DNA from: Dyella amyloliquefaciens
Lineage (GTDB): Bacteria > Pseudomonadota > Gammaproteobacteria > Xanthomonadales > Rhodanobacteraceae
Direction: 5' to 3'
Assembly: GCF_004296575.1 (NCBI RefSeq)
Contig: NZ_SAYT01000003.1
Location: 124,001 to 188,000, forward strand
DNA: 64,000 bases
Part shown: one piece after another, positions 1-64,000 of the stretch
Numbering within the stretch: the stretch's first letter is position 1
How the letters are laid out: every line of letters begins with the position of its first letter
The notes under the pieces: generated by a model
Database searches by the model: none
What the model saw: only the letters and a program-made list of their open reading frames with translations
Told to the model about the DNA's origin: nothing
Program-made: the position numbers and the translations under genes

Positions 1-637
1 CGCGCTTGATGGCGTGATGCCCGAACAGCTCGGCGCGGTGCAGCACGTCCTTGAGCGCCAGCAACAACTCCTTCAGTTCCAGCGGCGGCGGCAGCTTGAT
101 CACCGTCCGTTCGCCCGTGTCCGCATGGGCCGGCGCGAAGTCGCGTTCCATGCGGGGCATCGCCTCGATATCTTCCGCCGCCCTCTTGAAGCGTTCGTAC
201 TCCTGCAGGCGACGGACCAGCTCGGCGCGGGGATCCTCTTCCATGCCTTCTTCGGCCGGCGGCCGCGGCAACAGCAGCCTCGACTTGATCTCGGCGAGGA
301 TGGCGGCCATCAGCAGGTATTCCGCTGCCAGCTCCAGCCGCATCACATCGCGCATCATCTCGATGTAATCCATGTACTGCCGGGTGATCTCGGCGACAGG
401 GATGTCCAGGATGTCCAGGTTCTGCCGGCGGATCAGGTAAAGCAGCAGGTCAAGCGGGCCTTCGAATGCTTCGAGGATGACCTCAAGCGCATCCGGCGGG
501 ATGTACAGGTCCTGCGGCATCTGCAACAGCGGTTCGCCGCGCACGATGGCCAGCGGCATTTCCTGCTGTTGCGGTACCGACGCGAACGCGTCCTGCGGTG
601 CTGTGACCGGCTGAGGCTCGACTGGCTCAGTGCTCAT
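1..637 (-). CDS. scpA: Segregation and condensation protein A (3' end outside window)
   Basis: Kleisin-type subunit that bridges the SMC ATPase heads in the chromosome-condensing SMC-ScpA-ScpB complex. The reading frame runs leftward off the window with no stop. About 212 residues are visible, starting MSTEPVEPQ and containing the family signature FEGPLDLLLYLIRRQ, then DIPVAEITRQYMDY and AAEYLLMAAILAEIKSRLLLP. The ATG at 637 was chosen because the conserved N-terminal helix follows after an acidic/Pro-rich lead. Its partner smc lies far away at 48.6 kb in this window, so the complex is not encoded in one operon here. The C-terminal winged helix is outside the window. Confidence 0.9.
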   Translation of the reverse strand, partial: MSTEPVEPQPVTAPQDAFASVPQQQEMPLAIVRGEPLLQMPQDLYIPPDALEVILEAFEGPLDLLLYLIRRQNLDILDIPVAEITRQYMDYIEMMRDVMRLELAAEYLLMAAILAEIKSRLLLPRPPAEEGMEEDPRAELVRRLQEYERFKRAAEDIEAMPRMERDFAPAHADTGERTVIKLPPPLELKELLLALKDVLHRAELFGHHAIKR

Positions 638-1106
638 CAATACCTGTCGTTGGGCCGCCCACGACGGCCTGCGTTGCTTTCAACACGTTAGGAAAGGTTC
701 TGTTCCGCCGCATTCGCCTGACGAATGCCCCCGCCCGGATCACGGCCATCAGCTGGCAATCCGTTGAAGCTTTGTTGCGCGATGCCTAGCCGGTGCGCCT
801 CGCGTCACCGTTACGGGCATGCATGATGAAATCGCGCATCTGGCGTTTCGATCAGGCTGGCCGTAAGCGACCCTTGAGCGCCCTCGGGTGGACTGTGCCA
901 CTGCAAGAACGCAAGCCACAACGTGACGAAACCTGCGTCACTGGCTTCTCAATCGGTCGGCTGTGTGCATCGGGATGGGTGCCGTAGCGGTCGATCCTGG
1001 TCGACAGTGCGCGCACCCTTATGACCCACGCGTGACCTAGGTTAGCGGCTGCAAGCCTGCAAGTCCAGTGCGCTGATGGACCAGACTGAGGGCAAAATAG
1101 CGGTAC
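638..1106. other. Intergenic region between divergent scpA and dinB
   Basis: A 469-bp gap between two divergently transcribed genes; it must hold both promoters. I see no convincing gene, tRNA or terminator. No LexA-type operator could be recognised by eye in front of dinB, so SOS control of dinB is not supported from the sequence. Confidence 0.5.
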
Positions 1107-2282
1107 ATGCCGCCCGATGAACGCTCGATCATTCACGTTGATATGGACGCCTTCTATGCGTCCGTGGAGCAACTCGACCAGCCGGAGCTGCGCGGGCGGC
1201 CGGTGATCGTGGGCGGATTGGGTCCGCGCGGCGTGGTCTCCACCTGCAGCTACGAGGCGCGGCCGTTCGGCGTGCGCTCGGCCATGCCGACGGCGCAGGC
1301 CCGGCGGCTGTGCCCCGATGGCATCTACCTGTGGCCGCGCATGGCGCGCTACGAAGAAGTCTCGGTGCAGGTGTTCGAGGTGTTCCACGAAATGACACCG
1401 ATGGTCGAGGGCCTGTCGCTGGATGAGGCCTTCCTGGACGTCAGCGCCAGCCTGCGCCTGCTGGGCTCGATGGAGGCCATCGGGCGTCGCATCAAGGATG
1501 CCATCCATGAGCGCACTCGGCTCGTGGCTTCGGTGGGGATGGGCCCCAACAAGCTGCTGGCCAAACTGGCCAGTGAGCTGTCCAAGCCGGACGGCTTGCA
1601 CCGCATCACGGCGCAGCACGCAGCGCAGGAACTCGCGCCGCTGCCGGTCGGGAGGCTGTGGACGGTAGGCAAGGTGACCGAGGAATCACTGCATCGCATC
1701 GGCGTGCGTACCATCGGTGAATTGGCAGCATGTGACACAGTGCGTCTGACCCGAGCGTTGGGACGTCAGGCCGACGTCCTCCAGGCATTGGCGCGCGGAG
1801 AGGATGCTCGCGACGTGGAGCCCGATCAGGCCGAGCAATCGATCGGTGCCGAGCACACTTTCGACACGGATCTGGCGGACCTGGCCATGGCGGAATCCTG
1901 GCTGCTGCGCCACTGTGAGCGCATCGCCGCACGTGCCCGCCAGCGTGGCCTCACCGGCAGGACGGTCACGGTGAAACTGCGCGAACCGCCCTTCGTCACC
2001 TCCACCCGGCAGTCCCGGCTGCAGGCTCCCAGCGCCTCGGTCAGCGAGATTTACGAGGTGGCACGAGGCTTGCTTCAACGCTGGTGGAACGCTCAACGCA
2101 CCCCGCGTCTGCGCTTGTTGGGCGTCAGCCTGTCGGGGTTCGAGGGGCGCAAGCAATCGGACCTGTTCGAGGCGGAACCATCGGCTCAGGCGTCGGACCA
2201 AGTACAGGACCGGATCAATTCGAAGTTTGGCTCGGGGAGTCTGGTGCGTGCGGGTGTTTTGCGTACGCGTGGACAGGATTGA
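1107..2282 (+). CDS. dinB: DNA polymerase IV (Y-family translesion polymerase)
   Basis: Error-prone translesion polymerase, 391 residues. The palm motif HVDMDAFYASVE places the metal ligands at D12 and D14 and the steric-gate aromatic at Y17; the second catalytic cluster SLDEAF gives D106/E107. The little-finger region follows, and QSDLF at about residue 350 matches the beta-clamp binding consensus. Length is slightly above the E. coli enzyme (351), because of a C-terminal tail. It stands alone on the + strand, divergent from scpA, and is followed 91 bp later by a PilZ gene. ATG at 1107 is the only start that keeps the conserved N-terminus. Confidence 0.95.
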   Translation: MPPDERSIIHVDMDAFYASVEQLDQPELRGRPVIVGGLGPRGVVSTCSYEARPFGVRSAMPTAQARRLCPDGIYLWPRMARYEEVSVQVFEVFHEMTPMVEGLSLDEAFLDVSASLRLLGSMEAIGRRIKDAIHERTRLVASVGMGPNKLLAKLASELSKPDGLHRITAQHAAQELAPLPVGRLWTVGKVTEESLHRIGVRTIGELAACDTVRLTRALGRQADVLQALARGEDARDVEPDQAEQSIGAEHTFDTDLADLAMAESWLLRHCERIAARARQRGLTGRTVTVKLREPPFVTSTRQSRLQAPSASVSEIYEVARGLLQRWWNAQRTPRLRLLGVSLSGFEGRKQSDLFEAEPSAQASDQVQDRINSKFGSGSLVRAGVLRTRGQD

Positions 2283-2373
2283 CGTGTGACAGGAGTGCGC
2301 CATCATCACGGCGATGGGGTGTCACTTTCAGGAAGAAACGGCTGGCGGGTCCAGCGTGGGGAGAGCAGGCAGG

Positions 2374-2742
2374 ATGAGCAAAGCGGAAGACAACGCCCGG
2401 AACGGCTCCGATACGGAGCAGCTGCGTCCGGCGCGCATGCGGATCGAAACCACGGTACTGATGAGCCGCGGCGGTGAATCGCATCCCACTGAGCTGGTGG
2501 ATATTTCCGCAACCGGCGTGCTGTTGCGTCGTCCCCTGGGCTGGGACGGCGAGCAGGGGGAAAGCTGGATCCTGGACATGATCTTCGGCCACGACCTGCA
2601 CATTCATCTGGAAGCGCAGGTCATGCGCATTTCCGACCGCCACCTGGGTTTTGCCTATACGCGCATCCCGGAAGACAAGCAGGTGCCGCTGTGGAACCTG
2701 CTCGGCGGTTATGCCGACATCCTGGAGCTGTGGCACGACTGA
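2374..2742 (+). CDS. PilZ domain protein
   Basis: A 122-residue single-domain protein. It carries an Arg-rich stretch (RPARMR) followed by DISATGVLLRRP, which fits the RxxxR…(D/N)xSxxG signature of c-di-GMP-binding PilZ domains, then alternating beta strands. The start at 2374 (MSKAEDN) is preferred over an in-frame ATG 60 bp upstream because a GGAGAGCAGG stretch lies before it and the domain begins soon after. It lies behind dinB and ends before a bidirectional terminator. It could sense c-di-GMP, or be a non-binding PilZ relative of the PilZ pilus protein type; binding cannot be proven from sequence. Confidence 0.75.
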   Translation: MSKAEDNARNGSDTEQLRPARMRIETTVLMSRGGESHPTELVDISATGVLLRRPLGWDGEQGESWILDMIFGHDLHIHLEAQVMRISDRHLGFAYTRIPEDKQVPLWNLLGGYADILELWHD

Positions 2743-2766
2743 TCGCCGATCACGTTGTCGCACAGC

Positions 2767-2794
2767 AAAACGCCCGCCTTTCGGCGGGCGTTTG
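2767..2794. terminator. Bidirectional Rho-independent terminator
   Basis: Perfect 8-bp stem CGCCCGCC / GGCGGGCG with a TTTC loop, flanked by AAAA on the left and TTT on the right, placed between the convergent ends of the PilZ gene and fadD. It can terminate both. Confidence 0.85.
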
Positions 2795-2817
2795 CTTTGG
2801 TGAGGCGAAAGCCCGGC

Positions 2818-4506
2818 TCAGCCGTGGGCGGCGGCGGGCTTCTTCTCGTCGCGCAGTTCGCGGCGAAGAATCTTGCCCACGTTGCTCTTGGGCAGGCTGT
2901 CGCGGAACTCGATGATCTTCGGGCGCTTGTAGCCGGTGAGATTGTCGTGGCAGAACTTCTTGAGTTCCTCCACGGTGAGGTTCGGGTCCTTGCGCACCAC
3001 GAACAGCTTTACCACTTCACCCGAATGCTCATCAGGCACGCCAACCGCGGCCACCTCGGCTACACCCGGGTGCTGCATCACCACGTCCTCGACCTCGTTC
3101 GGATACACGTTGAAGCCGGATACCAGGATCATGTCCTTCTTGCGGTCGACGATATAGAAGTAGCCGTTCTCGTCCATGCGCGCGATATCACCGGTATGCA
3201 GCCAGCCATCGGCGCCAAGCACCTTGGCGGTTTCGTCCGGGCGCTGCCAGTAACCCTTCATCACTTGCGGGCCGCGCACCATCAGTTCGCCCACTTCGCC
3301 TTGCGGTAGCGGCTGGCCTTCTTCAGACCAGATGGCGACGTCTGTGGAGGGGATGGGCAAGCCGATCGAGGCGTTATAGGCCTTCAAATCAAGTGGATTC
3401 ATGCATGCCGCCGGGGAGGTTTCGGTGAGGCCGTAGGCCTCCACCAGCGTGACACCTGTGACCTTCTTCCAGCGCTCGGCCACCGCGCGCTGCACCGCCA
3501 TGCCGCCGCCCAGGCTGATGTGCATACGCGAGAAATCGAGCTCCGCGAAGCCCGGTGTATTGAGCAGGCCGTTGAACAGCGTGTTGACGCCGGTGAGCGC
3601 GGTGAAATTGGACTGCTTGAGCTCCTTGACGAAGCCGGGCATGTCGCGCGGGTTCGTGATCAGCCAGTTCAGGCCACCCAGGCGCATGAACACCAGTCCG
3701 TTCGCGGTGAGCGAAAAGATGTGATACAGCGGCAGCGCCGTGATGATCACTTCCTCGCCGGGCTTGGCGTTGCCGCCAATCCAGGCGCCGGCCTGCATCA
3801 TGTTCGCCACCATGTTGCCGTGGGTGAGCATGGCGCCCTTGGCCACGCCGGTGGTGCCACCGGTGTACTGCAGGAAGGCGATGTCGTCATGGCTCAGCGC
3901 AACCTTCGGCAGCGGGTGCGCGGCCCCCTGCGAAAGCGCGTCGCGGAAACGTACGGCATTCGGAATGCTGTACGGCGGCACCATCTTCTTGACGTTCTTG
4001 AGCACGAAGTTGATCAGCACACCCTTGGCGCCCAGCAGATCGCCGATGCCGGTGGTGATGACGTGCTTGACCTCGGTCTCGGCCACCACCTGCTGCAGGG
4101 TGGCGGCGAAGTTGTCCAACACCACGATGGCCTTGGCGCCGGAGTCCTCAAGCTGGTGCTTGAGCTCGCGCGCGGTGTACATCGGGTTGGTATTGACCAC
4201 CACCAGACCCGCGCGCAGCGCGCCGAACAGGGCGATGGGGTACTGCAGGACGTTGGGCATCATGATCGCGATGCGATCGCCCTTGCCGAGCTTGAGCACG
4301 CCGGTGAGATAACCGGCGAACTGACGGCTCAGTTCATCGATCTGGCCGTAGCTGAGCTGCTTGCCGAAGCTGGCGAAGGCCGGGCGCTGGCGGAAGCGCT
4401 CGAAGGATTCTTCCACCACGGCGGCCACGGAGGCGTACTGGTTGATGTCGATCTGCGCGGGAACGCCTTCCGGATAGTGGGCCAGCCACGGACGCTCGTT
4501 GCTCAT
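2818..4506 (-). CDS. fadD: Long-chain fatty acid-CoA ligase
   Basis: Activates fatty acids to acyl-CoA (ATP to AMP + PPi) at the inner face of the membrane, the entry step of beta-oxidation. 562 residues, the usual FadD length. The AMP-binding P-loop [13 protein letters not shown] is present, followed by the family's YGLTETSP motif, the hinge region [16 protein letters not shown] with the FACS signature after it, and the C-terminal [14 protein letters not shown] holding the catalytic lysine. ATG at 4506 (MSNERPWL) is chosen over an in-frame start 84 bp upstream, whose extra residues do not resemble FadD. Monocistronic, ending at a shared terminator. Confidence 0.93.
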
Positions 4507-4643
4507 GTGGAATCCAAAGCTCCTTAGTTGATCGGCCCGTTGGTGATAGTGGCACGCCTGGGGCAAGATGACGTCGCGGCATTGGAGCATACGCCCGCGT
4601 ATAGCGGCAAGCCGCGCCGCAGCGAGATTCCAGGGGGACGATC

Positions 4644-5078
4644 GTGCGAAAACTGCTTATGAATCCGCTGCTTTGCAGCGCGCTGCTGTTTGGTCTCGTG
4701 GCCTGCCATCGCGCGCCCGACGAAAGTCTGGTGCGCCAGGGCATCGAAACGGCCCAACATGCGGCCGAGACGGTGGACGCCTCGGCACTTGGCGACGTCC
4801 TTGCCGATGATTTCACCGGCAACAACGGCGAGATGGATCGACGCCAGTTGCTGGGCATGTTGCGCGCCGCCGCCTTTCGCGGCGAGACGATTCATGCGCT
4901 CACCGGTCCGCTGACCGTCGAACCGCGGAGTGACCGCTACGTCGCGCGCTTCACCGTCACGCTGACCAGTGGTGGCAAGTTGTTGCCGGCGCAGATCGGT
5001 GTCTATGAAGTCGAGACCGCGTGGCGCAAGGACGGGCGCGAATGGCGTTGCTATTCGGCGACCTGGAAGTCGGCCTAG
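4644..5078 (+). CDS. Small lipoprotein, NTF2-like
   Basis: 144 residues beginning with GTG at 4644 behind a GGGGGA ribosome-binding site. The N-terminus is a lipoprotein signal with lipobox LVAC, so Cys21 would be lipidated. The mature part ([32 protein letters not shown]… then alternating strands ending [10 protein letters not shown]) has the helix-then-sheet pattern of NTF2/SnoaL-like proteins. No catalytic residues are evident. Divergent from fadD with a 137-bp gap. Function unknown; an envelope ligand-binding role is a guess. Confidence 0.65.
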
Positions 5079-5103
5079 GTTTTGGGCGGAACAATCAATC
5101 TTC

Positions 5104-5186
5104 TGTGGGAGCGCACCCTGTGCGCGACAAACCAACGGAGCGGCGACGCCGATGTGCCGCTGTCGCGCACAGGGTGCGCTCCCACA
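5104..5186. repeat. REP/BIME-type palindrome
   Basis: 83-bp inverted repeat with arms TGTGGGAGCGCACCCTGTGC and its complement, each arm also self-complementary (GCGCACCCTGTGCGC). Same family as the repeats at 11.1, 19.3, 19.6, 43.1 and 53.2 kb. Lies between the lipoprotein gene and the acnA terminator. Confidence 0.85.
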
Positions 5187-5206
5187 AATAACCGCGCCTA
5201 TAGATA

Positions 5207-5233
5207 AAAGAATGCCGCCCGAGGGCGGCATTC
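5207..5233 (-). terminator. Rho-independent terminator of acnA
   Basis: Stem AATGCCGCCC / GGGCGGCATT with a very short loop; on the minus strand it is followed by CTTTTATC. It sits 25 bp beyond the acnA stop codon. Confidence 0.8.
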
Positions 5234-5257
5234 TCGCTTGAATCACGACAAAGGCTT

Positions 5258-8011
<2,754 letters not shown>

Positions 8012-8412
8012 GGGCTAACTCCTGTTGCTTGAATCTGGCAAACGCGCGAGGCGTATCCGGGGGATCCTAGGACACGGTACGTGAGAGGAATTGCAAGGAG
8101 AGGCTTCCCTGAGGGGATAAGGGTCAGTTTGGGGCAAACCACGGAGGGTGCAAGCTGCCTCCTTGCTTATTCCAACCCCGTCGCATTGCAAGATTTCGAA
8201 CGCTGCCGGAAGCATTGTCTTGCGTTGCGGCAGTTGGGCCGCGGCTGGCAAAATAGGGAGCTGTCATGCCGCCCCAAAGCGGCGTGGCGACAAGGTTTTA
8301 CGCCTTGCCGAGCGCCGGTAGCGGCCACGCGGAATCTCCCTCGGGCGACCTCCGTCGCGGTGGTGCAAGCCATCGCTCGCTGCCCCTTATGTTGTTCACC
8401 GGACGAGATCAC
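8012..8412. promoter_or_regulatory. Divergent acnA-acnB promoter region
   Basis: 401 bp between the two aconitase starts. It must contain both promoters; a CCGCCCCAAAGCGGCG hairpin near 8271-8288 is visible. No known operator is recognised. The in-frame extension upstream of acnB (8266-8412) lacks similarity to AcnB and is treated as leader, not coding sequence. Confidence 0.5.
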
Positions 8413-11004
8413 ATGCTTATCGCCTACCGCCAACACGTTGCCGAGCGCGCCGCGCTGGGAATCCCGCCGCTGCCGCTGTCGGCCCAGCAGACCGCCGACC
8501 TGATCGAGCTGCTGAAGAACCCGCCGGCCGGTGAGGAAGCCTTCCTGGTCGACCTGATCACCAACCGCGTGCCGGCTGGCGTGGACGATGCAGCCAAGGT
8601 CAAGGCCTCGTACCTGGCGGCCGTGGCGTTCGGCACGGAGAAGAGCGCGCTGATCTCGCGCGAGAAGGCCACCGAACTGCTCGGCACCATGCTGGGTGGT
8701 TACAACATCCATCCGCTGATCGAGCTGCTCGACGACGCACAGGTCGGCACCGTTGCCGCCAACGCGCTCAAGCACACGCTGCTCATGTTCGACTCCTTCC
8801 ATGACGTGAAGGAGAAGGCGGACAAGGGCAACGCCAACGCCAAGTCCGTGCTGCAGAGCTGGGCCGACGCCGAATGGTTCACCAGCAAGCCGGAAGTGCC
8901 GGCGAGCCTGACCATCACCGTGTTCAAGGTGCCGGGCGAAACCAACACCGATGACCTGTCGCCGGCGCCCGACGCCACCACGCGTCCGGACATCCCGCTG
9001 CACGCGCTGGCCATGCTGAAGAACAAGCGCGATGGCGCGCCGTTCCAGCCGGAAGAAGACGGCAAGCGCGGCCCGATCGCCTTCGTCGAATCGCTCAAGG
9101 CCAAGGGTCACCTGGTCGCCTACGTGGGCGACGTGGTCGGCACCGGTTCCAGCCGCAAGTCCGCCACCAACTCGGTGCTGTGGTTCACCGGTGAAGACAT
9201 CCCGTTCATCCCGAACAAGCGCTTCGGCGGCGTGTGCCTGGGCAGCAAGATCGCCCCGATCTTCTATAACACGATGGAAGACGCCGGTGCGCTGCCGATC
9301 GAACTCGACGTCTCCAACATGGAGATGGGCGACGTCGTCGAGCTGCGTCCGTATGACGGCAAGGCGCTGAAGAACGGCGAAGTGATTGCCGAATTCCAGG
9401 TGAAGTCCGACGTGCTGTTCGACGAAGTGCGCGCCGGTGGCCGCATTCCGCTGATCGTGGGCCGTGGCCTCACCGCCAAGGCGCGCGAAGCGCTGGGCCT
9501 GCCGGTCTCCACCCTGTTCCGCCTGCCGCAGCAGCCGGCCGATAGCGGCAAGGGCTACACGCTGGCGCAGAAGATGGTCGGTCGTGCCGTCGGCCTGCCG
9601 GAAGGCCAGGGCGTGCGCCCGGGCACCTACTGCGAGCCGAAGATGACCTCGGTGGGTTCGCAGGACACCACCGGCCCGATGACCCGCGACGAGCTGAAGG
9701 ACCTGGCCTGCCTGGGCTTCTCGGCCGACCTGGTCATGCAGTCGTTCTGCCACACCGCGGCCTACCCGAAGCCGGTGGACGTGAAGACCCACCACACGCT
9801 GCCGGAATTCATCAGCACCCGTGGCGGCATCTCGCTGCGTCCGGGCGACGGCGTGATCCACTCCTGGCTCAACCGCATGCTGCTGCCCGACACCGTCGGT
9901 ACCGGCGGCGACAGCCACACCCGCTTCCCGATCGGCATCTCGTTCCCGGCCGGCTCCGGCCTGGTGGCCTTCGCGGCCGCCACCGGCGTGATGCCGCTGG
10001 ACATGCCGGAATCGGTGCTAGTGCGCTTCAAGGGCGAGCTGCAGCCGGGCGTCACGCTGCGTGACCTGGTCAACGCGATCCCGCTGTACGCGATCAAGAG
10101 CGGCCTGCTCACGGTCGCCAAGCAGGGCAAGAAGAACATTTTCTCTGGCCGCATCCTCGAGATCGAAGGTCTGCCGAACCTCAAGGTGGAGCAGGCGTTC
10201 GAGCTGTCCGACGCCTCGGCCGAGCGTTCGGCTGCCGGTTGCACGGTGCACCTCGACAAGGCGCCGATCATCGAATACATCAACAGCAATATCACGCTGC
10301 TGAAGTACATGATCGCCCAGGGCTACAAGGATCCGCGCAGCCTGCAGCGCCGCATCAAGGCGATGGAAGCATGGCTCGCCAACCCGCAGCTGCTGGAGCG
10401 CGATGCCGACGCGGAGTACGCCGCCGTCATCGAGATCGACCTGGCCGATGTGCATGAGCCCATCGTGGCCTGCCCGAACGATCCGGACGACGTGAAGACG
10501 CTGTCCGACGTGGCTGGCGCCACCATCGACGAAGTGTTCATCGGTTCGTGCATGACCAACATCGGTCACTTCCGTGCGGCCTCGAAGCTGCTGGAAGGCA
10601 AGCGCGATATCCCGACCAAGCTGTGGGTCGCTCCGCCGACCAAGATGGACCAGCAGCAGCTGACCGAGGAAGGCCACTACGGCGTGCTCGGCACCGCCGG
10701 CGCCCGCATGGAAATGCCGGGTTGCTCGCTGTGCATGGGCAACCAGGCGCAGGTGCGCGAGGGCGCCACCGTGTTCTCCACCTCCACCCGCAACTTCCCG
10801 AACCGTCTGGGCAAGAACTCCAACGTGTACCTGGGTTCGGCCGAGCTGGCCGCGATCTGCTCGCGCCTGGGTCGCATCCCGACCAAGGCGGAGTACATGA
10901 CCGACATCGGCGTGATCGACGCCAATGGCGAGAAGATCTACAAGTACCTGAACTTCGACCAGATCGCCGACTATCAGGACGTGGCCAACACGGTCTCGGC
11001 ATAA
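8413..11004 (+). CDS. acnB: Aconitate hydratase B
   Basis: Main vegetative-type bacterial aconitase ([4Fe-4S]); in E. coli AcnB also doubles as 2-methylisocitrate dehydratase and as an RNA-binding sensor when apo. 863 residues, close to the E. coli protein. Starts [20 protein letters not shown], aligned with E. coli MLEEYRKHVAERAA, which decides the start at 8413 rather than 147 bp upstream. Conserved blocks include [20 protein letters not shown], the catalytic-domain [14 protein letters not shown], and cluster cysteines in [12 protein letters not shown] and [11 protein letters not shown]. Ends 28 bp before a strong terminator. Confidence 0.97.
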
Positions 11005-11032
11005 GCCGGTCAGGTCGTAGATAGAGAGCAGG

Positions 11033-11062
11033 GAAGGGCGGCGCAAGCCGCCCTTCTTTTTT
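11033..11062 (+). terminator. Rho-independent terminator of acnB
   Basis: 10-bp stem GAAGGGCGGC / GCCGCCCTTC with a GCAA tetraloop and six T residues immediately after. Strong intrinsic terminator. Confidence 0.92.
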
Positions 11063-11092
11063 GCCGCAGCCACGGCGTCCGTTCCTCTTTTT

Positions 11093-11772
11093 TGTAGGAG
11101 CCCACCCAGTGGGCGACCGCAGCGCGTCGGCATCACCGCTCCGTAGGCTTATCGCGCACTGGGTGCGCTCCCACAGCAGGACTATCAGGCGTGAGGGGCG
11201 TTGCTTATCTGTTGTAGGAGCCCACCCTGTGGGCGACCGCAGCGCATCGGCATCACCGCTCCGTAGGCTTATCGCGCACTGGGTGCGCTCCTACAGTCGG
11301 CCTCTCAGGCGAGAAGGGAGTTCCTTCTCTGTAGGAGCCCACCCAGTGGGCGACCGCAGTGCATCGGCATCACCGCTCCGTAGGCTTGTCGCGCACTGGG
11401 TGCGCTCCCACAGCGGGACTGTCAGGCGTGAGGGGCGTTGCTTATCTGTTGTAGGAGCCCACCCTGTGGGCGACCGCAGCGCATCGGCGCCACCGCTCCG
11501 TAGGCTTATCGCGCACTGGGTGCGCTCCCACAGCGGGACTGTCAGGCGTGAGGGGCGTTGCTTATCTGTTGTAGGAGCCCACCCAGTGGGCGACCGCAGT
11601 GCATCGGCGCCACCGCTCCGTAGGGTTGTCGCGCACAGGGTGCGCTCCCACAGCGGGACTGTCAGGCGTGAGGGGCGTTGCTTGTCTGTTGTAGGAGCCC
11701 ACCCTGTGGGCGACCGCAGCGCATCGGCATCACCGCTCCGTAGGCTTATCGCGCACTGGGTGCGCTCCTATA
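11093..11772. repeat. Tandem array of six REP/BIME palindromes
   Basis: Six imperfect palindromic units of about 83 bp starting near 11093, 11213, 11330, 11450, 11570 and 11690, separated by a conserved ~37-bp spacer, so the period is 120 bp (117 once). The left arm is GTAGGAGCCCACCC(A/T)GTGGGC and the right arm GCGCACTGGGTGCGC. Arms alternate regularly between CCCAGT (units 1, 3, 5) and CCCTGT (2, 4, 6), indicating growth by duplication of two-unit blocks. A reading frame crosses the array only because the period is a multiple of three; its translation is pure repeat and is not called a gene. Confidence 0.93.
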
Positions 11773-11863
11773 GGTGAGGGTTCGCCTGAGGTTGAGGGGT
11801 AACAGCCCGCACATCGCTCTCTGTCGTTTATGCTTTCGCTGTCCCACCGGCCACAGGCAGCGC

Positions 11864-12775
11864 ATGATCTCCAGCCATCTCTCGGTAGTTTCGTTGCGTG
11901 ACCTGATGCTGGTGCAGGCGGTTCATCGCCATGGCAGCTTCAACAGCGCCGCGCGGGCGATGCACATCAGCCCGTCGGGCCTTTCGCATCAGGTGCAGAA
12001 GGTGGAGCAGGCCCTGGGCGCACCCTTGTTCGAACGTGGCGGCCGCCGCGTGGTGCCCACGGCCGGTGGCCAGCGACTGCTGGAACAGATCGATGCCGTG
12101 CTTGCCGCGGGCGAGCATCTGCAGCAGGTGGCGCGTGCAGGCGAGGTGGCCTTTGGCGGCGAGCTTCGCCTGGGCGTGCCGGCGTCGCTGGGCCCTTATC
12201 TGCTACCGCACCTCATCGCGCCGTTTCCCCAGCACTTCCCGGGCACCCGCCTCAGTCTTTCGGAAGGCAAACCGCGTGGCCTGCTGCGTCGCCTGAACGA
12301 AGGTGAGCTCGATGCCGTGCTGGCGCCGAGCGTGACGCCGGTGAGTGGCGTGGCAATGCGCCCGTTGTTCTTCGAACCGTGGGAGGTGATGTTCCGTGCC
12401 GACCATGCGCTTGCGGGCAAACGCACCGTCGCGCTGGAACAGCTGGAAGCGAGTGACGCCACGTTGATGACCGAGAGCCACTGCGAGGACATCCTTGGTG
12501 GTGGCCACGTGCAGGATGTGAGCCTGGAGAGCCTTGCCGCGCTCGTGGAGTTGCGTGGCGGCTACGCCCTCGTGCCCGCGCTCGCGCACGATCGCCTGGC
12601 CTCGATGCCGAACGTGGTGCTGGCCAAGCTCAAGGGGCAGCAACCGGGGCGCGAGATCGCGCTGTATTGGCGAGAGGCTTCGCCGTGGCATGCGGATCTG
12701 CAGAACTTCGCGTTGCTGTTGCGCAAGCTGGCGAAGCAGCGGCCGGGTCTCAAGCTGGCCGATGAGGCCGCCTAG
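11864..12775 (+). CDS. LysR-family regulator, OxyR-like
   Basis: 303 residues. N-terminal winged HTH (SFNSAARAMHISPSGLSHQVQKVEQ) followed by a substrate-binding-type domain that reads like OxyR: VPASLGPYLLPHLIAPF matches E. coli IPTVGPYLLPHIIPML and TLMTESHCEDI matches the region of the peroxidatic Cys199. Only one cysteine (C207) is present in the whole protein; the resolving cysteine of OxyR is replaced in GGGHVQD. ATG at 11864 begins the HTH domain; the upstream in-frame stretch is repeat-derived. No katG or ahpC lies next to it, so targets are unknown. Confidence 0.8.
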   Translation: MISSHLSVVSLRDLMLVQAVHRHGSFNSAARAMHISPSGLSHQVQKVEQALGAPLFERGGRRVVPTAGGQRLLEQIDAVLAAGEHLQQVARAGEVAFGGELRLGVPASLGPYLLPHLIAPFPQHFPGTRLSLSEGKPRGLLRRLNEGELDAVLAPSVTPVSGVAMRPLFFEPWEVMFRADHALAGKRTVALEQLEASDATLMTESHCEDILGGGHVQDVSLESLAALVELRGGYALVPALAHDRLASMPNVVLAKLKGQQPGREIALYWREASPWHADLQNFALLLRKLAKQRPGLKLADEAA

Positions 12776-12789
12776 CCCCGGCTCTTGAG

Positions 12790-12827
12790 CCCCTCTCCCA
12801 TCGGGAGAGGGGTTGGGGAGAGGGTGC
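12790..12827. repeat. Short GC palindrome (CTCTCCC…GGGAGAG type)
   Basis: Perfect 10-bp stem CCCCTCTCCC / GGGAGAGGGG with ATC loop followed by TTGGGGAGAGGGT. The same motif recurs at 19255-19292 and 19534-19571. It lacks a T tract, so a repeat rather than a proven terminator, although it sits just after the regulator gene. Confidence 0.7.
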
Positions 12828-12960
12828 GGGGCTTGCGAGGACTTTCATCATTCGCTCCGCTCGTACCCTCATCCGGCTGCCGCCACCTTCTCTCCCACAG
12901 GGACTACCTTCGGGTCGCCGGAGGGAGAAGGATTCACTCAGGTGGCTTACGACACGCCCC

Positions 12961-13647
12961 CTAAAAATCCAACTCCTGCGAAGCACACAGGTAATCGACC
13001 ATCGGCGCCGCGCGCTTGTACGTCTCCACCAGCCACGGCAGCAGTTCCGACGAGCACGCCAGCTTCTCGTCAAACCCTTCGCCGCAGGCGAAGTCTTTGC
13101 GCTTGATGTCGTCGATCAGCTCATGGTTCGGATCAAAGCCACGCGGCGGACGACTCAGCGTTTCGCCCCAGAACGCGAAGTGATCGCGGAAAGTCTTGCT
13201 GCGCGTTGCTCGCTTCCAGGCTTCCGGGTTGTCGGCAAGAAAGTCGCGGATGCGCCTTAGCGAGTCCTTCTCCGGATGCCACATGCCGCCACCGGCAAAG
13301 CAATCACCGGGCTGGATGTGCATGTAGAACGACGGCGCGTGCACTTCGTTGCGCCGCTCGTGGAAGAAGCGCGCGCCCTGCCACGGCTTGTACGGCTGTT
13401 TGTCGTTGGAAAAGCGCGTGTCGCGATAGATGCGGAACAACGAGCCACCGCTCTTGCGCGGATCGGCGCGGTAGTGCGGGCTGATCTTCTTCAGCGGAGC
13501 CTGCATATCGGTGATGAGCGCGAGGAACGGATCGCGCACGTCACGTTCATAGGCATCCTTGTGGTCCTGGAACCATTCGCGGTTGTTGTTGTTCGCGAGC
13601 GATCGCAAAAAGCGGAATGTGGCGGGCGTGAAGTAGGCGGTCGGCAT
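12961..13647 (-). CDS. DUF2461 (TIGR02453) family protein
   Basis: 228 residues matching the DUF2461 pattern: YFTPATFRFLRSLANNNNREWF near the start, then DPRKSGGSLFRIYRDTRFS, KPYKPW-type and GGGMWHPEKDSLRRIRDFL. The biochemical role of the family is not established. No signal peptide or membrane span, so cytoplasmic. Starts 7 bp after the sbcB stop on the same strand, so the two are probably cotranscribed. Confidence 0.85.
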   Translation of the reverse strand: MPTAYFTPATFRFLRSLANNNNREWFQDHKDAYERDVRDPFLALITDMQAPLKKISPHYRADPRKSGGSLFRIYRDTRFSNDKQPYKPWQGARFFHERRNEVHAPSFYMHIQPGDCFAGGGMWHPEKDSLRRIRDFLADNPEAWKRATRSKTFRDHFAFWGETLSRPPRGFDPNHELIDDIKRKDFACGEGFDEKLACSSELLPWLVETYKRAAPMVDYLCASQELDF

Positions 13648-13654
13648 GGTGTGG

Positions 13655-15103
13655 TCAGGCGGGAAGGGTGGCTACGTCGTCGGCGAGCTGTTCGCCCCAG
13701 AGCTGGAGCTGGTCGAGCAGCGGGATCTTGCCCTGGTGCAGCGGATCGGCGCGCAAGCTGGCGATGCGCGCGAAGTAATCATCCAGGGTGAGGTTGGTCA
13801 GTGGCGAGGGCTTCAGCAGGCGATCGCGGCGGAACGCCTGCCAGCGGGCCTGTTCGTCCGCGCTCAAGGTGTCGGGCCAGTTGCGCGCGCGATAGCGGAA
13901 CAGCAGCTCGGCATAGCGTGGGTCGCGGAAGGGAAACGCACGTTGTCCCAGTTCCGCGGGCGGTGTGCCGCGCACGTCCGTCAGCAGGCGCTTGTCGGCA
14001 TCAGGCAGGAAGGCACCGTACAGCCCAAGCTCGGGGTCGGCCGGTGGCGGCAGGTCCGCAGCACGCTGGAACACCCGGCGCAGCTTGGCCGCAAGTCCGT
14101 CGGCGCTTGCCAGCATGTCGCGATGGGCCTGCACCTGTTCCAGGTTGATCTGCAGGCGATCGAGGTCTACGCCCTTGAGCACGGACAGCGGCGCCAGTGC
14201 CGGCGCACGATTGGCACGCACGGTACGCAATGGGATGCGTGTCACGCCCTCGGGAAGATCCGCGCGCGCAGTGAACACGCGATCGGCGATCTCTTCTTCG
14301 TCGAGGGCAAGCAACCCGGAAGGGTCGCTGGCGAGGTCGTACACGATGACTTCACCGGGGCGGCTCGGATGCGCAGCGAGCGGCGCGACCACCGCAAGGC
14401 AATGCCGGCTCGACGGATATCGCGACGACACGTGCACGACCGGCGTCATCGTCGTCACATCGAGCATTTCGAACACGCGCTGCTTGCGGCGCAGTGCGAA
14501 GTACCAGTCCCACAGGCGCGGCTGGCGGACGCGGATCAGGCGTGCGAGGTCGATCAGTGCGTGCACGTCCGACAAGGCATCGTGCGCGCGCTCCTGCTGC
14601 AGATGGTTGGCGGTGGCGAGATGTTCGAGCTTGAAGCTGGGGGTTCCGTCCTCGCGCGTGGGCCATACGATGCCTTCGGGACGCAGCGCCTGGCACATGC
14701 GCACCAGGTCGATCAGGTCCCAGCGCGAATTGCCGTTCTCCCACTCCCGTCCGTACGGCTCGTACATGTTGCGGTAGAGCATCTGGCGCGTGATTTCATC
14801 GTCGAAGCGCAGGGAGTTGTAGCCCACGCCGCAGGTACCGGGCTGGGCCAGCTGCTCGTGCACGCGCGCCGCGAACTCCGCCTCGATCACGCCCTCCCGC
14901 TCAGCCTGCTGGGGCGTGATGCCGGTGATCAGGCAGGCCTCGGGATGCGGGGGCATCTCGCGTGGCGGCTTGCCGAAGAACATCACGGGCTCTTCCACGA
15001 TCTCCAGTTCGAGGTTGGTGCGGATGCCGGCGAACTGTACCGGGCGGTCGCGCCAGGGATCGGCGCCGAAGGTCTCGTAGTCATGCCAGAAGAAGGTCTG
15101 CAT
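13655..15103 (-). CDS. sbcB: Exodeoxyribonuclease I
   Basis: Processive 3'-to-5' single-strand DNA exonuclease used in recombination and mismatch repair. 482 residues, near the E. coli length of 475. DEDDh exonuclease motifs: FFWHDYETFG (Exo I, D and E), GYNSLRFDDE (Exo II) and AHDALSDVHALIDLA (Exo III). The Exo I C-terminal domain follows. Divergent from orn with 91 bp between starts; followed closely by the DUF2461 gene. Confidence 0.95.
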   Translation of the reverse strand: MQTFFWHDYETFGADPWRDRPVQFAGIRTNLELEIVEEPVMFFGKPPREMPPHPEACLITGITPQQAEREGVIEAEFAARVHEQLAQPGTCGVGYNSLRFDDEITRQMLYRNMYEPYGREWENGNSRWDLIDLVRMCQALRPEGIVWPTREDGTPSFKLEHLATANHLQQERAHDALSDVHALIDLARLIRVRQPRLWDWYFALRRKQRVFEMLDVTTMTPVVHVSSRYPSSRHCLAVVAPLAAHPSRPGEVIVYDLASDPSGLLALDEEEIADRVFTARADLPEGVTRIPLRTVRANRAPALAPLSVLKGVDLDRLQINLEQVQAHRDMLASADGLAAKLRRVFQRAADLPPPADPELGLYGAFLPDADKRLLTDVRGTPPAELGQRAFPFRDPRYAELLFRYRARNWPDTLSADEQARWQAFRRDRLLKPSPLTNLTLDDYFARIASLRADPLHQGKIPLLDQLQLWGEQLADDVATLPA

Positions 15104-15194
15104 GCCGGGATCATCGCACAGGGCTACCCGGCGCTTGCCGAAAAACGAAGCCGGCCCCCGGGCCTGCTGCTAGACTTCGCTGCCAGGAGGGCGC

Positions 15195-15755
15195 ATGAGC
15201 CAAGCGAACGACGACAATCTGATCTGGATCGATCTGGAAATGACCGGCCTCGATACGGACAACGACTCCATTCTGGAGATCGCCACCATCGTCACCGACA
15301 AGGACCTTCGCATACTCGCCGAAGGGCCGGTGTTTGCCATCCATCATCCGCTGGACCGCCTCGAAAGCATGGATGCATGGAACCGCAACCAGCACCGTCG
15401 GTCCGGTCTCTGGGACCAGGTCGTTGCCTCGGCGGACGATCACGCCGCCGCCGAGCAGGCCACGTTGAATTTCCTCAAGGAATGGGTACCGCCGGGCAAG
15501 TCGCCCATGTGCGGCAACTCCATCTGTCAGGATCGCCGCTTCCTTCACCGGGAGATGCCGCGGCTGGAGCGCTTCTTCCACTACCGCAACCTCGACGTGT
15601 CCACGCTGAAGGAGCTGGCACGCCGCTGGGCGCCAGGCGTCGGCAAGGGTTTCTCCAAGGAATCCGCGCACACGGCCCTGTCGGATATCCGCGATTCGAT
15701 CGACGAGTTGCGCTATTACCGCCAGTTCATGGGGCCGCTGGGCGGCGAGTCCTGA
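15195..15755 (+). CDS. orn: Oligoribonuclease
   Basis: 3'-to-5' exoribonuclease that degrades di- and short oligoribonucleotides, including pGpG from c-di-GMP turnover, which links it to the c-di-GMP-responsive genes elsewhere in the window. 186 residues. DEDDh motifs are visible in [29 protein letters not shown] and [13 protein letters not shown]. An AGGAGG ribosome-binding site precedes ATG 15195. Followed 24 bp later by folP. Confidence 0.96.
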
Positions 15756-15779
15756 CGCACTTCATCAACGGGAGTCTTC

Positions 15780-16688
15780 ATGTCCCTTGACCTGTTCGCT
15801 CCCGTGCTCGACTGCGCCGGTCGGCCGCTGAAGCTCGATCGCGCGCGCGTGGTCGGCATCCTCAACGTCACGCCCGACTCCTTCTCCGACGGCGGCAGTT
15901 ACGCCAGTCTTGACGCGGCCGTGGCACATGGCCTGCGCATGGTGGAAGAGGGCGCGGACATGCTGGATATCGGTGGCGAATCCACGCGTCCTGGCGCCGC
16001 CGACGTATCGGTGGAGGACGAGCTGTCCCGCGTGGTGCCGGTGCTCCAGCAGCTGGCCGCCAAGACCACCGTGCCGCTGGCCATCGACACCTCCAAACCG
16101 GAGGTGATGCGGGCCGCCGTGGCGGCTGGCGCCGGCATGGTCAACGACGTGTATGCGTTGCGTCGCGAGGGTGCCCTGGATGCGGTCGCCGAGCTGGGTG
16201 TGCCGGTGTGCCTCATGCACATGCTGGGCGAGCCGCGCAGCATGCAGGACGACCCGCAATACGACGACGTGGTGGGCGAGGTCCATCGCTTCCTGACGGA
16301 CCGCCTGTTCGCCTGCGAAATGTCGGGCATCGACCGCCGCAAGGTCATGGTCGATCCCGGCTTCGGCTTCGGCAAGACGCTGGAGCACAACCTGGCGTTG
16401 CTGCGCGCGCTGGAGCGGTTCGCCAACCTCGGCAGCGGCGTGTACGCGGGCCTGTCCCGCAAGTCGATGATCGGTGCCATGACCGGACGCCAAGTGGCGG
16501 CTGAACGGGCGTCCGGTTCGGTGGCCGCGGCACTTGTCGCGGTTCAGCGTGGTGCGCGCATGGTTCGCGTTCACGACGTGGCTGCCACGGTCGACGCGTT
16601 GGCCGTGTGGCATGCAATACAAGCAGGCGATACCCCGGTGCGCCGCGATCCCAAGCCGTCCGCGCCCCGTTGGCCGGACGACGAATAA
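15780..16688 (+). CDS. folP: Dihydropteroate synthase
   Basis: Condenses p-aminobenzoate with dihydropterin pyrophosphate in folate synthesis; the sulfonamide target. 302 residues, slightly long because of a Pro-rich C-terminal tail. Signature blocks GILNVTPDSFSDGG, DMLDIGGESTRPGA, VNDVYALRR and DPGFGFGKTLEHN are intact. Located between orn and glmM on the same strand; folP-glmM adjacency is common in gammaproteobacteria. Confidence 0.96.
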   Translation: MSLDLFAPVLDCAGRPLKLDRARVVGILNVTPDSFSDGGSYASLDAAVAHGLRMVEEGADMLDIGGESTRPGAADVSVEDELSRVVPVLQQLAAKTTVPLAIDTSKPEVMRAAVAAGAGMVNDVYALRREGALDAVAELGVPVCLMHMLGEPRSMQDDPQYDDVVGEVHRFLTDRLFACEMSGIDRRKVMVDPGFGFGKTLEHNLALLRALERFANLGSGVYAGLSRKSMIGAMTGRQVAAERASGSVAAALVAVQRGARMVRVHDVAATVDALAVWHAIQAGDTPVRRDPKPSAPRWPDDE

Positions 16689-16746
16689 GACAATGGAATA
16701 AGGGCAAGGAGCGCGCGTTGACCGCGCGGGCCTTTGGAGTGCAGCC

Positions 16747-18099
16747 ATGACGCAACGCAAGTATTTTGGAACGGACGGCATTCGTGGCCTGGTGGGCGAG
16801 TGGCCCATCAGCGCGGACTTCATGCTGAAACTCGGTCGCGCCGTCGGCGTGGTGCTGGCACGCCAGGGCCATGTCCGCCCGAAAGTGCTGATCGGCAAGG
16901 ACACGCGCGTTTCCGGCTACATGTTCGAAGCCGCACTGGAAGCCGGCCTCGTTGCGGCGGGCGCGGACGTGGGCTTGCTGGGCCCGATGCCCACTCCCGC
17001 AGTGGCCTTCCTCACCCGCTCCCTGCGGGCCGATGCGGGCATCGTCATCAGCGCCTCGCACAACCCGCACCACGACAACGGCATCAAGTTCTTCTCCGCC
17101 GATGGCGAGAAGCTCTCCGATGAGACCGAGCTGGAGATCGAGCAGGAGCTGGAGCTCGAGTTCACCACCGTCCCGTCAGAACGACTGGGCAAGGCGATCC
17201 GCGTTGCCGACGCGGTGACGCGCTATGCCGAGTTCTGCAAGTCCACCGTCGAGGAAGACTTCAGCCTGCGTGGCATGAAGATCGCACTCGACTGCGCCAA
17301 TGGCGCGACCTACCAGGTGGCCCCCAAGGTGTTCTCCGAGCTGGGTGCGCAGGTGACTACCATCGGCGACCGGCCGGACGGCTTCAATATCAATCGCGCC
17401 GTCGGTTCCACTCACCCGCAGGCGCTGCAACTCGCCGTGCTGGAGCAGGGGGCGGATATCGGCATCGCGTTTGATGGCGACGGCGATCGCGTGCAGCTGG
17501 TCGACCGTAACGGCGAAATCGCCGACGGCGACGACATCCTCTATGTGCTGGCCCATGCCTGGCACGCCAACGGGCAGCTCGAAGGTCCGGTGGTCGGCAC
17601 GCTGATGAGCAATTACGGCCTGCAGCTGGCATTGAGCAAGCTGAACGTCTCGCTGATCCGCGCGAACGTGGGCGACCGCTACGTGCTGCAGCAGATGAAG
17701 CAGAACCAGGGCAACCTGGGCGGTGAAACCTCTGGCCACATCCTGTGCCTGGATCGCGCCACCACGGGTGACGGCATCGTCGCCGCGCTGGCCGTGCTGG
17801 AAGCGCTCAAGCAGTCCGGGCAGGACCTCATGGAGGCCCGCCGTGGCCTGCAAAAGATGCCCCAGACCATGATCAACGTACGTGCCGACGGCGCCCGCGA
17901 GGCGCTGGACGGTAATGCCGTGCGCGAGGCGCTGGCCGAGATCGAGCAGGCCCTGGCCGGCCGGGGCCGCGTGGTGCTGCGGGCTTCCGGCACCGAACCG
18001 GTGGTTCGCGTCACCGTGGAGGCCGCCGACGAGGCCGAGGTTCGCCAGTTGGCCGAAAGGTTGGCTGATGTCGTAAAATCATCGGCAGAACGCTCGTGA
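16747..18099 (+). CDS. glmM: Phosphoglucosamine mutase
   Basis: Converts glucosamine-6-phosphate to glucosamine-1-phosphate for UDP-GlcNAc synthesis. This feeds peptidoglycan and, via WecB, the polysaccharide locus at 30 kb. 450 residues. FGTDGIRG at the N-terminus, the phosphoserine loop [16 protein letters not shown], the metal loop [11 protein letters not shown] and the sugar-phosphate loop [11 protein letters not shown] are all present. RBS TTTGGAG upstream of ATG 16747. Confidence 0.96.
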
Positions 18100-18190
18100 G
18101 CCTGTAAGAGCCTGAGCAGCTCTACACCCAGGTCGCCAAGGATTGGCCCGACGTGCCCCGCCCCTGCGGTGGCGGATTGACGAGTCTGTT

Positions 18191-18263
18191 CAACATCTCC
18201 ATGCAGCCCGCGCCGGCATGGCCGGCCCGGCGGGGCAGCCCCGGCGGCTGCATGGAGATGTTG
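18191..18263. repeat. Long inverted repeat between glmM and oxygenase gene
   Basis: Perfect 18-bp arms, CAACATCTCCATGCAGCC at 18191-18208 and its complement at 18246-18263, enclosing a GC-rich 37-bp centre that can pair further (GCCGG / CCGGC). No T tract follows, so it is not a classic terminator. It ends 43 bp before the oxygenase start and would fold in its 5' leader if transcription begins upstream. Confidence 0.85.
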
Positions 18264-18306
18264 AGCAGCCTCCAAATGGACCGCACGCACTACCTGTGGA
18301 CAAGCC

Positions 18307-19242
18307 ATGAAGAAAGTTCCGACCCTCGACATCCGTCGATATGACACTGACCGTGTCGCTTTCGTTGCCGAACTGGGCAACGCCTACCGCGAATTCGGCT
18401 TCTGCTGCATCAGCGGTCACGGCATCCCGCGCGAGCTGATCGACGGCGCCTACGACTCGTTCCAGCGCTTCTTCGCGCTGCCGACCGACACCAAGATGAA
18501 GTACCACGTGACCGGCAGTGGCGGCGCGCGTGGCTACACGCCTTACAAGGTGGAGACGGCGAAGGACAGCAAGCACGCCGACCTCAAGGAGTTCTGGCAC
18601 ATCGGCCGCGAGATTTCGCGCGACTCGAAGTTTGCCGACGTGATGCCGCCGAACATCTGGCCGGAAGAAATCACCGACTTCAAGCAGAACGGCTACGGCC
18701 TGTTCGACGCACTGGACCAGCTCGGTTCGCGCGTGCTGCGCGCGCTGGCGCTGCATATCGACCTGCCCGAGCATTTCTTCGACGACAAGATCGACCAGGG
18801 CAATTCCATCCTGCGTCCGATCCACTACCCGCCGATCACCGAAGACAACATCCCGAACGTGCGTGCGGGCGCACATGAAGACATCAACTTCATCACGCTG
18901 CTGGTCGGTGCCAGCGCCGAAGGCCTGGAAGTGCTCACGCGCGAAGGCGAGTGGCTGCCGATCACCACCGAAGGCGACGCCATCGTGGTGAACATCGGCG
19001 ACATGCTGCAGCGCCTGACCAACCACGTGTATCCGTCCACCAGCCATCGCGTGGTGAACCCGCAGAACGACAACGCCCGCAAGCCGCGCTACTCGGTGCC
19101 GTATTTCCTGCATCCGAACCCGGACGTGGTGCTCGATCCGTTGCCGCAGACCGTTACCGCGGAAAACCCCAGCCGCTACGACACCAGCATTACTTCGCAT
19201 GAGTACCTGCTGCAGCGCCTGCGTGAGATCAAGCTGATCTGA
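18307..19242 (+). CDS. Isopenicillin-N-synthase-like 2OG-Fe(II) oxygenase
   Basis: 311-residue cytoplasmic non-haem iron dioxygenase of the IPNS/2-oxoglutarate superfamily. Iron ligands are H190 and D192 (GAHEDINFITLL) and H247 (STSHRVV); the 2-oxoglutarate-binding R-x-S is R261/S263 (PRYSVPYFL). An N-terminal DIOX_N region (FGFCCISGHGIP) precedes the jelly roll. The substrate cannot be read from sequence; bacterial relatives are often simply annotated as 2OG-Fe(II) oxygenases. The 3' end has been partly duplicated downstream (see 19425-19704). Confidence 0.88.
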   Translation: MKKVPTLDIRRYDTDRVAFVAELGNAYREFGFCCISGHGIPRELIDGAYDSFQRFFALPTDTKMKYHVTGSGGARGYTPYKVETAKDSKHADLKEFWHIGREISRDSKFADVMPPNIWPEEITDFKQNGYGLFDALDQLGSRVLRALALHIDLPEHFFDDKIDQGNSILRPIHYPPITEDNIPNVRAGAHEDINFITLLVGASAEGLEVLTREGEWLPITTEGDAIVVNIGDMLQRLTNHVYPSTSHRVVNPQNDNARKPRYSVPYFLHPNPDVVLDPLPQTVTAENPSRYDTSITSHEYLLQRLREIKLI

Positions 19243-19322
19243 CAGGCTTCAGGCCCTCTCTCTCCGGGGAGAGGGCTGGAGTGAGGGGCGGGTGCTCGCG
19301 ACAGCGCTACCTCTCCCTCTCC

Positions 19323-19405
19323 TGTAGGAGCGCACCCAGTGCGCGAAAAGCCAACGGAGCGGTGACGCCGTAACGCCGCGGTCGCGCAGTGGGTGCGCTC
19401 CTACA
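19323..19405. repeat. REP/BIME-type palindrome (copy 1)
   Basis: Arms TGTAGGAGCGCACCCAGTGC and complement, same family as the element at 5104. One arm has GCGCAGTGGG where copy 2 has GCGCACTGGG. Confidence 0.85.
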
Positions 19406-19425
19406 AAAGGTAGTTCGCGGCCCTG

Positions 19426-19521
19426 CAGACGGTCACTGCGGAAAACCCCAGCCGCTATGACACCAGCATTACTTCGCATGAGTACCTGCTGCAGCGTCTG
19501 CGTGAGATCAAGCTGATCTGA
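19426..19521 (+). pseudogene. 3' remnant of a second oxygenase copy
   Basis: Encodes the last ~31 residues of the upstream oxygenase (QTVTAENPSRYDTS… to LREIKLI and TGA at 19519-19521) but has no start and no upstream part. All five base differences from the intact copy in this stretch (ACC/ACG, GTT/GTC, ACC/ACT, TAC/TAT, CGC/CGT) are synonymous, which suggests it derives from a once complete, selected paralogue. Confidence 0.8.
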
Positions 19522-19601
19522 CAGGCTTCAGGCCCTCTCCCTCCGGGGAGAGGGCTGGGGTGAGGGGCGGGTGTTCGCGACAGCGCTGCCTCTCCCTCTC
19601 C

Positions 19602-19684
19602 TGTAGGAGCGCACCCAGTGCGCGAAAAGCCAACGGAGCGGTGACGCCGTAACGCCGCGGTCGCGCACTGGGTGCGCTCCTACA
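19602..19684. repeat. REP/BIME-type palindrome (copy 2)
   Basis: Second copy within the 279-bp duplication; arms are fully matched. The rest of the 315-bp gap before the next gene holds only the duplicated tail and this element. Confidence 0.85.
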
Positions 19685-19836
19685 AAGGGTAGTTCACGGC
19701 CCTGGTGTGCCTCCCAATATCGTGCGGCCACTTCATCCCTCGCCCGGGCCGGCCACCCACGCACACATGACTTGTGGTCGATCCCCCAGCTCGCGGGCCC
19801 TACTACGCTGGCCACTCCAGCAAGGAGTGCCCCGCC

Positions 19837-20337
19837 ATGCGCCTGAAGCCCTTCCTCTGTGTCATCAGCCTGCTGTCCAGCGCCGCCATGGCGTCGACCG
19901 ACGCGCCCCTTCGTGACTTCACCGACCTGCAAGGCACATGGACTTGCCACGGCGTCTTTCCCGCCAGCGGCAAGACCATCGATTCCACCGTGCGTTTCGC
20001 GCTCGACCTCGACGGCAAGGCGCTGGTCAAACACCACGACGACACGTCGCCGCCGGCTCTCTACCACGCGCTCGAAGCCTGGGGCTACGACGCGAAGAAC
20101 CAGCGCTACAACGCCACCATCCTCGACAGCTTCGGCGGTGCGCGCCTGTTCTCATCGACCGGCTGGAAGGACGACCAGCTGGTGTGGAGTTCCGCGTCGG
20201 AGGTAAAGCCCGCGCAGCGCTTTACCTATGTGCGCGAAGGCCATGACGGCCTTCGCATCGATTGGGAAGTGGAGCGGGACGGGGCGTTCGTGATCGGCGA
20301 TACGTTGCACTGCTCACGCCACGACGGCACTCACTGA
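19837..20337 (+). CDS. Secreted lipocalin-like (DUF1579-type) protein
   Basis: 166 residues with a Sec signal peptide (MRLKPFLCVISLLSSAAMAS). The mature part begins LQGTWTCHGVFPASGKTIDSTV and continues with alternating strands (GKALVKHHDD, YHALEAWGYD, RYNATILDSFGG, DDQLVWSS), the LxGxW… barrel pattern of DUF1579/THAP4-like lipocalin folds. Ligand unknown. ATG at 19837 begins the signal peptide and follows AAGGAG; upstream in-frame starts add unrelated residues. Its stop overlaps the convergent SDR stop by 7 bp. Confidence 0.65.
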   Translation: MRLKPFLCVISLLSSAAMASTDAPLRDFTDLQGTWTCHGVFPASGKTIDSTVRFALDLDGKALVKHHDDTSPPALYHALEAWGYDAKNQRYNATILDSFGGARLFSSTGWKDDQLVWSSASEVKPAQRFTYVREGHDGLRIDWEVERDGAFVIGDTLHCSRHDGTH

Positions 20338-21146
20338 TGGGATTCCAGCGCGCGATAGCGACGCGACTCGCGTGCTGACAACGAAAGCGCCAACCGATCG
20401 GGCAGCAGCTTGACCAGCGCCTTGATGAAACGATTGACGCCGCCCGTCACGTGCACGATCTCGCCGCGTTCGACCGCGTCGTATCCCTCGCGAACCACGG
20501 CCTCCGCCGTCTGCCACATGAACTTCGGCAGCTTGTTCATCAGCTCACGGGTGCCGGTGACGTCGTGGAATTCCGACCAGGTGAAGCCGGGGCACAGTGC
20601 GCAGACATTCACGCCGAGATGGCGGTTCTCCAGCGCGAGCGATTGCGAGAACTTGATCAGATAGGCCTTGCTGGCTGCGTAAAGCGTATGGCCCGCGGAT
20701 CCCGGCACGTGCCCCGCCAGTGAAGCCACGTTGATGATGCGGCCGTAGCCACGCTGGCGCATGCCGGGCAGCAGTCGCCAGGCCAGTTCGGCCGGCGCGG
20801 TCATCAGGACGCGGATGAAGGCCTCGTGCGTGGCCCAGTCGTTTGCCTCAAACGTCCCCGGCACGCCGTAGCCGGCGTTGTTCACCAGCCAGTCCACCGT
20901 CAGACCACGCTGGGCGATCGTGTCGCACAGCACGGCCACCGCCTGCGGGTCCGCCAGGTCGGCCGGGAGCACGGTGACGGTGCAGCCGTGTCGCGTACTC
21001 AGTTCATTGGCCAGCGATTCCAGGCGCTCGACGCGTCTGGCCGTCAGTATGAGATCGTGTCCGCGTGCCGCCAGATCGCGGGCGAAGGTGGCACCAATAC
21101 CGGCGGAGGCACCCGTAACGAGGGTGGTTGGACGGGCTGGCGGCAT
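20331..21146 (-). CDS. Short-chain dehydrogenase/reductase
   Basis: 271 residues, classical SDR: NAD(P)-binding TGASAGIGATFA, LVNNAGYG, catalytic Ser in VASLAGHVPG and YAASKAYL (YxxxK). An Arg/Arg-Val after the second strand (TARRVERL) suggests NADP(H). The C-terminal GGVNRFIKALVKLLPDRLAL is typical of the DltE/YqjQ-like SDRs. ATG 21146 is chosen over a far-upstream in-frame start whose extra 82 residues are antisense to tpiA. Substrate unknown. Confidence 0.87.
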   Translation of the reverse strand: MPPARPTTLVTGASAGIGATFARDLAARGHDLILTARRVERLESLANELSTRHGCTVTVLPADLADPQAVAVLCDTIAQRGLTVDWLVNNAGYGVPGTFEANDWATHEAFIRVLMTAPAELAWRLLPGMRQRGYGRIINVASLAGHVPGSAGHTLYAASKAYLIKFSQSLALENRHLGVNVCALCPGFTWSEFHDVTGTRELMNKLPKFMWQTAEAVVREGYDAVERGEIVHVTGGVNRFIKALVKLLPDRLALSLSARESRRYRALESHQ

Positions 21147-21268
21147 CAACTGGTCTCCTTGTGGTTTGGTGAATTTTTGCCCTGCAGGCAATGGGTTGTC
21201 GGTGCTGGCATTGCTGGCGGCTTGCTCGCTCGCTATGCTTTCGCGTTTACACGCAACGGAATAGCGAT

Positions 21269-22018
21269 ATGCGCAAGAAGCTCGTCGCAGGCAACTGGAA
21301 GATGCATGGTAGCCGCAGCATGGCCACCACTCTGGTGGGCGACATCGTCGCCGCGCTGCCTTCTTCCATCGACGTGGCCGTGTTCCCGCCATTCCCGTAT
21401 CTGGGCGAGCTGGCCGTCCAGCACGTCGGTTCGGGCCTGGGTTTCGGTGCGCAGGACGTGAGCGAACACGACGGGCAGGGCGCCTACACCGGCGAAGTGT
21501 CGGCGGCGATGCTGGCCGACCTGGGGGCGCAGTGGGTCATCGTGGGCCACTCCGAGCGCCGCCAGTACCACCATGAAACCGACAAGATGGTGGCCCACAA
21601 GTTTGCGGCGGCACGCGCCGGTGGGCTGACCCCGATCCTCTGCGTGGGTGAGACGCTGGCCGAGCGCGAGGCGCATCTCACCGAGGCCGTGGTGGCCCGC
21701 CAGCTCAAGGCGGTGATCGAGCACAACGGCATCGACAGCTTCGCCACCGCCGTCATCGCATACGAGCCGATCTGGGCCATTGGCACCGGTCACACCGCTT
21801 CGCCGGAGCAGGCACAGCACGTGCATGCATTCATCCGTAGCCAACTCGGAAAAGAAGATGCTATGATTGCCCGTCTGACCCGGCTGCTTTATGGCGGCAG
21901 TGTCAAAGCGGCGAATGCTGCGGACTTGTTCGCGCAGTCGGACGTGGATGGAGGATTGATCGGAGGCGCCTCTTTGGTGGCTGCCGATTTCCTGGGAATC
22001 TGCGCTGCGGCGCACTAA
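21269..22018 (+). CDS. tpiA: Triosephosphate isomerase
   Basis: Glycolytic interconversion of DHAP and glyceraldehyde-3-phosphate. 249 residues. Catalytic N9/K11 (VAGNWKMHG), H94 (IVGHSERR) and E166 (AVIAYEPIWAIGTG), phosphate loop LYGGSVKAANA and GGASL. Start at 21269 is set by the conserved MRKKLVAGNWK. Followed 24 bp later by secG, the usual order in this lineage. Confidence 0.97.
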   Translation: MRKKLVAGNWKMHGSRSMATTLVGDIVAALPSSIDVAVFPPFPYLGELAVQHVGSGLGFGAQDVSEHDGQGAYTGEVSAAMLADLGAQWVIVGHSERRQYHHETDKMVAHKFAAARAGGLTPILCVGETLAEREAHLTEAVVARQLKAVIEHNGIDSFATAVIAYEPIWAIGTGHTASPEQAQHVHAFIRSQLGKEDAMIARLTRLLYGGSVKAANAADLFAQSDVDGGLIGGASLVAADFLGICAAAH

Positions 22019-22042
22019 GCGCTACGGACTCTTAAGAGAACC

Positions 22043-22492
22043 ATGTTCGTCATCTTCAGCGTCTTCTACATCTTGATCGCCGCGGCGATGATCGTGCTGA
22101 TCCTCATTCAGCGCGGCGCCGGCGCGGACGCGGGCTCAGGCTTCGGTGGTGGTGCATCCGCTACCGTATTCGGTGCGCGTGGCTCGGCAAGCTTCCTCAC
22201 CCGCACCACGGGTGTGCTCGCTGCGCTGTTCTTCGTGCTCAGCCTTGGCATGGGTATGTACCTCGGCCATCACGGTGCGCCGCAGAGCTCCAACGGCAGC
22301 GATCTCGGCGTGATGTCCGGTCTTGCCAACAAGCCGGCTGCAACGCAGAATGCGCAGCCCGCCGCTCCGGCCAACGCGGAAATCCCGCAGGCCACGAAGC
22401 CGGCAAGCCAGGGCGATGTCCCGGCAGCCACCGCTCCGGCCAAGGCCACAAGCGATGTGCCGCCCGCGACGGAACCCGCAAAGAAAAATTAA
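22043..22492 (+). CDS. secG: Protein-export membrane protein SecG
   Basis: Auxiliary subunit of the SecYEG translocon. 149 residues: first membrane helix (FSVFYILIAAAMIVLILIQR), the conserved GAGADAGSGFGGGASATVFGARGSASFL linker region, second helix (GVLAALFFVLSLGMGMYL), then a long Ala/Pro/Lys-rich tail that is longer than in E. coli (110 residues). Followed by tRNA-Leu. Confidence 0.95.
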   Translation: MFVIFSVFYILIAAAMIVLILIQRGAGADAGSGFGGGASATVFGARGSASFLTRTTGVLAALFFVLSLGMGMYLGHHGAPQSSNGSDLGVMSGLANKPAATQNAQPAAPANAEIPQATKPASQGDVPAATAPAKATSDVPPATEPAKKN

Positions 22493-22503
22493 GTAGTACA
22501 CCT

Positions 22504-22588
22504 GCCCAGGTGGCGGAATTGGTAGACGCACTACCTTGAGGTGGTAGCGCCGAGAGGCGTGGGGGTTCGAGTCCCCCCTTGGGCACCA
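22504..22588 (+). tRNA. tRNA-Leu(GAG)
   Basis: 85-nt type II tRNA with encoded CCA. Acceptor arms GCCCAGG / CTTGGGC (one G-U), D arm GGCGGAATTGGTAGACGC, anticodon stem CTACC / GGTAG with loop TTGAGGT (anticodon GAG at 22538-22540), a long variable arm and the T arm GGGGGTTCGAGTCCCCC. Typical position behind secG. Confidence 0.96.
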
Positions 22589-22633
22589 TATGTAAGTTTC
22601 CGGACGTTTCCTGCAGTCCGGTAACAGTTAAAG

Positions 22634-22659
22634 AAACCCGCCGACAGGCGGGTTTTTTT
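22634..22659 (+). terminator. Rho-independent terminator after tRNA-Leu
   Basis: Stem AAACCCGCC / GGCGGGTTT with GACA loop and a run of seven T. Terminates the secG-tRNA transcript. Confidence 0.92.
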
Positions 22660-22763
22660 ATGCCTGAATGTCTGGAGGCGCCGCTATCTGCTGTTCTTTG
22701 CTTTGAGTAAGGACTGGCATAGCCTGCTCAATTCACGGTTCAGGACGCAACGGGGGTTACACC

Positions 22764-23078
22764 ATGGCCATACAAGATCAGCCCGCTTACATCATCAGGA
22801 TGCGCGCCAAGCCGGGCATGGGCGACAAGTTGTTTGAACTGGCCACTATCGGGATGATGAAGTCCGGGGCCTCTGATCGATTCATCATCGCTCGTGAGGA
22901 CCAGGATCCGGACGTGCTCTGGAACATTGAAGTCTTCAAATCGAACGAAGCGAAGGCCGGTTATGAAAGCAGCCCGCTGGCTGATCAATTGCGCGATGAA
23001 ATCCTCGGCCTCTTGGCCGAAGCGCCCATGCGCGTCGCGGTTCATCCGTATTCTGCCCTTCCCATTATTGAGACCTAA
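22764..23078 (+). CDS. ABM-type monooxygenase-like protein
   Basis: 104 residues with the dimeric ferredoxin-like ABM fold pattern: YIIRMRAKPGMGDKLFELA, SDRFIIAREDQDPDVLWNIEVFKSNEAKAGYESSP split by helices, and VAVHPYS near the end. Relatives include YgiN-like quinol monooxygenases and many uncharacterised small proteins. First gene behind the tRNA-Leu, on the same strand. Weak GGGGG ribosome-binding site. Role unknown. Confidence 0.72.
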   Translation: MAIQDQPAYIIRMRAKPGMGDKLFELATIGMMKSGASDRFIIAREDQDPDVLWNIEVFKSNEAKAGYESSPLADQLRDEILGLLAEAPMRVAVHPYSALPIIET

Positions 23079-23160
23079 CGATCCATTTGGGGGGGCGGAA
23101 GATGTAGGCGGGGCGACGCATTTTGGGTGTTTCCGCATGGCGGGATGCCGTCAGCGTAAA

Positions 23161-23189
23161 GTTCGCATTCGGCCCAAAAGCAGACCTTA
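23161..23189 (+). repeat. Degenerate TTCGC…GCAGAC hairpin (a)
   Basis: Copy of a short hairpin with consensus GTCCGCTTTCG then acc then CAAAGCGGAC, in the gap before the BRCT gene. Other copies follow most genes up to 25.7 kb. Confidence 0.55.
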
Positions 23190-23220
23190 GAAAGTTCGCG
23201 CAGGCGCAAAGGGGAAGTTC

Positions 23221-23580
23221 ATGCCATCTGAAAAAGTCACGCGGATATTGACCAAGCGTGGACTGCCAGACGCGGACATCGCCGCCATGTCCGAGGCCCA
23301 GGCTTGGGACTACGTCTACGCCACCGAACCACCCAAGCGTGAGAAGGGACTAGAAGTCTGCTTTACGGGCTTTGCCGATGCCGAGAAGGCGGAACTTGTA
23401 GCTATGGCCAGGCAGGCCAATATGACTGTGGTCACCAGGGTGACAGTGAGCCTATTCATCTTGTGCGCTGGTCCTGCGCCAGGGGCCGCCAAGATCAAGC
23501 ACGCGACGGCGCAAGGCGCCCGCATAGTCAGCCGCGAACAGTTGGAAGAATTCATTCAGACCGGCGAGATTTCCGCCTGA
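23221..23580 (+). CDS. Stand-alone BRCT-domain protein
   Basis: 119 residues. Residues ~43-115 follow the NAD-ligase-type BRCT pattern: LEVCFTGFADAEKAELVAMA, TVVTRVTVSLFILCAGPAPGAAK, KHATAQGARIVSREQLEEFI. The short N-terminal part (SEKVTRILTKRGLPDADIAAM) is helical. No ligase, exonuclease or polymerase domain is attached. BRCT domains usually bind phosphoproteins or DNA ends; partner unknown. Lies within the small-gene strip behind the tRNA. Confidence 0.78.
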   Translation: MPSEKVTRILTKRGLPDADIAAMSEAQAWDYVYATEPPKREKGLEVCFTGFADAEKAELVAMARQANMTVVTRVTVSLFILCAGPAPGAAKIKHATAQGARIVSREQLEEFIQTGEISA

Positions 23581-23685
23581 ACCGCACTGAATGAATCGGC
23601 TAGAGATCCAAATAGCGGCGCGAGCTGGTGGCAAGACGGACAGAGGGGCAATCGTCAATTTACTCTGATCGCCGACAGTCCTACT

Positions 23686-23713
23686 GCGTCCGCTTCCGAT
23701 CCGACGCAGACAT
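23686..23713 (+). repeat. GTCCGC…GCAGAC hairpin (b)
   Basis: Second copy (GTCCGCTTCCG … ACGCAGACAT), between the BRCT gene and the zinc-ribbon gene. Confidence 0.6.
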
Positions 23714-23731
23714 AAAACGTAGAGGGAGATC

Positions 23732-24022
23732 GTGGCAGTCGCGACCGAAGCGCAGTCTAGGGATGTCCGGCTCCGTCGGTGCCGGTTCAACTTAGTCGCC
23801 GTGCTTATTGGCCTACTTTGGTTGTCTGGTTATGCCCTTGTCGACAGTGTGCTGGGGACTCAGTGCGACGGGGCTTACACGATTGCCAGTCTGATGGTGA
23901 TCGTAGCGCTGGTGATCTTCGTCGCACCTGGCTACTTACGTTGTCCGGTATGTGGGGTTCACTTCTCCCGAGGTGGCTGCTGCGGCTCTTGCGACGTGTG
24001 TGGAGCGACCTTTGGCGTATAG
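23732..24022 (+). CDS. Two-helix membrane protein with zinc ribbon
   Basis: 96 residues starting with GTG at 23732 behind GAGGGAGAT. Two hydrophobic segments (NLVAVLIGLLWLSGYALVD and IASLMVIVALVIFVAPGY) are followed by a cysteine cluster CPVC…CGSCDVCG, the spacing of a small zinc ribbon. Probably an inner-membrane protein with a cytoplasmic metal-binding tail. Not recognised as a named family. Confidence 0.6.
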   Translation: MAVATEAQSRDVRLRRCRFNLVAVLIGLLWLSGYALVDSVLGTQCDGAYTIASLMVIVALVIFVAPGYLRCPVCGVHFSRGGCCGSCDVCGATFGV

Positions 24023-24027
24023 AAATA

Positions 24028-24057
24028 GAGTCCGCTTTCGATTCGGAACGGATGTTC
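24028..24057 (+). repeat. GTCCGCTTTCG hairpin (c)
   Basis: Third copy (GTCCGCTTTCG ATTCGGAACGGAT) in the 52-bp gap after the zinc-ribbon gene. Confidence 0.55.
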
Positions 24058-24074
24058 AAGGGGGTATTTCTGTT

Positions 24075-24509
24075 ATGAACAGAGCTGCGCGTTTCGGGAT
24101 GATTTTCGCAGTCGTTTCTGGATTTTTATCTTCAACCGCATCAGAGGCAACACCGCATTCACACGCCTATAGGCTCAGTTTTCCGCGTCTTGCGCTTCAG
24201 CCGGATGAGCAGATAGAGAGCTTCAGGGTGGTGATACCTTGCGGGCACATCGAATCAATTGTTGGTATTCCGCTTGACTGGAATATTGAAGTTACGAGGG
24301 CAGTTTCTGAAGTGGAGGAACTTCGCGCTTCGGCGGGCCATGGTGCTTCTTATGTACGACAGATGGATGAGTTCAACGGTGTTATTAACATTGTTTCGAC
24401 TTCAGACGCCTGCTTCAGCGTGTCCAGCGAAATAACGGTAGTTTTTGACGACGAGAGGGTCATTAAGCTTTCTCGAAAGGAACTCGCGTTGGATCAATCC
24501 GGCACCTAG
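24075..24509 (+). CDS. Secreted hypothetical protein
   Basis: 144 residues with a signal peptide (MNRAARFGMIFAVVSGFLSSTASEA). The mature part (YRLSFPRLALQPDEQIESFRVVIPCG…, ending ITVVFDDERVIKL) looks all-beta and contains two cysteines that could form a disulfide. ATG 24075 is preferred because the signal peptide begins there, behind AAGGGGG. Lower G+C than neighbours, which suggests acquisition. No family recognised. Confidence 0.6.
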   Translation: MNRAARFGMIFAVVSGFLSSTASEATPHSHAYRLSFPRLALQPDEQIESFRVVIPCGHIESIVGIPLDWNIEVTRAVSEVEELRASAGHGASYVRQMDEFNGVINIVSTSDACFSVSSEITVVFDDERVIKLSRKELALDQSGT

Positions 24510-24560
24510 TGGTTCGTCAAGCGCGGACGGCTTCGTTGCTACTTTTGACGCCAATGCCTG

Positions 24561-24589
24561 ATGTCCGCCTTCGACCCACAGTGGACATT
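24561..24589 (+). repeat. ATGTCCGCCTTCG…GTGGACATT hairpin (d)
   Basis: Best-matched copy: outer arms ATGTCC / GGACAT are perfect. Lies between two small secreted-protein genes. Confidence 0.65.
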
Positions 24590-24615
24590 CCATCGAACGC
24601 CTAGGGGGGGATTCA

Positions 24616-24998
24616 ATGCGCTACTGGTTCTGGGCTCTTCTGGTCCTATCGCTGGCCTCGGGTCCCGTTTTTGCACAAACATCCAAGACGAAGGTAACCG
24701 GGATCTATAGCAATCTTCACTACAACCAAGAGGGGGCGACCTGCTGGGGATGGAGTTGTTAGTGATTCCCAGCGAGACTGGATACACCGCCTTCGTGCAA
24801 ATAGTCGAGGGTGATGCGCCCTACACAGCGGTTGTACCAGTTGCTTTGGTAGGCTCGCAAATCTCATTCACGTTGCCATCCGGCGGCCCATATGGCGGAA
24901 TGAAATTAGATGGCGAGCTGAGAGGGGCATCACTTGTCATCAAGTCGTCGGACGGAGCCAGCGAGACATTGAGGCGAGGCAAGAGCTACTGGCAATAA
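24616..24998 (+). pseudogene. Secreted small protein, interrupted by a -1 frameshift
   Basis: The first part reads MRYWFWALLVLSLASGPVFA (signal peptide) QTSKTKVTGIYSNLHYNQEG and then stops at 24760-24762. The -1 frame continues from the GGGGG run at 24732-24736 as GGDLLGMELLVIPSETGYTAFVQ to …RRGKSYWQ and TGA at 24998. One extra G would restore a ~127-residue secreted protein. A strong AGGGGGGG ribosome-binding site precedes 24616. It may be a recent mutation, a sequencing error in the homopolymer, or (less likely) programmed shifting. Confidence 0.65.
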
Positions 24999-25011
24999 TC
25001 GCTTTAGGAAA

Positions 25012-25039
25012 GCGCTTGCTTTCGCCCCAAAGTAGGTAC
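25012..25039 (+). repeat. GCTTTCGCCCCAAAGTAGG hairpin remnant (e)
   Basis: Degenerate copy of the same hairpin family upstream of the acetyltransferase gene. Confidence 0.45.
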
Positions 25040-25072
25040 GCGAGCATTCGCCAGAATCGGTCGTAGGTATGG

Positions 25073-25657
25073 ATGCAGAAACCATCAATGATGAATGACG
25101 ATCACATCAAGGTAGTCCACGGTCGGACGCCGGAGTCGGCGAAGATGGTGGCTGGCATCAAGCGAGCGGCGACGATTACCGCGGCACTTAACCGGTTGAC
25201 GTTCAACGATGCCGACGAAGTGCGTGCGTTGCTCAGCGAACTTATCGGTCGGCCGCTGGATAGCAGTTTTATGTTGATCCCACCGTTCTACACCACCGGC
25301 GGTGACGAGATTTACATAGGGCGGAATGTCTTCATCAACCAGAACTGCACCTTCTACGATCTTGGCGGTATCCACATCGCGGATGATGTGATGATCGGGC
25401 CGAACGTAAGCATCATTACGTCTGGGCATCCGCTGGAACCGTCGCAGCGCCGATCCGTCACTATCGGGAAGCGCATCGTGATTGAGCGCAACGTTTGGAT
25501 CGCGGCGGGCGCAACGATCATCGGCGGGGTGACGGTGGGCGAAAATTCGGTGGTCGCTGCAGGTTCTGTAGTCACCAAGGACGTCCCTCCCAATAGCCTC
25601 GTCGGAGGAAATCCAGCGCGGGTCATCCGCCGAGTCGACGGCTCCGTGCCGGAATAG
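25073..25657 (+). CDS. Sugar O-acetyltransferase (LacA/Maa/NodL type)
   Basis: 194 residues. A short N-terminal helical Maa domain (AALNRLTFNDADEVRALLSELIG) is followed by left-handed beta-helix hexapeptide repeats: NVFINQNCTFYDLGGIHIADDVMIGPN, TIGKRIVIERNVWIAAGATIIGGVTVG (each in pieces). The catalytic His is in TSGHPLEP and the C-terminal loop GGNPARVIRRV is intact. Uses acetyl-CoA to acetylate a sugar hydroxyl; acceptor unknown. Could belong to surface-glycan decoration, but it is not in the polysaccharide operon. Confidence 0.88.
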   Translation: MQKPSMMNDDHIKVVHGRTPESAKMVAGIKRAATITAALNRLTFNDADEVRALLSELIGRPLDSSFMLIPPFYTTGGDEIYIGRNVFINQNCTFYDLGGIHIADDVMIGPNVSIITSGHPLEPSQRRSVTIGKRIVIERNVWIAAGATIIGGVTVGENSVVAAGSVVTKDVPPNSLVGGNPARVIRRVDGSVPE

Positions 25658-25673
25658 AGAGACGCCAGGTAGT

Positions 25674-25701
25674 ACGTCCGCTTCAGCGCCATGGCGGACA
25701 T
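25674..25701 (+). repeat. GTCCGCTTCAG…GGCGGACAT hairpin (f)
   Basis: Sixth copy, downstream of the acetyltransferase; arms GTCCGC / GCGGAC are perfect. Confidence 0.6.
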
Positions 25702-25734
25702 CACAGACCATTCCCGGTGTACCGTCTAACACCC

Positions 25735-25806
25735 GGGTCAGAGTGCACTTTCCGGCGTGGTCATCGCCGACGGCGATGGGATGACCGGAAAAGTGGAATC
25801 TGACCC
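25735..25806. repeat. 72-bp imperfect inverted repeat
   Basis: Outer arms GGGTCAGAGTGCACTTTCCGG and a near-complement ending GGAATCTGACCC, with a second inner stem CATCGCC GAC GGCGATG. A different family from the REP and GTCCGC repeats. It sits between the convergent acetyltransferase and lipoprotein genes and could also act as a transcription barrier. Confidence 0.75.
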
Positions 25807-25857
25807 TGGTTATGTTTTCCTGGATGGCAGGCTTTGCGGGCCGGGGCTCGCTTTCGC

Positions 25858-26223
25858 TTACTTGCTGGACAGCGTGTCCGACTGGGCCTGCGAGGTTGAC
25901 GAGGCAGCCTGGATGAACAGGCCGTTCTGGTCGAACGTGAGGGACTCGGTCACCGTGTTGGCGTCGGCATGGCCGCGGAACACGCCGACAAAGGGAATCC
26001 AGCTGCCGCTGCCTTGCTTGTGCGTGTAGGCGTAGACGATCTGGATGCTGCCGTCGGGCAGCCGGGTCGAAGCGTTCGGCTTGCCAAGCTCGGCCTCCAC
26101 CTGGGCGATGGTCGTTGTGCCGGGCTGGAACGTGCTGACGACACGGGGGTCCACCTTCGTGCCCGAGCTGGCGCAGCCGGCGAGCAGGGCGGAGGCGAGT
26201 AGGGCGAACTTCTTGGTCGTCAC
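25858..26223 (-). CDS. BamE/SmpA-like lipoprotein
   Basis: 121 residues: lipoprotein signal with lipobox LLAGC (Cys16), then a region TFQPGTTTIAQVEAELGKPNASTRLPDGSIQIVYAYT, which has the pattern of the SmpA/OmlA (BamE) fold in which a helix-start TxxxVxxxLGxP is followed by beta strands. It is too divergent to be called bamE itself; many paralogues exist. Probably outer-membrane anchored. Confidence 0.72.
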   Translation of the reverse strand: MTTKKFALLASALLAGCASSGTKVDPRVVSTFQPGTTTIAQVEAELGKPNASTRLPDGSIQIVYAYTHKQGSGSWIPFVGVFRGHADANTVTESLTFDQNGLFIQAASSTSQAQSDTLSSK

Positions 26224-26374
26224 AGGGTGTCCTTACGAGGCTTGGCAGTAGGTATCGGGTCATGTCATCGGGTTATCGCCTTGAGCGGCTGGCCGATGAG
26301 AGGGAAAAGAAAACTCCCCTGATAGCACATTCTCCCTTTATTGCGCGCGCTGCACTGTTGCCGAGCGCCCATAT

Positions 26375-26680
26375 CTAGCGACTGAGTGTGGCGTCGCGCT
26401 GCGCCTCGCGGGCCAGGTCATGGCGCGCCTGCAGCACCAGCCAGTAGAGCGGGGTCGTGCCCAGCACGATGGCAAGCCGTATGGCGTGCCGGGGACTTAT
26501 GGGTCGGGCGTCGGTGAGGAACTCCCTGAGATGAGGCGCCCGGATGCCTGTGCGGCGGGCGAGCTGCTGGTGATTCATGGTTGCGGGGAGCATGTAGTCG
26601 AGCAGCAGCACCTCGCCGGGGGAGCGCAGGTGCAGTGAAGGATTGACGCTCATGCGCGGGGAGAGTTGGATCAGTTCCAT
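26375..26680 (-). CDS. HigA-family antitoxin-like HTH protein (orphan)
   Basis: 101 residues with an XRE-type HTH of the HigA/VapI group: SPGEVLLLDYMLPATMNHQQLARRTG, then IRAPHLREFLTDARPISPRHAIRLAIVLG and the typical YWLVLQARHDLAREA. HigA normally represses its operon and neutralises the HigB RNase. No HigB-like gene lies next to it on either side. ATG at 26680 (MELIQLSPRM) is selected over a start 69 bp upstream because the extra residues are not HigA-like. Confidence 0.78.
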   Translation of the reverse strand: MELIQLSPRMSVNPSLHLRSPGEVLLLDYMLPATMNHQQLARRTGIRAPHLREFLTDARPISPRHAIRLAIVLGTTPLYWLVLQARHDLAREAQRDATLSR

Positions 26681-26820
26681 GGGCTTCCCTTTCTTGTCAG
26701 GCACGACTGCACAACAGGCGGGCGCTTGCAGCCCTCTATGTCGGTGCATGCCTAGTGGCTATGTCGGTGATTGCCAGGGGGTGGCGCATCGCCGTGTCGG
26801 CCAATGCGCCGCCACGACGA

Positions 26821-27165
26821 TCATCGAATGCGTGGCGTGTTCACTCGGGGCTCGTGGCCGAGCAGGCTGGCGTACTGCTGGAGGCAGTGGATGGCGGTGC
26901 CCAGGCTGGCCGTGAGGGCCACGGGAAGCGGCCATTCCAGCGGTCTGCCGGGGAATCCGCGTGCCTGCGCCTTGCGGCACTGCTCGCTGTCATGACGCAA
27001 TCGGGACAGGGCGAGCACCGCCAGTGCGATGTCACCGCGAGTGCTGTAACGCAGGGTTTCTGGCCATGTCACACACGTGCGTGACGGGTCGCCTAGCGGA
27101 GGCGTGAGGGTGCCGTTGTGAGGAACGGGCGGCCGAATGCGTCCCGTATGATCGTGGGTAGCCAT
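26821..27165 (-). CDS. Hypothetical protein
   Basis: 114 residues beginning MATHDHTGRIRPPVPHNG at the ATG 27165, with AAGAG upstream. The C-terminal half (GDIALAVLALSRLRHDSEQCRK, then TASLGTAIHCLQQYASLLGHE) looks helical. No family recognised. It lies upstream of and in the same direction as the HigA-like gene, 140 bp away. A toxin role is not supported by any motif. Confidence 0.45.
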   Translation of the reverse strand: MATHDHTGRIRPPVPHNGTLTPPLGDPSRTCVTWPETLRYSTRGDIALAVLALSRLRHDSEQCRKAQARGFPGRPLEWPLPVALTASLGTAIHCLQQYASLLGHEPRVNTPRIR

Positions 27166-27523
27166 GATCAACTCTTAGGTAGTTGGTGATGGTTAGCGGG
27201 TCGTGGGTGTTCCTAGCACTCACGGCTCGCGCCTCATGACTTCGTAGTCATGGTCATTCGCGAAGCCTTTCAAAACGACAGCGCAAATGACTGCCCGACC
27301 CTAACAAGCGGGGTGGTCATCGTCTGTCAGGGTTGAGCGGGATGGATGTCCGTCTGGCCGAGGGGGAGCGTGACGGCGTCGAGCCGACAGCATGTCAGCG
27401 CCTGACCTCGTGGACTTCAGTGGCATGGGGGGGCATGCAGCTGCATTGCCTGCATCGAGGTGTGCCTTCGATCGATGGATGGCAAGCCAAGCCCGATCAC
27501 TCTACGCAGCCCCGGCGGAGTGC
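27166..27523. other. Intergenic, no gene seen
   Basis: 358 bp without a convincing coding frame. It contains two weak inverted repeats: GTCATTCGCG … CGCAAATGAC near 27251-27292 and CCCTAACA … TGTCAGGG near 27299-27332. These may be operators or terminators; nothing specific can be assigned. Confidence 0.4.
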
Positions 27524-27937
27524 CTAATCGACGGCGAGCGACGCCAGCCATCGCTTTGCATAGGCTTCCTGGGCGGACACCTTCACGTGCGGCGTACCGG
27601 CGGCGTCCTCGAAGATCTCGACTTCCTGCGTCGCGATTTCCCCGGGTTTGCAGACATAGGCCACAAGACCGGCCTGCGATCGGCGCGATCCCGGCGACGG
27701 CCAGACGTCCTCCCGCGAGCCGTTGCAGAGCACCTGCACACCGCGCCCCTCGAGGATGAGGCGTATCGCTTTTAGCGCGTCAAAGAAGTCTTTCGCTGCG
27801 CATATGTAGCAACGCTCCCTGTCTGTCACCGACAGACTGCAGATGCCGGTGGGGGAGCGCTCGGCCTTTATATGGACAAACGAGCCCGGGCGCCCCGAGC
27901 GCAGCACCGGCAGGTTCATGGAGAAGGGGGGAGACAT
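27524..27937 (-). CDS. Hypothetical protein
   Basis: 137 residues starting at ATG 27937, with a good GGAAGGA ribosome-binding site 8 nt upstream. The N-terminal half has strand-like pieces (GSFVHIKAERSPTGICSLSVT, CYICAAKDFFDALKAIRLILEGRG) and the C-terminal half VEIFEDAAGTPHVKVSAQEAYAKRWLA (in parts). Three to four cysteines but no clear metal site. No family recognised; no signal peptide. Confidence 0.5.
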   Translation of the reverse strand: MSPPFSMNLPVLRSGRPGSFVHIKAERSPTGICSLSVTDRERCYICAAKDFFDALKAIRLILEGRGVQVLCNGSREDVWPSPGSRRSQAGLVAYVCKPGEIATQEVEIFEDAAGTPHVKVSAQEAYAKRWLASLAVD

Positions 27938-28197
27938 ATGCACTGTCCTTCCCGTTTCGCAGGGGAGATGCGGCCGTCTCGGCAGAGTTCATCAGTCAGG
28001 CGTGAGCTGATGGCTGCTTCCGGCTTGGGCCTTTTCCCCTTGGACGGTTTAGGCCAGGAAGTGCGCGGGAATGCGATGGTCGATGGGGCGTGGTTGTCTT
28101 TGATGCGTCATGAAGATGGCGAGGTGCGGGTCGTGTTGTCGGCGGTCGTCACGTCCGCGCCTGGTCGCCTTCCGTGGCGACCGGGTGGATTGATGGA

Positions 28198-30009
28198 TCA
28201 ACCTTGTTTGACGGTGGCTGCGGGCACGAAGGTGTAACCCATGGCCTGGATACCCGTCACGATCTGCTGCAGATAGCTGATATCAAGGTAGGGATGGAAG
28301 AAGAAGCTCATCACGCTGTCCTTGATGACCGTGTTGCTCGTGGCGCTCAGCAGGATGTCAGCCGGGAAACGCGGCGGATTGTTGTTGAATTCCACCAGTT
28401 CGACGTTGCCAAGCTGCTCCGGTATGACCACCGTGCCGTAGATGTCGCGCACGAGATACGGGAAGAACTCGCCATAGATCTCCGTGTAGTTGGGGGTTCC
28501 CGTTCCGCAGACGCCATTGGGGCACCAGCCCGTGGCATACAGTCCGCGGTCATAGCGTGCGGCGAACATCGAGTTGAACACCTGGTAGTCGATGGCCGAT
28601 GCGGCGTAGTGCGGCGGTTCGAAGATGGTTGGCGCCTGGAGGCCAGCGTTCGCAAATCCGAGCAAGCCGTTCTGGATACGCCCCTGTGCCCATGACATGG
28701 AGTCTTCCGGAGGGGGCGTGTCGTAGATCACGTAGTTGGTCGAGCTGATGTGTGAGAGATAGAACTCGAAGTCGTCGGCGGTGACGCCGCTATAGGGGTT
28801 GTCCACGTTGGAATACTGATGCGTGTAGCCATGCATGATCAGCGTTCCGCCCTTGGATTGCATGTACTTCAGTGCGCTGACCACGGCGCGCACCTGCGCG
28901 ATATGCAGTGCGACGGGTACACCGTTGTTGTAGTAGCCGTTCGGATCCAGGTAGTAGGGAATCACGGCGACACTGAAGGGGACGTTCTTGCTGAAGAGAT
29001 AGTCGGCGATCGCACGCAGTTCCGTCGGGTCGGCATCCGAGCTCACATCCTCGATGCGTACGAGTGCACGCTTGCGCGCCAGCATGGCGGGGTTGGACAC
29101 GGTGCCCACCAGGTCGATGGCGGCCAGATAGCGATCGTTGGGGCCGGTGTAGCTGAAGGGGACCTCGCCGATGTAGGTGAGGTTGGCACCTTTGGTGGCC
29201 CAGTTGACCACGCCGCCGGTGTCATTGGGTGCCGTAGCAAGCACCGTGGCCTTGGTGGGATCGTTGATGACCGTCGCAAGCAGGCCCGATGACACTGCCA
29301 ACGCATTGCGTTGCAGGGTGACGCCCTTGTAGATCACGGAAAGCGTGTTGGTGAAGTCGAAATACATCGGCGTGAAGCCGTACTGCGTGGCGAAGTTCGT
29401 TGCGCGCGCAGACAGCTGCCAGATGTTGTCGCCCATCCACAGCACGGGTTTGGTGGTTGCCAGCACGTCATCAAGCAGCGCTGTCGGCAGGGGTTCGTCG
29501 TAGGTCGATCCGATGTAGATGAGTCCGGTGTAGCCGTTGAGTTCACCGGAAACATAATTCACCGCCTCATGCACGGTGAACTTGCTTCCATGGCTGACAA
29601 GATTGCCTGCCATGATGCCGTAGTCTTCGCCCAGCCAACCCCATTGTCCCGTGCTGTCATACAGCACGAGTGTGTTCTGCGCTGCGTTGGAACCGGGTGC
29701 ACCTGCAAACGAATTCGTGGGCGTTGCAGTGGCTGCCGCGAGTAGTTTGGCGGGCTTTACACTGAGACTTGGCGTTGCTTTTGGCCTGCTCATCAAGGCC
29801 GCCAACGTTGCCTTCTTGCTTGGCAATGCGGCATCGGGTGGTGCGGGTGGAGCGGGAAGCAGTCTGGCTTCAGTGACCTGCCCAGCCGGGGATGGCAAGG
29901 GCGCGGCGTTGGCTGTGGGTATCGGGTCTGAAATCGCGGCAAATGCCAGCATGGCGGCGACCGCGAGGGACCCGAGTGCGCGCGGCGCAAAAGGCGCGAA
30001 CCTGGTCAT
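28198..30009 (-). CDS. Secreted DUF2334 polysaccharide-deacetylase-like protein
   Basis: 603 residues with a signal peptide (ALGSLAVAAMLAFAAISD … ANA). Pro/Ala-rich linker, then a Rossmann-like region (NTLVLYDSTGQWGWLGEDYG…) and a C-terminal DUF2334 domain related to NodB-type deacetylases: ALVRIEDVSSDADP, PFSVAVIPYY, MHGYTHQY (metal histidines) and FEPPHYAAS. Presumably works in the periplasm or at the surface on the glycan made by the divergent wecB-nfrB-nfrA operon. ATG 30009 follows GAGGA. Enzymatic activity is inferred from the fold family only. Confidence 0.8.
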   Translation of the reverse strand: MTRFAPFAPRALGSLAVAAMLAFAAISDPIPTANAAPLPSPAGQVTEARLLPAPPAPPDAALPSKKATLAALMSRPKATPSLSVKPAKLLAAATATPTNSFAGAPGSNAAQNTLVLYDSTGQWGWLGEDYGIMAGNLVSHGSKFTVHEAVNYVSGELNGYTGLIYIGSTYDEPLPTALLDDVLATTKPVLWMGDNIWQLSARATNFATQYGFTPMYFDFTNTLSVIYKGVTLQRNALAVSSGLLATVINDPTKATVLATAPNDTGGVVNWATKGANLTYIGEVPFSYTGPNDRYLAAIDLVGTVSNPAMLARKRALVRIEDVSSDADPTELRAIADYLFSKNVPFSVAVIPYYLDPNGYYNNGVPVALHIAQVRAVVSALKYMQSKGGTLIMHGYTHQYSNVDNPYSGVTADDFEFYLSHISSTNYVIYDTPPPEDSMSWAQGRIQNGLLGFANAGLQAPTIFEPPHYAASAIDYQVFNSMFAARYDRGLYATGWCPNGVCGTGTPNYTEIYGEFFPYLVRDIYGTVVIPEQLGNVELVEFNNNPPRFPADILLSATSNTVIKDSVMSFFFHPYLDISYLQQIVTGIQAMGYTFVPAATVKQG

Positions 30010-30412
30010 GACGAATCCTCGCAAGGATATGGAATCGATGCGCGGTATGGGTGTACGCGCGCACTGCCGAGAATGCGATTCACATCCCGATTGCCCAGGC
30101 CCCTGGTCCCGCAGTGGGGAAGCCTCGCTTTCCGTCGGCGAGCTTACCCTCGCACATCCATCGCGCGAAATTCGCTACTGGAAATAGTACTTATAGTCAA
30201 GTGCAAAGTACGGCTGTATGTGGCAATAATTTCCTGAAACTTAACGTCGACATCTCAAAAAAAGAGTGTGTCGGCTCAGGTCTCGACTCCTGATGCTTGA
30301 TTGACCGTGGGCGCCGCCAGGGTGGCCGCCCTCGACCAGGGCATGTTTTTGCCTTGGGGTGGGACCGGATGCCCGGGTAGCAGAACCGTGACGACATCAT
30401 CCGGGGAAGCTC
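30010..30412. promoter_or_regulatory. Divergent control region of the polysaccharide locus
   Basis: 403 bp between the DUF2334 gene and wecB, with an AT-rich stretch (30180-30270) unusual for this genome and an inverted repeat GTACTT…AAGTAC (30187-30192 and 30206-30211). A further GC-rich ~130-bp leader containing a CCAGGGCA…TTGCCTTGG hairpin precedes wecB. I tested this leader against the c-di-GMP riboswitch consensus by eye and did not find a match. Confidence 0.5.
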
Positions 30413-31525
30413 ATGCTCGACGTCCTGATCACCTGTGGAACGCGCCCGGAAATCATCAAGCTGGCGCCGCTCTATCACAGCCTGCGCGCCTGTGGATGGG
30501 CGCAACCACGCTGGCTACATACCGGTCAGCACGGCGACATGGCTCGCCAGATGCTCAACTGCTTCGACATCACACCCGACATCGAACTCGAGCGTGGTGG
30601 CGACAGCCTGGGCGAATTCAGCGTGCGCTGCCGGTCGTTGCTCGATGGCGTGATGAGCGACGCGTCCTGGTCGCTGGTCGTCGTGCAGGGCGACACCGAA
30701 AGCACGTTCCTTGGCGCGCTTACCGGCTTCTATCACCGCATACCGGTCGCGCATGTCGAGGCAGGGCTGCGCACCTACGATCTCGAGCGACCGTTCCCCG
30801 AGGAAGGGTTGCGCCAGATGGTGAGCCGCATCACCAACTTCCACCTGGCCCCGACCCGTCGCGCCGCCTCGGCGTTGAGCGCGGAAGCGATTCCGGAGGA
30901 GCGGATATTCATCACCGGGAACACCGTCATCGATGCCCAGCACTGGGCGACCCGGCGTCACCAGATCCGGCGCCGCGCGAACGGGCAGGGCCATCTGCTG
31001 GTGACGTCGCATCGGCGCGAGAACTGGGGCAGCGACCTGCGCGAGATCTGCTATGCCGTGGCAGACGTGGCGACTCGCCATCCGGAGCTGCAGGTGCTGT
31101 TTCCCGTGCACCTCAATCCCGTGGTGAGCCAGCCCGTACATGCGATTCTCGGTGGCCTGACCAATGTGCGGCTGACGCCACCCTTCGATTACCTGGAGAT
31201 GCAGCAGGCCCTGATGGATGCCTGGCTGGTTCTCACCGATTCCGGCGGTTTGCAGGAAGAGGCGCCCACGTTCGGCGTGCCGTTGCTGGTATTGCGTACG
31301 GAGACAGAGCGGCCGGAAGCCATCGAAGCCGGCTGTGCGCAATTGGCAGGCACCCGGCGCGCATCGATCGTGAACCATGTCGAGCGCCTGTGGGCGGATC
31401 CCGAAGCACACAGCGCGATGGCACATGCAGGCAACCCGTTCGGGGACGGTCACGCCTGCGATCGCATCGTCGACTATCTCCGCGACGCGTTGATTGGCGA
31501 CGAACGCCGGCGCGAAGCGGTTTGA
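30413..31525 (+). CDS. wecB: UDP-N-acetylglucosamine 2-epimerase (non-hydrolysing)
   Basis: Interconverts UDP-GlcNAc and UDP-ManNAc, supplying ManNAc precursor. 370 residues, usual WecB length. Motifs: ITCGTRPEIIKLAPL, QGDTESTFLGAL, HVEAGLRTYD, RPFPEEGLRQM, ITGNTVID, TSHRRENWG, TDSGGLQEEAPTFGVPLLVLR and TERPEAIEAG (listed piecewise). First gene of a tight operon: nfrB starts 17 bp after the stop. In E. coli, WecB supplies the NfrA/NfrB glycan pathway, which supports a dedicated copy here. Confidence 0.92.
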   Translation: MLDVLITCGTRPEIIKLAPLYHSLRACGWAQPRWLHTGQHGDMARQMLNCFDITPDIELERGGDSLGEFSVRCRSLLDGVMSDASWSLVVVQGDTESTFLGALTGFYHRIPVAHVEAGLRTYDLERPFPEEGLRQMVSRITNFHLAPTRRAASALSAEAIPEERIFITGNTVIDAQHWATRRHQIRRRANGQGHLLVTSHRRENWGSDLREICYAVADVATRHPELQVLFPVHLNPVVSQPVHAILGGLTNVRLTPPFDYLEMQQALMDAWLVLTDSGGLQEEAPTFGVPLLVLRTETERPEAIEAGCAQLAGTRRASIVNHVERLWADPEAHSAMAHAGNPFGDGHACDRIVDYLRDALIGDERRREAV

Positions 31526-31541
31526 CCGTTGGAGAACCAGC

Positions 31542-33779
31542 ATGTGGTTGCTGGATGCATTCTCGATCTATCTCTACGGCCTGAGCGTCGTCGTCACGGC
31601 GATCGCGGTGCTGATGTTGATCAGCGGTCTGGATGATCTTTTCATCGATATCGTCTATTGGCTGCGGCGGCTCTGGAAGTCGCTGTTCATCTACCGCAAG
31701 CAGCGGCGCGCCTGTTATTACGACCTGTATCGCCCGGCGGAAAGGGCGCTTGCGATCATGGTGCCGGCCTGGCACGAAACCGGTGTCATCGGAAACATGG
31801 CCGAGCTGGCCGCCACGACGCTGGATTACGAGAATTACCACATCTTCGTCGGCACCTATCCCAACGATCCCGACACCCAGCGTGACGTCGACGAGGTATG
31901 TGCCCGCTTTCCCAATGTGCACAAGGTGGTGTGTGCGCGCCCCGGGCCGACCAGCAAGGCCGACTGCCTCAACAACGTGCTCGATGCGATACTCCAGTTC
32001 GAGCGCCGGGCACGCGTGACGTTTGAAGGATTCATCCTCCATGACGCCGAGGATGTGGTCTGCGGGCTCGAACTGCGTCTGTTCAACTTTCTCGTCGAGC
32101 GCAAGGATCTGATCCAGATTCCCGTCTACCCGTTCGAGCGGCAGTGGAACAACTTCACCAGCCTGCATTACCTGGATGAGTTCGCTGAACTGCACGGCAA
32201 GGACATACCGGTGCGCGAAGCGTTGGCGGGTCAGGTGCCCAGCGCCGGCGTGGGCACCTGTTTCAGCCGGCGCGCCATCCTGGCCCTGATCGACGCCGGA
32301 AACGGCGTCGCGTTCGATGTGCAGAGCCTCACCGAGGACTACGACATCGGCTTGCGCCTCAAGGAATGGGGCATGGCCGAGATCTTCGTTCGCTTTCCGG
32401 TGCTGCGCTATCAGCGGCATCATCCGCAGACCAGCCACCTTGGACAGAACGCGCGCGATTGCAACGTGATCTGCGTGCGCGAGTACTTCCCCGACCGCCT
32501 GGAAACCGCCGTGCGGCAGAAGTCGCGCTGGATCATCGGCATCGTCTACCAAGGTTATAGAACACATGGCTGGTCGCGCGGGCCGGTGCTCAACTATTTC
32601 CTGTGGCGGGATCGCAAGGGCGCGATCAACAACTTCGTCAGTTTCGCGGCCATGCTCATCCTGTTGCAGTTGATGGCTACCTGGGTGTTCCAGCAGGTGT
32701 GGCCGAGTGCGCCGCGTTTCGTGTCGATCTTTGAAGGTCGACCCTGGTTCAACGCGATCCTGACGACAAACATCGTCCTCATGTGCAACCGGGTGTTTCA
32801 GCGCGTCGTTTTCGTTTCGGGGTATTACGGCGTCAAGCAGGGCCTGCTTTCGGTTCCGCGGCTGCTGTGGGGCAACCTGGTCAATTTCCTGGCCAACTGG
32901 AGGGCCATACGCCAGATCATCAAGACGGGCGACCCACGCCGGGTTGCCTGGGACAAGACCACGCACGACTTTCCCAGTATTGGTGGCGAGAACCGGATCA
33001 AGCGGTCGATCGACGAATTGCTGGTCGAGAATGGTTCCATCTCCAGGGCAAAGATGACCGATGCCGCAGAGCGTCGAATTGACGGCCTGCGTATCGGCAG
33101 CTCATTGATCCACGAGGGGCTGATCACGGCGGAGCAGTTGGCGAAGCCAATGGCGGACCAGATCGGCGTTCCTTGCGAGTCGGTCAACCTGGCGGAGATA
33201 TCGCAGGAGCTGCTCGATTCGGTGCCCGCCAGCGTCGCGCTGCACTACGCGGTGCTGCCGTTGCGTGTCGAGTACGGCAAGCTCGTGCTTGCGAGCGAGT
33301 CCTACATCGATCCGGTATCCCTCGCCGCCATCGCGCGGCAGCTGCAGCGCCCGGTGCGTTACGTCATCGCGCACAAGGGCCAGGTCACCGTGGGCTTGCG
33401 TTGCTGCTACGCCCACGTGCGCCATCGTGACAACGAGCGCTGCCTCTTGATGGATGTCGCATCGCGGTGCGCGGGTGAGAGGCCTCAGCGCTGGTCCAGG
33501 CTGTGGGAGCGTTATGTTTCCCGCCAGGTGATGCTGGGAGAGATCCTGGTGGCACAGGGACATCTCGACGAGGTCGCGTTCAGGGCTTTGCTGCTCAGTC
33601 ACTCGCGCAGTGGGAAGCCGCTCGGAGAGTTTCTTGTCGAGCAGGGCGTCATCAGTCGCGACACGCTGGATCGAGCGCTTGCGCTGCAGCGTTCGCTGCA
33701 GCCGACACTTGTCGGGCTGCTGGCGAAAGATGCGGGAGAGTTGCTGCCCCGGGTCACACCCAAAGAGAGGGCAGCGTGA
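31542..33779 (+). CDS. nfrB: NfrB-like inner-membrane glycosyltransferase with MshEN motifs
   Basis: 745 residues, the same length as E. coli NfrB. N-terminal membrane helix, GT2 domain with D168/D171 (HDAED), T264-E265-D266 (TEDYDIG) and Q326…R329-W330 (QKSRW), then further membrane helices (~365-460). The C-terminal third carries a canonical 24-residue MshEN c-di-GMP-binding motif at 517-540 (R-I-G-x2-L-I-x2-G-L-I-x4-L…Q) and two more MshEN-like motifs at 664-687 and 693-716. GGAGA RBS; the 3' end overlaps nfrA by 4 bp. Inferred role: polymerise a ManNAc-containing glycan when c-di-GMP is bound. Confidence 0.88.
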   Translation: MWLLDAFSIYLYGLSVVVTAIAVLMLISGLDDLFIDIVYWLRRLWKSLFIYRKQRRACYYDLYRPAERALAIMVPAWHETGVIGNMAELAATTLDYENYHIFVGTYPNDPDTQRDVDEVCARFPNVHKVVCARPGPTSKADCLNNVLDAILQFERRARVTFEGFILHDAEDVVCGLELRLFNFLVERKDLIQIPVYPFERQWNNFTSLHYLDEFAELHGKDIPVREALAGQVPSAGVGTCFSRRAILALIDAGNGVAFDVQSLTEDYDIGLRLKEWGMAEIFVRFPVLRYQRHHPQTSHLGQNARDCNVICVREYFPDRLETAVRQKSRWIIGIVYQGYRTHGWSRGPVLNYFLWRDRKGAINNFVSFAAMLILLQLMATWVFQQVWPSAPRFVSIFEGRPWFNAILTTNIVLMCNRVFQRVVFVSGYYGVKQGLLSVPRLLWGNLVNFLANWRAIRQIIKTGDPRRVAWDKTTHDFPSIGGENRIKRSIDELLVENGSISRAKMTDAAERRIDGLRIGSSLIHEGLITAEQLAKPMADQIGVPCESVNLAEISQELLDSVPASVALHYAVLPLRVEYGKLVLASESYIDPVSLAAIARQLQRPVRYVIAHKGQVTVGLRCCYAHVRHRDNERCLLMDVASRCAGERPQRWSRLWERYVSRQVMLGEILVAQGHLDEVAFRALLLSHSRSGKPLGEFLVEQGVISRDTLDRALALQRSLQPTLVGLLAKDAGELLPRVTPKERAA

Positions 33780-36688
33780 ACAGGTCATGGCCTGCCGGGT
33801 GTGCCGTAGCGTTTTTCGTGATGGCGCCGGCGTGGCCTGCCTGTGCGCTTGGCCAGTCATCCGATACGGAGTCGAGCCGCTATCAGCAGTTCGTGGTGTA
33901 CCCACACCGGCAGGCCGGCTATGCCGCCCTGCGGGCAGGGGATGAGGGCAAGGCGATCGCGGAGTTCTCTCGCGCACGCGAACTGGCGCCACGGAATATC
34001 GACACGGCGCTCGACCTGGCCGAGGCATACCGGCACTTCGGCCATGCCGCGCAGGCCAAGCAGGTCATGGATGAGCAGCAGCGCTATACGCCTGACGATG
34101 CGCGCTTGCGCGCCTGGGAGGCGAGTGTCGGCGCGCCAGTCGTGAACTGCCAAACGGACAACGGGAACGTCTGTCGTGCCAAGCGGGGCTTCGACGACCT
34201 GAATCATGGCGACCTGGCCAAGGTGGAAACGGAGCTGGCCGCGCCGGACTTCGCCCGCAGCGCCGAGGGGCGCGCACTGCGGCATGCATTGGCCCAGCGC
34301 GCGATCTATCTCGGAGACAGTCAGCGCGCCGAAGCACAGTTCGCGATCCTGGATCGCGACGACAAGCTGAGCGCCGAGGAGCGCGGGCAATGGTTTGAAC
34401 TGCTGCTCAAACAGGGCAAGCTCGATGATGCGCGCCAGTTGCAGTCGCGGGGCGGACTCGATGCACCGGCGCAGGATCTGGCCTTGGCGCAAGCCATTGC
34501 CAATACCGGCAATCGCCAACAATTGGCGGCGTACCTGGGATCGCGGCAGCCGGCTTTTGACAAGGAAACCGATGAGCGGCAATGGATATACCTGATGTCC
34601 CAGACGGGGCGCATCCAGCCGACGCTGCTGGCTGGATACACGCCGCGTTATCCCGCCAATACGATGTTTCAGGCGCGGCTGCTGGTACCGCAGGCCATGA
34701 CCCATGGAGACCATGCCGCGGCCCAGCGCATGCTTGCGCGGCTTCCCGCCGACAGCTTCCGCGAAGAGCGTTTCACCCTGTACCTCGAACAGAATGACTA
34801 TGCCGACGCGCGTGCAGAGGCCGAAGCCTTGATCGCCCAGCCCGAGGGCTATCGCCTGCTCGATCCCCTCAGTTACCGGTTGATGGAAGCCGGTTCGCCT
34901 TCGGATGCGAAGGCGCTGCTGATGGCGTCGTATCCCTTCACCGGCAATCCCGCGTCCGCGTCCCTGTTTGCGCGTCTGGCCGTACTCGCTGGCGAGCAAC
35001 CCGCGCTCTTCGCCTCTGCCGACGATCGCGGCAAGCTAAGCCGGCCGCTGGACAACGTGCCGCTGCGAATGGCACAGGTGCGCGTGCTCGGGGCACTGCA
35101 TGATTGCGACGGTATTCGCGCGGTGATGTCCGACTTTTCGCCGGACTATCCCGCCGACCTGTGGCGACAGCTGGGCGACTGCTACAGCAGTGACCGGCAA
35201 GGGTTGGCCGAATACGCGTATCAGCAGGCAAGCCGGCGTGATCCCGGTGGTGATGTGACACGTGCACTGGCTTACGAGGCCTACAGCGCCAAGGACTATG
35301 AGACGGCGCTGAAGGCCTGGCAGACGGTGCCGGTGGCGCATATGAAGCCCGATGACCTGCTTGCAGCCGCGAATACGGCGCTTGCCATCAATGAGCCGGC
35401 GATAGCGCGATCCTGGCTGGATACCTATGCCGCGCAGGGTGGACCCAAGGACCACAACTACTGGTGGTTGCTCGCACAGGCCGATGAGCCAGGCAACCCG
35501 ACGCTGGCGCGCAGTGATCTGGAAAACGCCATCGCGCTGCACCCCGATGCACGCTACTACCAGCGCCTCGCCGCCCTGCAGACACAGGCCGGCGAGTCGC
35601 AACAGGCCCTGGTTTCCCTGCAGCGCGCCAGTCTGCTTGCACCGGACGATCCGCAACTCGCCGCGTCTCTCGGTTATGCCTATCTGCAGGCGGGCAAGCC
35701 GGACCAGGCCAGGGTGCAGTTCGAGCGCGCAAGCAAGGCCAATCCCGATGATCCGGCGCTGACTCGCCAGCTGTTGTATGTGCACCAGCAGATGGGCGAC
35801 AACGCGGAGGCGCAAGCCTATGCCGCGAAGGCCATCGACCAGTTGGGTCCGTCCAGTGATCCTGTGGCATCGAGCAACGATCCACAGGAAGACGACGACC
35901 AGCAGCTCTACAACCTGCGGCGCTTGCACGAAGACCTGGGCCGGTCGTGGCGTTTCAACGCCGACATGTCCCTGGGCGACTCCGTATCGTCGGCGGCAAA
36001 CGCGGCGGCGCCGGGCGTGTCCTATCGCAGTTATCTGCAGCTGGAAGGGCAGTACCGCTTCGATCCGAGCCTGACCGGTGGCGATATGAATACGCTTGCG
36101 GCTTATGCGCGCGTATTCGCGGGCAGCGGGGAGAATGGAAGCTTCTGGCCGGTCAATGCGCCCATGCTCGGCGTCGGCCTGCATTGGAAGCCCCTGCGTT
36201 CACAGAACATCGTCCTCACGGTCGAGCAGCAGACGCCATTGAGCAACAACCAGGACACGCATAACGACACCATGCTGCGCGCAAGCGGTTCGTGGGCGTT
36301 CGGGACGCAGTTCAGCGACGACTGGCACGCCTCGGTACAGGGCTGGATCGCGCAGAATTTCTATGTCGACCTTGCCTATTACCTTCGCGCGGAGGAGGGT
36401 GTAGGCACCCTGGATTACACATTGGGGTGGGAGCACAAGCTGATCGAGGGACAGACGATCGAGCCCTATGTCCACCTGCAATACACGGGTATCGATCGTT
36501 CCCATGGGCTGGGTTACGAAAAGGACGGCCGCATGGGCCTCGGCCTGCAGTGGAACCTTTGGTATGGCGAAACGCACTACGACGCGTATCCGCATCGGTT
36601 GAGCCTGGCGCTCGAAGGCCAGCATGCCTTTACAAGCTATCTTCGCGAGAACAACGTGGTGTTCCTCATCGTAAGGACGCAATGGTGA
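33776..36688 (+). CDS. nfrA: NfrA-like outer-membrane TPR/beta-barrel export protein
   Basis: 970 residues starting at GTG 33776 (stop of nfrB is within GTGA), behind AGAGAGG. Signal peptide (AGCAVAFFVMAPAWPACALG), then a long periplasmic solenoid of TPR-like repeats, for example GYAALRAGDEGKAIAEFSRA and LGYAYLQAGKPDQARVQFE, and a C-terminal domain from ~residue 745 rich in aromatic beta strands ending in …VVFLIVRTQW, consistent with an outer-membrane barrel. Same architecture as E. coli NfrA (phage N4 receptor) and BcsC-type exporters. The next gene overlaps by 7 bp. Confidence 0.85.
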   Translation: MNRSWPAGCAVAFFVMAPAWPACALGQSSDTESSRYQQFVVYPHRQAGYAALRAGDEGKAIAEFSRARELAPRNIDTALDLAEAYRHFGHAAQAKQVMDEQQRYTPDDARLRAWEASVGAPVVNCQTDNGNVCRAKRGFDDLNHGDLAKVETELAAPDFARSAEGRALRHALAQRAIYLGDSQRAEAQFAILDRDDKLSAEERGQWFELLLKQGKLDDARQLQSRGGLDAPAQDLALAQAIANTGNRQQLAAYLGSRQPAFDKETDERQWIYLMSQTGRIQPTLLAGYTPRYPANTMFQARLLVPQAMTHGDHAAAQRMLARLPADSFREERFTLYLEQNDYADARAEAEALIAQPEGYRLLDPLSYRLMEAGSPSDAKALLMASYPFTGNPASASLFARLAVLAGEQPALFASADDRGKLSRPLDNVPLRMAQVRVLGALHDCDGIRAVMSDFSPDYPADLWRQLGDCYSSDRQGLAEYAYQQASRRDPGGDVTRALAYEAYSAKDYETALKAWQTVPVAHMKPDDLLAAANTALAINEPAIARSWLDTYAAQGGPKDHNYWWLLAQADEPGNPTLARSDLENAIALHPDARYYQRLAALQTQAGESQQALVSLQRASLLAPDDPQLAASLGYAYLQAGKPDQARVQFERASKANPDDPALTRQLLYVHQQMGDNAEAQAYAAKAIDQLGPSSDPVASSNDPQEDDDQQLYNLRRLHEDLGRSWRFNADMSLGDSVSSAANAAAPGVSYRSYLQLEGQYRFDPSLTGGDMNTLAAYARVFAGSGENGSFWPVNAPMLGVGLHWKPLRSQNIVLTVEQQTPLSNNQDTHNDTMLRASGSWAFGTQFSDDWHASVQGWIAQNFYVDLAYYLRAEEGVGTLDYTLGWEHKLIEGQTIEPYVHLQYTGIDRSHGLGYEKDGRMGLGLQWNLWYGETHYDAYPHRLSLALEGQHAFTSYLRENNVVFLIVRTQW

Positions 36689-37587
36689 AAGCCTTGCTGC
36701 GCTGGCTTGCAGGCGTGCTGCTGGTGGCGCTGCCGCTTTGGACGGCGGCGGCGACGGCGGTCATCTATCAACCGCAGCGGCGGGACAGGGATGTGGCAGC
36801 GGCACAATGGCCCAGGCTTTTTGCCGAGGTGCGCAAACAAGGGTTTGACACGCTGGTCGTGCAATGGACCCAGTACGGCGATGCCTTCGCCAACCCCGAC
36901 GAGCATGCGTGGCTGCTGCAGCGCGTGCGCGATGCACGTGCCGCTGGCCTGCATATCGTGCTCGGACTGGGTAGCGATCCCGCCTTCTTTACGGTGCAGA
37001 ACCAGAAAAAGGGCGACGAGATGACCGGCTACCTGCAGTCGTTGTCCCGGCGCAACGCCGAAGTCGCCCATCGATGGGTTGCCGATCTCGGCAGCGACGC
37101 AATTGCCGGCTGGTATCTCCCGATGGAGATCGACGATGTCCGCTGGAACGATCCGAAGGCCCGGGTACAACTTCGTGATTATCTGTCCACGGAGCAACGC
37201 CAGCTCGACGGCATCGCGCCGCGACCCGTCTACGTGACGTCGTTCTTCGCGGGTCATATGGCGCCCGACAGCTACGCGGCGCTGGTGGCCGACGTGCAGC
37301 GCAGCGGCGTGCGGGCCTGGGTGCAGGACGGGGCGGGCACGCAGCGGTTGGAGCAAGGGGCGCGCAATCTCTATCTGGCGGCTGCCGGACAGTGCGAAGG
37401 AGCCCATGCCCAGGGATTCGTCTATGAGATGTTCCGACAGACCGGTACGGACCAGGCGTTCACGGCGACCGCGCTGTCGCCAGCAGATGCGGATGCGACT
37501 CTGGCACGCCGCGCGCCATGCGGCGGCGACAGCGTGTTTTTCGAGCTGCGTTACTTGCCGGTCGCCGATGGCGTACTGCCGCGCTAG
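36682..37587 (+). CDS. DUF4434-like periplasmic glycosidase-type protein
   Basis: 301 residues, start ATG 36682 overlapping the nfrA stop, so translationally coupled. Signal peptide (LRWLAGVLLVALPLWTAAATA). The mature protein begins VIYQPQRRDRDV and contains GFDTLVVQWTQYGDAF, AGLHIVLGLGSDPAFF and IAGWYLPMEIDDVRW, the TIM-barrel pattern of DUF4434, which is related to glycoside hydrolases; the E in PMEIDD is a possible catalytic acid. It is the positional counterpart of YbcH in the E. coli nfr operon. Probably acts on the nascent glycan in the periplasm. Confidence 0.75.
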   Translation: MVKALLRWLAGVLLVALPLWTAAATAVIYQPQRRDRDVAAAQWPRLFAEVRKQGFDTLVVQWTQYGDAFANPDEHAWLLQRVRDARAAGLHIVLGLGSDPAFFTVQNQKKGDEMTGYLQSLSRRNAEVAHRWVADLGSDAIAGWYLPMEIDDVRWNDPKARVQLRDYLSTEQRQLDGIAPRPVYVTSFFAGHMAPDSYAALVADVQRSGVRAWVQDGAGTQRLEQGARNLYLAAAGQCEGAHAQGFVYEMFRQTGTDQAFTATALSPADADATLARRAPCGGDSVFFELRYLPVADGVLPR

Positions 37588-37641
37588 TCGGTGCGGTCGG
37601 TCGAAGCGTTCGTCAGCGGAAAATTCGCCGAACCGGAAAAA

Positions 37642-37670
37642 ACGAAACGCCCCATCGGGGCGTTTCGTGC
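37642..37670. terminator. Bidirectional terminator of the polysaccharide operon
   Basis: 12-bp stem ACGAAACGCCCC / GGGGCGTTTCGT with ATC loop, AAAA before it. A second hairpin CTTGGCCCATG…CGCATGGCCAAG follows at 37671-37709. Between convergent DUF4434 and GH genes. Confidence 0.82.
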
Positions 37671-37736
37671 CTTGGCCCATGTGCGCGAATCGCACGCATG
37701 GCCAAGGGTTACAGCGTCTTGAATCGCTCGCAGCGG

Positions 37737-38714
37737 TTACTGCGGAGCCTTCAGCGGGGCGATCGTCTGGTTGAGCGTGGTCCAGTAGGACTTGGTGTAG
37801 GGCACCATTTCCTCTGCGTAGTTCCACCAGAAGACACCGCCGATGAACTTCGGATCCTTGAGCGTATTGACCATCGGGTAGTACGTCGTGATCAGGTTGT
37901 TCTGTACCGACACGGGAGCCTTGATGCTCGACGTGCCGATTTCACCGAAGCCGACCTTGGCATTCGGGAACATGGCTTCCAGGGCGGCGAAGTCCGTCGT
38001 CCAGTTCGGGGTCAGGCCCGGGCAATCCTGGTACGGGTAGTAGCTGAACAACGCATAGTCCGTGTTCTGCAGCACCGTGCTGGGCAGGAAGGTGGTCGGC
38101 CAGGTGCGCCAGTTGTCCGTGGTCTTCTCCCAGCAATTGTTGCCCTTGGGATCGTTGTTGTAATACAGCGTGATCGCGGTCTTGCCACCGGCAGCCTTCA
38201 CGATGTTGTGGGCAGCGGTCACCATCTGGCCGATGGCCTGCTCCTGGGAATTGACCGTGGCGGCATTGCCGTTCGGGTTGGCGCGCAGCCATTCGCCGTT
38301 GATCTCGTTGGCGATTTCCCACACGTCAACCGTACCGTTCAAGCCGTTGACCAGTTCCTTGGTGCGGGCGGTGTAGGTGTTGATGTCGGTCGGGAAGTAG
38401 TACGAGTCCATGATCTCGCCCATCACGTAGGCGACGGTGTGCAGCTTGACCAGGGCGGGGTAGTACTGGGCGGCGGTGGTACCGGGGTCGAACACGACGC
38501 GCACGGTGGGCTTGTACGGCAGCTTGGTGAGCGAGGTGACGATCGCATTGATGTTGGACACATCGTCCACGGTGACACCGTAGATCGGCGCCTTGATGGC
38601 GGCGGCTGCCTGCGCATGGGCATTCATCGACAGCGGCGCCGAGGCGGCATAAAGCGACATCGAAACTGCAACAGGAACAAGGAACTTCTTTGCGGCAATG
38701 GCGAGTTTAGTCAT
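37737..38714 (-). CDS. Secreted clan GH-A glycoside hydrolase
   Basis: 325 residues with a signal peptide (MTKLAIAAKKFLVPVAVSMS … AHA). TIM-barrel hydrolase signature: acid/base glutamate in DVWEIANEINGEW (strand 4 NE motif) and nucleophile glutamate in AKVGFGEIGTSS (strand 7), with VFWWNYAEE on strand 8. This fits GH5/GH53/GH39-like enzymes; the exact family cannot be set by eye. It converges on the nfr-like operon and may cleave the exported polysaccharide, for example for chain release or dispersal. ATG 38714 begins the signal peptide. Confidence 0.75.
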   Translation of the reverse strand: MTKLAIAAKKFLVPVAVSMSLYAASAPLSMNAHAQAAAAIKAPIYGVTVDDVSNINAIVTSLTKLPYKPTVRVVFDPGTTAAQYYPALVKLHTVAYVMGEIMDSYYFPTDINTYTARTKELVNGLNGTVDVWEIANEINGEWLRANPNGNAATVNSQEQAIGQMVTAAHNIVKAAGGKTAITLYYNNDPKGNNCWEKTTDNWRTWPTTFLPSTVLQNTDYALFSYYPYQDCPGLTPNWTTDFAALEAMFPNAKVGFGEIGTSSIKAPVSVQNNLITTYYPMVNTLKDPKFIGGVFWWNYAEEMVPYTKSYWTTLNQTIAPLKAPQ

Positions 38715-39429
38715 TGAATAGGTTTTCGCGTACTTGGGCGATCCCTTACCCGGAATTGGAATGAGTGGCACAGAGGCAACTGGTTTTGGCCACGACATGT
38801 CGGCAATGCCACGGTGAAAGTCGGTGGCATCGGGTTAGTCGTGCTCATCCGAGCACTGGTAAAAGTCGTCCATAGAACGGCCTCCCCCTTCCCCTGAGCG
38901 CGAGGCCAGAGGTGGTGGGCGAAAGCCATTCGGGGTACCGGCAAAGACGACGTGCCACGGGGTGACCGATGCGAACTCGGCATGCAGCGCCCGAGTTGAT
39001 CGATATCGCCCTTCCTGAGCGGGGTGGATGACGCGTACCCGGGAATCACGCACCGGGTTTCTGCTGGCGGGGTGGAGTCTAGCGAATCGATCCAACCGTT
39101 GATCAAATTTTGGTTAGATTCGTCGTTTTTTTGTGACTTTCGCGTGTTTCTTGAAATGACGCACATTGCGCCATACGCGTGATGCTGTCGCAGATGGTAT
39201 TGAGTTCAAGGAACAGAAGATCGAGATAATCGGCACAAAGCGATGAGCTCAAAGCACATTATCCCGTCATGCGAAGACTATGGCGTGACAGGTATCCGTG
39301 TTGTGCCTTTCGTCTGGCCAACGGCCGCGTGAAGGCGATGCGGAGAGTGCGTAAACGTGTACCGCACGGTGTAGCAGTCAGGATTTTACGAAGTGCGGGT
39401 CTCGCGAACTTTGCGATAGGGAGGCGGAT
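38715..39429. promoter_or_regulatory. Long intergenic region upstream of the GH gene
   Basis: 715 bp between divergent GH and GFA genes. The part near 39095-39260 is AT-rich and probably carries promoters. On the minus strand, the GH leader contains a hairpin ATGCCAC…GTGGCAT (38806-38830). A possible 86-codon frame (39095 to 38835, minus) has no RBS or family support and is not called. The long leader suggests RNA-level or multi-factor control, but no known riboswitch is recognised. Confidence 0.45.
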
Positions 39430-39849
39430 ATGTCGATGAGTGCGAAAGACTGTCGATCACTGGCCGGCCAGTGCCTATGCGGCGCGGTGCGTTATGCCGT
39501 GCAGGACGCCTTCGTTTACGCGGTCTACTGCCACTGCTCGCGATGCCGGCGAACGACGGGCTCGGCATTCAAGCCACTAGCCGGCATCGAACGCGGCAAG
39601 CTGTCGATCGTTGAGGGTGAAGCCGATGCCACGCGTTTCGGGGATGAGCAGGGCTACGACCTGCATTGCCGGCGCTGCGGTTCGCTGCTCTATTCCGTGG
39701 TTCGCGAGGGCCAGTTCGTGCACGTCGCGATGGGGACGTTGGTGGATGAGCCGTCCATACGACCGGACAAGCATATTTTCGTGGGTTCGAAGGCCGCCTG
39801 GTTCACCATCACCGACGGATTGCCGCAATTCCTCGAACACGGGAATTAG
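39430..39849 (+). CDS. GFA/CENP-V-like zinc protein
   Basis: 139 residues of the Gfa family (glutathione-dependent formaldehyde-activating enzyme-like): zinc cysteines in GQCLCGAVRYAV, YCHCSRCRRTTGSAF and CRRCGSLLY. Most family members are not proven formaldehyde enzymes. GGGAGG ribosome-binding site 7 nt before ATG 39430; an alternative ATG lies 6 bp downstream. Followed by a hairpin terminator. Stands alone. Confidence 0.87.
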   Translation: MSMSAKDCRSLAGQCLCGAVRYAVQDAFVYAVYCHCSRCRRTTGSAFKPLAGIERGKLSIVEGEADATRFGDEQGYDLHCRRCGSLLYSVVREGQFVHVAMGTLVDEPSIRPDKHIFVGSKAAWFTITDGLPQFLEHGN

Positions 39850-39861
39850 CTGCACAAAGAA

Positions 39862-39886
39862 AACCCCGCGCATGGCGGGGTTGTTC
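39862..39886. terminator. Hairpin terminator after the GFA gene
   Basis: Stem AACCCCGC / GCGGGGTT with GCATG loop followed by GTTC; AAAGA on the other side. It lies between two convergent genes and could serve both, although the T tract is short. Confidence 0.65.
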
Positions 39887-39890
39887 GGAA

Positions 39891-40067
39891 TCAGGATGGC
39901 ATGCCTGGAGATGATTGCTGACGGTTGCGGTACGTGGCTTCCGTTTCCCTGTAGAGACCGGACCAGGGGTCCAGCACATAGCCGTCGACGGGCTCGGCCG
40001 ATGTGCGCAAGGTAGACGGGAACTGTTCCTCGCTGGCAAAGGGTGTATCCAGAGTTGCGGTGTCCAT
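39891..40067 (-). CDS. Small hypothetical protein (58 aa)
   Basis: 58 residues, MDTATLDTPFASEEQFPS… to …NRQQSSPGMPS, with a strong GAGGAG ribosome-binding site 6-7 nt before ATG 40067. No signal peptide or membrane span; hydrophilic, with an aromatic patch DGYVLDPWSGLYRE. No family recognised. The good RBS and the flanking terminator support it being expressed. Confidence 0.55.
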   Translation of the reverse strand: MDTATLDTPFASEEQFPSTLRTSAEPVDGYVLDPWSGLYRETEATYRNRQQSSPGMPS

Positions 40068-40179
40068 AAGCACTCCTCGATTCTGTCGCGGGGATTTCAG
40101 ACTATCGATCGGCGTGTTCGGGACCGGTTAAGTTCTCTGCGCGATATAGCGAACGCAAAACTTATGAACGGTCAAATCA

Positions 40180-40223
40180 TTGTCCGACAGGGATCGTACG
40201 ATCCGGCGGCATGTATCGGACAA
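40180..40223. repeat. Nested palindromes upstream of the 40.3-kb gene
   Basis: 8-bp perfect arms TTGTCCGA / TCGGACAA enclose a perfect 14-bp palindrome GGATCGTACGATCC (40191-40204). It lies ~100 bp upstream of the H-NS-like gene and could be an operator. Confidence 0.65.
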
Positions 40224-40319
40224 GGTGGAGGCAGGCATGTTCGCGCAAGAGTCCGGCTGTCTTTGTCTCCGTCATGTCACAATGAAAGTCCCCACATCGC
40301 TCCCCCTTGACGCTCCGCG

Positions 40320-40610
40320 ATGAATATCAACAAAGACGCTTATCGTCAGTTTCAGGAAGAACTGGCTGCACTGGACAAGGAAAAGGAACAGCGCCAACGA
40401 CGCACGGCTGAGTCGCCGATGGAAAGTGCCAGGCGCGAATTTCTGTCGTTGCGCGATCGCTACCACCTGAGCGTTGCGGATGTGATCGCCTTCTTTCCCG
40501 AAGAGGAGGGCGTCGTTTATCTCCAGGGCTTGATCGCCGCTGCGGAAGCTGCGCCGGCAGTTGCCCGCAAGCGTCGGACAAAGCGACAGGTGGAAGACGG
40601 GCAGCCTTGA
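40320..40610 (+). CDS. Small coiled-coil protein, possibly H-NS/MvaT-like
   Basis: 96 residues. N-terminal charged coiled coil (AYRQFQEELAALDKEKEQRQ), then ARREFLSLRDRYHLSVADVIAFF, which resembles the MvaT/H-NS oligomerisation region (…LRALMGEYQKSLRDVIALL), and a basic tail ARKRRTKRQ. The C-terminal AT-hook-like DNA-binding module of H-NS proteins (Y-x-N-P…GxxxxG…W) is absent. It could be a truncated H-NS-like modulator or an unrelated helical protein. No strong RBS. Confidence 0.4.
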   Translation: MNINKDAYRQFQEELAALDKEKEQRQRRTAESPMESARREFLSLRDRYHLSVADVIAFFPEEEGVVYLQGLIAAAEAAPAVARKRRTKRQVEDGQP

Positions 40611-40734
40611 GCACGACGTCCCGTCGCCTTGCTTGAATGCCGTCACGGGATGGGCACTTGCCGGCAGAGCGGCCCGTGACGCCTCCGTAACAGCCGTTCT
40701 GCGATACACGGGATGAGCTTGTCGGGAGGCGAAC

Positions 40735-41127
40735 ATGATTGAGCAGATCAGCGGACTTCCGCCGGGAGCGCTGGGGTTTCGTGCCAGCGGGCAGGTGACG
40801 GCGACGGACTATGAGCGTGTGCTCGTGCCCGATATCGAGGCCGCATTCACCCTCAATCGCAAGCTTCGCCTGCTTTATCACGTCGGTCCGGACTTCACCG
40901 GATTCGATCCGGGAGCCATGTGGGACGATGCGATGCTCGGTTTCCGGCACTTCAGCGGCTGGGATCGCGTGGCGCTGGTGACCGATGTGCAATGGCTTCG
41001 GGTTGCCTCGCTGGCCATGGGCTTCGCGATCCCGGCGCACTTCAAGTTGTTCCGCAACGCTGAGATCGACCAGGCGCTGGGATGGATCAGCGAGCCCCGG
41101 CCGCCGGAAGAAGAAGGGAACACCTGA
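40735..41127 (+). CDS. SpoIIAA-like (STAS-related) protein
   Basis: 130 residues matching the SpoIIAA-like family (PF11964 type): LGFRASGQVTATDYERVLVPDIEAAF, KLRLLYHVGPDFTGFDPGAMWDD (in parts), FSGWDRVALVTDVQWLR and HFKLFRNAEIDQALGWI. These proteins have a STAS-like fold; the role is unknown. GGGAGG RBS before ATG 40735. Followed 51 bp later by the asnB leader region. Confidence 0.82.
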   Translation: MIEQISGLPPGALGFRASGQVTATDYERVLVPDIEAAFTLNRKLRLLYHVGPDFTGFDPGAMWDDAMLGFRHFSGWDRVALVTDVQWLRVASLAMGFAIPAHFKLFRNAEIDQALGWISEPRPPEEEGNT

Positions 41128-41178
41128 AACCTTTTTCTCCTATTGCCACGGCACGCAGGCTGTGGTGAAGTCGCTGTC

Positions 41179-41307
41179 ATGACGCTTCTTCACGCCCGTA
41201 TCGTTGCCATGGTCGCCGCATCCGCGGTGGCGAACGAGCACGTGCGCGCGCTGAACAACAATAACGCCAATAACAATACCCGCAATGACGGGTGGGCCGG
41301 CGTGTAA
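41179..41307 (+). CDS. Asn-rich leader peptide of asnB
   Basis: A 42-codon frame, ATG 41179 to TAA 41305-41307, reading MTLLHARIVAMVAASAVANE, HVRALNNNNANNNTRNDG and WAGV. Nine of 42 codons are Asn, seven of them in two runs (41254-41265 and 41269-41277), plus one at 41284. GTGAAG lies 8 nt before the start as a modest RBS. It ends 29 nt before a strong terminator that precedes asnB. The arrangement matches leader peptides of amino-acid attenuators such as trpL or hisL, but for asparagine. Too short to be found by ordinary gene calling. Confidence 0.8.
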   Translation: MTLLHARIVAMVAASAVANEHVRALNNNNANNNTRNDGWAGV

Positions 41308-41354
41308 GCAACACAGATCCATACACACGCAAAAAGGCCCGCTCACAGCGGGCC
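41278..41354 (+). promoter_or_regulatory. Transcription attenuator of asnB
   Basis: Four pairing segments can be read directly: 1 = ACCCG (41278-41282); 2 = CGGGTGGGCC (41289-41298); 3 = GGCCCGCT (41336-41343); 4 = AGCGGGCC (41347-41354). Segment 1 pairs with the start of 2 (ACCCG/CGGGT). Segment 2 (41291-41298) pairs with 3 over 8 contiguous positions including two G-U pairs. Segment 3 pairs perfectly with 4, forming the terminator. A ribosome stalled on the Asn codons would cover segment 1, free segment 2 and form the 2:3 antiterminator; one reaching the stop codon would cover 2 and allow 3:4. Confidence 0.78.
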
Positions 41355-41361
41355 TTTTTGT
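41331..41361 (+). terminator. Intrinsic terminator in the asnB leader
   Basis: 8-bp stem GGCCCGCT / AGCGGGCC (extendable by A-T pairs, AAAAA/TTTTT), loop CAC, followed by TTTTTGTTTTT. It lies between the leader peptide stop and the asnB start 39 nt further on, so it must be read through for asnB expression. Confidence 0.92.
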
Positions 41362-41399
41362 TTTTCTGCCTCGCGAAAAACAACCAGGAACTCCATCCC

Positions 41400-43073
41400 A
41401 TGTGTTCGATCTTCGGCATGTTTGATCTGCAACCCGGCGACGACCTCGCCAGCCTGCGCCAGCAGGCGCTGGAACTGTCCCAACGCCAGCGTCATCGCGG
41501 GCCCGACTGGAGCGGCGTGTTCGTCGATGCCGGCGTGATCCTGGTGCACGAGCGCCTCGCCATCGTCGATCCCGCCAGTGGCGCACAGCCGCTGCGTTCG
41601 CGCGACGGCGAGCTGGCCCTGGCCGTGAACGGTGAGATATACAACCACCGGGAGCTGCGTGCCGCCAGCGGTTACGACTTCACCACGGGCTCGGACTGCG
41701 AGGTGATCAACGCGCTGTATCGCGAACAGGGATCGCCGGCGGAGTGGGTGGGCAGGCTCAACGGGATATTCGCCTTCGCGCTGTGGGACAGCGAGGCCGC
41801 GCGCTATGTCATCGCGCGCGATCCGATCGGCGTCTGTCCGTTGTATTGGGGACACGACAGCGTGGGACGCTTGTGCGTGGCCTCCGAGATGAAGGCCCTG
41901 GTCGGCATCTGCGCGGACGTCGCACCGTTTCCCCCGGGACATGTGTACGACAGCGTCGACGGCGAGTTGCACAGGTACTACCGGAAGGACTGGCGTGACT
42001 ACGCGCGTACCGAGGGCCACGCGGTTTCGTCGGACGCGTTGCGCGAGGCATTCGAGCAGGCGGTACACCGCCAGTTGATGACCGATGTGCCCTATGGCGT
42101 GCTGCTGTCGGGTGGGCTGGATTCCTCGCTGGTCGCCGCGTGTGCCGCACGGTTTGCGCGCCGGCGCGTGGAGGACAACGACCAGGCCGAAGCGTGGTGG
42201 CCGCGCCTGCATTCCTTTGCCATCGGTCTCGAAGGCTCACCCGATCTCGCGGCGGCGCAGGTGGCTGCAGATGCGCTGGGTACGGTGCACCACGGCTTCG
42301 TCTATACCTTCTGGGAAGGCCTGGATGCGTTGCCCGAGGTGATCCGCCACATCGAAACCTACGATGTCACCACCATCCGCGCCTCCACGCCGATGTACCT
42401 GCTGGCACGCCGCATCAAGGCCATGGGCGTGAAGATGGTGCTGTCGGGCGAAGGGTCGGACGAGATCTTCGGCGGCTATCTGTACTTCCACAAGGCGCCT
42501 TCGGCCGAGGCCTTCCACGAGGAAACCGTGCGCAAGCTCGATGCCTTGCACAGTTACGACTGCCTGCGCGCGAACAAGTCGATGATGGCCTGGGGCGTGG
42601 AGGCGCGTGTGCCGTTCCTAGACCTCGAATTCCTCGACGTCGCCATGGGCATGGACGCCCGGCACAAGATGGCCGGGCAGGGACGAATGGAGAAGGCCGT
42701 GCTGCGCGAAGCGTTCCAGGGTGCGCTGCCCGACAGCATCCTGTGGCGACAGAAGGAGCAGTTCAGCGATGGCGTCGGCTATGGCTGGATCGACGGATTG
42801 AAGGCGCATGCCGAGCAGACGGTGAGTGACCGCGAATTTGCCGCGGCGGCCACGCGCTATCCGCACAACACGCCGGCCACCAAGGAGGCGTACCTGTATC
42901 GCCGCATCTTCGAGAAGTTTTATCCGGGTCAGGCCTGTGCGGAGACGGTACCTGGCGGCAAGTCCATCGCCTGTTCGTCGCCGGCGGCACTGGCGTGGGA
43001 CCCGGCGTTTGCCGCGGCGGCGGATCCGTCCGGGCGAGCGGTGCGTGATGTGCATCAGCAGGCGTTGACCTGA
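41400..43073 (+). CDS. asnB: Asparagine synthetase B (glutamine-hydrolysing)
   Basis: Makes asparagine from aspartate, ATP and glutamine. 557 residues, close to E. coli AsnB (554). Begins MCSIFG, so Cys2 is the glutaminase nucleophile, which fixes the start at 41400; RHRGPDWSG and LAVNGEIYNHRELR follow. Synthetase domain with PP-loop LLSGGLDSSLVAA and GEGSDEIFGGYLYFH. Expression is probably set by the Asn-codon attenuator just upstream (41179-41361). Followed by a REP element. Confidence 0.96.
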   Translation: MCSIFGMFDLQPGDDLASLRQQALELSQRQRHRGPDWSGVFVDAGVILVHERLAIVDPASGAQPLRSRDGELALAVNGEIYNHRELRAASGYDFTTGSDCEVINALYREQGSPAEWVGRLNGIFAFALWDSEAARYVIARDPIGVCPLYWGHDSVGRLCVASEMKALVGICADVAPFPPGHVYDSVDGELHRYYRKDWRDYARTEGHAVSSDALREAFEQAVHRQLMTDVPYGVLLSGGLDSSLVAACAARFARRRVEDNDQAEAWWPRLHSFAIGLEGSPDLAAAQVAADALGTVHHGFVYTFWEGLDALPEVIRHIETYDVTTIRASTPMYLLARRIKAMGVKMVLSGEGSDEIFGGYLYFHKAPSAEAFHEETVRKLDALHSYDCLRANKSMMAWGVEARVPFLDLEFLDVAMGMDARHKMAGQGRMEKAVLREAFQGALPDSILWRQKEQFSDGVGYGWIDGLKAHAEQTVSDREFAAAATRYPHNTPATKEAYLYRRIFEKFYPGQACAETVPGGKSIACSSPAALAWDPAFAAAADPSGRAVRDVHQQALT

Positions 43074-43087
43074 GTCCAGGCTCTACC

Positions 43088-43169
43088 TGTGGGAGCGCAC
43101 CCTGTGCGCGACTGGCGCAAGCAGCAGGCCTGCGCTTCGCCGCAGTCGCGCACAGGGTGCGCTCCCACA
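43088..43169. repeat. REP/BIME-type palindrome
   Basis: Arms TGTGGGAGCGCACCCTGTGC and complement, 82 bp, between the convergent asnB and protease genes; same family as the other REPs in the window. Confidence 0.85.
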
Positions 43170-43189
43170 ATCATGCGTATGAGAAGTTG

Positions 43190-44491
43190 TCAGTGCAGGT
43201 TGTCGTGCACCAGTACGCAGGTGTGGCGGCGATCGAAGTCGAAGAAGAAGTCCATGTCGCCCAGCGAGCCGCTGCCGAGGATGTAACTCCACGGCAGGTC
43301 GGCATCGCGGAACACGCCGAACGTCATCTGGATGGGCTGGCCTGACACGATCACTTCGGCGGTGGCCTGGCTCACGCGCGCTGCATGCGTGGCCCCGACA
43401 TCGCGAATGCGCATGCGGCGGTTGTAGATGGCTTTCACTTCGTCCATCGCCGCCTGGTTGCCGTTGAGGTAGAACGCGCTGCCGCTGTCGAGCAGGGTGG
43501 TGCGCGGCGTGCCATTGATGGACAGGTTGGTGACGGCACGCAGGCTGTTGGCCCACACGCTGGTCGAGACCAGCATGGGATCGTCACAGGCGGGACGGTT
43601 GCCGTCCTTGCCGTAGACGATCAGCTCGCGCTGAGTCAGGCGGAACGCACCCAGCAGGCGAAGGATGTCCATGCCGATCAGGTGCCGGTCGGCGGGTACG
43701 ATCTCCACCGGCACGTTTTCCAGCGTGATCTCGCCGATATGCGCGGATTCGAGGATGCCGTGTTCGGTGGGAATGTTCTTGGAGAACACGCCCCGGGTAC
43801 GACCATCGATGCCGACGGAACGAACGCCCAGTCGCTCGGCAGTGTCCTGGTCCAGGACGAGCGGCCCTGCGCCGGTATCCAGCGTCACGCGGGCCGACTC
43901 TCCATTGGCCGCCTCCACCCGCAGTGCACCGCGCTGGTCATAGGAAGCCTTGAGCAGCGGGATGGAAAAATCACCCTCGGGTTTGCTCAGGCGAAACTCC
44001 GGTGTCTCGCGGCGTGCAGCCACGTAGGTCGACATGCTGTCCAGTTCGGATTGCGGTACCCGGCCGGCGAACCGCTTCACCATGTCCAGCTCGTCGGCTT
44101 CCGCCGCCTTGGCGCCCTGCGCCAGGCGCAGGTTGCCGTTGGCGAGGCGGGCGCAGTACAGCGCCACGCCCGGCCGCTTGCCGATCAGCTCCTTCTCGCA
44201 GAGGCGGGCGTCCTCGGTGGCCTTGTCGAGGTTGTAGTGGATGCGTTCCAGTGCCATGGCGGCCAGCACGTGGGCAATGGGATCGGGGTTGTGCTGGTAG
44301 ATGTCGAGCAACAGCGGCACGTCGACTCGACTGAGCGACTGGTTGACGGCATCCAGTGCCTGCCGCAGGGTCATGCTGGCGGGGGGCACGGGTGTCACGG
44401 CCGGAGGCGCGGCTTCTTCCGCCATGAGTGGCGTACCTGCCACTACCGCCATGAGCACGGCACTGCCAACCTTCGCCATCCACGATGCCAT
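43190..44491 (-). CDS. Periplasmic two-lobed aspartic protease-like protein
   Basis: 433 residues with a signal peptide (VGSAVLMAVVAGTPLMAEE). A helical N-terminal domain (~35-165) is followed by two retropepsin-like lobes in one chain, each with its own catalytic triplet: VTLDTGAGPLVLD and RTTLLDSGSAFYLNG. HLIGMDILRLLGAF and ILGSGSLGDMDFFFDF are the hydrophobic-hydrophobic-Gly motifs that close each lobe. It is therefore pepsin-like in design although built from clan AA repeats. Divergent from prfB. Substrate unknown. Confidence 0.82.
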   Translation of the reverse strand: MASWMAKVGSAVLMAVVAGTPLMAEEAAPPAVTPVPPASMTLRQALDAVNQSLSRVDVPLLLDIYQHNPDPIAHVLAAMALERIHYNLDKATEDARLCEKELIGKRPGVALYCARLANGNLRLAQGAKAAEADELDMVKRFAGRVPQSELDSMSTYVAARRETPEFRLSKPEGDFSIPLLKASYDQRGALRVEAANGESARVTLDTGAGPLVLDQDTAERLGVRSVGIDGRTRGVFSKNIPTEHGILESAHIGEITLENVPVEIVPADRHLIGMDILRLLGAFRLTQRELIVYGKDGNRPACDDPMLVSTSVWANSLRAVTNLSINGTPRTTLLDSGSAFYLNGNQAAMDEVKAIYNRRMRIRDVGATHAARVSQATAEVIVSGQPIQMTFGVFRDADLPWSYILGSGSLGDMDFFFDFDRRHTCVLVHDNLH

Positions 44492-44643
44492 CTGCGCTTC
44501 CCTGCGTTGTAGGAGCGCGGAGTATAGGGAGCCACGGTGACGGTTTCATGCGGTGCCGGCGCTGGCTCCTGCCGGGGGCGGGAACCCCCGATCCGGCCTC
44601 GCTCTGCTACCATGCAAGGCCGTTTTCCCATGATTTCCCATCC

Positions 44644-45769
44644 ATGATCGAAACCAATCCGATCCTTGCGCAGATTGCGGACCTGAAGGGCCGCGTCGAG
44701 TCGCTTAGGGGGTATCTTTGACTACGCCACCAAGCGTGAGCGTCTCGAAGAAGTAAGCCGCGAACTGGAAAGCCCCACCGTGTGGGACGATCCGCCGCGC
44801 GCGCAGGAACTGGGCCGTGAACGCGCCCGCCTGGACACCATCGTCAACGGCATCGACAGCCTCACGGCCGGCCTGGCCGACGCGAGCGAATTGCTCGAGA
44901 TGGCCGCCGCCGATGGCGATGAGGACACCATCCAGTCCGTCGTCACCGATCTGGCCAGCCTCGAGGCCAAGGTGGCCAAGCTGGAATTCCAGCGCATGTT
45001 CTCCGGCAAGATGGACGCCAACAACGCGTTCGTGGACATCCAGGCTGGCGCCGGTGGTACCGAGGCGCAGGACTGGGCGGAAATCCTGCTGCGCATGTAT
45101 CTGCGCTGGGCCGAATCGCGTGGCTGGAAGACCGAGTTGCTCGAAGTCTCCGGCGGCGAAGTGGCCGGCATCAAGTCCGCCACCTTCCGTGTGGAAGGCG
45201 ACTACGCCTATGGCTGGCTGAAGACCGAGATCGGCGTGCACCGCCTGGTGCGCAAGAGCCCGTTCGATTCGGACAACCGCCGCCACACCAGCTTCACCTC
45301 GGTGTTCGTGTCGCCGGAAGTCGATGACGACATCGATATCGACATCAACCCGGCCGATCTGCGCACCGACGTGTACCGCTCGTCCGGCGCCGGTGGTCAG
45401 CACGTGAACAAGACCGAATCGGCGGTGCGTATCACGCATATCCCGACCAATACGGTCGTGGCCTGCCAGACCGAACGCAGCCAGCACGCCAACCGCGATC
45501 GCGCGATGAAAATGCTGGCAGCCAAGCTGTACGAGCTGGAGCTGCAGAAGCGCAATGCCGAGAAGGATGCGCTGGAAGCCTCCAAGTCCGACATCGGCTG
45601 GGGCAGCCAGATCCGCAACTACGTGCTGGACCAGAGCCGTATCAAGGATCTGCGCACCGGCATCGAGCGCTCGGATACGCAGAAGGTGCTCGACGGCGAC
45701 CTCGACGAATTCATCGAGGCCAGCCTGAAGTCGGGCCTGGATGCGGGCGCCAAGCGCGTGGATGCCTGA
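44644..45769 (+). CDS. prfB: Peptide chain release factor 2 (programmed +1 frameshift)
   Basis: Recognises UGA and UAA stop codons and triggers peptide release. The frame starts at ATG 44644 ([20 protein letters not shown]), hits an in-frame TGA at 44719-44721 within CTTAGGGGGTATCTTTGAC, and continues in the +1 frame from GAC at 44720, giving 374 residues. The AGGGGG element is the internal Shine-Dalgarno stimulator of the autoregulatory frameshift. The peptidyl-hydrolase motif [14 protein letters not shown] and an SPF tripeptide (anticodon-like) in VRKSPFDSD are present. Confidence 0.96.
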
Positions 45770-45808
45770 TCGCAAGCCATGGAATTTGCCAACGGAGGCA
45801 TTGCCCGC

Positions 45809-46147
45809 ATGAACAGCAGGAAGACTTTCCGGATTCTGGTCGTGTGGGCAGCCCTGGTGGCATTCCATGGTGCAGCCTTCGCGCAGCAGGAGGACACATC
45901 GTCCTCCTCCGGCCAGGGCATCAAGCAGGATGCCAAGGCAGCGGGCAAGGATATTGGCGATGCGGGCCGCAACGTCGGGCATGCCACCAAGGATGCGGCT
46001 GTCACGGTGGGGCACGGTGCCAGGGATGTGGGTGTCGCGGTCGGCCACGGCGCGAAAGAAGCCGGCCAGGGCATCGGGCATGGTGCGAAAGAGGGCTGGG
46101 ACGCCACCAAGCACGCGGTAAAGCACGTGTTCGGCAAGGACGATTGA
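45809..46147 (+). CDS. Secreted GHGA-repeat (LEA-like) protein
   Basis: 112 residues from ATG 45809. Signal peptide (FRILVVWAALVAFHGAAFA), then a low-complexity Ala/Gly/Lys/Asp-rich domain with an ~11-residue periodicity: GKDIGDAGRNVGHATKDAA, VTVGHGARDVG, VAVGHGAKEAG, QGIGHGAKEGW. This resembles LEA-type amphipathic repeats associated with desiccation or stress protection. It sits between prfB and lysS on the same strand. Function inferred only from the repeat pattern. Confidence 0.65.
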   Translation: MNSRKTFRILVVWAALVAFHGAAFAQQEDTSSSSGQGIKQDAKAAGKDIGDAGRNVGHATKDAAVTVGHGARDVGVAVGHGAKEAGQGIGHGAKEGWDATKHAVKHVFGKDD

Positions 46148-46251
46148 CCGTCAGCGCAGCGGGCAAGCATGGTCCCGCGCGTCCGGTGATCGGATGAACA
46201 TTAGACATGCGTCCGCCAAAGCGCGCGGGCGCCGGCAGCTACGGAAACCTC

Positions 46252-47772
<1,521 letters not shown>

Positions 47773-47773
47773 T

Positions 47774-48073
47774 ATGTGGTTCGCCATCATTGGTACGGAC
47801 GTGTCCGATTCGCTCGAAGCCCGTAAGGGTGCCCGCCCTGCGCATATCGCGCGCCTGCAGAAGCTGCTGGACGAGGGACGTCTGATGCTGGCCGGCCCGT
47901 TTCCGGCGATCGAGGCGGAAGATCCGGGCCCGGCCGGGTTCACCGGCAGCCTGATCGTGGCCGAGTTCCCGACGCAGGCCGATGCGGAAGCCTGGGCCCA
48001 GGCCGACCCGTACGTGGCTGCCGGCGTCTACGCCAGCGTCGCCATCCAGCCGTTCCGCAAGGCGCTGCCGTAA
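47774..48073 (+). CDS. YciI family protein
   Basis: 99 residues of the YciI-like/dimeric ferredoxin-like family: WFAIIGTDVSDSLEARKGARPAHIARLQ (in parts), GRLMLAGPFPA, SLIVAEFPTQADAEAWAQADPY. His and Asp in these positions are conserved in the family; the enzymatic role is unproven. ATG 47774 immediately follows the lysS stop, so it is cotranscribed with lysS and bolA. Confidence 0.88.
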   Translation: MWFAIIGTDVSDSLEARKGARPAHIARLQKLLDEGRLMLAGPFPAIEAEDPGPAGFTGSLIVAEFPTQADAEAWAQADPYVAAGVYASVAIQPFRKALP

Positions 48074-48075
48074 GC

Positions 48076-48339
48076 ATGGGCACGCCCATGGTCGAGCAGA
48101 TCCGCGAGCGCCTGCAGCAGGCGCTCGATCCCGTGGCCCTCGAAGTGCTGGACGAGGGCTACAAGCACGTGGGCCACGCCAACGACGGCAAGGGGCATTT
48201 CCACGTGCGCGTGGTCAGCGCGGCGTTCGCCGGCCAGCTGTCGATCAAGCGCCACCGTCAGGTGTACGCGGCCCTGCAGGGCCTCATGGACAACGGCATC
48301 CACGCGCTTTCCATCGACGCCAAGGCGCCGGGCGAATAA
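48076..48339 (+). CDS. BolA family protein
   Basis: 87 residues: EQIRERLQQALDPVALEVLDE, HFHVRVVSAAFAGQL and KRHRQVYAALQGLMDNGIHAL form the BolA class II KH-like fold. BolA proteins partner monothiol glutaredoxins in Fe-S handling and may act on transcription. It starts 3 bp after the YciI gene stop. Confidence 0.92.
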   Translation: MGTPMVEQIRERLQQALDPVALEVLDEGYKHVGHANDGKGHFHVRVVSAAFAGQLSIKRHRQVYAALQGLMDNGIHALSIDAKAPGE

Positions 48340-48422
48340 GCCCGGCAGTCCCTACGGCGGTGTCTCGGCGAGGGCTGGGATTTGCAGGCATGGCTTCCTT
48401 CAAAGAGCACTGAAGGCGCTGG

Positions 48423-48442
48423 ATTCCCGCTTTCGCGGGAAT
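48423..48442. repeat. ATTCCCGC-TTTC-GCGGGAAT palindrome
   Basis: Perfect 8-bp inverted repeat after bolA followed by GACGG, of the widespread ATTCCC…GGGAAT intergenic type; may also function as a weak terminator. Confidence 0.65.
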
Positions 48443-48475
48443 GACGGATAAGGCCTCGCCGATAAATTCTTTTAT

Positions 48476-48499
48476 AACATTGACTTGTGAGTCAGTGTT
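48476..48499. promoter_or_regulatory. Operator-like palindrome upstream of smc
   Basis: AACA-T-TGACT-TGTG-AGTCA-G-TGTT: a 24-bp palindrome with one non-matching pair in an AT-rich stretch ~110 bp before the smc start. The form (TGACT-N4-AGTCA) is that of a dimeric repressor site. Regulator unknown. Confidence 0.5.
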
Positions 48500-48606
48500 A
48501 AAGTGAAACATCGAGCCAGAACGCATTGCGGCTGGGGCCTGCGTTTGGCACAGTGACCCATCGCCCGACCGCGTCGGGCTTCACCTATTTGGCTGCTGAC
48601 GCCCGC

Positions 48607-51600
48607 ATGCGCCTGACCACGATCAAACTCGCCGGTTTCAAGTCCTTCGTGGACCCGACCACCCTGCACCTGCCGACCAATATGACCGGCGTGGTGGGGC
48701 CCAACGGCTGCGGCAAGTCCAACATCATCGATGCCATCCGCTGGGTGATGGGCGAGAGCGCGGCCAGCCGCCTGCGCGGTGATTCGCTCACCGACGTGAT
48801 CTTCTCCGGCTCCAACGCGCGCAAGCCGGTAGGCCAGGCGACGGTCGAGCTGATCTTCGACAACTCTGACGGCACCATCCAGGGCGAGTACGGCCAGTAC
48901 GCCGAGATCTCGGTGAAGCGCCAGGTGACCCGTGACGGGCAGTCGGCGTATTACCTCAATGGCGCGCGCTGTCGTCGCCGTGACATCACCGACCTGTTCC
49001 TGGGCACGGGCCTTGGTCCGCGCAGTTACTCGATCATCGAGCAGGGCATGATCAGCCAGATCGTCGAGGCTGCCCCCGACGAGCTGCGCACGCACCTGGA
49101 AGAAGCGGCCGGCATCTCCAAGTACAAGGAGCGGCGCAAGGAAACCGAGAGCCGCATCAAGTCCACCCGCGAGAACCTCGACCGCGTGCGCGACGTGCGC
49201 GACGAGGTAGACAAGCAGCTCGAGCACCTCAACCGCCAGGCCCGCGCCGCCGAGCGCTGGAAGGCGCTGAAAGAAGAGCAGGTGCGCAAGGAAGCCGAAC
49301 TGCGCGCACTCGAATACCGCGGCCTCAAGGGCCAGCACGACAAGGAAGGCTCGGGCCTGAATGCGGCCGAGGTCGAGATCGAAAAGTTCGTCGCCATGCA
49401 GCGCCACCAGGAAGCGCAGATGGAGACGGTGCGCGAGCGCCACACCGAGGCCAGTGAGCATCTGAACACGGTGCAGGCCGAGGTGTACAAGGTCGGCGCC
49501 GAGATCGCGCGCGTCGAGCAGCAGGTGCGCTTCAACCGCGAAACCGCCGACCGGCTGCAGCGCTCGCAGGGCGAGGCCGAACGCGAACACGCCGAGCTGG
49601 CCGAACACATCACCAACGACCGCACGCAGGTGGAAACGCTGCGCATGGCGCTGGCGGAAGGCGAGCCGAAGCTGGAGTCCCTGCAGCAGATGCAGGATGA
49701 CACCGGTGAATCGCTGCGCGACACCGAAACCAAGCTGGCCGACTGGCAGCAGCGCTGGGATTCGCACACGCGCACCGCGGGCGAGTCCAGTCGCGCCGCC
49801 GAAGTGGAGCGCACCAAGCTCAACTACCTCGATCGCCAAGGCATCGATCTTTCGCGTCGCAAGGAGACGCTGGAAGCGGAGCAGAAGGCGACCGACGTGG
49901 CTGCGCTGGACGCTGCCGCGGAACAGTTGGATATCGAACACGACACGCAGCGTGAGCGCGTGGAATCGTTGGGCCAGTTGCTCGACCAGCACAAGTCGGC
50001 TCACGAGAAGGTGCTCGACGAAGAGCGCCAGGTGCAGTCCTCGCTCAACGAGGCGCGCCAGCAATTGCAGACCGCACGCGGTCGCCAGGCTTCACTGGAA
50101 GCCCTGCAGCACGCCGCGCTGGGTCAGGAAGAAAGCGCCGCCAGCGGCTGGCTGAGCCGCCTGGGCCTGGACAAGTCGCGTCGCCTGGGCGAATCGCTGC
50201 AGGTGGAAGCTGGCTGGGAAACGGCCGTGGAAACCGTGCTGGCCGGCTATCTCGATGCCGTGCTGGTGGACGATGCGCACGGACTGGCCGCCGAGTTCGC
50301 TTCGCTTGAGAACGCCGACGTGGCCCTGGTCGATGGCGCCGAAGGTGGCGCTCATACGGCGGGTACGCTGGCTGCGCACGTGCGTGGACCGGCCGCGGCG
50401 ATCTCCATCCTCAGCCATGTGCTCACGGCTGATTCGATCGAACACGCGCATCAGGTCGTGGGTGGCCTGTCGGCGCTGGCGCCTTACCAGTCGGTGATGA
50501 CGCGCGGCGGCGAATGGATCGGTCCGGGCTGGGCCCGCGTGCGTCGCGCGCAGGGCAACCAGGTCGGCGTGCTGGCACGCGAGCGCGAGATGCGCACGCT
50601 GGCAGAACAGATCCTGGCGCTGGAAGAGCGCATCGAGGAGGCCACCAATACGCTGGACGACCTGCGCACGAGCAAGTTCGAAGCCGAGCGCGCGCGCGAT
50701 GACGCGCAGCGCGAGCTGTACAACGCGCATCGCCGCCAGTCCGAACTGGCCGGCCAGCTGCAGAGTCACCGCGGCAAGATGGAAACTGCCCGCGCCCGCG
50801 CCGAAAAGGTGGCCGGCGAGCTCGGCGACCTGATCAGCCAGCTGGACGAACTGCAGACGCAGACGCGCGATGCGCGCGCGCGCCTGGATGAATCGGTCGG
50901 CCACATGGGCGACCTGGAAGACCAGCGCCGCGAACTGGAAAACGAACGCCGCGCCCTGCTGGAAGCACGCGAAGAAGCGCGCATGAATGCACGCGAGGCG
51001 GCGGACCAGGCGCATGCCCTGGCGCTGTCGATGGAATCCAAGCGTTCCTCGCTCAGCTCGCTGGAGCAGGCGCTGGCGCGCATGGAAACGCAGCTGCGCC
51101 AGATCGAAGCGCGCCGCAGCGAAATTGCCGAGCAGCTTGCCGCCGGTTCCGATCCCATTGCGGAGCTGGAAGCCGAGCGCCAGACCTATCTCGACCAGCG
51201 CCTGCTGGTGGACAAGCAGCTGGTGGAAGCACGCCGCGCCCTGGAAGACTGCGACGGCGAGTTCCGCCGCCTGGAGCAGGAGCGCCAGCGCATCGAGCAG
51301 GTGCTCAACGGCCTGCGCGAAAACCTCTCGCAGAAGCGCCTCGCCGCGCAGGCACTGCAGTTGCGCGCCGAGCAGCTGGCCGAAGCCATCACTGCATCCG
51401 GCCTCGAGCTCGAACCGCTGCTGGCGGAGCTGGCGGAAGACGCCGACGCCAGCCAGTGGCGTTCGGCGCTCACCGACATCGGCCAGAAAATCGTGCGCCT
51501 GGAGCCGGTGAATCTTGCGGCGATCCAGGAACACGCCGAGCAGAGCGAGCGCAAGACCTATCTCGACAACCAGCTCGCCGACCTTGCCAGCGCCATGGAG

Positions 51601-52116
51601 ACGCTGGAAGCGGCGATCAAGAAGATCGACCGCGAGACGCGCCAGCGTTTCAAGGAAACCTTCGACCGCGTGAACTCCGGCGTGCAGGAGCTGTTCCCGC
51701 GCCTGTTCGGCGGTGGCCATGCGTATCTCGAACTCACCGGCGACGACCTGCTCGACACCGGTGTGGCGATCATGGCGCGGCCGCCGGGCAAGCGCGTGTC
51801 CAATATCACCCTGCTTTCCGGCGGTGAAAAGGCGCTCACCGCCGTGTCGCTGGTGTTCGCCATCTTCGGCCTCAATCCCGCGCCGTTCTGCCTGCTGGAC
51901 GAGGTGGACGCGCCGCTCGACGAGGCCAACGTGGGCCGCTTCTCCAACATGGTGAAGGAGATGAGCGAGAAGGTGCAGTTCATCTTCGTCAGCCACAACA
52001 AGGCAACGATGGAAGCCGCGACGCAGCTGTGCGGCGTGACCATGCGCGAAGCCGGCGTATCGCGATTGGTGCAGGTGGATCTGGCAGAAGCCGCTAAACT
52101 TGCGGGCGCAGCCTGA
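48607..52116 (+). CDS. smc: Chromosome partition protein SMC
   Basis: 1169 residues. ATPase N-half MRLTTIKLAGFKSFVDPTTL with Walker A GPNGCGKSNIID, long coiled coils (~170-500 and ~670-1010), a hinge around residues 510-660 (AVLVDDAHGLAAEFAS… GEWIGPGWARV), and the C-half with signature LLSGGEKALTAVSL and Walker B FCLLDEVDAPLDEANV. Works with ScpA (start of this window) and ScpB. Start at 48607 aligns with family N-termini. zipA follows after 11 bp. Confidence 0.96.
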   Translation: MRLTTIKLAGFKSFVDPTTLHLPTNMTGVVGPNGCGKSNIIDAIRWVMGESAASRLRGDSLTDVIFSGSNARKPVGQATVELIFDNSDGTIQGEYGQYAEISVKRQVTRDGQSAYYLNGARCRRRDITDLFLGTGLGPRSYSIIEQGMISQIVEAAPDELRTHLEEAAGISKYKERRKETESRIKSTRENLDRVRDVRDEVDKQLEHLNRQARAAERWKALKEEQVRKEAELRALEYRGLKGQHDKEGSGLNAAEVEIEKFVAMQRHQEAQMETVRERHTEASEHLNTVQAEVYKVGAEIARVEQQVRFNRETADRLQRSQGEAEREHAELAEHITNDRTQVETLRMALAEGEPKLESLQQMQDDTGESLRDTETKLADWQQRWDSHTRTAGESSRAAEVERTKLNYLDRQGIDLSRRKETLEAEQKATDVAALDAAAEQLDIEHDTQRERVESLGQLLDQHKSAHEKVLDEERQVQSSLNEARQQLQTARGRQASLEALQHAALGQEESAASGWLSRLGLDKSRRLGESLQVEAGWETAVETVLAGYLDAVLVDDAHGLAAEFASLENADVALVDGAEGGAHTAGTLAAHVRGPAAAISILSHVLTADSIEHAHQVVGGLSALAPYQSVMTRGGEWIGPGWARVRRAQGNQVGVLAREREMRTLAEQILALEERIEEATNTLDDLRTSKFEAERARDDAQRELYNAHRRQSELAGQLQSHRGKMETARARAEKVAGELGDLISQLDELQTQTRDARARLDESVGHMGDLEDQRRELENERRALLEAREEARMNAREAADQAHALALSMESKRSSLSSLEQALARMETQLRQIEARRSEIAEQLAAGSDPIAELEAERQTYLDQRLLVDKQLVEARRALEDCDGEFRRLEQERQRIEQVLNGLRENLSQKRLAAQALQLRAEQLAEAITASGLELEPLLAELAEDADASQWRSALTDIGQKIVRLEPVNLAAIQEHAEQSERKTYLDNQLADLASAMETLEAAIKKIDRETRQRFKETFDRVNSGVQELFPRLFGGGHAYLELTGDDLLDTGVAIMARPPGKRVSNITLLSGGEKALTAVSLVFAIFGLNPAPFCLLDEVDAPLDEANVGRFSNMVKEMSEKVQFIFVSHNKATMEAATQLCGVTMREAGVSRLVQVDLAEAAKLAGAA

Positions 52117-52127
52117 GGATTTTCGAC

Positions 52128-53162
52128 ATGACCCCACAACCCGTGCTCGCCTTCGCCTGGAATCCCGCCGTCGGGGTTCCGATGTTGATCGTCGGCCTGA
52201 TCGTGCTCGCCCTGATCTGGTTGTTCGGCCAGCCGAAGAAAGAGCAGGGCAGGCGTCGCTTCGTGCCCAACGTGTCCGGCGAACGCCGCGAGCCGACCTT
52301 TGGCGGCGGTGATGGCGAGGTGGGCGACGAACCCTCGTTCAATGCACGCGATGACTTCCAGTTGGATGCCGGCGACCACCTGCCGATGCAGGGCGAGCTG
52401 GACATGGGCCTGCGGGAAGAGCTGGAGCGCCTCGGCGCCACGCTCGCCGGCGGCAAGGACAAATTGGAGCCGGCACCGCTCGGCAGGCCGCAGGGCATTG
52501 CTGCTTCGATCGTCGATGCGCTGCGCGCACCGCCGGAACAGTTCGAACAGAGCCTTGCGCACGGCCACGCCGAGCCTGCGCCGCTGCCGCGCGCTGCTGC
52601 ACCGGAGCCGGTGATCGCACAGGCACCCGTTGCTCCCGTGGCGGCTCCCGCCCCGGCCCCGGCTGGGCCGTACATACCGCCGCGTTCCGACCTGGGTCGT
52701 CGTCCGGAACGCATGCCCGTCGAACGCATCGTCACCCTGTTCGTGGTGGCGCGCGAAGGTAGCGTGTTCCATGGCGCCGACCTGATCGTCGCGGCCGAGA
52801 AGGCCGGACTGGAATTCGGCGACATGGGCATCTACCACCGCCTGGTCGACGGCAAGCGCGAGCAGGGCCCGATCTTCAGCGTGGCCAACATGCTCAAGCC
52901 GGGCAATTTCGACCTGACCCGCCTGGACGCGCTGCGCACTCCGGGCCTCAGCTTCTTCATGACGTTGCCTGCGCCCATCCCGGCGCTGGATGCCTGGGAC
53001 ACCATGCTGCCTACCGCGCAGCGACTGGCCGAACTGCTGGATGGCCAGGTGCTGGACGAGGAGCGCAATGCGCTCGGTCGCCAGCGCATCGCGCATATCC
53101 GCGACGAGCTGCGCGGCTGGGATCGCGACCACGAAGGCAAGGAAATCACCTTCGGCCGGTAA
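52128..53162 (+). CDS. zipA: Cell division protein ZipA
   Basis: Membrane anchor of FtsZ at the division site. 344 residues: short periplasmic N-terminus, one membrane helix (GVPMLIVGLIVLALIWLFG), a basic then Pro/Ala-rich linker, and a C-terminal FtsZ-binding domain (ERIVTLFVVAREGSVFHGADL, FGDMGIYHR, PIFSVANMLKPGNFDL, GLSFFMTLPAP). Often ligA follows zipA in this lineage, but here a REP element and a phospholipase gene follow instead. Confidence 0.92.
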   Translation: MTPQPVLAFAWNPAVGVPMLIVGLIVLALIWLFGQPKKEQGRRRFVPNVSGERREPTFGGGDGEVGDEPSFNARDDFQLDAGDHLPMQGELDMGLREELERLGATLAGGKDKLEPAPLGRPQGIAASIVDALRAPPEQFEQSLAHGHAEPAPLPRAAAPEPVIAQAPVAPVAAPAPAPAGPYIPPRSDLGRRPERMPVERIVTLFVVAREGSVFHGADLIVAAEKAGLEFGDMGIYHRLVDGKREQGPIFSVANMLKPGNFDLTRLDALRTPGLSFFMTLPAPIPALDAWDTMLPTAQRLAELLDGQVLDEERNALGRQRIAHIRDELRGWDRDHEGKEITFGR

Positions 53163-53179
53163 GCCGGCAAGCGGACCTC

Positions 53180-53295
53180 TGTGGGAGCGCACCCTGTGCG
53201 CGACAACCCCACGGCGAAGCTAGGCCCTGATCGCGCACTGGGTGCGCTCCTACAGGGAGGCGCCTCGCTCTTGTAGGAGCGCACCCAGTGCGCGA
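53180..53295. repeat. REP/BIME palindromes (one pair plus a single unit)
   Basis: A paired element 53180-53254 (arms TGTGGGAGCGCACCCTGTGC and TGCGCTCCTACA side) and a single hairpin 53272-53295 TGTAGGAGCGCACCCAGTGC, both of the REP family seen elsewhere in the window. They fill most of the 226-bp gap between zipA and the phospholipase gene. Confidence 0.82.
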
Positions 53296-53388
53296 TCCCG
53301 GGCCGCCATACCTGCCCGGCCCGTCCCGCGAAAGGGATGCCCCCAAGACCGGCCCCCTCAGGTTAGAGTGCTACCCAAGGAGGGGAGC

Positions 53389-54960
53389 ATGGCCTGGACA
53401 TCGCTGCGTCACCTTGCCTGGCTGGGACTGGTGGCGCTGGCCGCCTGTACCCACTCGGACCTTCGTCCCGACTACCCGCGCGTCGCCAGCACCGTCTTGC
53501 CGGTGCAGGCCGACGCTCCGCTGGTGGCCTATGCCGCCCGCATGACGGCGCAACATGGCACCGACTCGGGTGTCCGGCTGATCAGCGATTCCGGCGATGC
53601 GCTGCTTGCCCGCATTGCGCTGGCCGACCGCGCCAAGCACTCGCTGGATATCCAGTACTACATGTTCCACAGCGACGCGACCGGCGAACTGCTGGCGCAG
53701 CGCCTACTGGCCGCCGCCGACCGCGGTGTGCGCGTGCGCCTGCTGCTGGACGACCTGCACGTGGCGGGCAACGACAAGGTGCTGCGGGTGCTCGATGGGC
53801 ATCCCAACATCGAGATCCGCCTGTTCAATCCTTTTCTCGAGCGCAACTCCTCGCTATGGGGCATGGGCAAGCAGTTCGCGGGGGACTTCTCGCGGCTCAA
53901 CCGTCGCATGCACAACAAGGCGTTCGACGCCGACGGCGCGATGGCGATCGTGGGCGGGCGCAATATCGGTGACGAGTATTTCGATGCCGACAACAGCGTG
54001 AACTTCCGCGACCTGGACGTGCTCGCGGTGGGACCCGTAGTGGCCGAGGTCGGTCAGGCTTTCGACCGCTACTGGAACAGTCCACAGTCGTATCCCATCG
54101 GTGCCTTCCACAAGCACGAACCGCGCCCCGAAGAACTGGAGGATCTGCGCAAGTCCATGGCTTCCCATGCGCGCACGTTCAGCCAGAGCAGTTATGCGCA
54201 GAGCCTGGTGGCTCGCGTCGGCGATCTCTCGCGCGAAACGCCGTCCGAGCAATGGGCCTGGGGGCAGGCCGAATACCTCGCGGACGACCCGGAGAAGGGC
54301 GACCCCGATGCCAACAACCGCGACCTGCACATGGCGCCCGCGATCCGCGCATGGCTCGACGAAGCGAAGACACAGGTGACCCTGATTTCGCCGTACTTCG
54401 TGCCCGGCAAAAAAGGCGTGGCCTACCTGCAGGGGATGCGCGAGCGTGGCGTGGACGTCGACGTGCTCACCAACTCCCTGGCCTCCACCGACGCGGGCAA
54501 CGTGTATGTAGCCTATGCGTCCTATCGGCCGCCCTTGTTGAAGGCGGGGGTGAAGATCTACGAACTGAAGCCCGACGCACGCAGGAGCGGTGGCGGCAGC
54601 CATTTCTTCGGTTCGTCCAGCGGCGCCAACAGCCTGCACGCGAAGGCGTTCGTGGTGGATGCGCAACATGCCTTCGTGGGGTCGATGAACCTCGATCCGC
54701 GTTCCATCGACATCAACACCGAAGACGGCGTGATCATCCATTCGCCGGCGCTGGCCAAGGCCTTGCTCGCGATCTTTGCCGATGCCACCAAGCCCGAGCA
54801 CGCCTACCAGGTGCTGCTCGATGCGAACGGCAAGGAGTACTGGGAGGGCAGGCAGGCGGATGGCGAGATGATCCGCTACGACCACTCGCCGGAAACCAGC
54901 TGGTGGCGGCGTTTCAAGGTCAACGTGGGCGGACTGCTTCCGATCGAAGGGCTGCTCTGA
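53389..54960 (+). CDS. Phospholipase D family lipoprotein (ClsC-like)
   Basis: 523 residues. Lipoprotein signal with lipobox LAAC (Cys20), then two PLD/HKD motifs: MHNKAFDADGAMAIVGGRN and LHAKAFVVDAQHAFVGSMN. Similar in layout to the cardiolipin synthase ClsC/YmdC type (HKD phosphodiesterases that make or cleave phospholipids). A lipid anchor suggests action in the periplasm or outer membrane. Excellent RBS AAGGAGGGG before ATG 53389, so the in-frame extension upstream through the REP is not used. Confidence 0.88.
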   Translation: MAWTSLRHLAWLGLVALAACTHSDLRPDYPRVASTVLPVQADAPLVAYAARMTAQHGTDSGVRLISDSGDALLARIALADRAKHSLDIQYYMFHSDATGELLAQRLLAAADRGVRVRLLLDDLHVAGNDKVLRVLDGHPNIEIRLFNPFLERNSSLWGMGKQFAGDFSRLNRRMHNKAFDADGAMAIVGGRNIGDEYFDADNSVNFRDLDVLAVGPVVAEVGQAFDRYWNSPQSYPIGAFHKHEPRPEELEDLRKSMASHARTFSQSSYAQSLVARVGDLSRETPSEQWAWGQAEYLADDPEKGDPDANNRDLHMAPAIRAWLDEAKTQVTLISPYFVPGKKGVAYLQGMRERGVDVDVLTNSLASTDAGNVYVAYASYRPPLLKAGVKIYELKPDARRSGGGSHFFGSSSGANSLHAKAFVVDAQHAFVGSMNLDPRSIDINTEDGVIIHSPALAKALLAIFADATKPEHAYQVLLDANGKEYWEGRQADGEMIRYDHSPETSWWRRFKVNVGGLLPIEGLL

Positions 54961-54985
54961 CGAGGCAGGCAGCCCGGGCCTTCGC

Positions 54986-57055
54986 TCAGACGTCCTGCGG
55001 ATGTGCCGCGTGGAAGTGGCGCTTGAATGCCACCTCGTCAGTGGAAGGTTCTTCCAGCTCGCGCGCATAGCGATGGCCGGCATAGATCGCGTGGGCGATC
55101 AGGCCGGGTGCCTCGGCGTCGCCGATACAGCGCAGTGAGCGGATACCTGTGTCGGTCCACTCGGCTTCGCGCTCAAGCAGCGACTGATACAACGCGTCGT
55201 CGGGCAGGCGGGCCGTCACCGTGACGATGGCATCGCAGGCTTGCTCGATGCGCGAGCCGTCCCAGGTGTTTTCCAGCATCAACACTCCGCCGTCGAATCC
55301 TGCGACGGAGTGGGATACCTGCACATCGATGCCCTGCTTGGCCATCCGTTTGCGGATGTGGCGATAGTCCAGCGTATTCACGCTCCACGGCGCCACGCTG
55401 TCTTCGGGCGTTACATAGGTGACCTTACAGCCGTGCTGGTGCAAAAGATCCGCGGCGATGCTTGCGTAATAGAAGCCGTCATCGTCGAAGACGGCCACGT
55501 TGCCCGAGGGAAGGCGACCATCCATCAGGTCATCGAGCGTGAAAACAGAAGGGTGAGCGGCGAGACAGTCGATGCCCATTCCATTGCTGCGTCCGAAACC
55601 GTCGCGGCGCCAGTGGCAACCCGTGGCAAGCACAACGTGTTCCGCACCGAAGTCGAGCACGTCCTGGGCGGATAGCACCGAGTCGAGATAGACCGAGACG
55701 TTCGTGAGTTTGCCGATCTGGCCAACTCGCCAGTCGCGCACGCGCGCCCATTCGGCCAGGCCAGGCAGGCGCACTTCACGGGTGACGCGTCCGCCCAGTT
55801 CGCGGCGTGCTTCGGCCAGGCTCACGTCATAGCCACGTTGTCCGAGCGCACGGGCGGCTTCCAACCCCGCGGGGCCGCCGCCAACCACGAGTACGCGGCT
55901 GGCGTGGCGCCTGGGTGGCAGGCGTTCGGGATGCCAGCCCTTGCGCCATTCCTCGCCCATGGTCGGGTTCTGCGTGCAGCGGATGGGAGAGATGGTCATG
56001 TCACCCGAGACGCAGATATTGCAGCCGATGCATTCGCGGATATCGTCGACGCGACCTTCCTCGATCTTGCGGGGGAGGAACGGATCGGCGATGGAGGGAC
56101 GGGCGGCGCCGATCAGGTCGATCACGCCGCGACGGATCTGCGACACCATCGTGTCGGGCGAGGTGAAGCGGCCCACGCCGACCACCGGCTTGGTGGTGAG
56201 TTTCTTGACGAAGGAAACGAACGACTCCTGCGCGCCCTCGGGAGCGAAGCGCGAGGGCACCGAGTCGTTGTACCAGGCGGCGAGGTTGACGTCCCACAGG
56301 TCGGGCAGCTCAGCGAGCAGGCCGACGATGTCGTGCGCCTCGGACAGTTCGACGCCTTCGGGACCAAGCAGTTCGTCCGTCGCGAAGCGCAACGCCACCG
56401 CGCACTTGTCGCCCACGGCTTCGCGGGTGTCCTGCAGTACTTCGCGCAAGAGGCGCACGCGGTTTTCCAGCGTGCCGCCGTATTCGTCGCTGCGGTGATT
56501 GCGCCGACGCTGCAGGAAGTGCATCGGCAGCGAGAGATCGTGTGCCGCGTAGACATAGATGATGTCCATGCCCGCACGCTTCGCACGTAGCGCCGCCTCC
56601 TTGTGCCAGCGGCGGTACTCGCGGATGTCCTTCAGCGTCATCGCGCGCGCCTGCGACGGGTAGCCGTATTTGGACGGCTGGTGCGACGGACCGATCAGCA
56701 CTTCGCGCGAGTAGAGGTTCGACGCCGTCGGACCGTTGTGGGTCAGCTCCACGGCAGCGAGCGCGCCGTGCGCGTGCACCTTGTCGCACATCAGCGCGAG
56801 GGCAGGGATGTCACGGTCGTCCCACAGCCGCGCCTCCACGTAGGGCGTGAGGTCGCCGGTCGGATGGATCTCGCATTCTTCGGTGGACACCACGGCCCAG
56901 CCGCCTTCGGCTTTCACTTCACGCATGGCCGCGTGCGCCAGTGGCATGGCGTGGCCCATGCCGTTGCAATGCGGCACCTGGAAGAAGCGGTTCTTGGTCC
57001 TGACGGGGCCGATCTGCACCGGGGTAAAGAGGATGTCGTAGCGTGGATCGCGCAT
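54986..57055 (-). CDS. TMADH/DgcA-like flavin-iron-sulfur N-demethylase
   Basis: 689 residues. N-terminal old-yellow-enzyme FMN barrel (ILFTPVQIGPVRTKNRFFQV, VELTHNGPTASNLYS, HDLSLPMHFLQ), a 4Fe-4S motif CIGCNICVSG…RCTQNP, then an FAD/NAD-binding domain (VLVVGGGPAGLEAARALGQRG). This is the domain order of trimethylamine/dimethylamine dehydrogenase and dimethylglycine demethylase DgcA. Last gene of a leftward operon after a Rieske oxygenase and permease, 5 bp behind the permease. Proposed role: oxidative N-demethylation of the product of the Rieske enzyme. Confidence 0.85.
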   Translation of the reverse strand: MRDPRYDILFTPVQIGPVRTKNRFFQVPHCNGMGHAMPLAHAAMREVKAEGGWAVVSTEECEIHPTGDLTPYVEARLWDDRDIPALALMCDKVHAHGALAAVELTHNGPTASNLYSREVLIGPSHQPSKYGYPSQARAMTLKDIREYRRWHKEAALRAKRAGMDIIYVYAAHDLSLPMHFLQRRRNHRSDEYGGTLENRVRLLREVLQDTREAVGDKCAVALRFATDELLGPEGVELSEAHDIVGLLAELPDLWDVNLAAWYNDSVPSRFAPEGAQESFVSFVKKLTTKPVVGVGRFTSPDTMVSQIRRGVIDLIGAARPSIADPFLPRKIEEGRVDDIRECIGCNICVSGDMTISPIRCTQNPTMGEEWRKGWHPERLPPRRHASRVLVVGGGPAGLEAARALGQRGYDVSLAEARRELGGRVTREVRLPGLAEWARVRDWRVGQIGKLTNVSVYLDSVLSAQDVLDFGAEHVVLATGCHWRRDGFGRSNGMGIDCLAAHPSVFTLDDLMDGRLPSGNVAVFDDDGFYYASIAADLLHQHGCKVTYVTPEDSVAPWSVNTLDYRHIRKRMAKQGIDVQVSHSVAGFDGGVLMLENTWDGSRIEQACDAIVTVTARLPDDALYQSLLEREAEWTDTGIRSLRCIGDAEAPGLIAHAIYAGHRYARELEEPSTDEVAFKRHFHAAHPQDV

Positions 57056-57060
57056 GGCTG

Positions 57061-58374
57061 TCACACCTTCAGCGGCGACGTCGCGGGATGGCGCAGGCGC
57101 ATGAAGCCATATAGCGGCAGGCCCGCTGCCATGAGACCCAGCGCGAGCAGGAACGGTTCGCGCCCGCTGCCGATGAAGGCAAAGACCACGTAGCACGCAC
57201 CGGCCAATCCGAAGACCACGGCCTGCCGGCCGGCATTCGGTGCGTCGCCCCTGCGCCACAGCACCAGCAGCGCCAGCGAGCAGCACAGGTAGAGCGGAAG
57301 GTTGGCGGCAGTCACCACGCGGGTGATGAAGGTGAAGGCTGCCACCAGCGATTTGCTGTAACTCATCCACACCATCGCCGATGCCAGTACGCCGGTGACC
57401 AACAACGCGACGGCAGGCGCACCGCGTCGATTGTCGCGACCCAGTACGGCCGGCAGTACGCCGTTGTTGGCCATGGTGCGGGTGAGTTCGCCCATCAGCA
57501 GGGTCCAGCCATTGAGGCAGCCGAGCCCGCTCACCACCACGAACAGGGCCAGCCAGCGGCCGACGCCGGCGCCCATGTAGCGTTCCATCAGCAAGGCGAA
57601 GGGAGCATTCGCGTTGGCAAGTTCCCCTTGCGGGATGAGCAGCATGGGCACGCTGGAGACGATGACGTAGACGACTGCGGCGAGCAGCGTTCCCGTCATG
57701 GTTGCGCGTGGAATCGTGCGTCCGGGATTGACCACGCGAGAGGCGGGGATGCTGGCCGATTCGATGCCGAGCATCGCGAAAAGCGCGATGGTGGATGCTG
57801 CCGTCACGTTGCCCAGCGTCAGCGGCGTGACCGGCGGATGTGCGGTGTAGGAGGCCGGCGTCGTGAACAACACCCAGGCCCCTAGCAGTGCAATGCCTGC
57901 CATCGGAACCAGCTTGAGCGCGCTGGTCACCACCTGCACGCCGCCGCCCATGCGCACGCCCAGCAGATTGACGGCCACGAACGACCACAACAGCACCAGC
58001 GCGAACAGCGTCGGCTGGATGCGGCCCAGTTCCGGCATCACCACCGTGAGGTAGCCGACGACACCGGTCGCCAGGGCGGCATTGGTGAGCCATACCGATA
58101 CCCAGTAGGCCCACAGCGCCATGTAGGCCGGCAGTTCGCCCAGCGTGCTGCGCACATAGCCGTAAGGTCCATCGGCGTCGGGCAGGGCGTGCGAGAGGTG
58201 GGCGAACACACGGGCCAGCGCCAGACACCCGGCGAGCGTCACCAGCCAGCCGATCATGGCGTTGAAACCATAAGGCGCCAGCGAGGCTGGCAGGATGAAG
58301 ATCCCCAGGCCGATGACGTTGCCTACGACCAGCGCGGTACAGGTCCAGAAACCGATCTTGTTGCCTTGGCTCAT
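57061..58374 (-). CDS. APC-superfamily amino acid/amine permease
   Basis: 437 residues with ~12 hydrophobic segments; N-terminal TALVVGNVIGLGIFILPASLAPYG is the APC family GxG(I/V)F signature. Between a Rieske oxygenase (16 bp upstream) and the TMADH-like gene (5 bp downstream) on the same strand, so it probably imports the shared substrate. ATG 58374 begins the first helix region; upstream in-frame residues are antisense to the neighbouring gene. Confidence 0.87.
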   Translation of the reverse strand: MSQGNKIGFWTCTALVVGNVIGLGIFILPASLAPYGFNAMIGWLVTLAGCLALARVFAHLSHALPDADGPYGYVRSTLGELPAYMALWAYWVSVWLTNAALATGVVGYLTVVMPELGRIQPTLFALVLLWSFVAVNLLGVRMGGGVQVVTSALKLVPMAGIALLGAWVLFTTPASYTAHPPVTPLTLGNVTAASTIALFAMLGIESASIPASRVVNPGRTIPRATMTGTLLAAVVYVIVSSVPMLLIPQGELANANAPFALLMERYMGAGVGRWLALFVVVSGLGCLNGWTLLMGELTRTMANNGVLPAVLGRDNRRGAPAVALLVTGVLASAMVWMSYSKSLVAAFTFITRVVTAANLPLYLCCSLALLVLWRRGDAPNAGRQAVVFGLAGACYVVFAFIGSGREPFLLALGLMAAGLPLYGFMRLRHPATSPLKV

Positions 58375-58390
58375 GCGCGGCTTGATCCGT

Positions 58391-59473
58391 TCAGTCGTGG
58401 GATGTCGTTGGGCGGGCCTGGTCGGCCGCGTAGGCATGGCGCAGCACGTTGTGGAAATGCCAGACGCCGCTCTCGCGCCGTGGGCAAAGGCGGCCCGGTT
58501 CGTAGTGGCCCGAGGCGAGTCCCTTCTGGACGGCCACGCAGATGGTGATGTCCTCGTGCTGCACTTCGTCGCTGAAGGACTGGTCCGCCTCGATGCGGGC
58601 CTGCGCCGCGTCGTCCTGCGCGTAGTAGTAGTCGAACTCCACGCGGCAGCGGCCCGGCCCCAGCGGGAGGATGCGGTTGGTCTGCATACGGCCCGGCATG
58701 ATGTTGAGCATCACGTTGGGATAGACGAAGTAATAGAAGGCCTGGCCGTCCCCGTAGATGTCCGAGCTGTTGCGCAAGGGCGAAGACTGCAGGGAATACC
58801 AGGGAAACAGCTCCGTGTCGTACGCACGATAGTCCAGCACCTTGGACAGCCCCGGGTGCACGTGGGGCAGGTGATAGCCTTCCAGGAAGTTGTCGATGTA
58901 GACCTTCCAGTTGCAGTCGATGTCGTAACTGTCGCGGCGCAGGTAGCGCATGGCGGACAGGTCGATGGGCGCGATGCGTTCCACGATGCCGCCGTACACC
59001 TCTTCGAACGGAGGCGTCTCTTCGTCCAGCGCGACGAAAACCAGGCCCTGCCACTCATGCACTCGCAACGGTGGCAGCCGGATATCTTCCACGCGGAAGT
59101 CCGCGGCGTCCTGCATTTCCGGCGCGCTGCGCAGCTGGCCTTCCAGCGTGTAGGTCCAGCCGTGGTATTTGCAGTGCAGGGAACGGATGCCCTTGCCGTT
59201 GCACAGGGCCAGCGGACCTGCGCGATGCCGGCAGACGTTGGGAAAAGCGCGAAGTACGCCGTCGTGCCCGCGTACCAGCAGCACCGGCACGTCACCGATG
59301 TGTTCGACCACGTGGTCGCCCGGCTCGGCCAACTGTCCCTGGTGCGCGACCAGCTGCCAGCTGCGCGCGAACACCGCGCGCAACTCCATGGCAAGTATGT
59401 CGTCCCCGAAGTAGTAGCGCGGCGACAAGGCCCGCGCGTGTTCGAGTGCCAGGACGGTGGTATCAGCCTGCAT
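58391..59473 (-). CDS. Rieske ring-hydroxylating-type oxygenase (GbcA/choline monooxygenase-like)
   Basis: 360 residues. Rieske [2Fe-2S] ligands CRHRAG…CKYHGW and a catalytic non-haem iron domain with NWKVYIDNFLEGYHLPHVHP (D, H, H ligands). Short alpha-subunit of the type that N-demethylates glycine betaine (GbcA) or proline betaine, or hydroxylates choline. No reductase partner is encoded nearby. First gene of the operon with permease and TMADH-like enzyme; GGAG RBS before ATG 59473. The exact quaternary amine is not decidable here. Confidence 0.86.
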   Translation of the reverse strand: MQADTTVLALEHARALSPRYYFGDDILAMELRAVFARSWQLVAHQGQLAEPGDHVVEHIGDVPVLLVRGHDGVLRAFPNVCRHRAGPLALCNGKGIRSLHCKYHGWTYTLEGQLRSAPEMQDAADFRVEDIRLPPLRVHEWQGLVFVALDEETPPFEEVYGGIVERIAPIDLSAMRYLRRDSYDIDCNWKVYIDNFLEGYHLPHVHPGLSKVLDYRAYDTELFPWYSLQSSPLRNSSDIYGDGQAFYYFVYPNVMLNIMPGRMQTNRILPLGPGRCRVEFDYYYAQDDAAQARIEADQSFSDEVQHEDITICVAVQKGLASGHYEPGRLCPRRESGVWHFHNVLRHAYAADQARPTTSHD

Positions 59474-59709
59474 GCGTGACTCCGGTTCCGGGATGGTCCG
59501 GCACGATGAGGCGTGATGGCGAGGCCTGCCCGGCTTCCGTCTCACACCGGCGTCATGCCCGTGACGCAGTATGGCCTTGCCGACGGAGTCGAGCGCAAGG
59601 GGGGCGATTTTTCCCAGTCCGAGATACCCGACGCGATCAGCGAGAAGACTGATGCGACCGTGAGCCGGTGGAGCGAGTCCTCTGGCTCACGAGTGCGGTC
59701 GCGGACTAT

Positions 59710-60177
59710 TCAATGTGCAGGCAGATCGTGTGGTGCCGCATAGGATGCGGACTGTTGGGGCAGAGGCAGTTTGATCGGTTCCTTGTCACCGACGATCGCC
59801 CAGACCAGCAAGCGGGCAGGTTGCGTGGTGCTTGCGTTGCGGGTCACCAGATGATGCACGCGTGGTGCTTCGTACCAGGTGTCACCTTGCCTGTAGGTTC
59901 GGGGCGACTCACCTTCCAGTTGCGATACCACGCTGCCTTCCAGCACGTAGGCGAAGATGGAGCCAGGATGCAGGTGAGGCGCTGCACTTTGACCGGGTGC
60001 GAGGGTGACGGTAGCGATCATGACGTTCTTGCCAGGAGCCTCGCTCATCGCCTGTTTCATCAACGGCTGCACCTTTTCCTCGCCCGTGTCGTGAGCGAAG
60101 GCGGCATGGGCAAAGCCCAGGCCCGAAGCGCCAGCCAGCAAGATCGCGGCAAGACGTGAAGTGGTCGGAGTCCTCAT
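59710..60177 (-). CDS. Secreted cupin protein
   Basis: 155 residues with a signal peptide (SRLAAILLAGASGLGFAHAAFA). A single cupin barrel: APHLHPGSIFAYVLEGSV with metal histidines and RQGDTWYEAPRVHHLVTRN carrying the second motif. Starts 10 bp after the carboxymuconolactone-decarboxylase-like gene on the same strand, so the two form a pair under the divergent MocR gene. Substrate unknown. Confidence 0.82.
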   Translation of the reverse strand: MRTPTTSRLAAILLAGASGLGFAHAAFAHDTGEEKVQPLMKQAMSEAPGKNVMIATVTLAPGQSAAPHLHPGSIFAYVLEGSVVSQLEGESPRTYRQGDTWYEAPRVHHLVTRNASTTQPARLLVWAIVGDKEPIKLPLPQQSASYAAPHDLPAH

Positions 60178-60187
60178 GGCGGTGATC

Positions 60188-60625
60188 TCACGCGGGCAGC
60201 TTGCGGAAAGCGATCGCGAACCGGTTCCAGCCGTTGATCGCGACGATCAGCAGGGTGAGATCGGTCAGGTCCTCCTGGGAAAAGTGCGGCTGCACGGACT
60301 CCCACACGCTGTCCGGCACATGGTTGTCGGCGATCAGGGTGAGCGACTCGGTCCACTCCAGCGCGGCGCGCTCGCGATCCGTGAAGAACGGTGTTTCGCG
60401 CCACACGCTGAGCGTGGCGAGGCGACGCTCGTTCTCGCCACCCTTGCGCGCATCGGATGCATGCGTGTCCACGCAGTAGGCACAGCCATTGATCTGGGAA
60501 GCGCGCAGTCGCACCAGTTCGACCAGGGACTTTTCCAGGCCGCTTTTGCCGATGCGCTGCTCCAGGCCGACCATGGCCTTGATGGCTTCGGGGCTGGATT
60601 TGTAGAAGTCGAGACGCTGGCTCAT
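60188..60625 (-). CDS. AhpD-like/carboxymuconolactone decarboxylase family protein
   Basis: 145 residues; the helical CMD/AhpD core with the redox motif CAYCVDTHASDA (C-x-x-C…H) that marks AhpD-type alkylhydroperoxidase-like proteins. May reduce peroxides or act in a detoxification pair with the downstream cupin. Divergent from the MocR-type regulator with 99 bp between starts. Start ATG 60625 (MSQRLDFYKSSPEA). Confidence 0.88.
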   Translation of the reverse strand: MSQRLDFYKSSPEAIKAMVGLEQRIGKSGLEKSLVELVRLRASQINGCAYCVDTHASDARKGGENERRLATLSVWRETPFFTDRERAALEWTESLTLIADNHVPDSVWESVQPHFSQEDLTDLTLLIVAINGWNRFAIAFRKLPA

Positions 60626-60724
60626 GAGGTGATCTCCGGAGGGGTGTTGGGAAAGTGGGATCAGGTTAGACTTCCTATTGGCCTGCTTGAATGTCCATTT
60701 TCGCGAGATTTGAGGTAGCCATTG

Positions 60725-62152
60725 ATGGACATCCAGCTGACCCTCGCCGGACGTCGTGACCTTTCTGGTCAGGTCTACCAGCAATTGAGGATGGCCATCG
60801 TGGAGGGGCGTCTGGCCCCCGGATCGCGCCTGCCATCCACGCGCGATCTGGCGCAGCAACTTGGCGTATCGCGCAAGACCACGCTCGAGGTTTACGAGCG
60901 CCTGGTGGCGGAAGGCTTCCTGGAAGGCCGCACCGGGGATGGCACGTTCGTGGCGGAAGGGCTGGCCAGTGCGCCACCACGAAAGCGTGCCCGGGGACAG
61001 GCGGAACCACGCCCGGCCCGGATCTGGAAGCGTGTGCCCGAGGTGCTGTCCATGCCGAAGCCGGGCGAACGGCCGCCGTACGACTATCTGGGTGGCGTCA
61101 CCGACAAGGCCTTGTTCCTGCCGGCGCCCTGGCGTCGATGCGTGGCGCATGCATTGCGCACGCAGTTGCGGGGCAGGGGCATCTATCGCGATCCGGCCGG
61201 CGAGCAGGAACTTCGCCTGGGCATCGCCCGCTACGTTGGCTTCAGCCGTGGCGTCGCGTGCAACTGGCAGGAGGTGATCGCCACGCAGGGTGCGCAGCAG
61301 GCGATTGACCTGGCAGCGCGGGTGATGGTCAATCCCGGCGACACGGTGGCGGTCGAGGAGCCTGGCTATCCGCCGGTGCGCGCGAGCTTGTTGGCGCTGG
61401 GCGCGCGTGTCGTGCCGGTTCGCGTGGATGCGGAAGGGTTGCGGGTAGACCTGCTGCCGGAGCAGGCCCGCCTGGTCTATGTGACGCCGTCGCATCAGTT
61501 CCCGCTGGGTATGCCGATGAGCCTGGAGCGGCGATTGGCCTTGCTCGAGTGGGCACGACGGCGGGGCGCGCTGATCGTCGAGGACGATTATGACGGCGAG
61601 TTCCGCTTCGAGGGTCGGCCGGTCGAGTCGCTCAAGAGCCTGGACCGCGAAGGCGTGGTGGCCTACGTGGGCACGTTTTCCAAGACGCTCTTTCCGGAAT
61701 TGCGCGTCGGCTACGTGGTACCGCCGGCCTCCCTGGCCGAGGCCTTCCTCAAGGCCAAGCAGATCAACGACTGGCATGGCTGCAGTCTCACCCAGGCTGC
61801 GCTGGGGCGTTACCTGCTGGATGGCGAGTTCGGGCGGCACGTCCGGCGCGTGCAGAAGCACTACGCGCTGCGTCGCGAGGCCTTGCTGAAGCATCTGCAG
61901 GGCCCACTCGCACCGTGGCTTGAGCCGATTGCCCCGGTGGCGGGAATCCACCTGGCGGCCTTCCTCCGCAGCGGCTTCATGGAGGCCGATGTGATCGAGT
62001 GTGCGCGCGGCGCTTCCATCGGCCTGTACGGCATTGCCGGGTTTTATGCGGGCCGGCAGGCGAAACAGGGGCTGTTGTTCGGCTACGGCGATATGCCGGA
62101 GAAAGCCATCGACACATCCCTTGCGATGCTGCGCGCGTTGCTTGAGAAGTAG
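60725..62152 (+). CDS. MocR-family transcriptional regulator (GntR-aminotransferase fusion)
   Basis: 475 residues. N-terminal GntR winged helix (LSGQVYQQLRMAIVEGRLAPGSRLPSTRDLAQQLGVSR, in parts), linker, then a fold-type I aminotransferase-like domain with PLP lysine K320 (GTFSKTLFPELRVGY). MocR regulators sense PLP/amine ligands. It probably controls the divergent AhpD-like/cupin pair. ATG 60725 is preferred over an overlapping TTG 3 bp upstream. Confidence 0.9.
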   Translation: MDIQLTLAGRRDLSGQVYQQLRMAIVEGRLAPGSRLPSTRDLAQQLGVSRKTTLEVYERLVAEGFLEGRTGDGTFVAEGLASAPPRKRARGQAEPRPARIWKRVPEVLSMPKPGERPPYDYLGGVTDKALFLPAPWRRCVAHALRTQLRGRGIYRDPAGEQELRLGIARYVGFSRGVACNWQEVIATQGAQQAIDLAARVMVNPGDTVAVEEPGYPPVRASLLALGARVVPVRVDAEGLRVDLLPEQARLVYVTPSHQFPLGMPMSLERRLALLEWARRRGALIVEDDYDGEFRFEGRPVESLKSLDREGVVAYVGTFSKTLFPELRVGYVVPPASLAEAFLKAKQINDWHGCSLTQAALGRYLLDGEFGRHVRRVQKHYALRREALLKHLQGPLAPWLEPIAPVAGIHLAAFLRSGFMEADVIECARGASIGLYGIAGFYAGRQAKQGLLFGYGDMPEKAIDTSLAMLRALLEK

Positions 62153-62414
62153 CGCGCCACCGCTGTTTTGCACGCGGGCGGGCGTCTTCCGAATGGCCTA
62201 GCCAAAGACCTTCCGGAATTCACGCGGCATCAGCATTTGCTTTCGCATGATCGGGCTGCGCGGATTCGCTGTTGCTGCGTGGCGTTTCCGCCTTGACAAG
62301 TGATCCACGGGCCCACGGATGGGTACTCGCAGCCCTCGCTCGTCTCCGGTTCGAAGGAGAGCGCAGCGGGGAGACGACGTGAGCTGACGGCGTGGGGGAA
62401 AAGGGAGCGAACGT

Positions 62415-62732
62415 ATGCGCAAGATGACCATCAAGTTTCAGGACGTCGGCACCGAGCTTGCCCAGATCAATGCCCTGCGGGATGACGTCATGGAGCGGGC
62501 CTTCATCTCACTGGAGCAGCGTCACGGCACGTTGGCCGCGATGCTGGTGCAGAGCCTGGGCGATCGCCAGCGCGCCGTGCGCTGGATGTGCCGGCACCAG
62601 AATGCCTTCGGCGGACGCACAGCCTACGAGCTGATCTCGGACGGCGAGGAGGACACCGTGTGGGACGAGATCGCGCTGGTGGGGGATGCCCCCGTCGCGG
62701 CGCGGCTCAATTCGGTGCGGATGGCCTATTGA
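62415..62732 (+). CDS. MbcA/ParS/Xre (DUF2384)-like protein
   Basis: 105 residues. The C-terminal part RAVRWMCRHQNAFGGRTAYELI…DTVWDEI resembles the toxin-binding domain of Xre-MbcA-ParS antitoxins (AxxWL…P…l.G.xPxelL). No RES-domain toxin lies next to it, so a complete toxin-antitoxin pair is not supported. GGGAGCG precedes the ATG 62415. The 262-bp gap before it shows no other gene. Confidence 0.55.
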   Translation: MRKMTIKFQDVGTELAQINALRDDVMERAFISLEQRHGTLAAMLVQSLGDRQRAVRWMCRHQNAFGGRTAYELISDGEEDTVWDEIALVGDAPVAARLNSVRMAY

Positions 62733-62893
62733 GTCGTTTTCCGGGACTTTGCTGATCCCGTCCGGGCGACCGTGGCGCGTTGCCCGGTCGCATGGCACGA
62801 TGCGGAAATGACGCCGGCCACGGCGCGCCACCCTGGCGCTCCGCGTATGCGCATGGATGGCATGGGCTATTGGCCCGACGCACGGAGACAGGG

Positions 62894-63556
62894 ATGTCCG
62901 GTCGCTTATGGTTTGCCTGCTTACGCCTGCTGGTTCCGGTGGTGGCGATCGCCATCGGCGGCATCCTTGCCGCTGACTATTTCACCGAACGCTTCGGTAT
63001 CGAAGAGCCGGCCTACTTCCAGCTGATGGCGTGTGCGGTCGTACTCTGGGTCACGTGCTTCGCCCCCTCCGCGGTTTTCGAGCTGGCAGCGAGCCAGGGA
63101 GGGCGCTTGCCCGTGCACAGCCGGCCGTTCCCGCCGACACTGCGCCCTGTCGTCTTCCAGGTCAGGACGGCCTATGTGGCACTCGGCGGCTTGTTGGGCA
63201 TGGCCATTCTGGCCGCGCCGGTGATCGCGCAGGCGATGGGGCAAACGTTGCGTCCCGTGGATCGCATCACCTGTCTCGTGATGGCCGCGGTCTTACTGCT
63301 GGAGGCGGTTCGCGCGTTCCGCATCTCCGTGACGGTGAAGCGCGACCGTATCGCGGTGACCGGGCGGGAACGGCGCGAGGTGATGTTCCGTGAGATCTGC
63401 AATGTCGAGATCACCCGAAGCGGCCCCCGAGCGCCCAATACCGGCGTGGTTACCCTCCGTGACGGCAGGCGCGTTGAAATCAACGGACGCCTCAAGAACT
63501 TCGATCTCGCGATGGGGATGATTTACGGCGCGGTGTTTCCGGAAGAGACGCCTTAA
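62894..63556 (+). CDS. Membrane protein with C-terminal PH-like strand region
   Basis: 220 residues from ATG 62894 (MSGRLWFACLRLLVP). Three to four hydrophobic helices (LLVPVVAIAIGGILAA; YFQLMACAVVLWVTCFAPSA; AYVALGGLLGMAILAAPVIAQ; ITCLVMAAVLLLEAV) then a beta-rich cytoplasmic tail, ISVTVKRDRIAVTGRERREVMFREI…VVTLRDGRRVEIN, like bacterial PH-domain tails. Family not recognised with certainty. An upstream in-frame ATG (62780) would add a non-membrane stretch and is less likely. Confidence 0.6.
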   Translation: MSGRLWFACLRLLVPVVAIAIGGILAADYFTERFGIEEPAYFQLMACAVVLWVTCFAPSAVFELAASQGGRLPVHSRPFPPTLRPVVFQVRTAYVALGGLLGMAILAAPVIAQAMGQTLRPVDRITCLVMAAVLLLEAVRAFRISVTVKRDRIAVTGRERREVMFREICNVEITRSGPRAPNTGVVTLRDGRRVEINGRLKNFDLAMGMIYGAVFPEETP

Positions 63557-63574
63557 GCCTTGCGGGCAACGGTT

Positions 63575-63601
63575 TCCGGCCGGTACAGCGATCCGGCCGG
63601 A
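63575..63601. terminator. GC hairpin between convergent genes
   Basis: 9-bp arms TCCGGCCGG / CCGGCCGGA with a 9-nt loop, 20-30 bp after the membrane protein stop and just inside the end of the convergent gene. No T tract, so terminator function is only possible. Confidence 0.4.
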
Positions 63602-63608
63602 CGAGTCT

Positions 63609-64000
63609 TCAGGGCGACGGCCGCGCCGCCGTCTCCATGGCCCACACGCTGTTGGTGTCACCACGGCGAGCGCGTCGCGCGGCTGCTCGTGCGAAGCTGA
63701 CGAAGACCAGGCCAAGCGCGATGCCGGCAAGGTCCACGCCAAGCACGCTCCAGCCCAGCGGCGCCCATGCCCTGGCGATGTCGCCAACGTTGAACGCGAG
63801 GTCCACCAGCGGCACAACGATGGTGAGTGCCGCGGTAGCCCATAGCAGCTCCACCGTGGCGCGCGCGATCGGGCGCACGCAGGCGTACCCGCAGGCGACG
63901 AGGAACAGGCCGTAGCAGGCGATACGCTGCGGCAATCCGGCTTCCACGCCCAGCCGCACCGCGATCCACGTTGCCGCGAAGGCGCCGGAAATCGCCAGGC
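63609..64000 (-). CDS. Multi-spanning membrane protein, partial (PepSY-TM-like C-terminus)
   Basis: The final ~130 residues of a gene that begins outside the window; the frame is open to the window end. At least four hydrophobic segments are visible (ISGAFAATWIAV; IACYGLFLVACGYACV; ATVELLWATAALTIVVPLVDLAF; VLGVDLAGIALGLVFVSFA) followed by a basic tail ARRARRGDTNSVWA. The spacing is like the C-terminal helices of PepSY-associated membrane proteins, but the PepSY part is not visible, so this is tentative. Confidence 0.5.
   Translation of the reverse strand, partial: LAISGAFAATWIAVRLGVEAGLPQRIACYGLFLVACGYACVRPIARATVELLWATAALTIVVPLVDLAFNVGDIARAWAPLGWSVLGVDLAGIALGLVFVSFARAAARRARRGDTNSVWAMETAARPSP

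Follow-up and report, generated by a model that had tools for sequence, protein, structure and literature searches.

A putative asparagine-responsive transcription attenuator precedes asnB in Rhodanobacteraceae and in two further families of the order

We describe a candidate ribosome-mediated transcription attenuator that would make asnB, the gene for glutamine-hydrolysing asparagine synthase B, respond to asparagine in Dyella amyloliquefaciens. The element lies in a 64,000-nucleotide stretch of the genome, hereafter the window, and consists of a short open reading frame rich in asparagine codons, a set of mutually exclusive RNA pairings and an intrinsic terminator, all directly ahead of asnB. 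We put the probability of this reading at roughly nine in ten, as judged by comparison of sequences. Leader-peptide attenuation is a textbook mechanism known for a limited number of amino acids, with trpL, hisL, leuL, thrL, ilvL and pheL as the amino acid attenuators of E. coli. The asnB leader resembles these in having a short open reading frame with codons for the product of the pathway, competing 2:3 and 3:4 hairpins and an intrinsic terminator ahead of a biosynthetic gene. It differs from them in that it would sense asparagine, probably lacks a 5' untranslated region and precedes what looks like a single gene. What appears to be new is therefore the amino acid sensed, the switch itself being of a known kind, and comparative support for it is strong. 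An earlier sequence-only reading had proposed an asparagine attenuator from the window itself, and this interpretation is now supported by the retention of the element in 79 of 79 loci, by covariation in the terminator, by the placement of the stall codons and by the presence of an asparaginyl-tRNA synthetase (AsnRS) where GatB and AsnA are not detected.

The leader open reading frame (41179..41307, plus strand) has 42 codons plus a stop, beginning with ATG at 41179-41181 and ending with TAA at 41305-41307. It contains nine Asn codons (N19, N26-29, N31-33 and N36), of which seven form the control region AAC AAC AAT AAC GCC AAT AAC AAT at 41254..41277 on the plus strand; the earlier description of a 42-codon frame with nine Asn codons, seven of them in two runs, is exact. 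The presence of such a frame before asnB is not due to chance. The two strands of the window together hold 360 frames that begin with ATG and have 20-50 codons, and the leader alone among them has at least five Asn in ten codons. The 80 asnB relatives that we collected (589,079 bases) hold 3,274 ATG-started frames of this size, and 72 of these reach the same density, every one of them being the leader.

These relatives are the best 80 of 578 asnB loci and come mainly from Dyella and Rhodanobacter, with some from Frateuria, Fulvimonas, Dokdonella and other assemblies. Two loci in which the contig is cut too near asnB (L049 and L053) were excluded from every leader count, so that the window and 78 relatives make up the usable set. 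Comparison of the asnB upstream regions, which the sequence-only reading had called for, shows that the Asn-rich frame is retained at near-fixed spacing, together with the terminator, in all 79 loci. The frames are 33-45 codons long and their stop codons are located 26-33 nt ahead of a GGCCCGC/GCGGGCC hairpin; the weakest leader, that of L072, has three Asn codons. Both AAC and AAT are seen in seven of the eight Asn-rich columns of the alignment while Asn itself is retained. Thus, it is the amino acid or its tRNA that has been kept and not a DNA word.

The terminator is a 14-bp hairpin at 41330-41360 with the loop CAC. Its 5' arm, segment 3 (CAAAAAGGCCCGCT, 41330..41343, plus strand), is supported by sequence, pairing and covariation. 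Covariation also supports its 3' arm, segment 4 (AGCGGGCCTTTTTG, 41347-41360), which together with the T tract TTTTT occupies 41347..41365 on the plus strand. The hairpin and its T tract had been recognized correctly from the sequence; the core GGCCCGCT begins 28 nt past the leader stop, where 29 nt had been given. As had also been described, asnB follows just beyond, with the hairpin ending at 41360 and the gene starting at 41400. Over the 14 base pairs of the stem 90.5% of the cells pair, and 87 cells exhibit double-sided changes as compared to 35.9 in shuffled alignments, a value of 87 being reached by 0 of 500 shuffles. Two of the five terminator measures, the number of pairs with double changes and the number of pair types, are no higher than in the shuffles.

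Segment 2, the 5' arm of the antiterminator (GGGTGGGCC, 41290..41298, plus strand), pairs in the window with GGCCCGCTC across nine positions, counting G-U pairs. This pairing includes the eight positions at 41291-41298 that were noted earlier as complementary to the 5' arm of the terminator, and 97% of the aligned cells in segment 2 pair with segment 3. Among 105 leaders, 83 have a 2:3 run of at least 7 bp, whereas shuffling of segment 2 produces such a run in 144 of 2,100 cases; the leaders come from two locus collections that have some genomes in common, with eight leaders that have no hairpin under the strict rule dropped and L129-L132 and L135 omitted as repeats. The antiterminator is extended by an inner helix, with the 5' arm GCGTGT at 41300..41305 and the 3' arm ACACGC at 41325..41330 (both plus strand), that reaches 5 bp or more in 77 of 79 loci and in 306 of 1,580 shuffles. 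It takes the form GCGTGT/ACACGC in 22 loci and CGCGTA/TACGCG in 12, with shorter or longer forms in the remainder. Segments 1 and 2 can form an early hairpin (41278..41293, plus strand), with ACCCG at 41278-41282 and CGGGT at 41289-41293 just as the sequence-only reading placed them. This protector hairpin has moderate support from pairing counts, reaching 5 bp or more in 65 of 79 loci as compared to 633 of 1,580 shuffles.

The strongest evidence for a switch is that segments 2, 3 and 4 change jointly between families. The terminators of the Rhodanobacteraceae (f1, the family of the window) are of the GGCCCGC type. In a second family (f2, which appears to be the Xanthomonadaceae/Lysobacteraceae) 13 of 18 loci have CCCGCATC terminators with ACCCGCATC/GATGCGGGT-like arms, and in their leaders a CCGATGCGGG-like segment replaces the one of GGGCC type. 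In both types segment 2 pairs with segment 3 of its own type over a median of 9 bp and with that of the other type over 5 bp, the first 25 of 88 type A leaders having been used for this test; the small types B (three leaders) and C (one leader) display no difference between own and foreign pairing. A2 comprises 51 of the 79 leaders. Within the Rhodanobacteraceae alignment the outer 2:3 helix and the inner helix show zero double-sided changes and a covariation score not above that of shuffles, which for the outer helix is as expected if segment 3 must suit both of its partners. Of the two stems that the sequence-only reading proposed to check for covariation, 3:4 covaries, and 2:3 does so not within the Rhodanobacteraceae but in being re-made in f2.

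One could argue that the leader peptide acts through its own sequence, either by arresting the ribosome or in trans, as a small protein or RNA, and that the level of asparagine is not the signal. The portions of the peptide that are conserved are the Asn run and the peptide end, and a report on Sinorhizobium (S.) meliloti trpL describes a terminated leader RNA and a peptide that act in trans (PMC7298713). However, the conserved peptide end overlaps segment 2 and is accounted for by RNA pairing, while the rest of the peptide drifts, with substitutions at the three codon positions in the ratio 2978:3018:2560 and, among codons outside of the Asn block with a single change, 1159 synonymous changes and 2629 that are not. 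This drift is at the same time a point against the attenuator reading. Additionally, many f2 leaders end otherwise (RPMRDCALGR and similar), leaving Asn as the common factor, and the controlled gene is one that makes asparagine. We consider a signal independent of asparagine to be quite improbable.

Attenuation further depends on where a ribosome would stall, which we modelled by hiding the RNA to 12 nt beyond the first base of the A site and folding the transcript up to segment 3. With the A site 17 to 9 codons ahead of the stop the antiterminator fold is obtained in 79 of 79 loci, and this productive zone covers 477 Asn codons out of the 524 counted over the final 18 positions of the leaders. 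From the seventh codon ahead of the stop the antiterminator count drops to at most 8 of 79 loci, and positions 7 and 6 hold 46 Asn codons, which are outside of the productive zone. With a ribosome at the stop codon all 79 loci give the terminator, as do 76 of 79 when folded without a ribosome. In f2 together with a third family, f3, the antiterminator results from a stall on Asn in 20 of 21 leaders, and all 21 yield the terminator with a ribosome at the stop. In the model, therefore, the control codons are so placed that a stalled ribosome would free segment 2 and a ribosome at the stop codon would block it. Equilibrium folds of the full-length leader mostly favor the terminator, with the antiterminator winning upon an Asn stall in just 11 of 79 loci and never in 68 of 79. 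The asnB leader behaves in this respect like the known attenuators thrL and leuL of E. coli, for which a like calculation returned the terminator only, at all of the stall positions tried. Consequently, the order of transcription, meaning co-transcriptional kinetics, must matter.

The sequence of events that we propose is as follows. Transcription would begin at the leader ATG or within one or two bases of it, and a ribosome would bind the nascent RNA at its 5' AUG. When charged Asn-tRNA is scarce the ribosome would stall on the Asn run at codons 26-33, so that segment 2 and the inner helix could pair with the RNA up to and including segment 3. Formation of the antiterminator would preclude the terminator and polymerase would enter asnB. 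When asparagine is ample the ribosome would proceed to the stop codon and make segment 2 unavailable, so that hairpin 3:4 would form and transcription would end near 41360-41366.

A different possibility is that stalling at Asn codons alters translation of asnB, or Rho-dependent termination, and not the intrinsic terminator. The leader and asnB probably share a transcript, and the start of the terminator is 100-411 nt away from asnB in some loci. Against this, the GGCCCGC/GCGGGCC hairpin is present in 79 of 79 loci with an outer stem that covaries, and a separate Shine-Dalgarno-like site belongs to asnB in 75 of 79, as compared to 7 of 79 for the leaders. This explanation thus seems even less credible than one based on the peptide sequence. 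As a separate observation, the interval between terminator and asnB contains one or more copies of repeat units holding CCATCCGCGCAA...CCGGCCATCCATGGCCGA or GGCCATGGATGGCCGGTA...GGAAATGCAGGAGCA in L013, L016, L020, L024, L035, L054, L066, L068 and others.

The promoter, which had not been part of the sequence-only reading, directly abuts the leader and suggests a leaderless start. A -35 box TTGCCA (41143..41148, plus strand) is followed by an extended -10 element, TGG + TGAAGT (41163..41171, plus strand), that ends 7 nt ahead of the ATG. The common pattern, TTG followed by 16-18 nt and a -10 box abutting the ATG, occurs in 75 of 79 loci of the first set versus 14 of 3,950 shuffles, with the leader start shifted by hand in L067 (to GTG) and in L080. 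In f2 and f3 an initial promoter pattern matched 2 of 21 leaders; with the -10 part widened to TAnnnT, the common pattern matches 19 of 21 versus 0 of 1,300 shuffles scored likewise. The distance from the end of the -10 box to the ATG is 5-8 nt in 74 of the 75 loci, and a TGn extension precedes the box in 73 of 75. Transcription typically starts about 7 nt past the -10 box, and so the leader RNA should begin at the ATG. As judged by the position of the promoter, the leader mRNA is probably leaderless, in which case polymerase and ribosome would start nearly together at the AUG. The window leader is one of the seven with a Shine-Dalgarno-like word; this GGTGA (41164-41168) overlaps the -10 element, and could alternatively represent a weak Shine-Dalgarno site. 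In f2 a palindrome, CGCAACNGTTGCG, is found over the -35 box within the 60 nt ahead of the leader ATG. It is exact in 8 of 18 loci (for example L148-L151, L153, L157 and L165) and present with at most two mismatches in 14 of 18 versus 3 of 900 shuffles, and is possibly an operator for some regulator.

The view that the hairpin merely terminates the SpoIIAA-like gene upstream, whose frame runs in the direction of asnB and stops at 41127 some 200 nt ahead of the hairpin, and that the Asn-rich frame is accidental, is the least tenable of all, given that 75 of 79 loci have a promoter-like pair right ahead of the leader ATG, the Asn frame in 79 of 79 with no other short frame equally Asn-rich in 589 kb, and a segment 2 that lies inside of the frame and changes along with the terminator between families.

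The asnB gene itself (41400..43073, plus strand; 557 amino acids) scores 860.8 bits against the NCBIfam model for asparagine synthase B (NF006949, cut-off 499) and 439.5 bits against TIGR01536, and Pfam agrees on asparagine synthase B. With the SpoIIAA-like gene upstream on the same strand and an aspartyl-protease-like gene downstream on the opposite strand, asnB looks like a single-gene unit. Of 61 genomes, 59 have AsnRS (TIGR00457) above cut-off, among them that of the window, where GlnRS is also present. Neither GatB nor AsnA was detected in the window's genome at E<=0.001. Consequently, charged tRNA-Asn should report free asparagine, either made by AsnB or imported. The same genome has a second asparagine-synthase-like frame (L205, contig C11 at about 336656), an open frame of 708 amino acids with 41% identity across the first 167 residues that adjoins a glycosyltransferase-like frame. 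AsnB-like proteins of this kind usually function in polysaccharide modification. An asnB relative with 55% identity is also located at 3001-4626 of L082, a contig catalogued as viral in a viral-contig collection.

Analysis of the wider distribution indicates that the element extends beyond the Rhodanobacteraceae. We built a covariance model (R1) of the element, which at E<=0.01 has matches in 135 of 398 genomes from the order. Among 20 matches picked to favor other families, 18 directly precede asnB (74-83% identity) and have an Asn-rich frame, and two are terminators behind other genes. We rejected two R1 matches, the second one in the window's own genome (C11:89042) and one in G015, that consist of the end of another coding frame and then a terminator, with no asnB. 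A second survey, in which the genomes are partly shared with the first, covered 131 genomes of the order; 78 of these have asnB at E<=1e-150 and all 78 upstream regions were scanned, that of L193 comprising just 328 bases. Using a limit of four Asn per ten codons that was chosen post hoc with the data already seen, an Asn-rich frame is found ahead of 37 of the 38 asnB genes with at least 76% identity (17 from f1, 18 from f2 and three from f3), the exception being G131 with three Asn. The corresponding count for genes with at most 71% identity, mainly from other families, is 1 of 40 (G109, family f8). The element thus marks three families of the order and not the order as a whole. A search of 321 genomes of the class with R1 at E<=0.001 returned the window's own genome as the sole match; R1 also missed three f2 genomes, so that this search does not bound the distribution. 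In a further set, 4 of 185 genomes of the class have an asnB match at E<=1e-150, three of them within the order, and the one outside of the order (L200) has no Asn-rich frame. A plasmid search with the leader gave no match.

Several individual loci are of interest in their own right. The G109 locus (L175) has an Asn-rich short frame, MFAIYNTINTTNNRLLRSAGSF, and then a AAAAGCCCGCTT/AAGCGGGCTTTT terminator, located 147-78 nt ahead of an asnB with 67% identity; it may be a remote member of the group, or such control may have arisen a second time. In L140 (from G131) and L072 the Asn run has three codons and the terminator is retained, and these leaders are perhaps decaying attenuators.

Control of asparagine synthesis is known from other systems. 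Asn-specific T-box riboswitches of Firmicutes respond at the RNA level to charging of tRNA-Asn. The asnB leader would answer the same signal, but through a translating ribosome where the T-box RNA binds the tRNA directly; no T-box is among the eight Rfam matches at E<=1 in 40600-41800. In E. coli AsnC controls asnA, which is likewise asparagine control of an asparagine synthetase gene, but by a DNA-binding protein and for a different synthetase. All Rfam matches in 40600-41800 are below threshold, including Thr_leader (RF00506) at 28.9 bits versus a gathering threshold of 55. Kinship with Thr_leader was rejected, as the best of its 37 sub-threshold matches at E<=1 in the same genome is a plain terminator. 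Leaderless regulatory short open reading frames have been described for S. meliloti trpL (PMC7298713) and for the polycysteine frames of mycobacteria (as cited in the review PMC9031893). The asnB leader resembles both in that its RNA would start at the ATG, as the promoter position suggests, and differs in the amino acid concerned. The sequence-only reading knew of no well-described Asn attenuator, and none is found among the literature matches listed, in a search that covered mainly openly accessible papers. Neither asparagine nor asnB occurs in the main texts of a premature-terminator survey (PMC2965389) and of PMC2659441 and PMC1262725. Within this scope, the Asn-specific attenuator is likely the first of its kind to be described.

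On balance we favor, with clearly less confidence than the attenuator itself, the fuller description of a previously undescribed asparagine-specific attenuator that is shared by three families of the order, the Rhodanobacteraceae and two others, that is leaderless, and to which one family has added a palindromic operator over the -35 box. An asparagine case across three families would add one amino acid to the known set of attenuators, and the small leader gene named here is likely missed by annotation. The asnB leader may also offer an independent test case for switches of this kind on leaderless mRNAs, and would provide a ready genetic sensor for the charging of tRNA-Asn.
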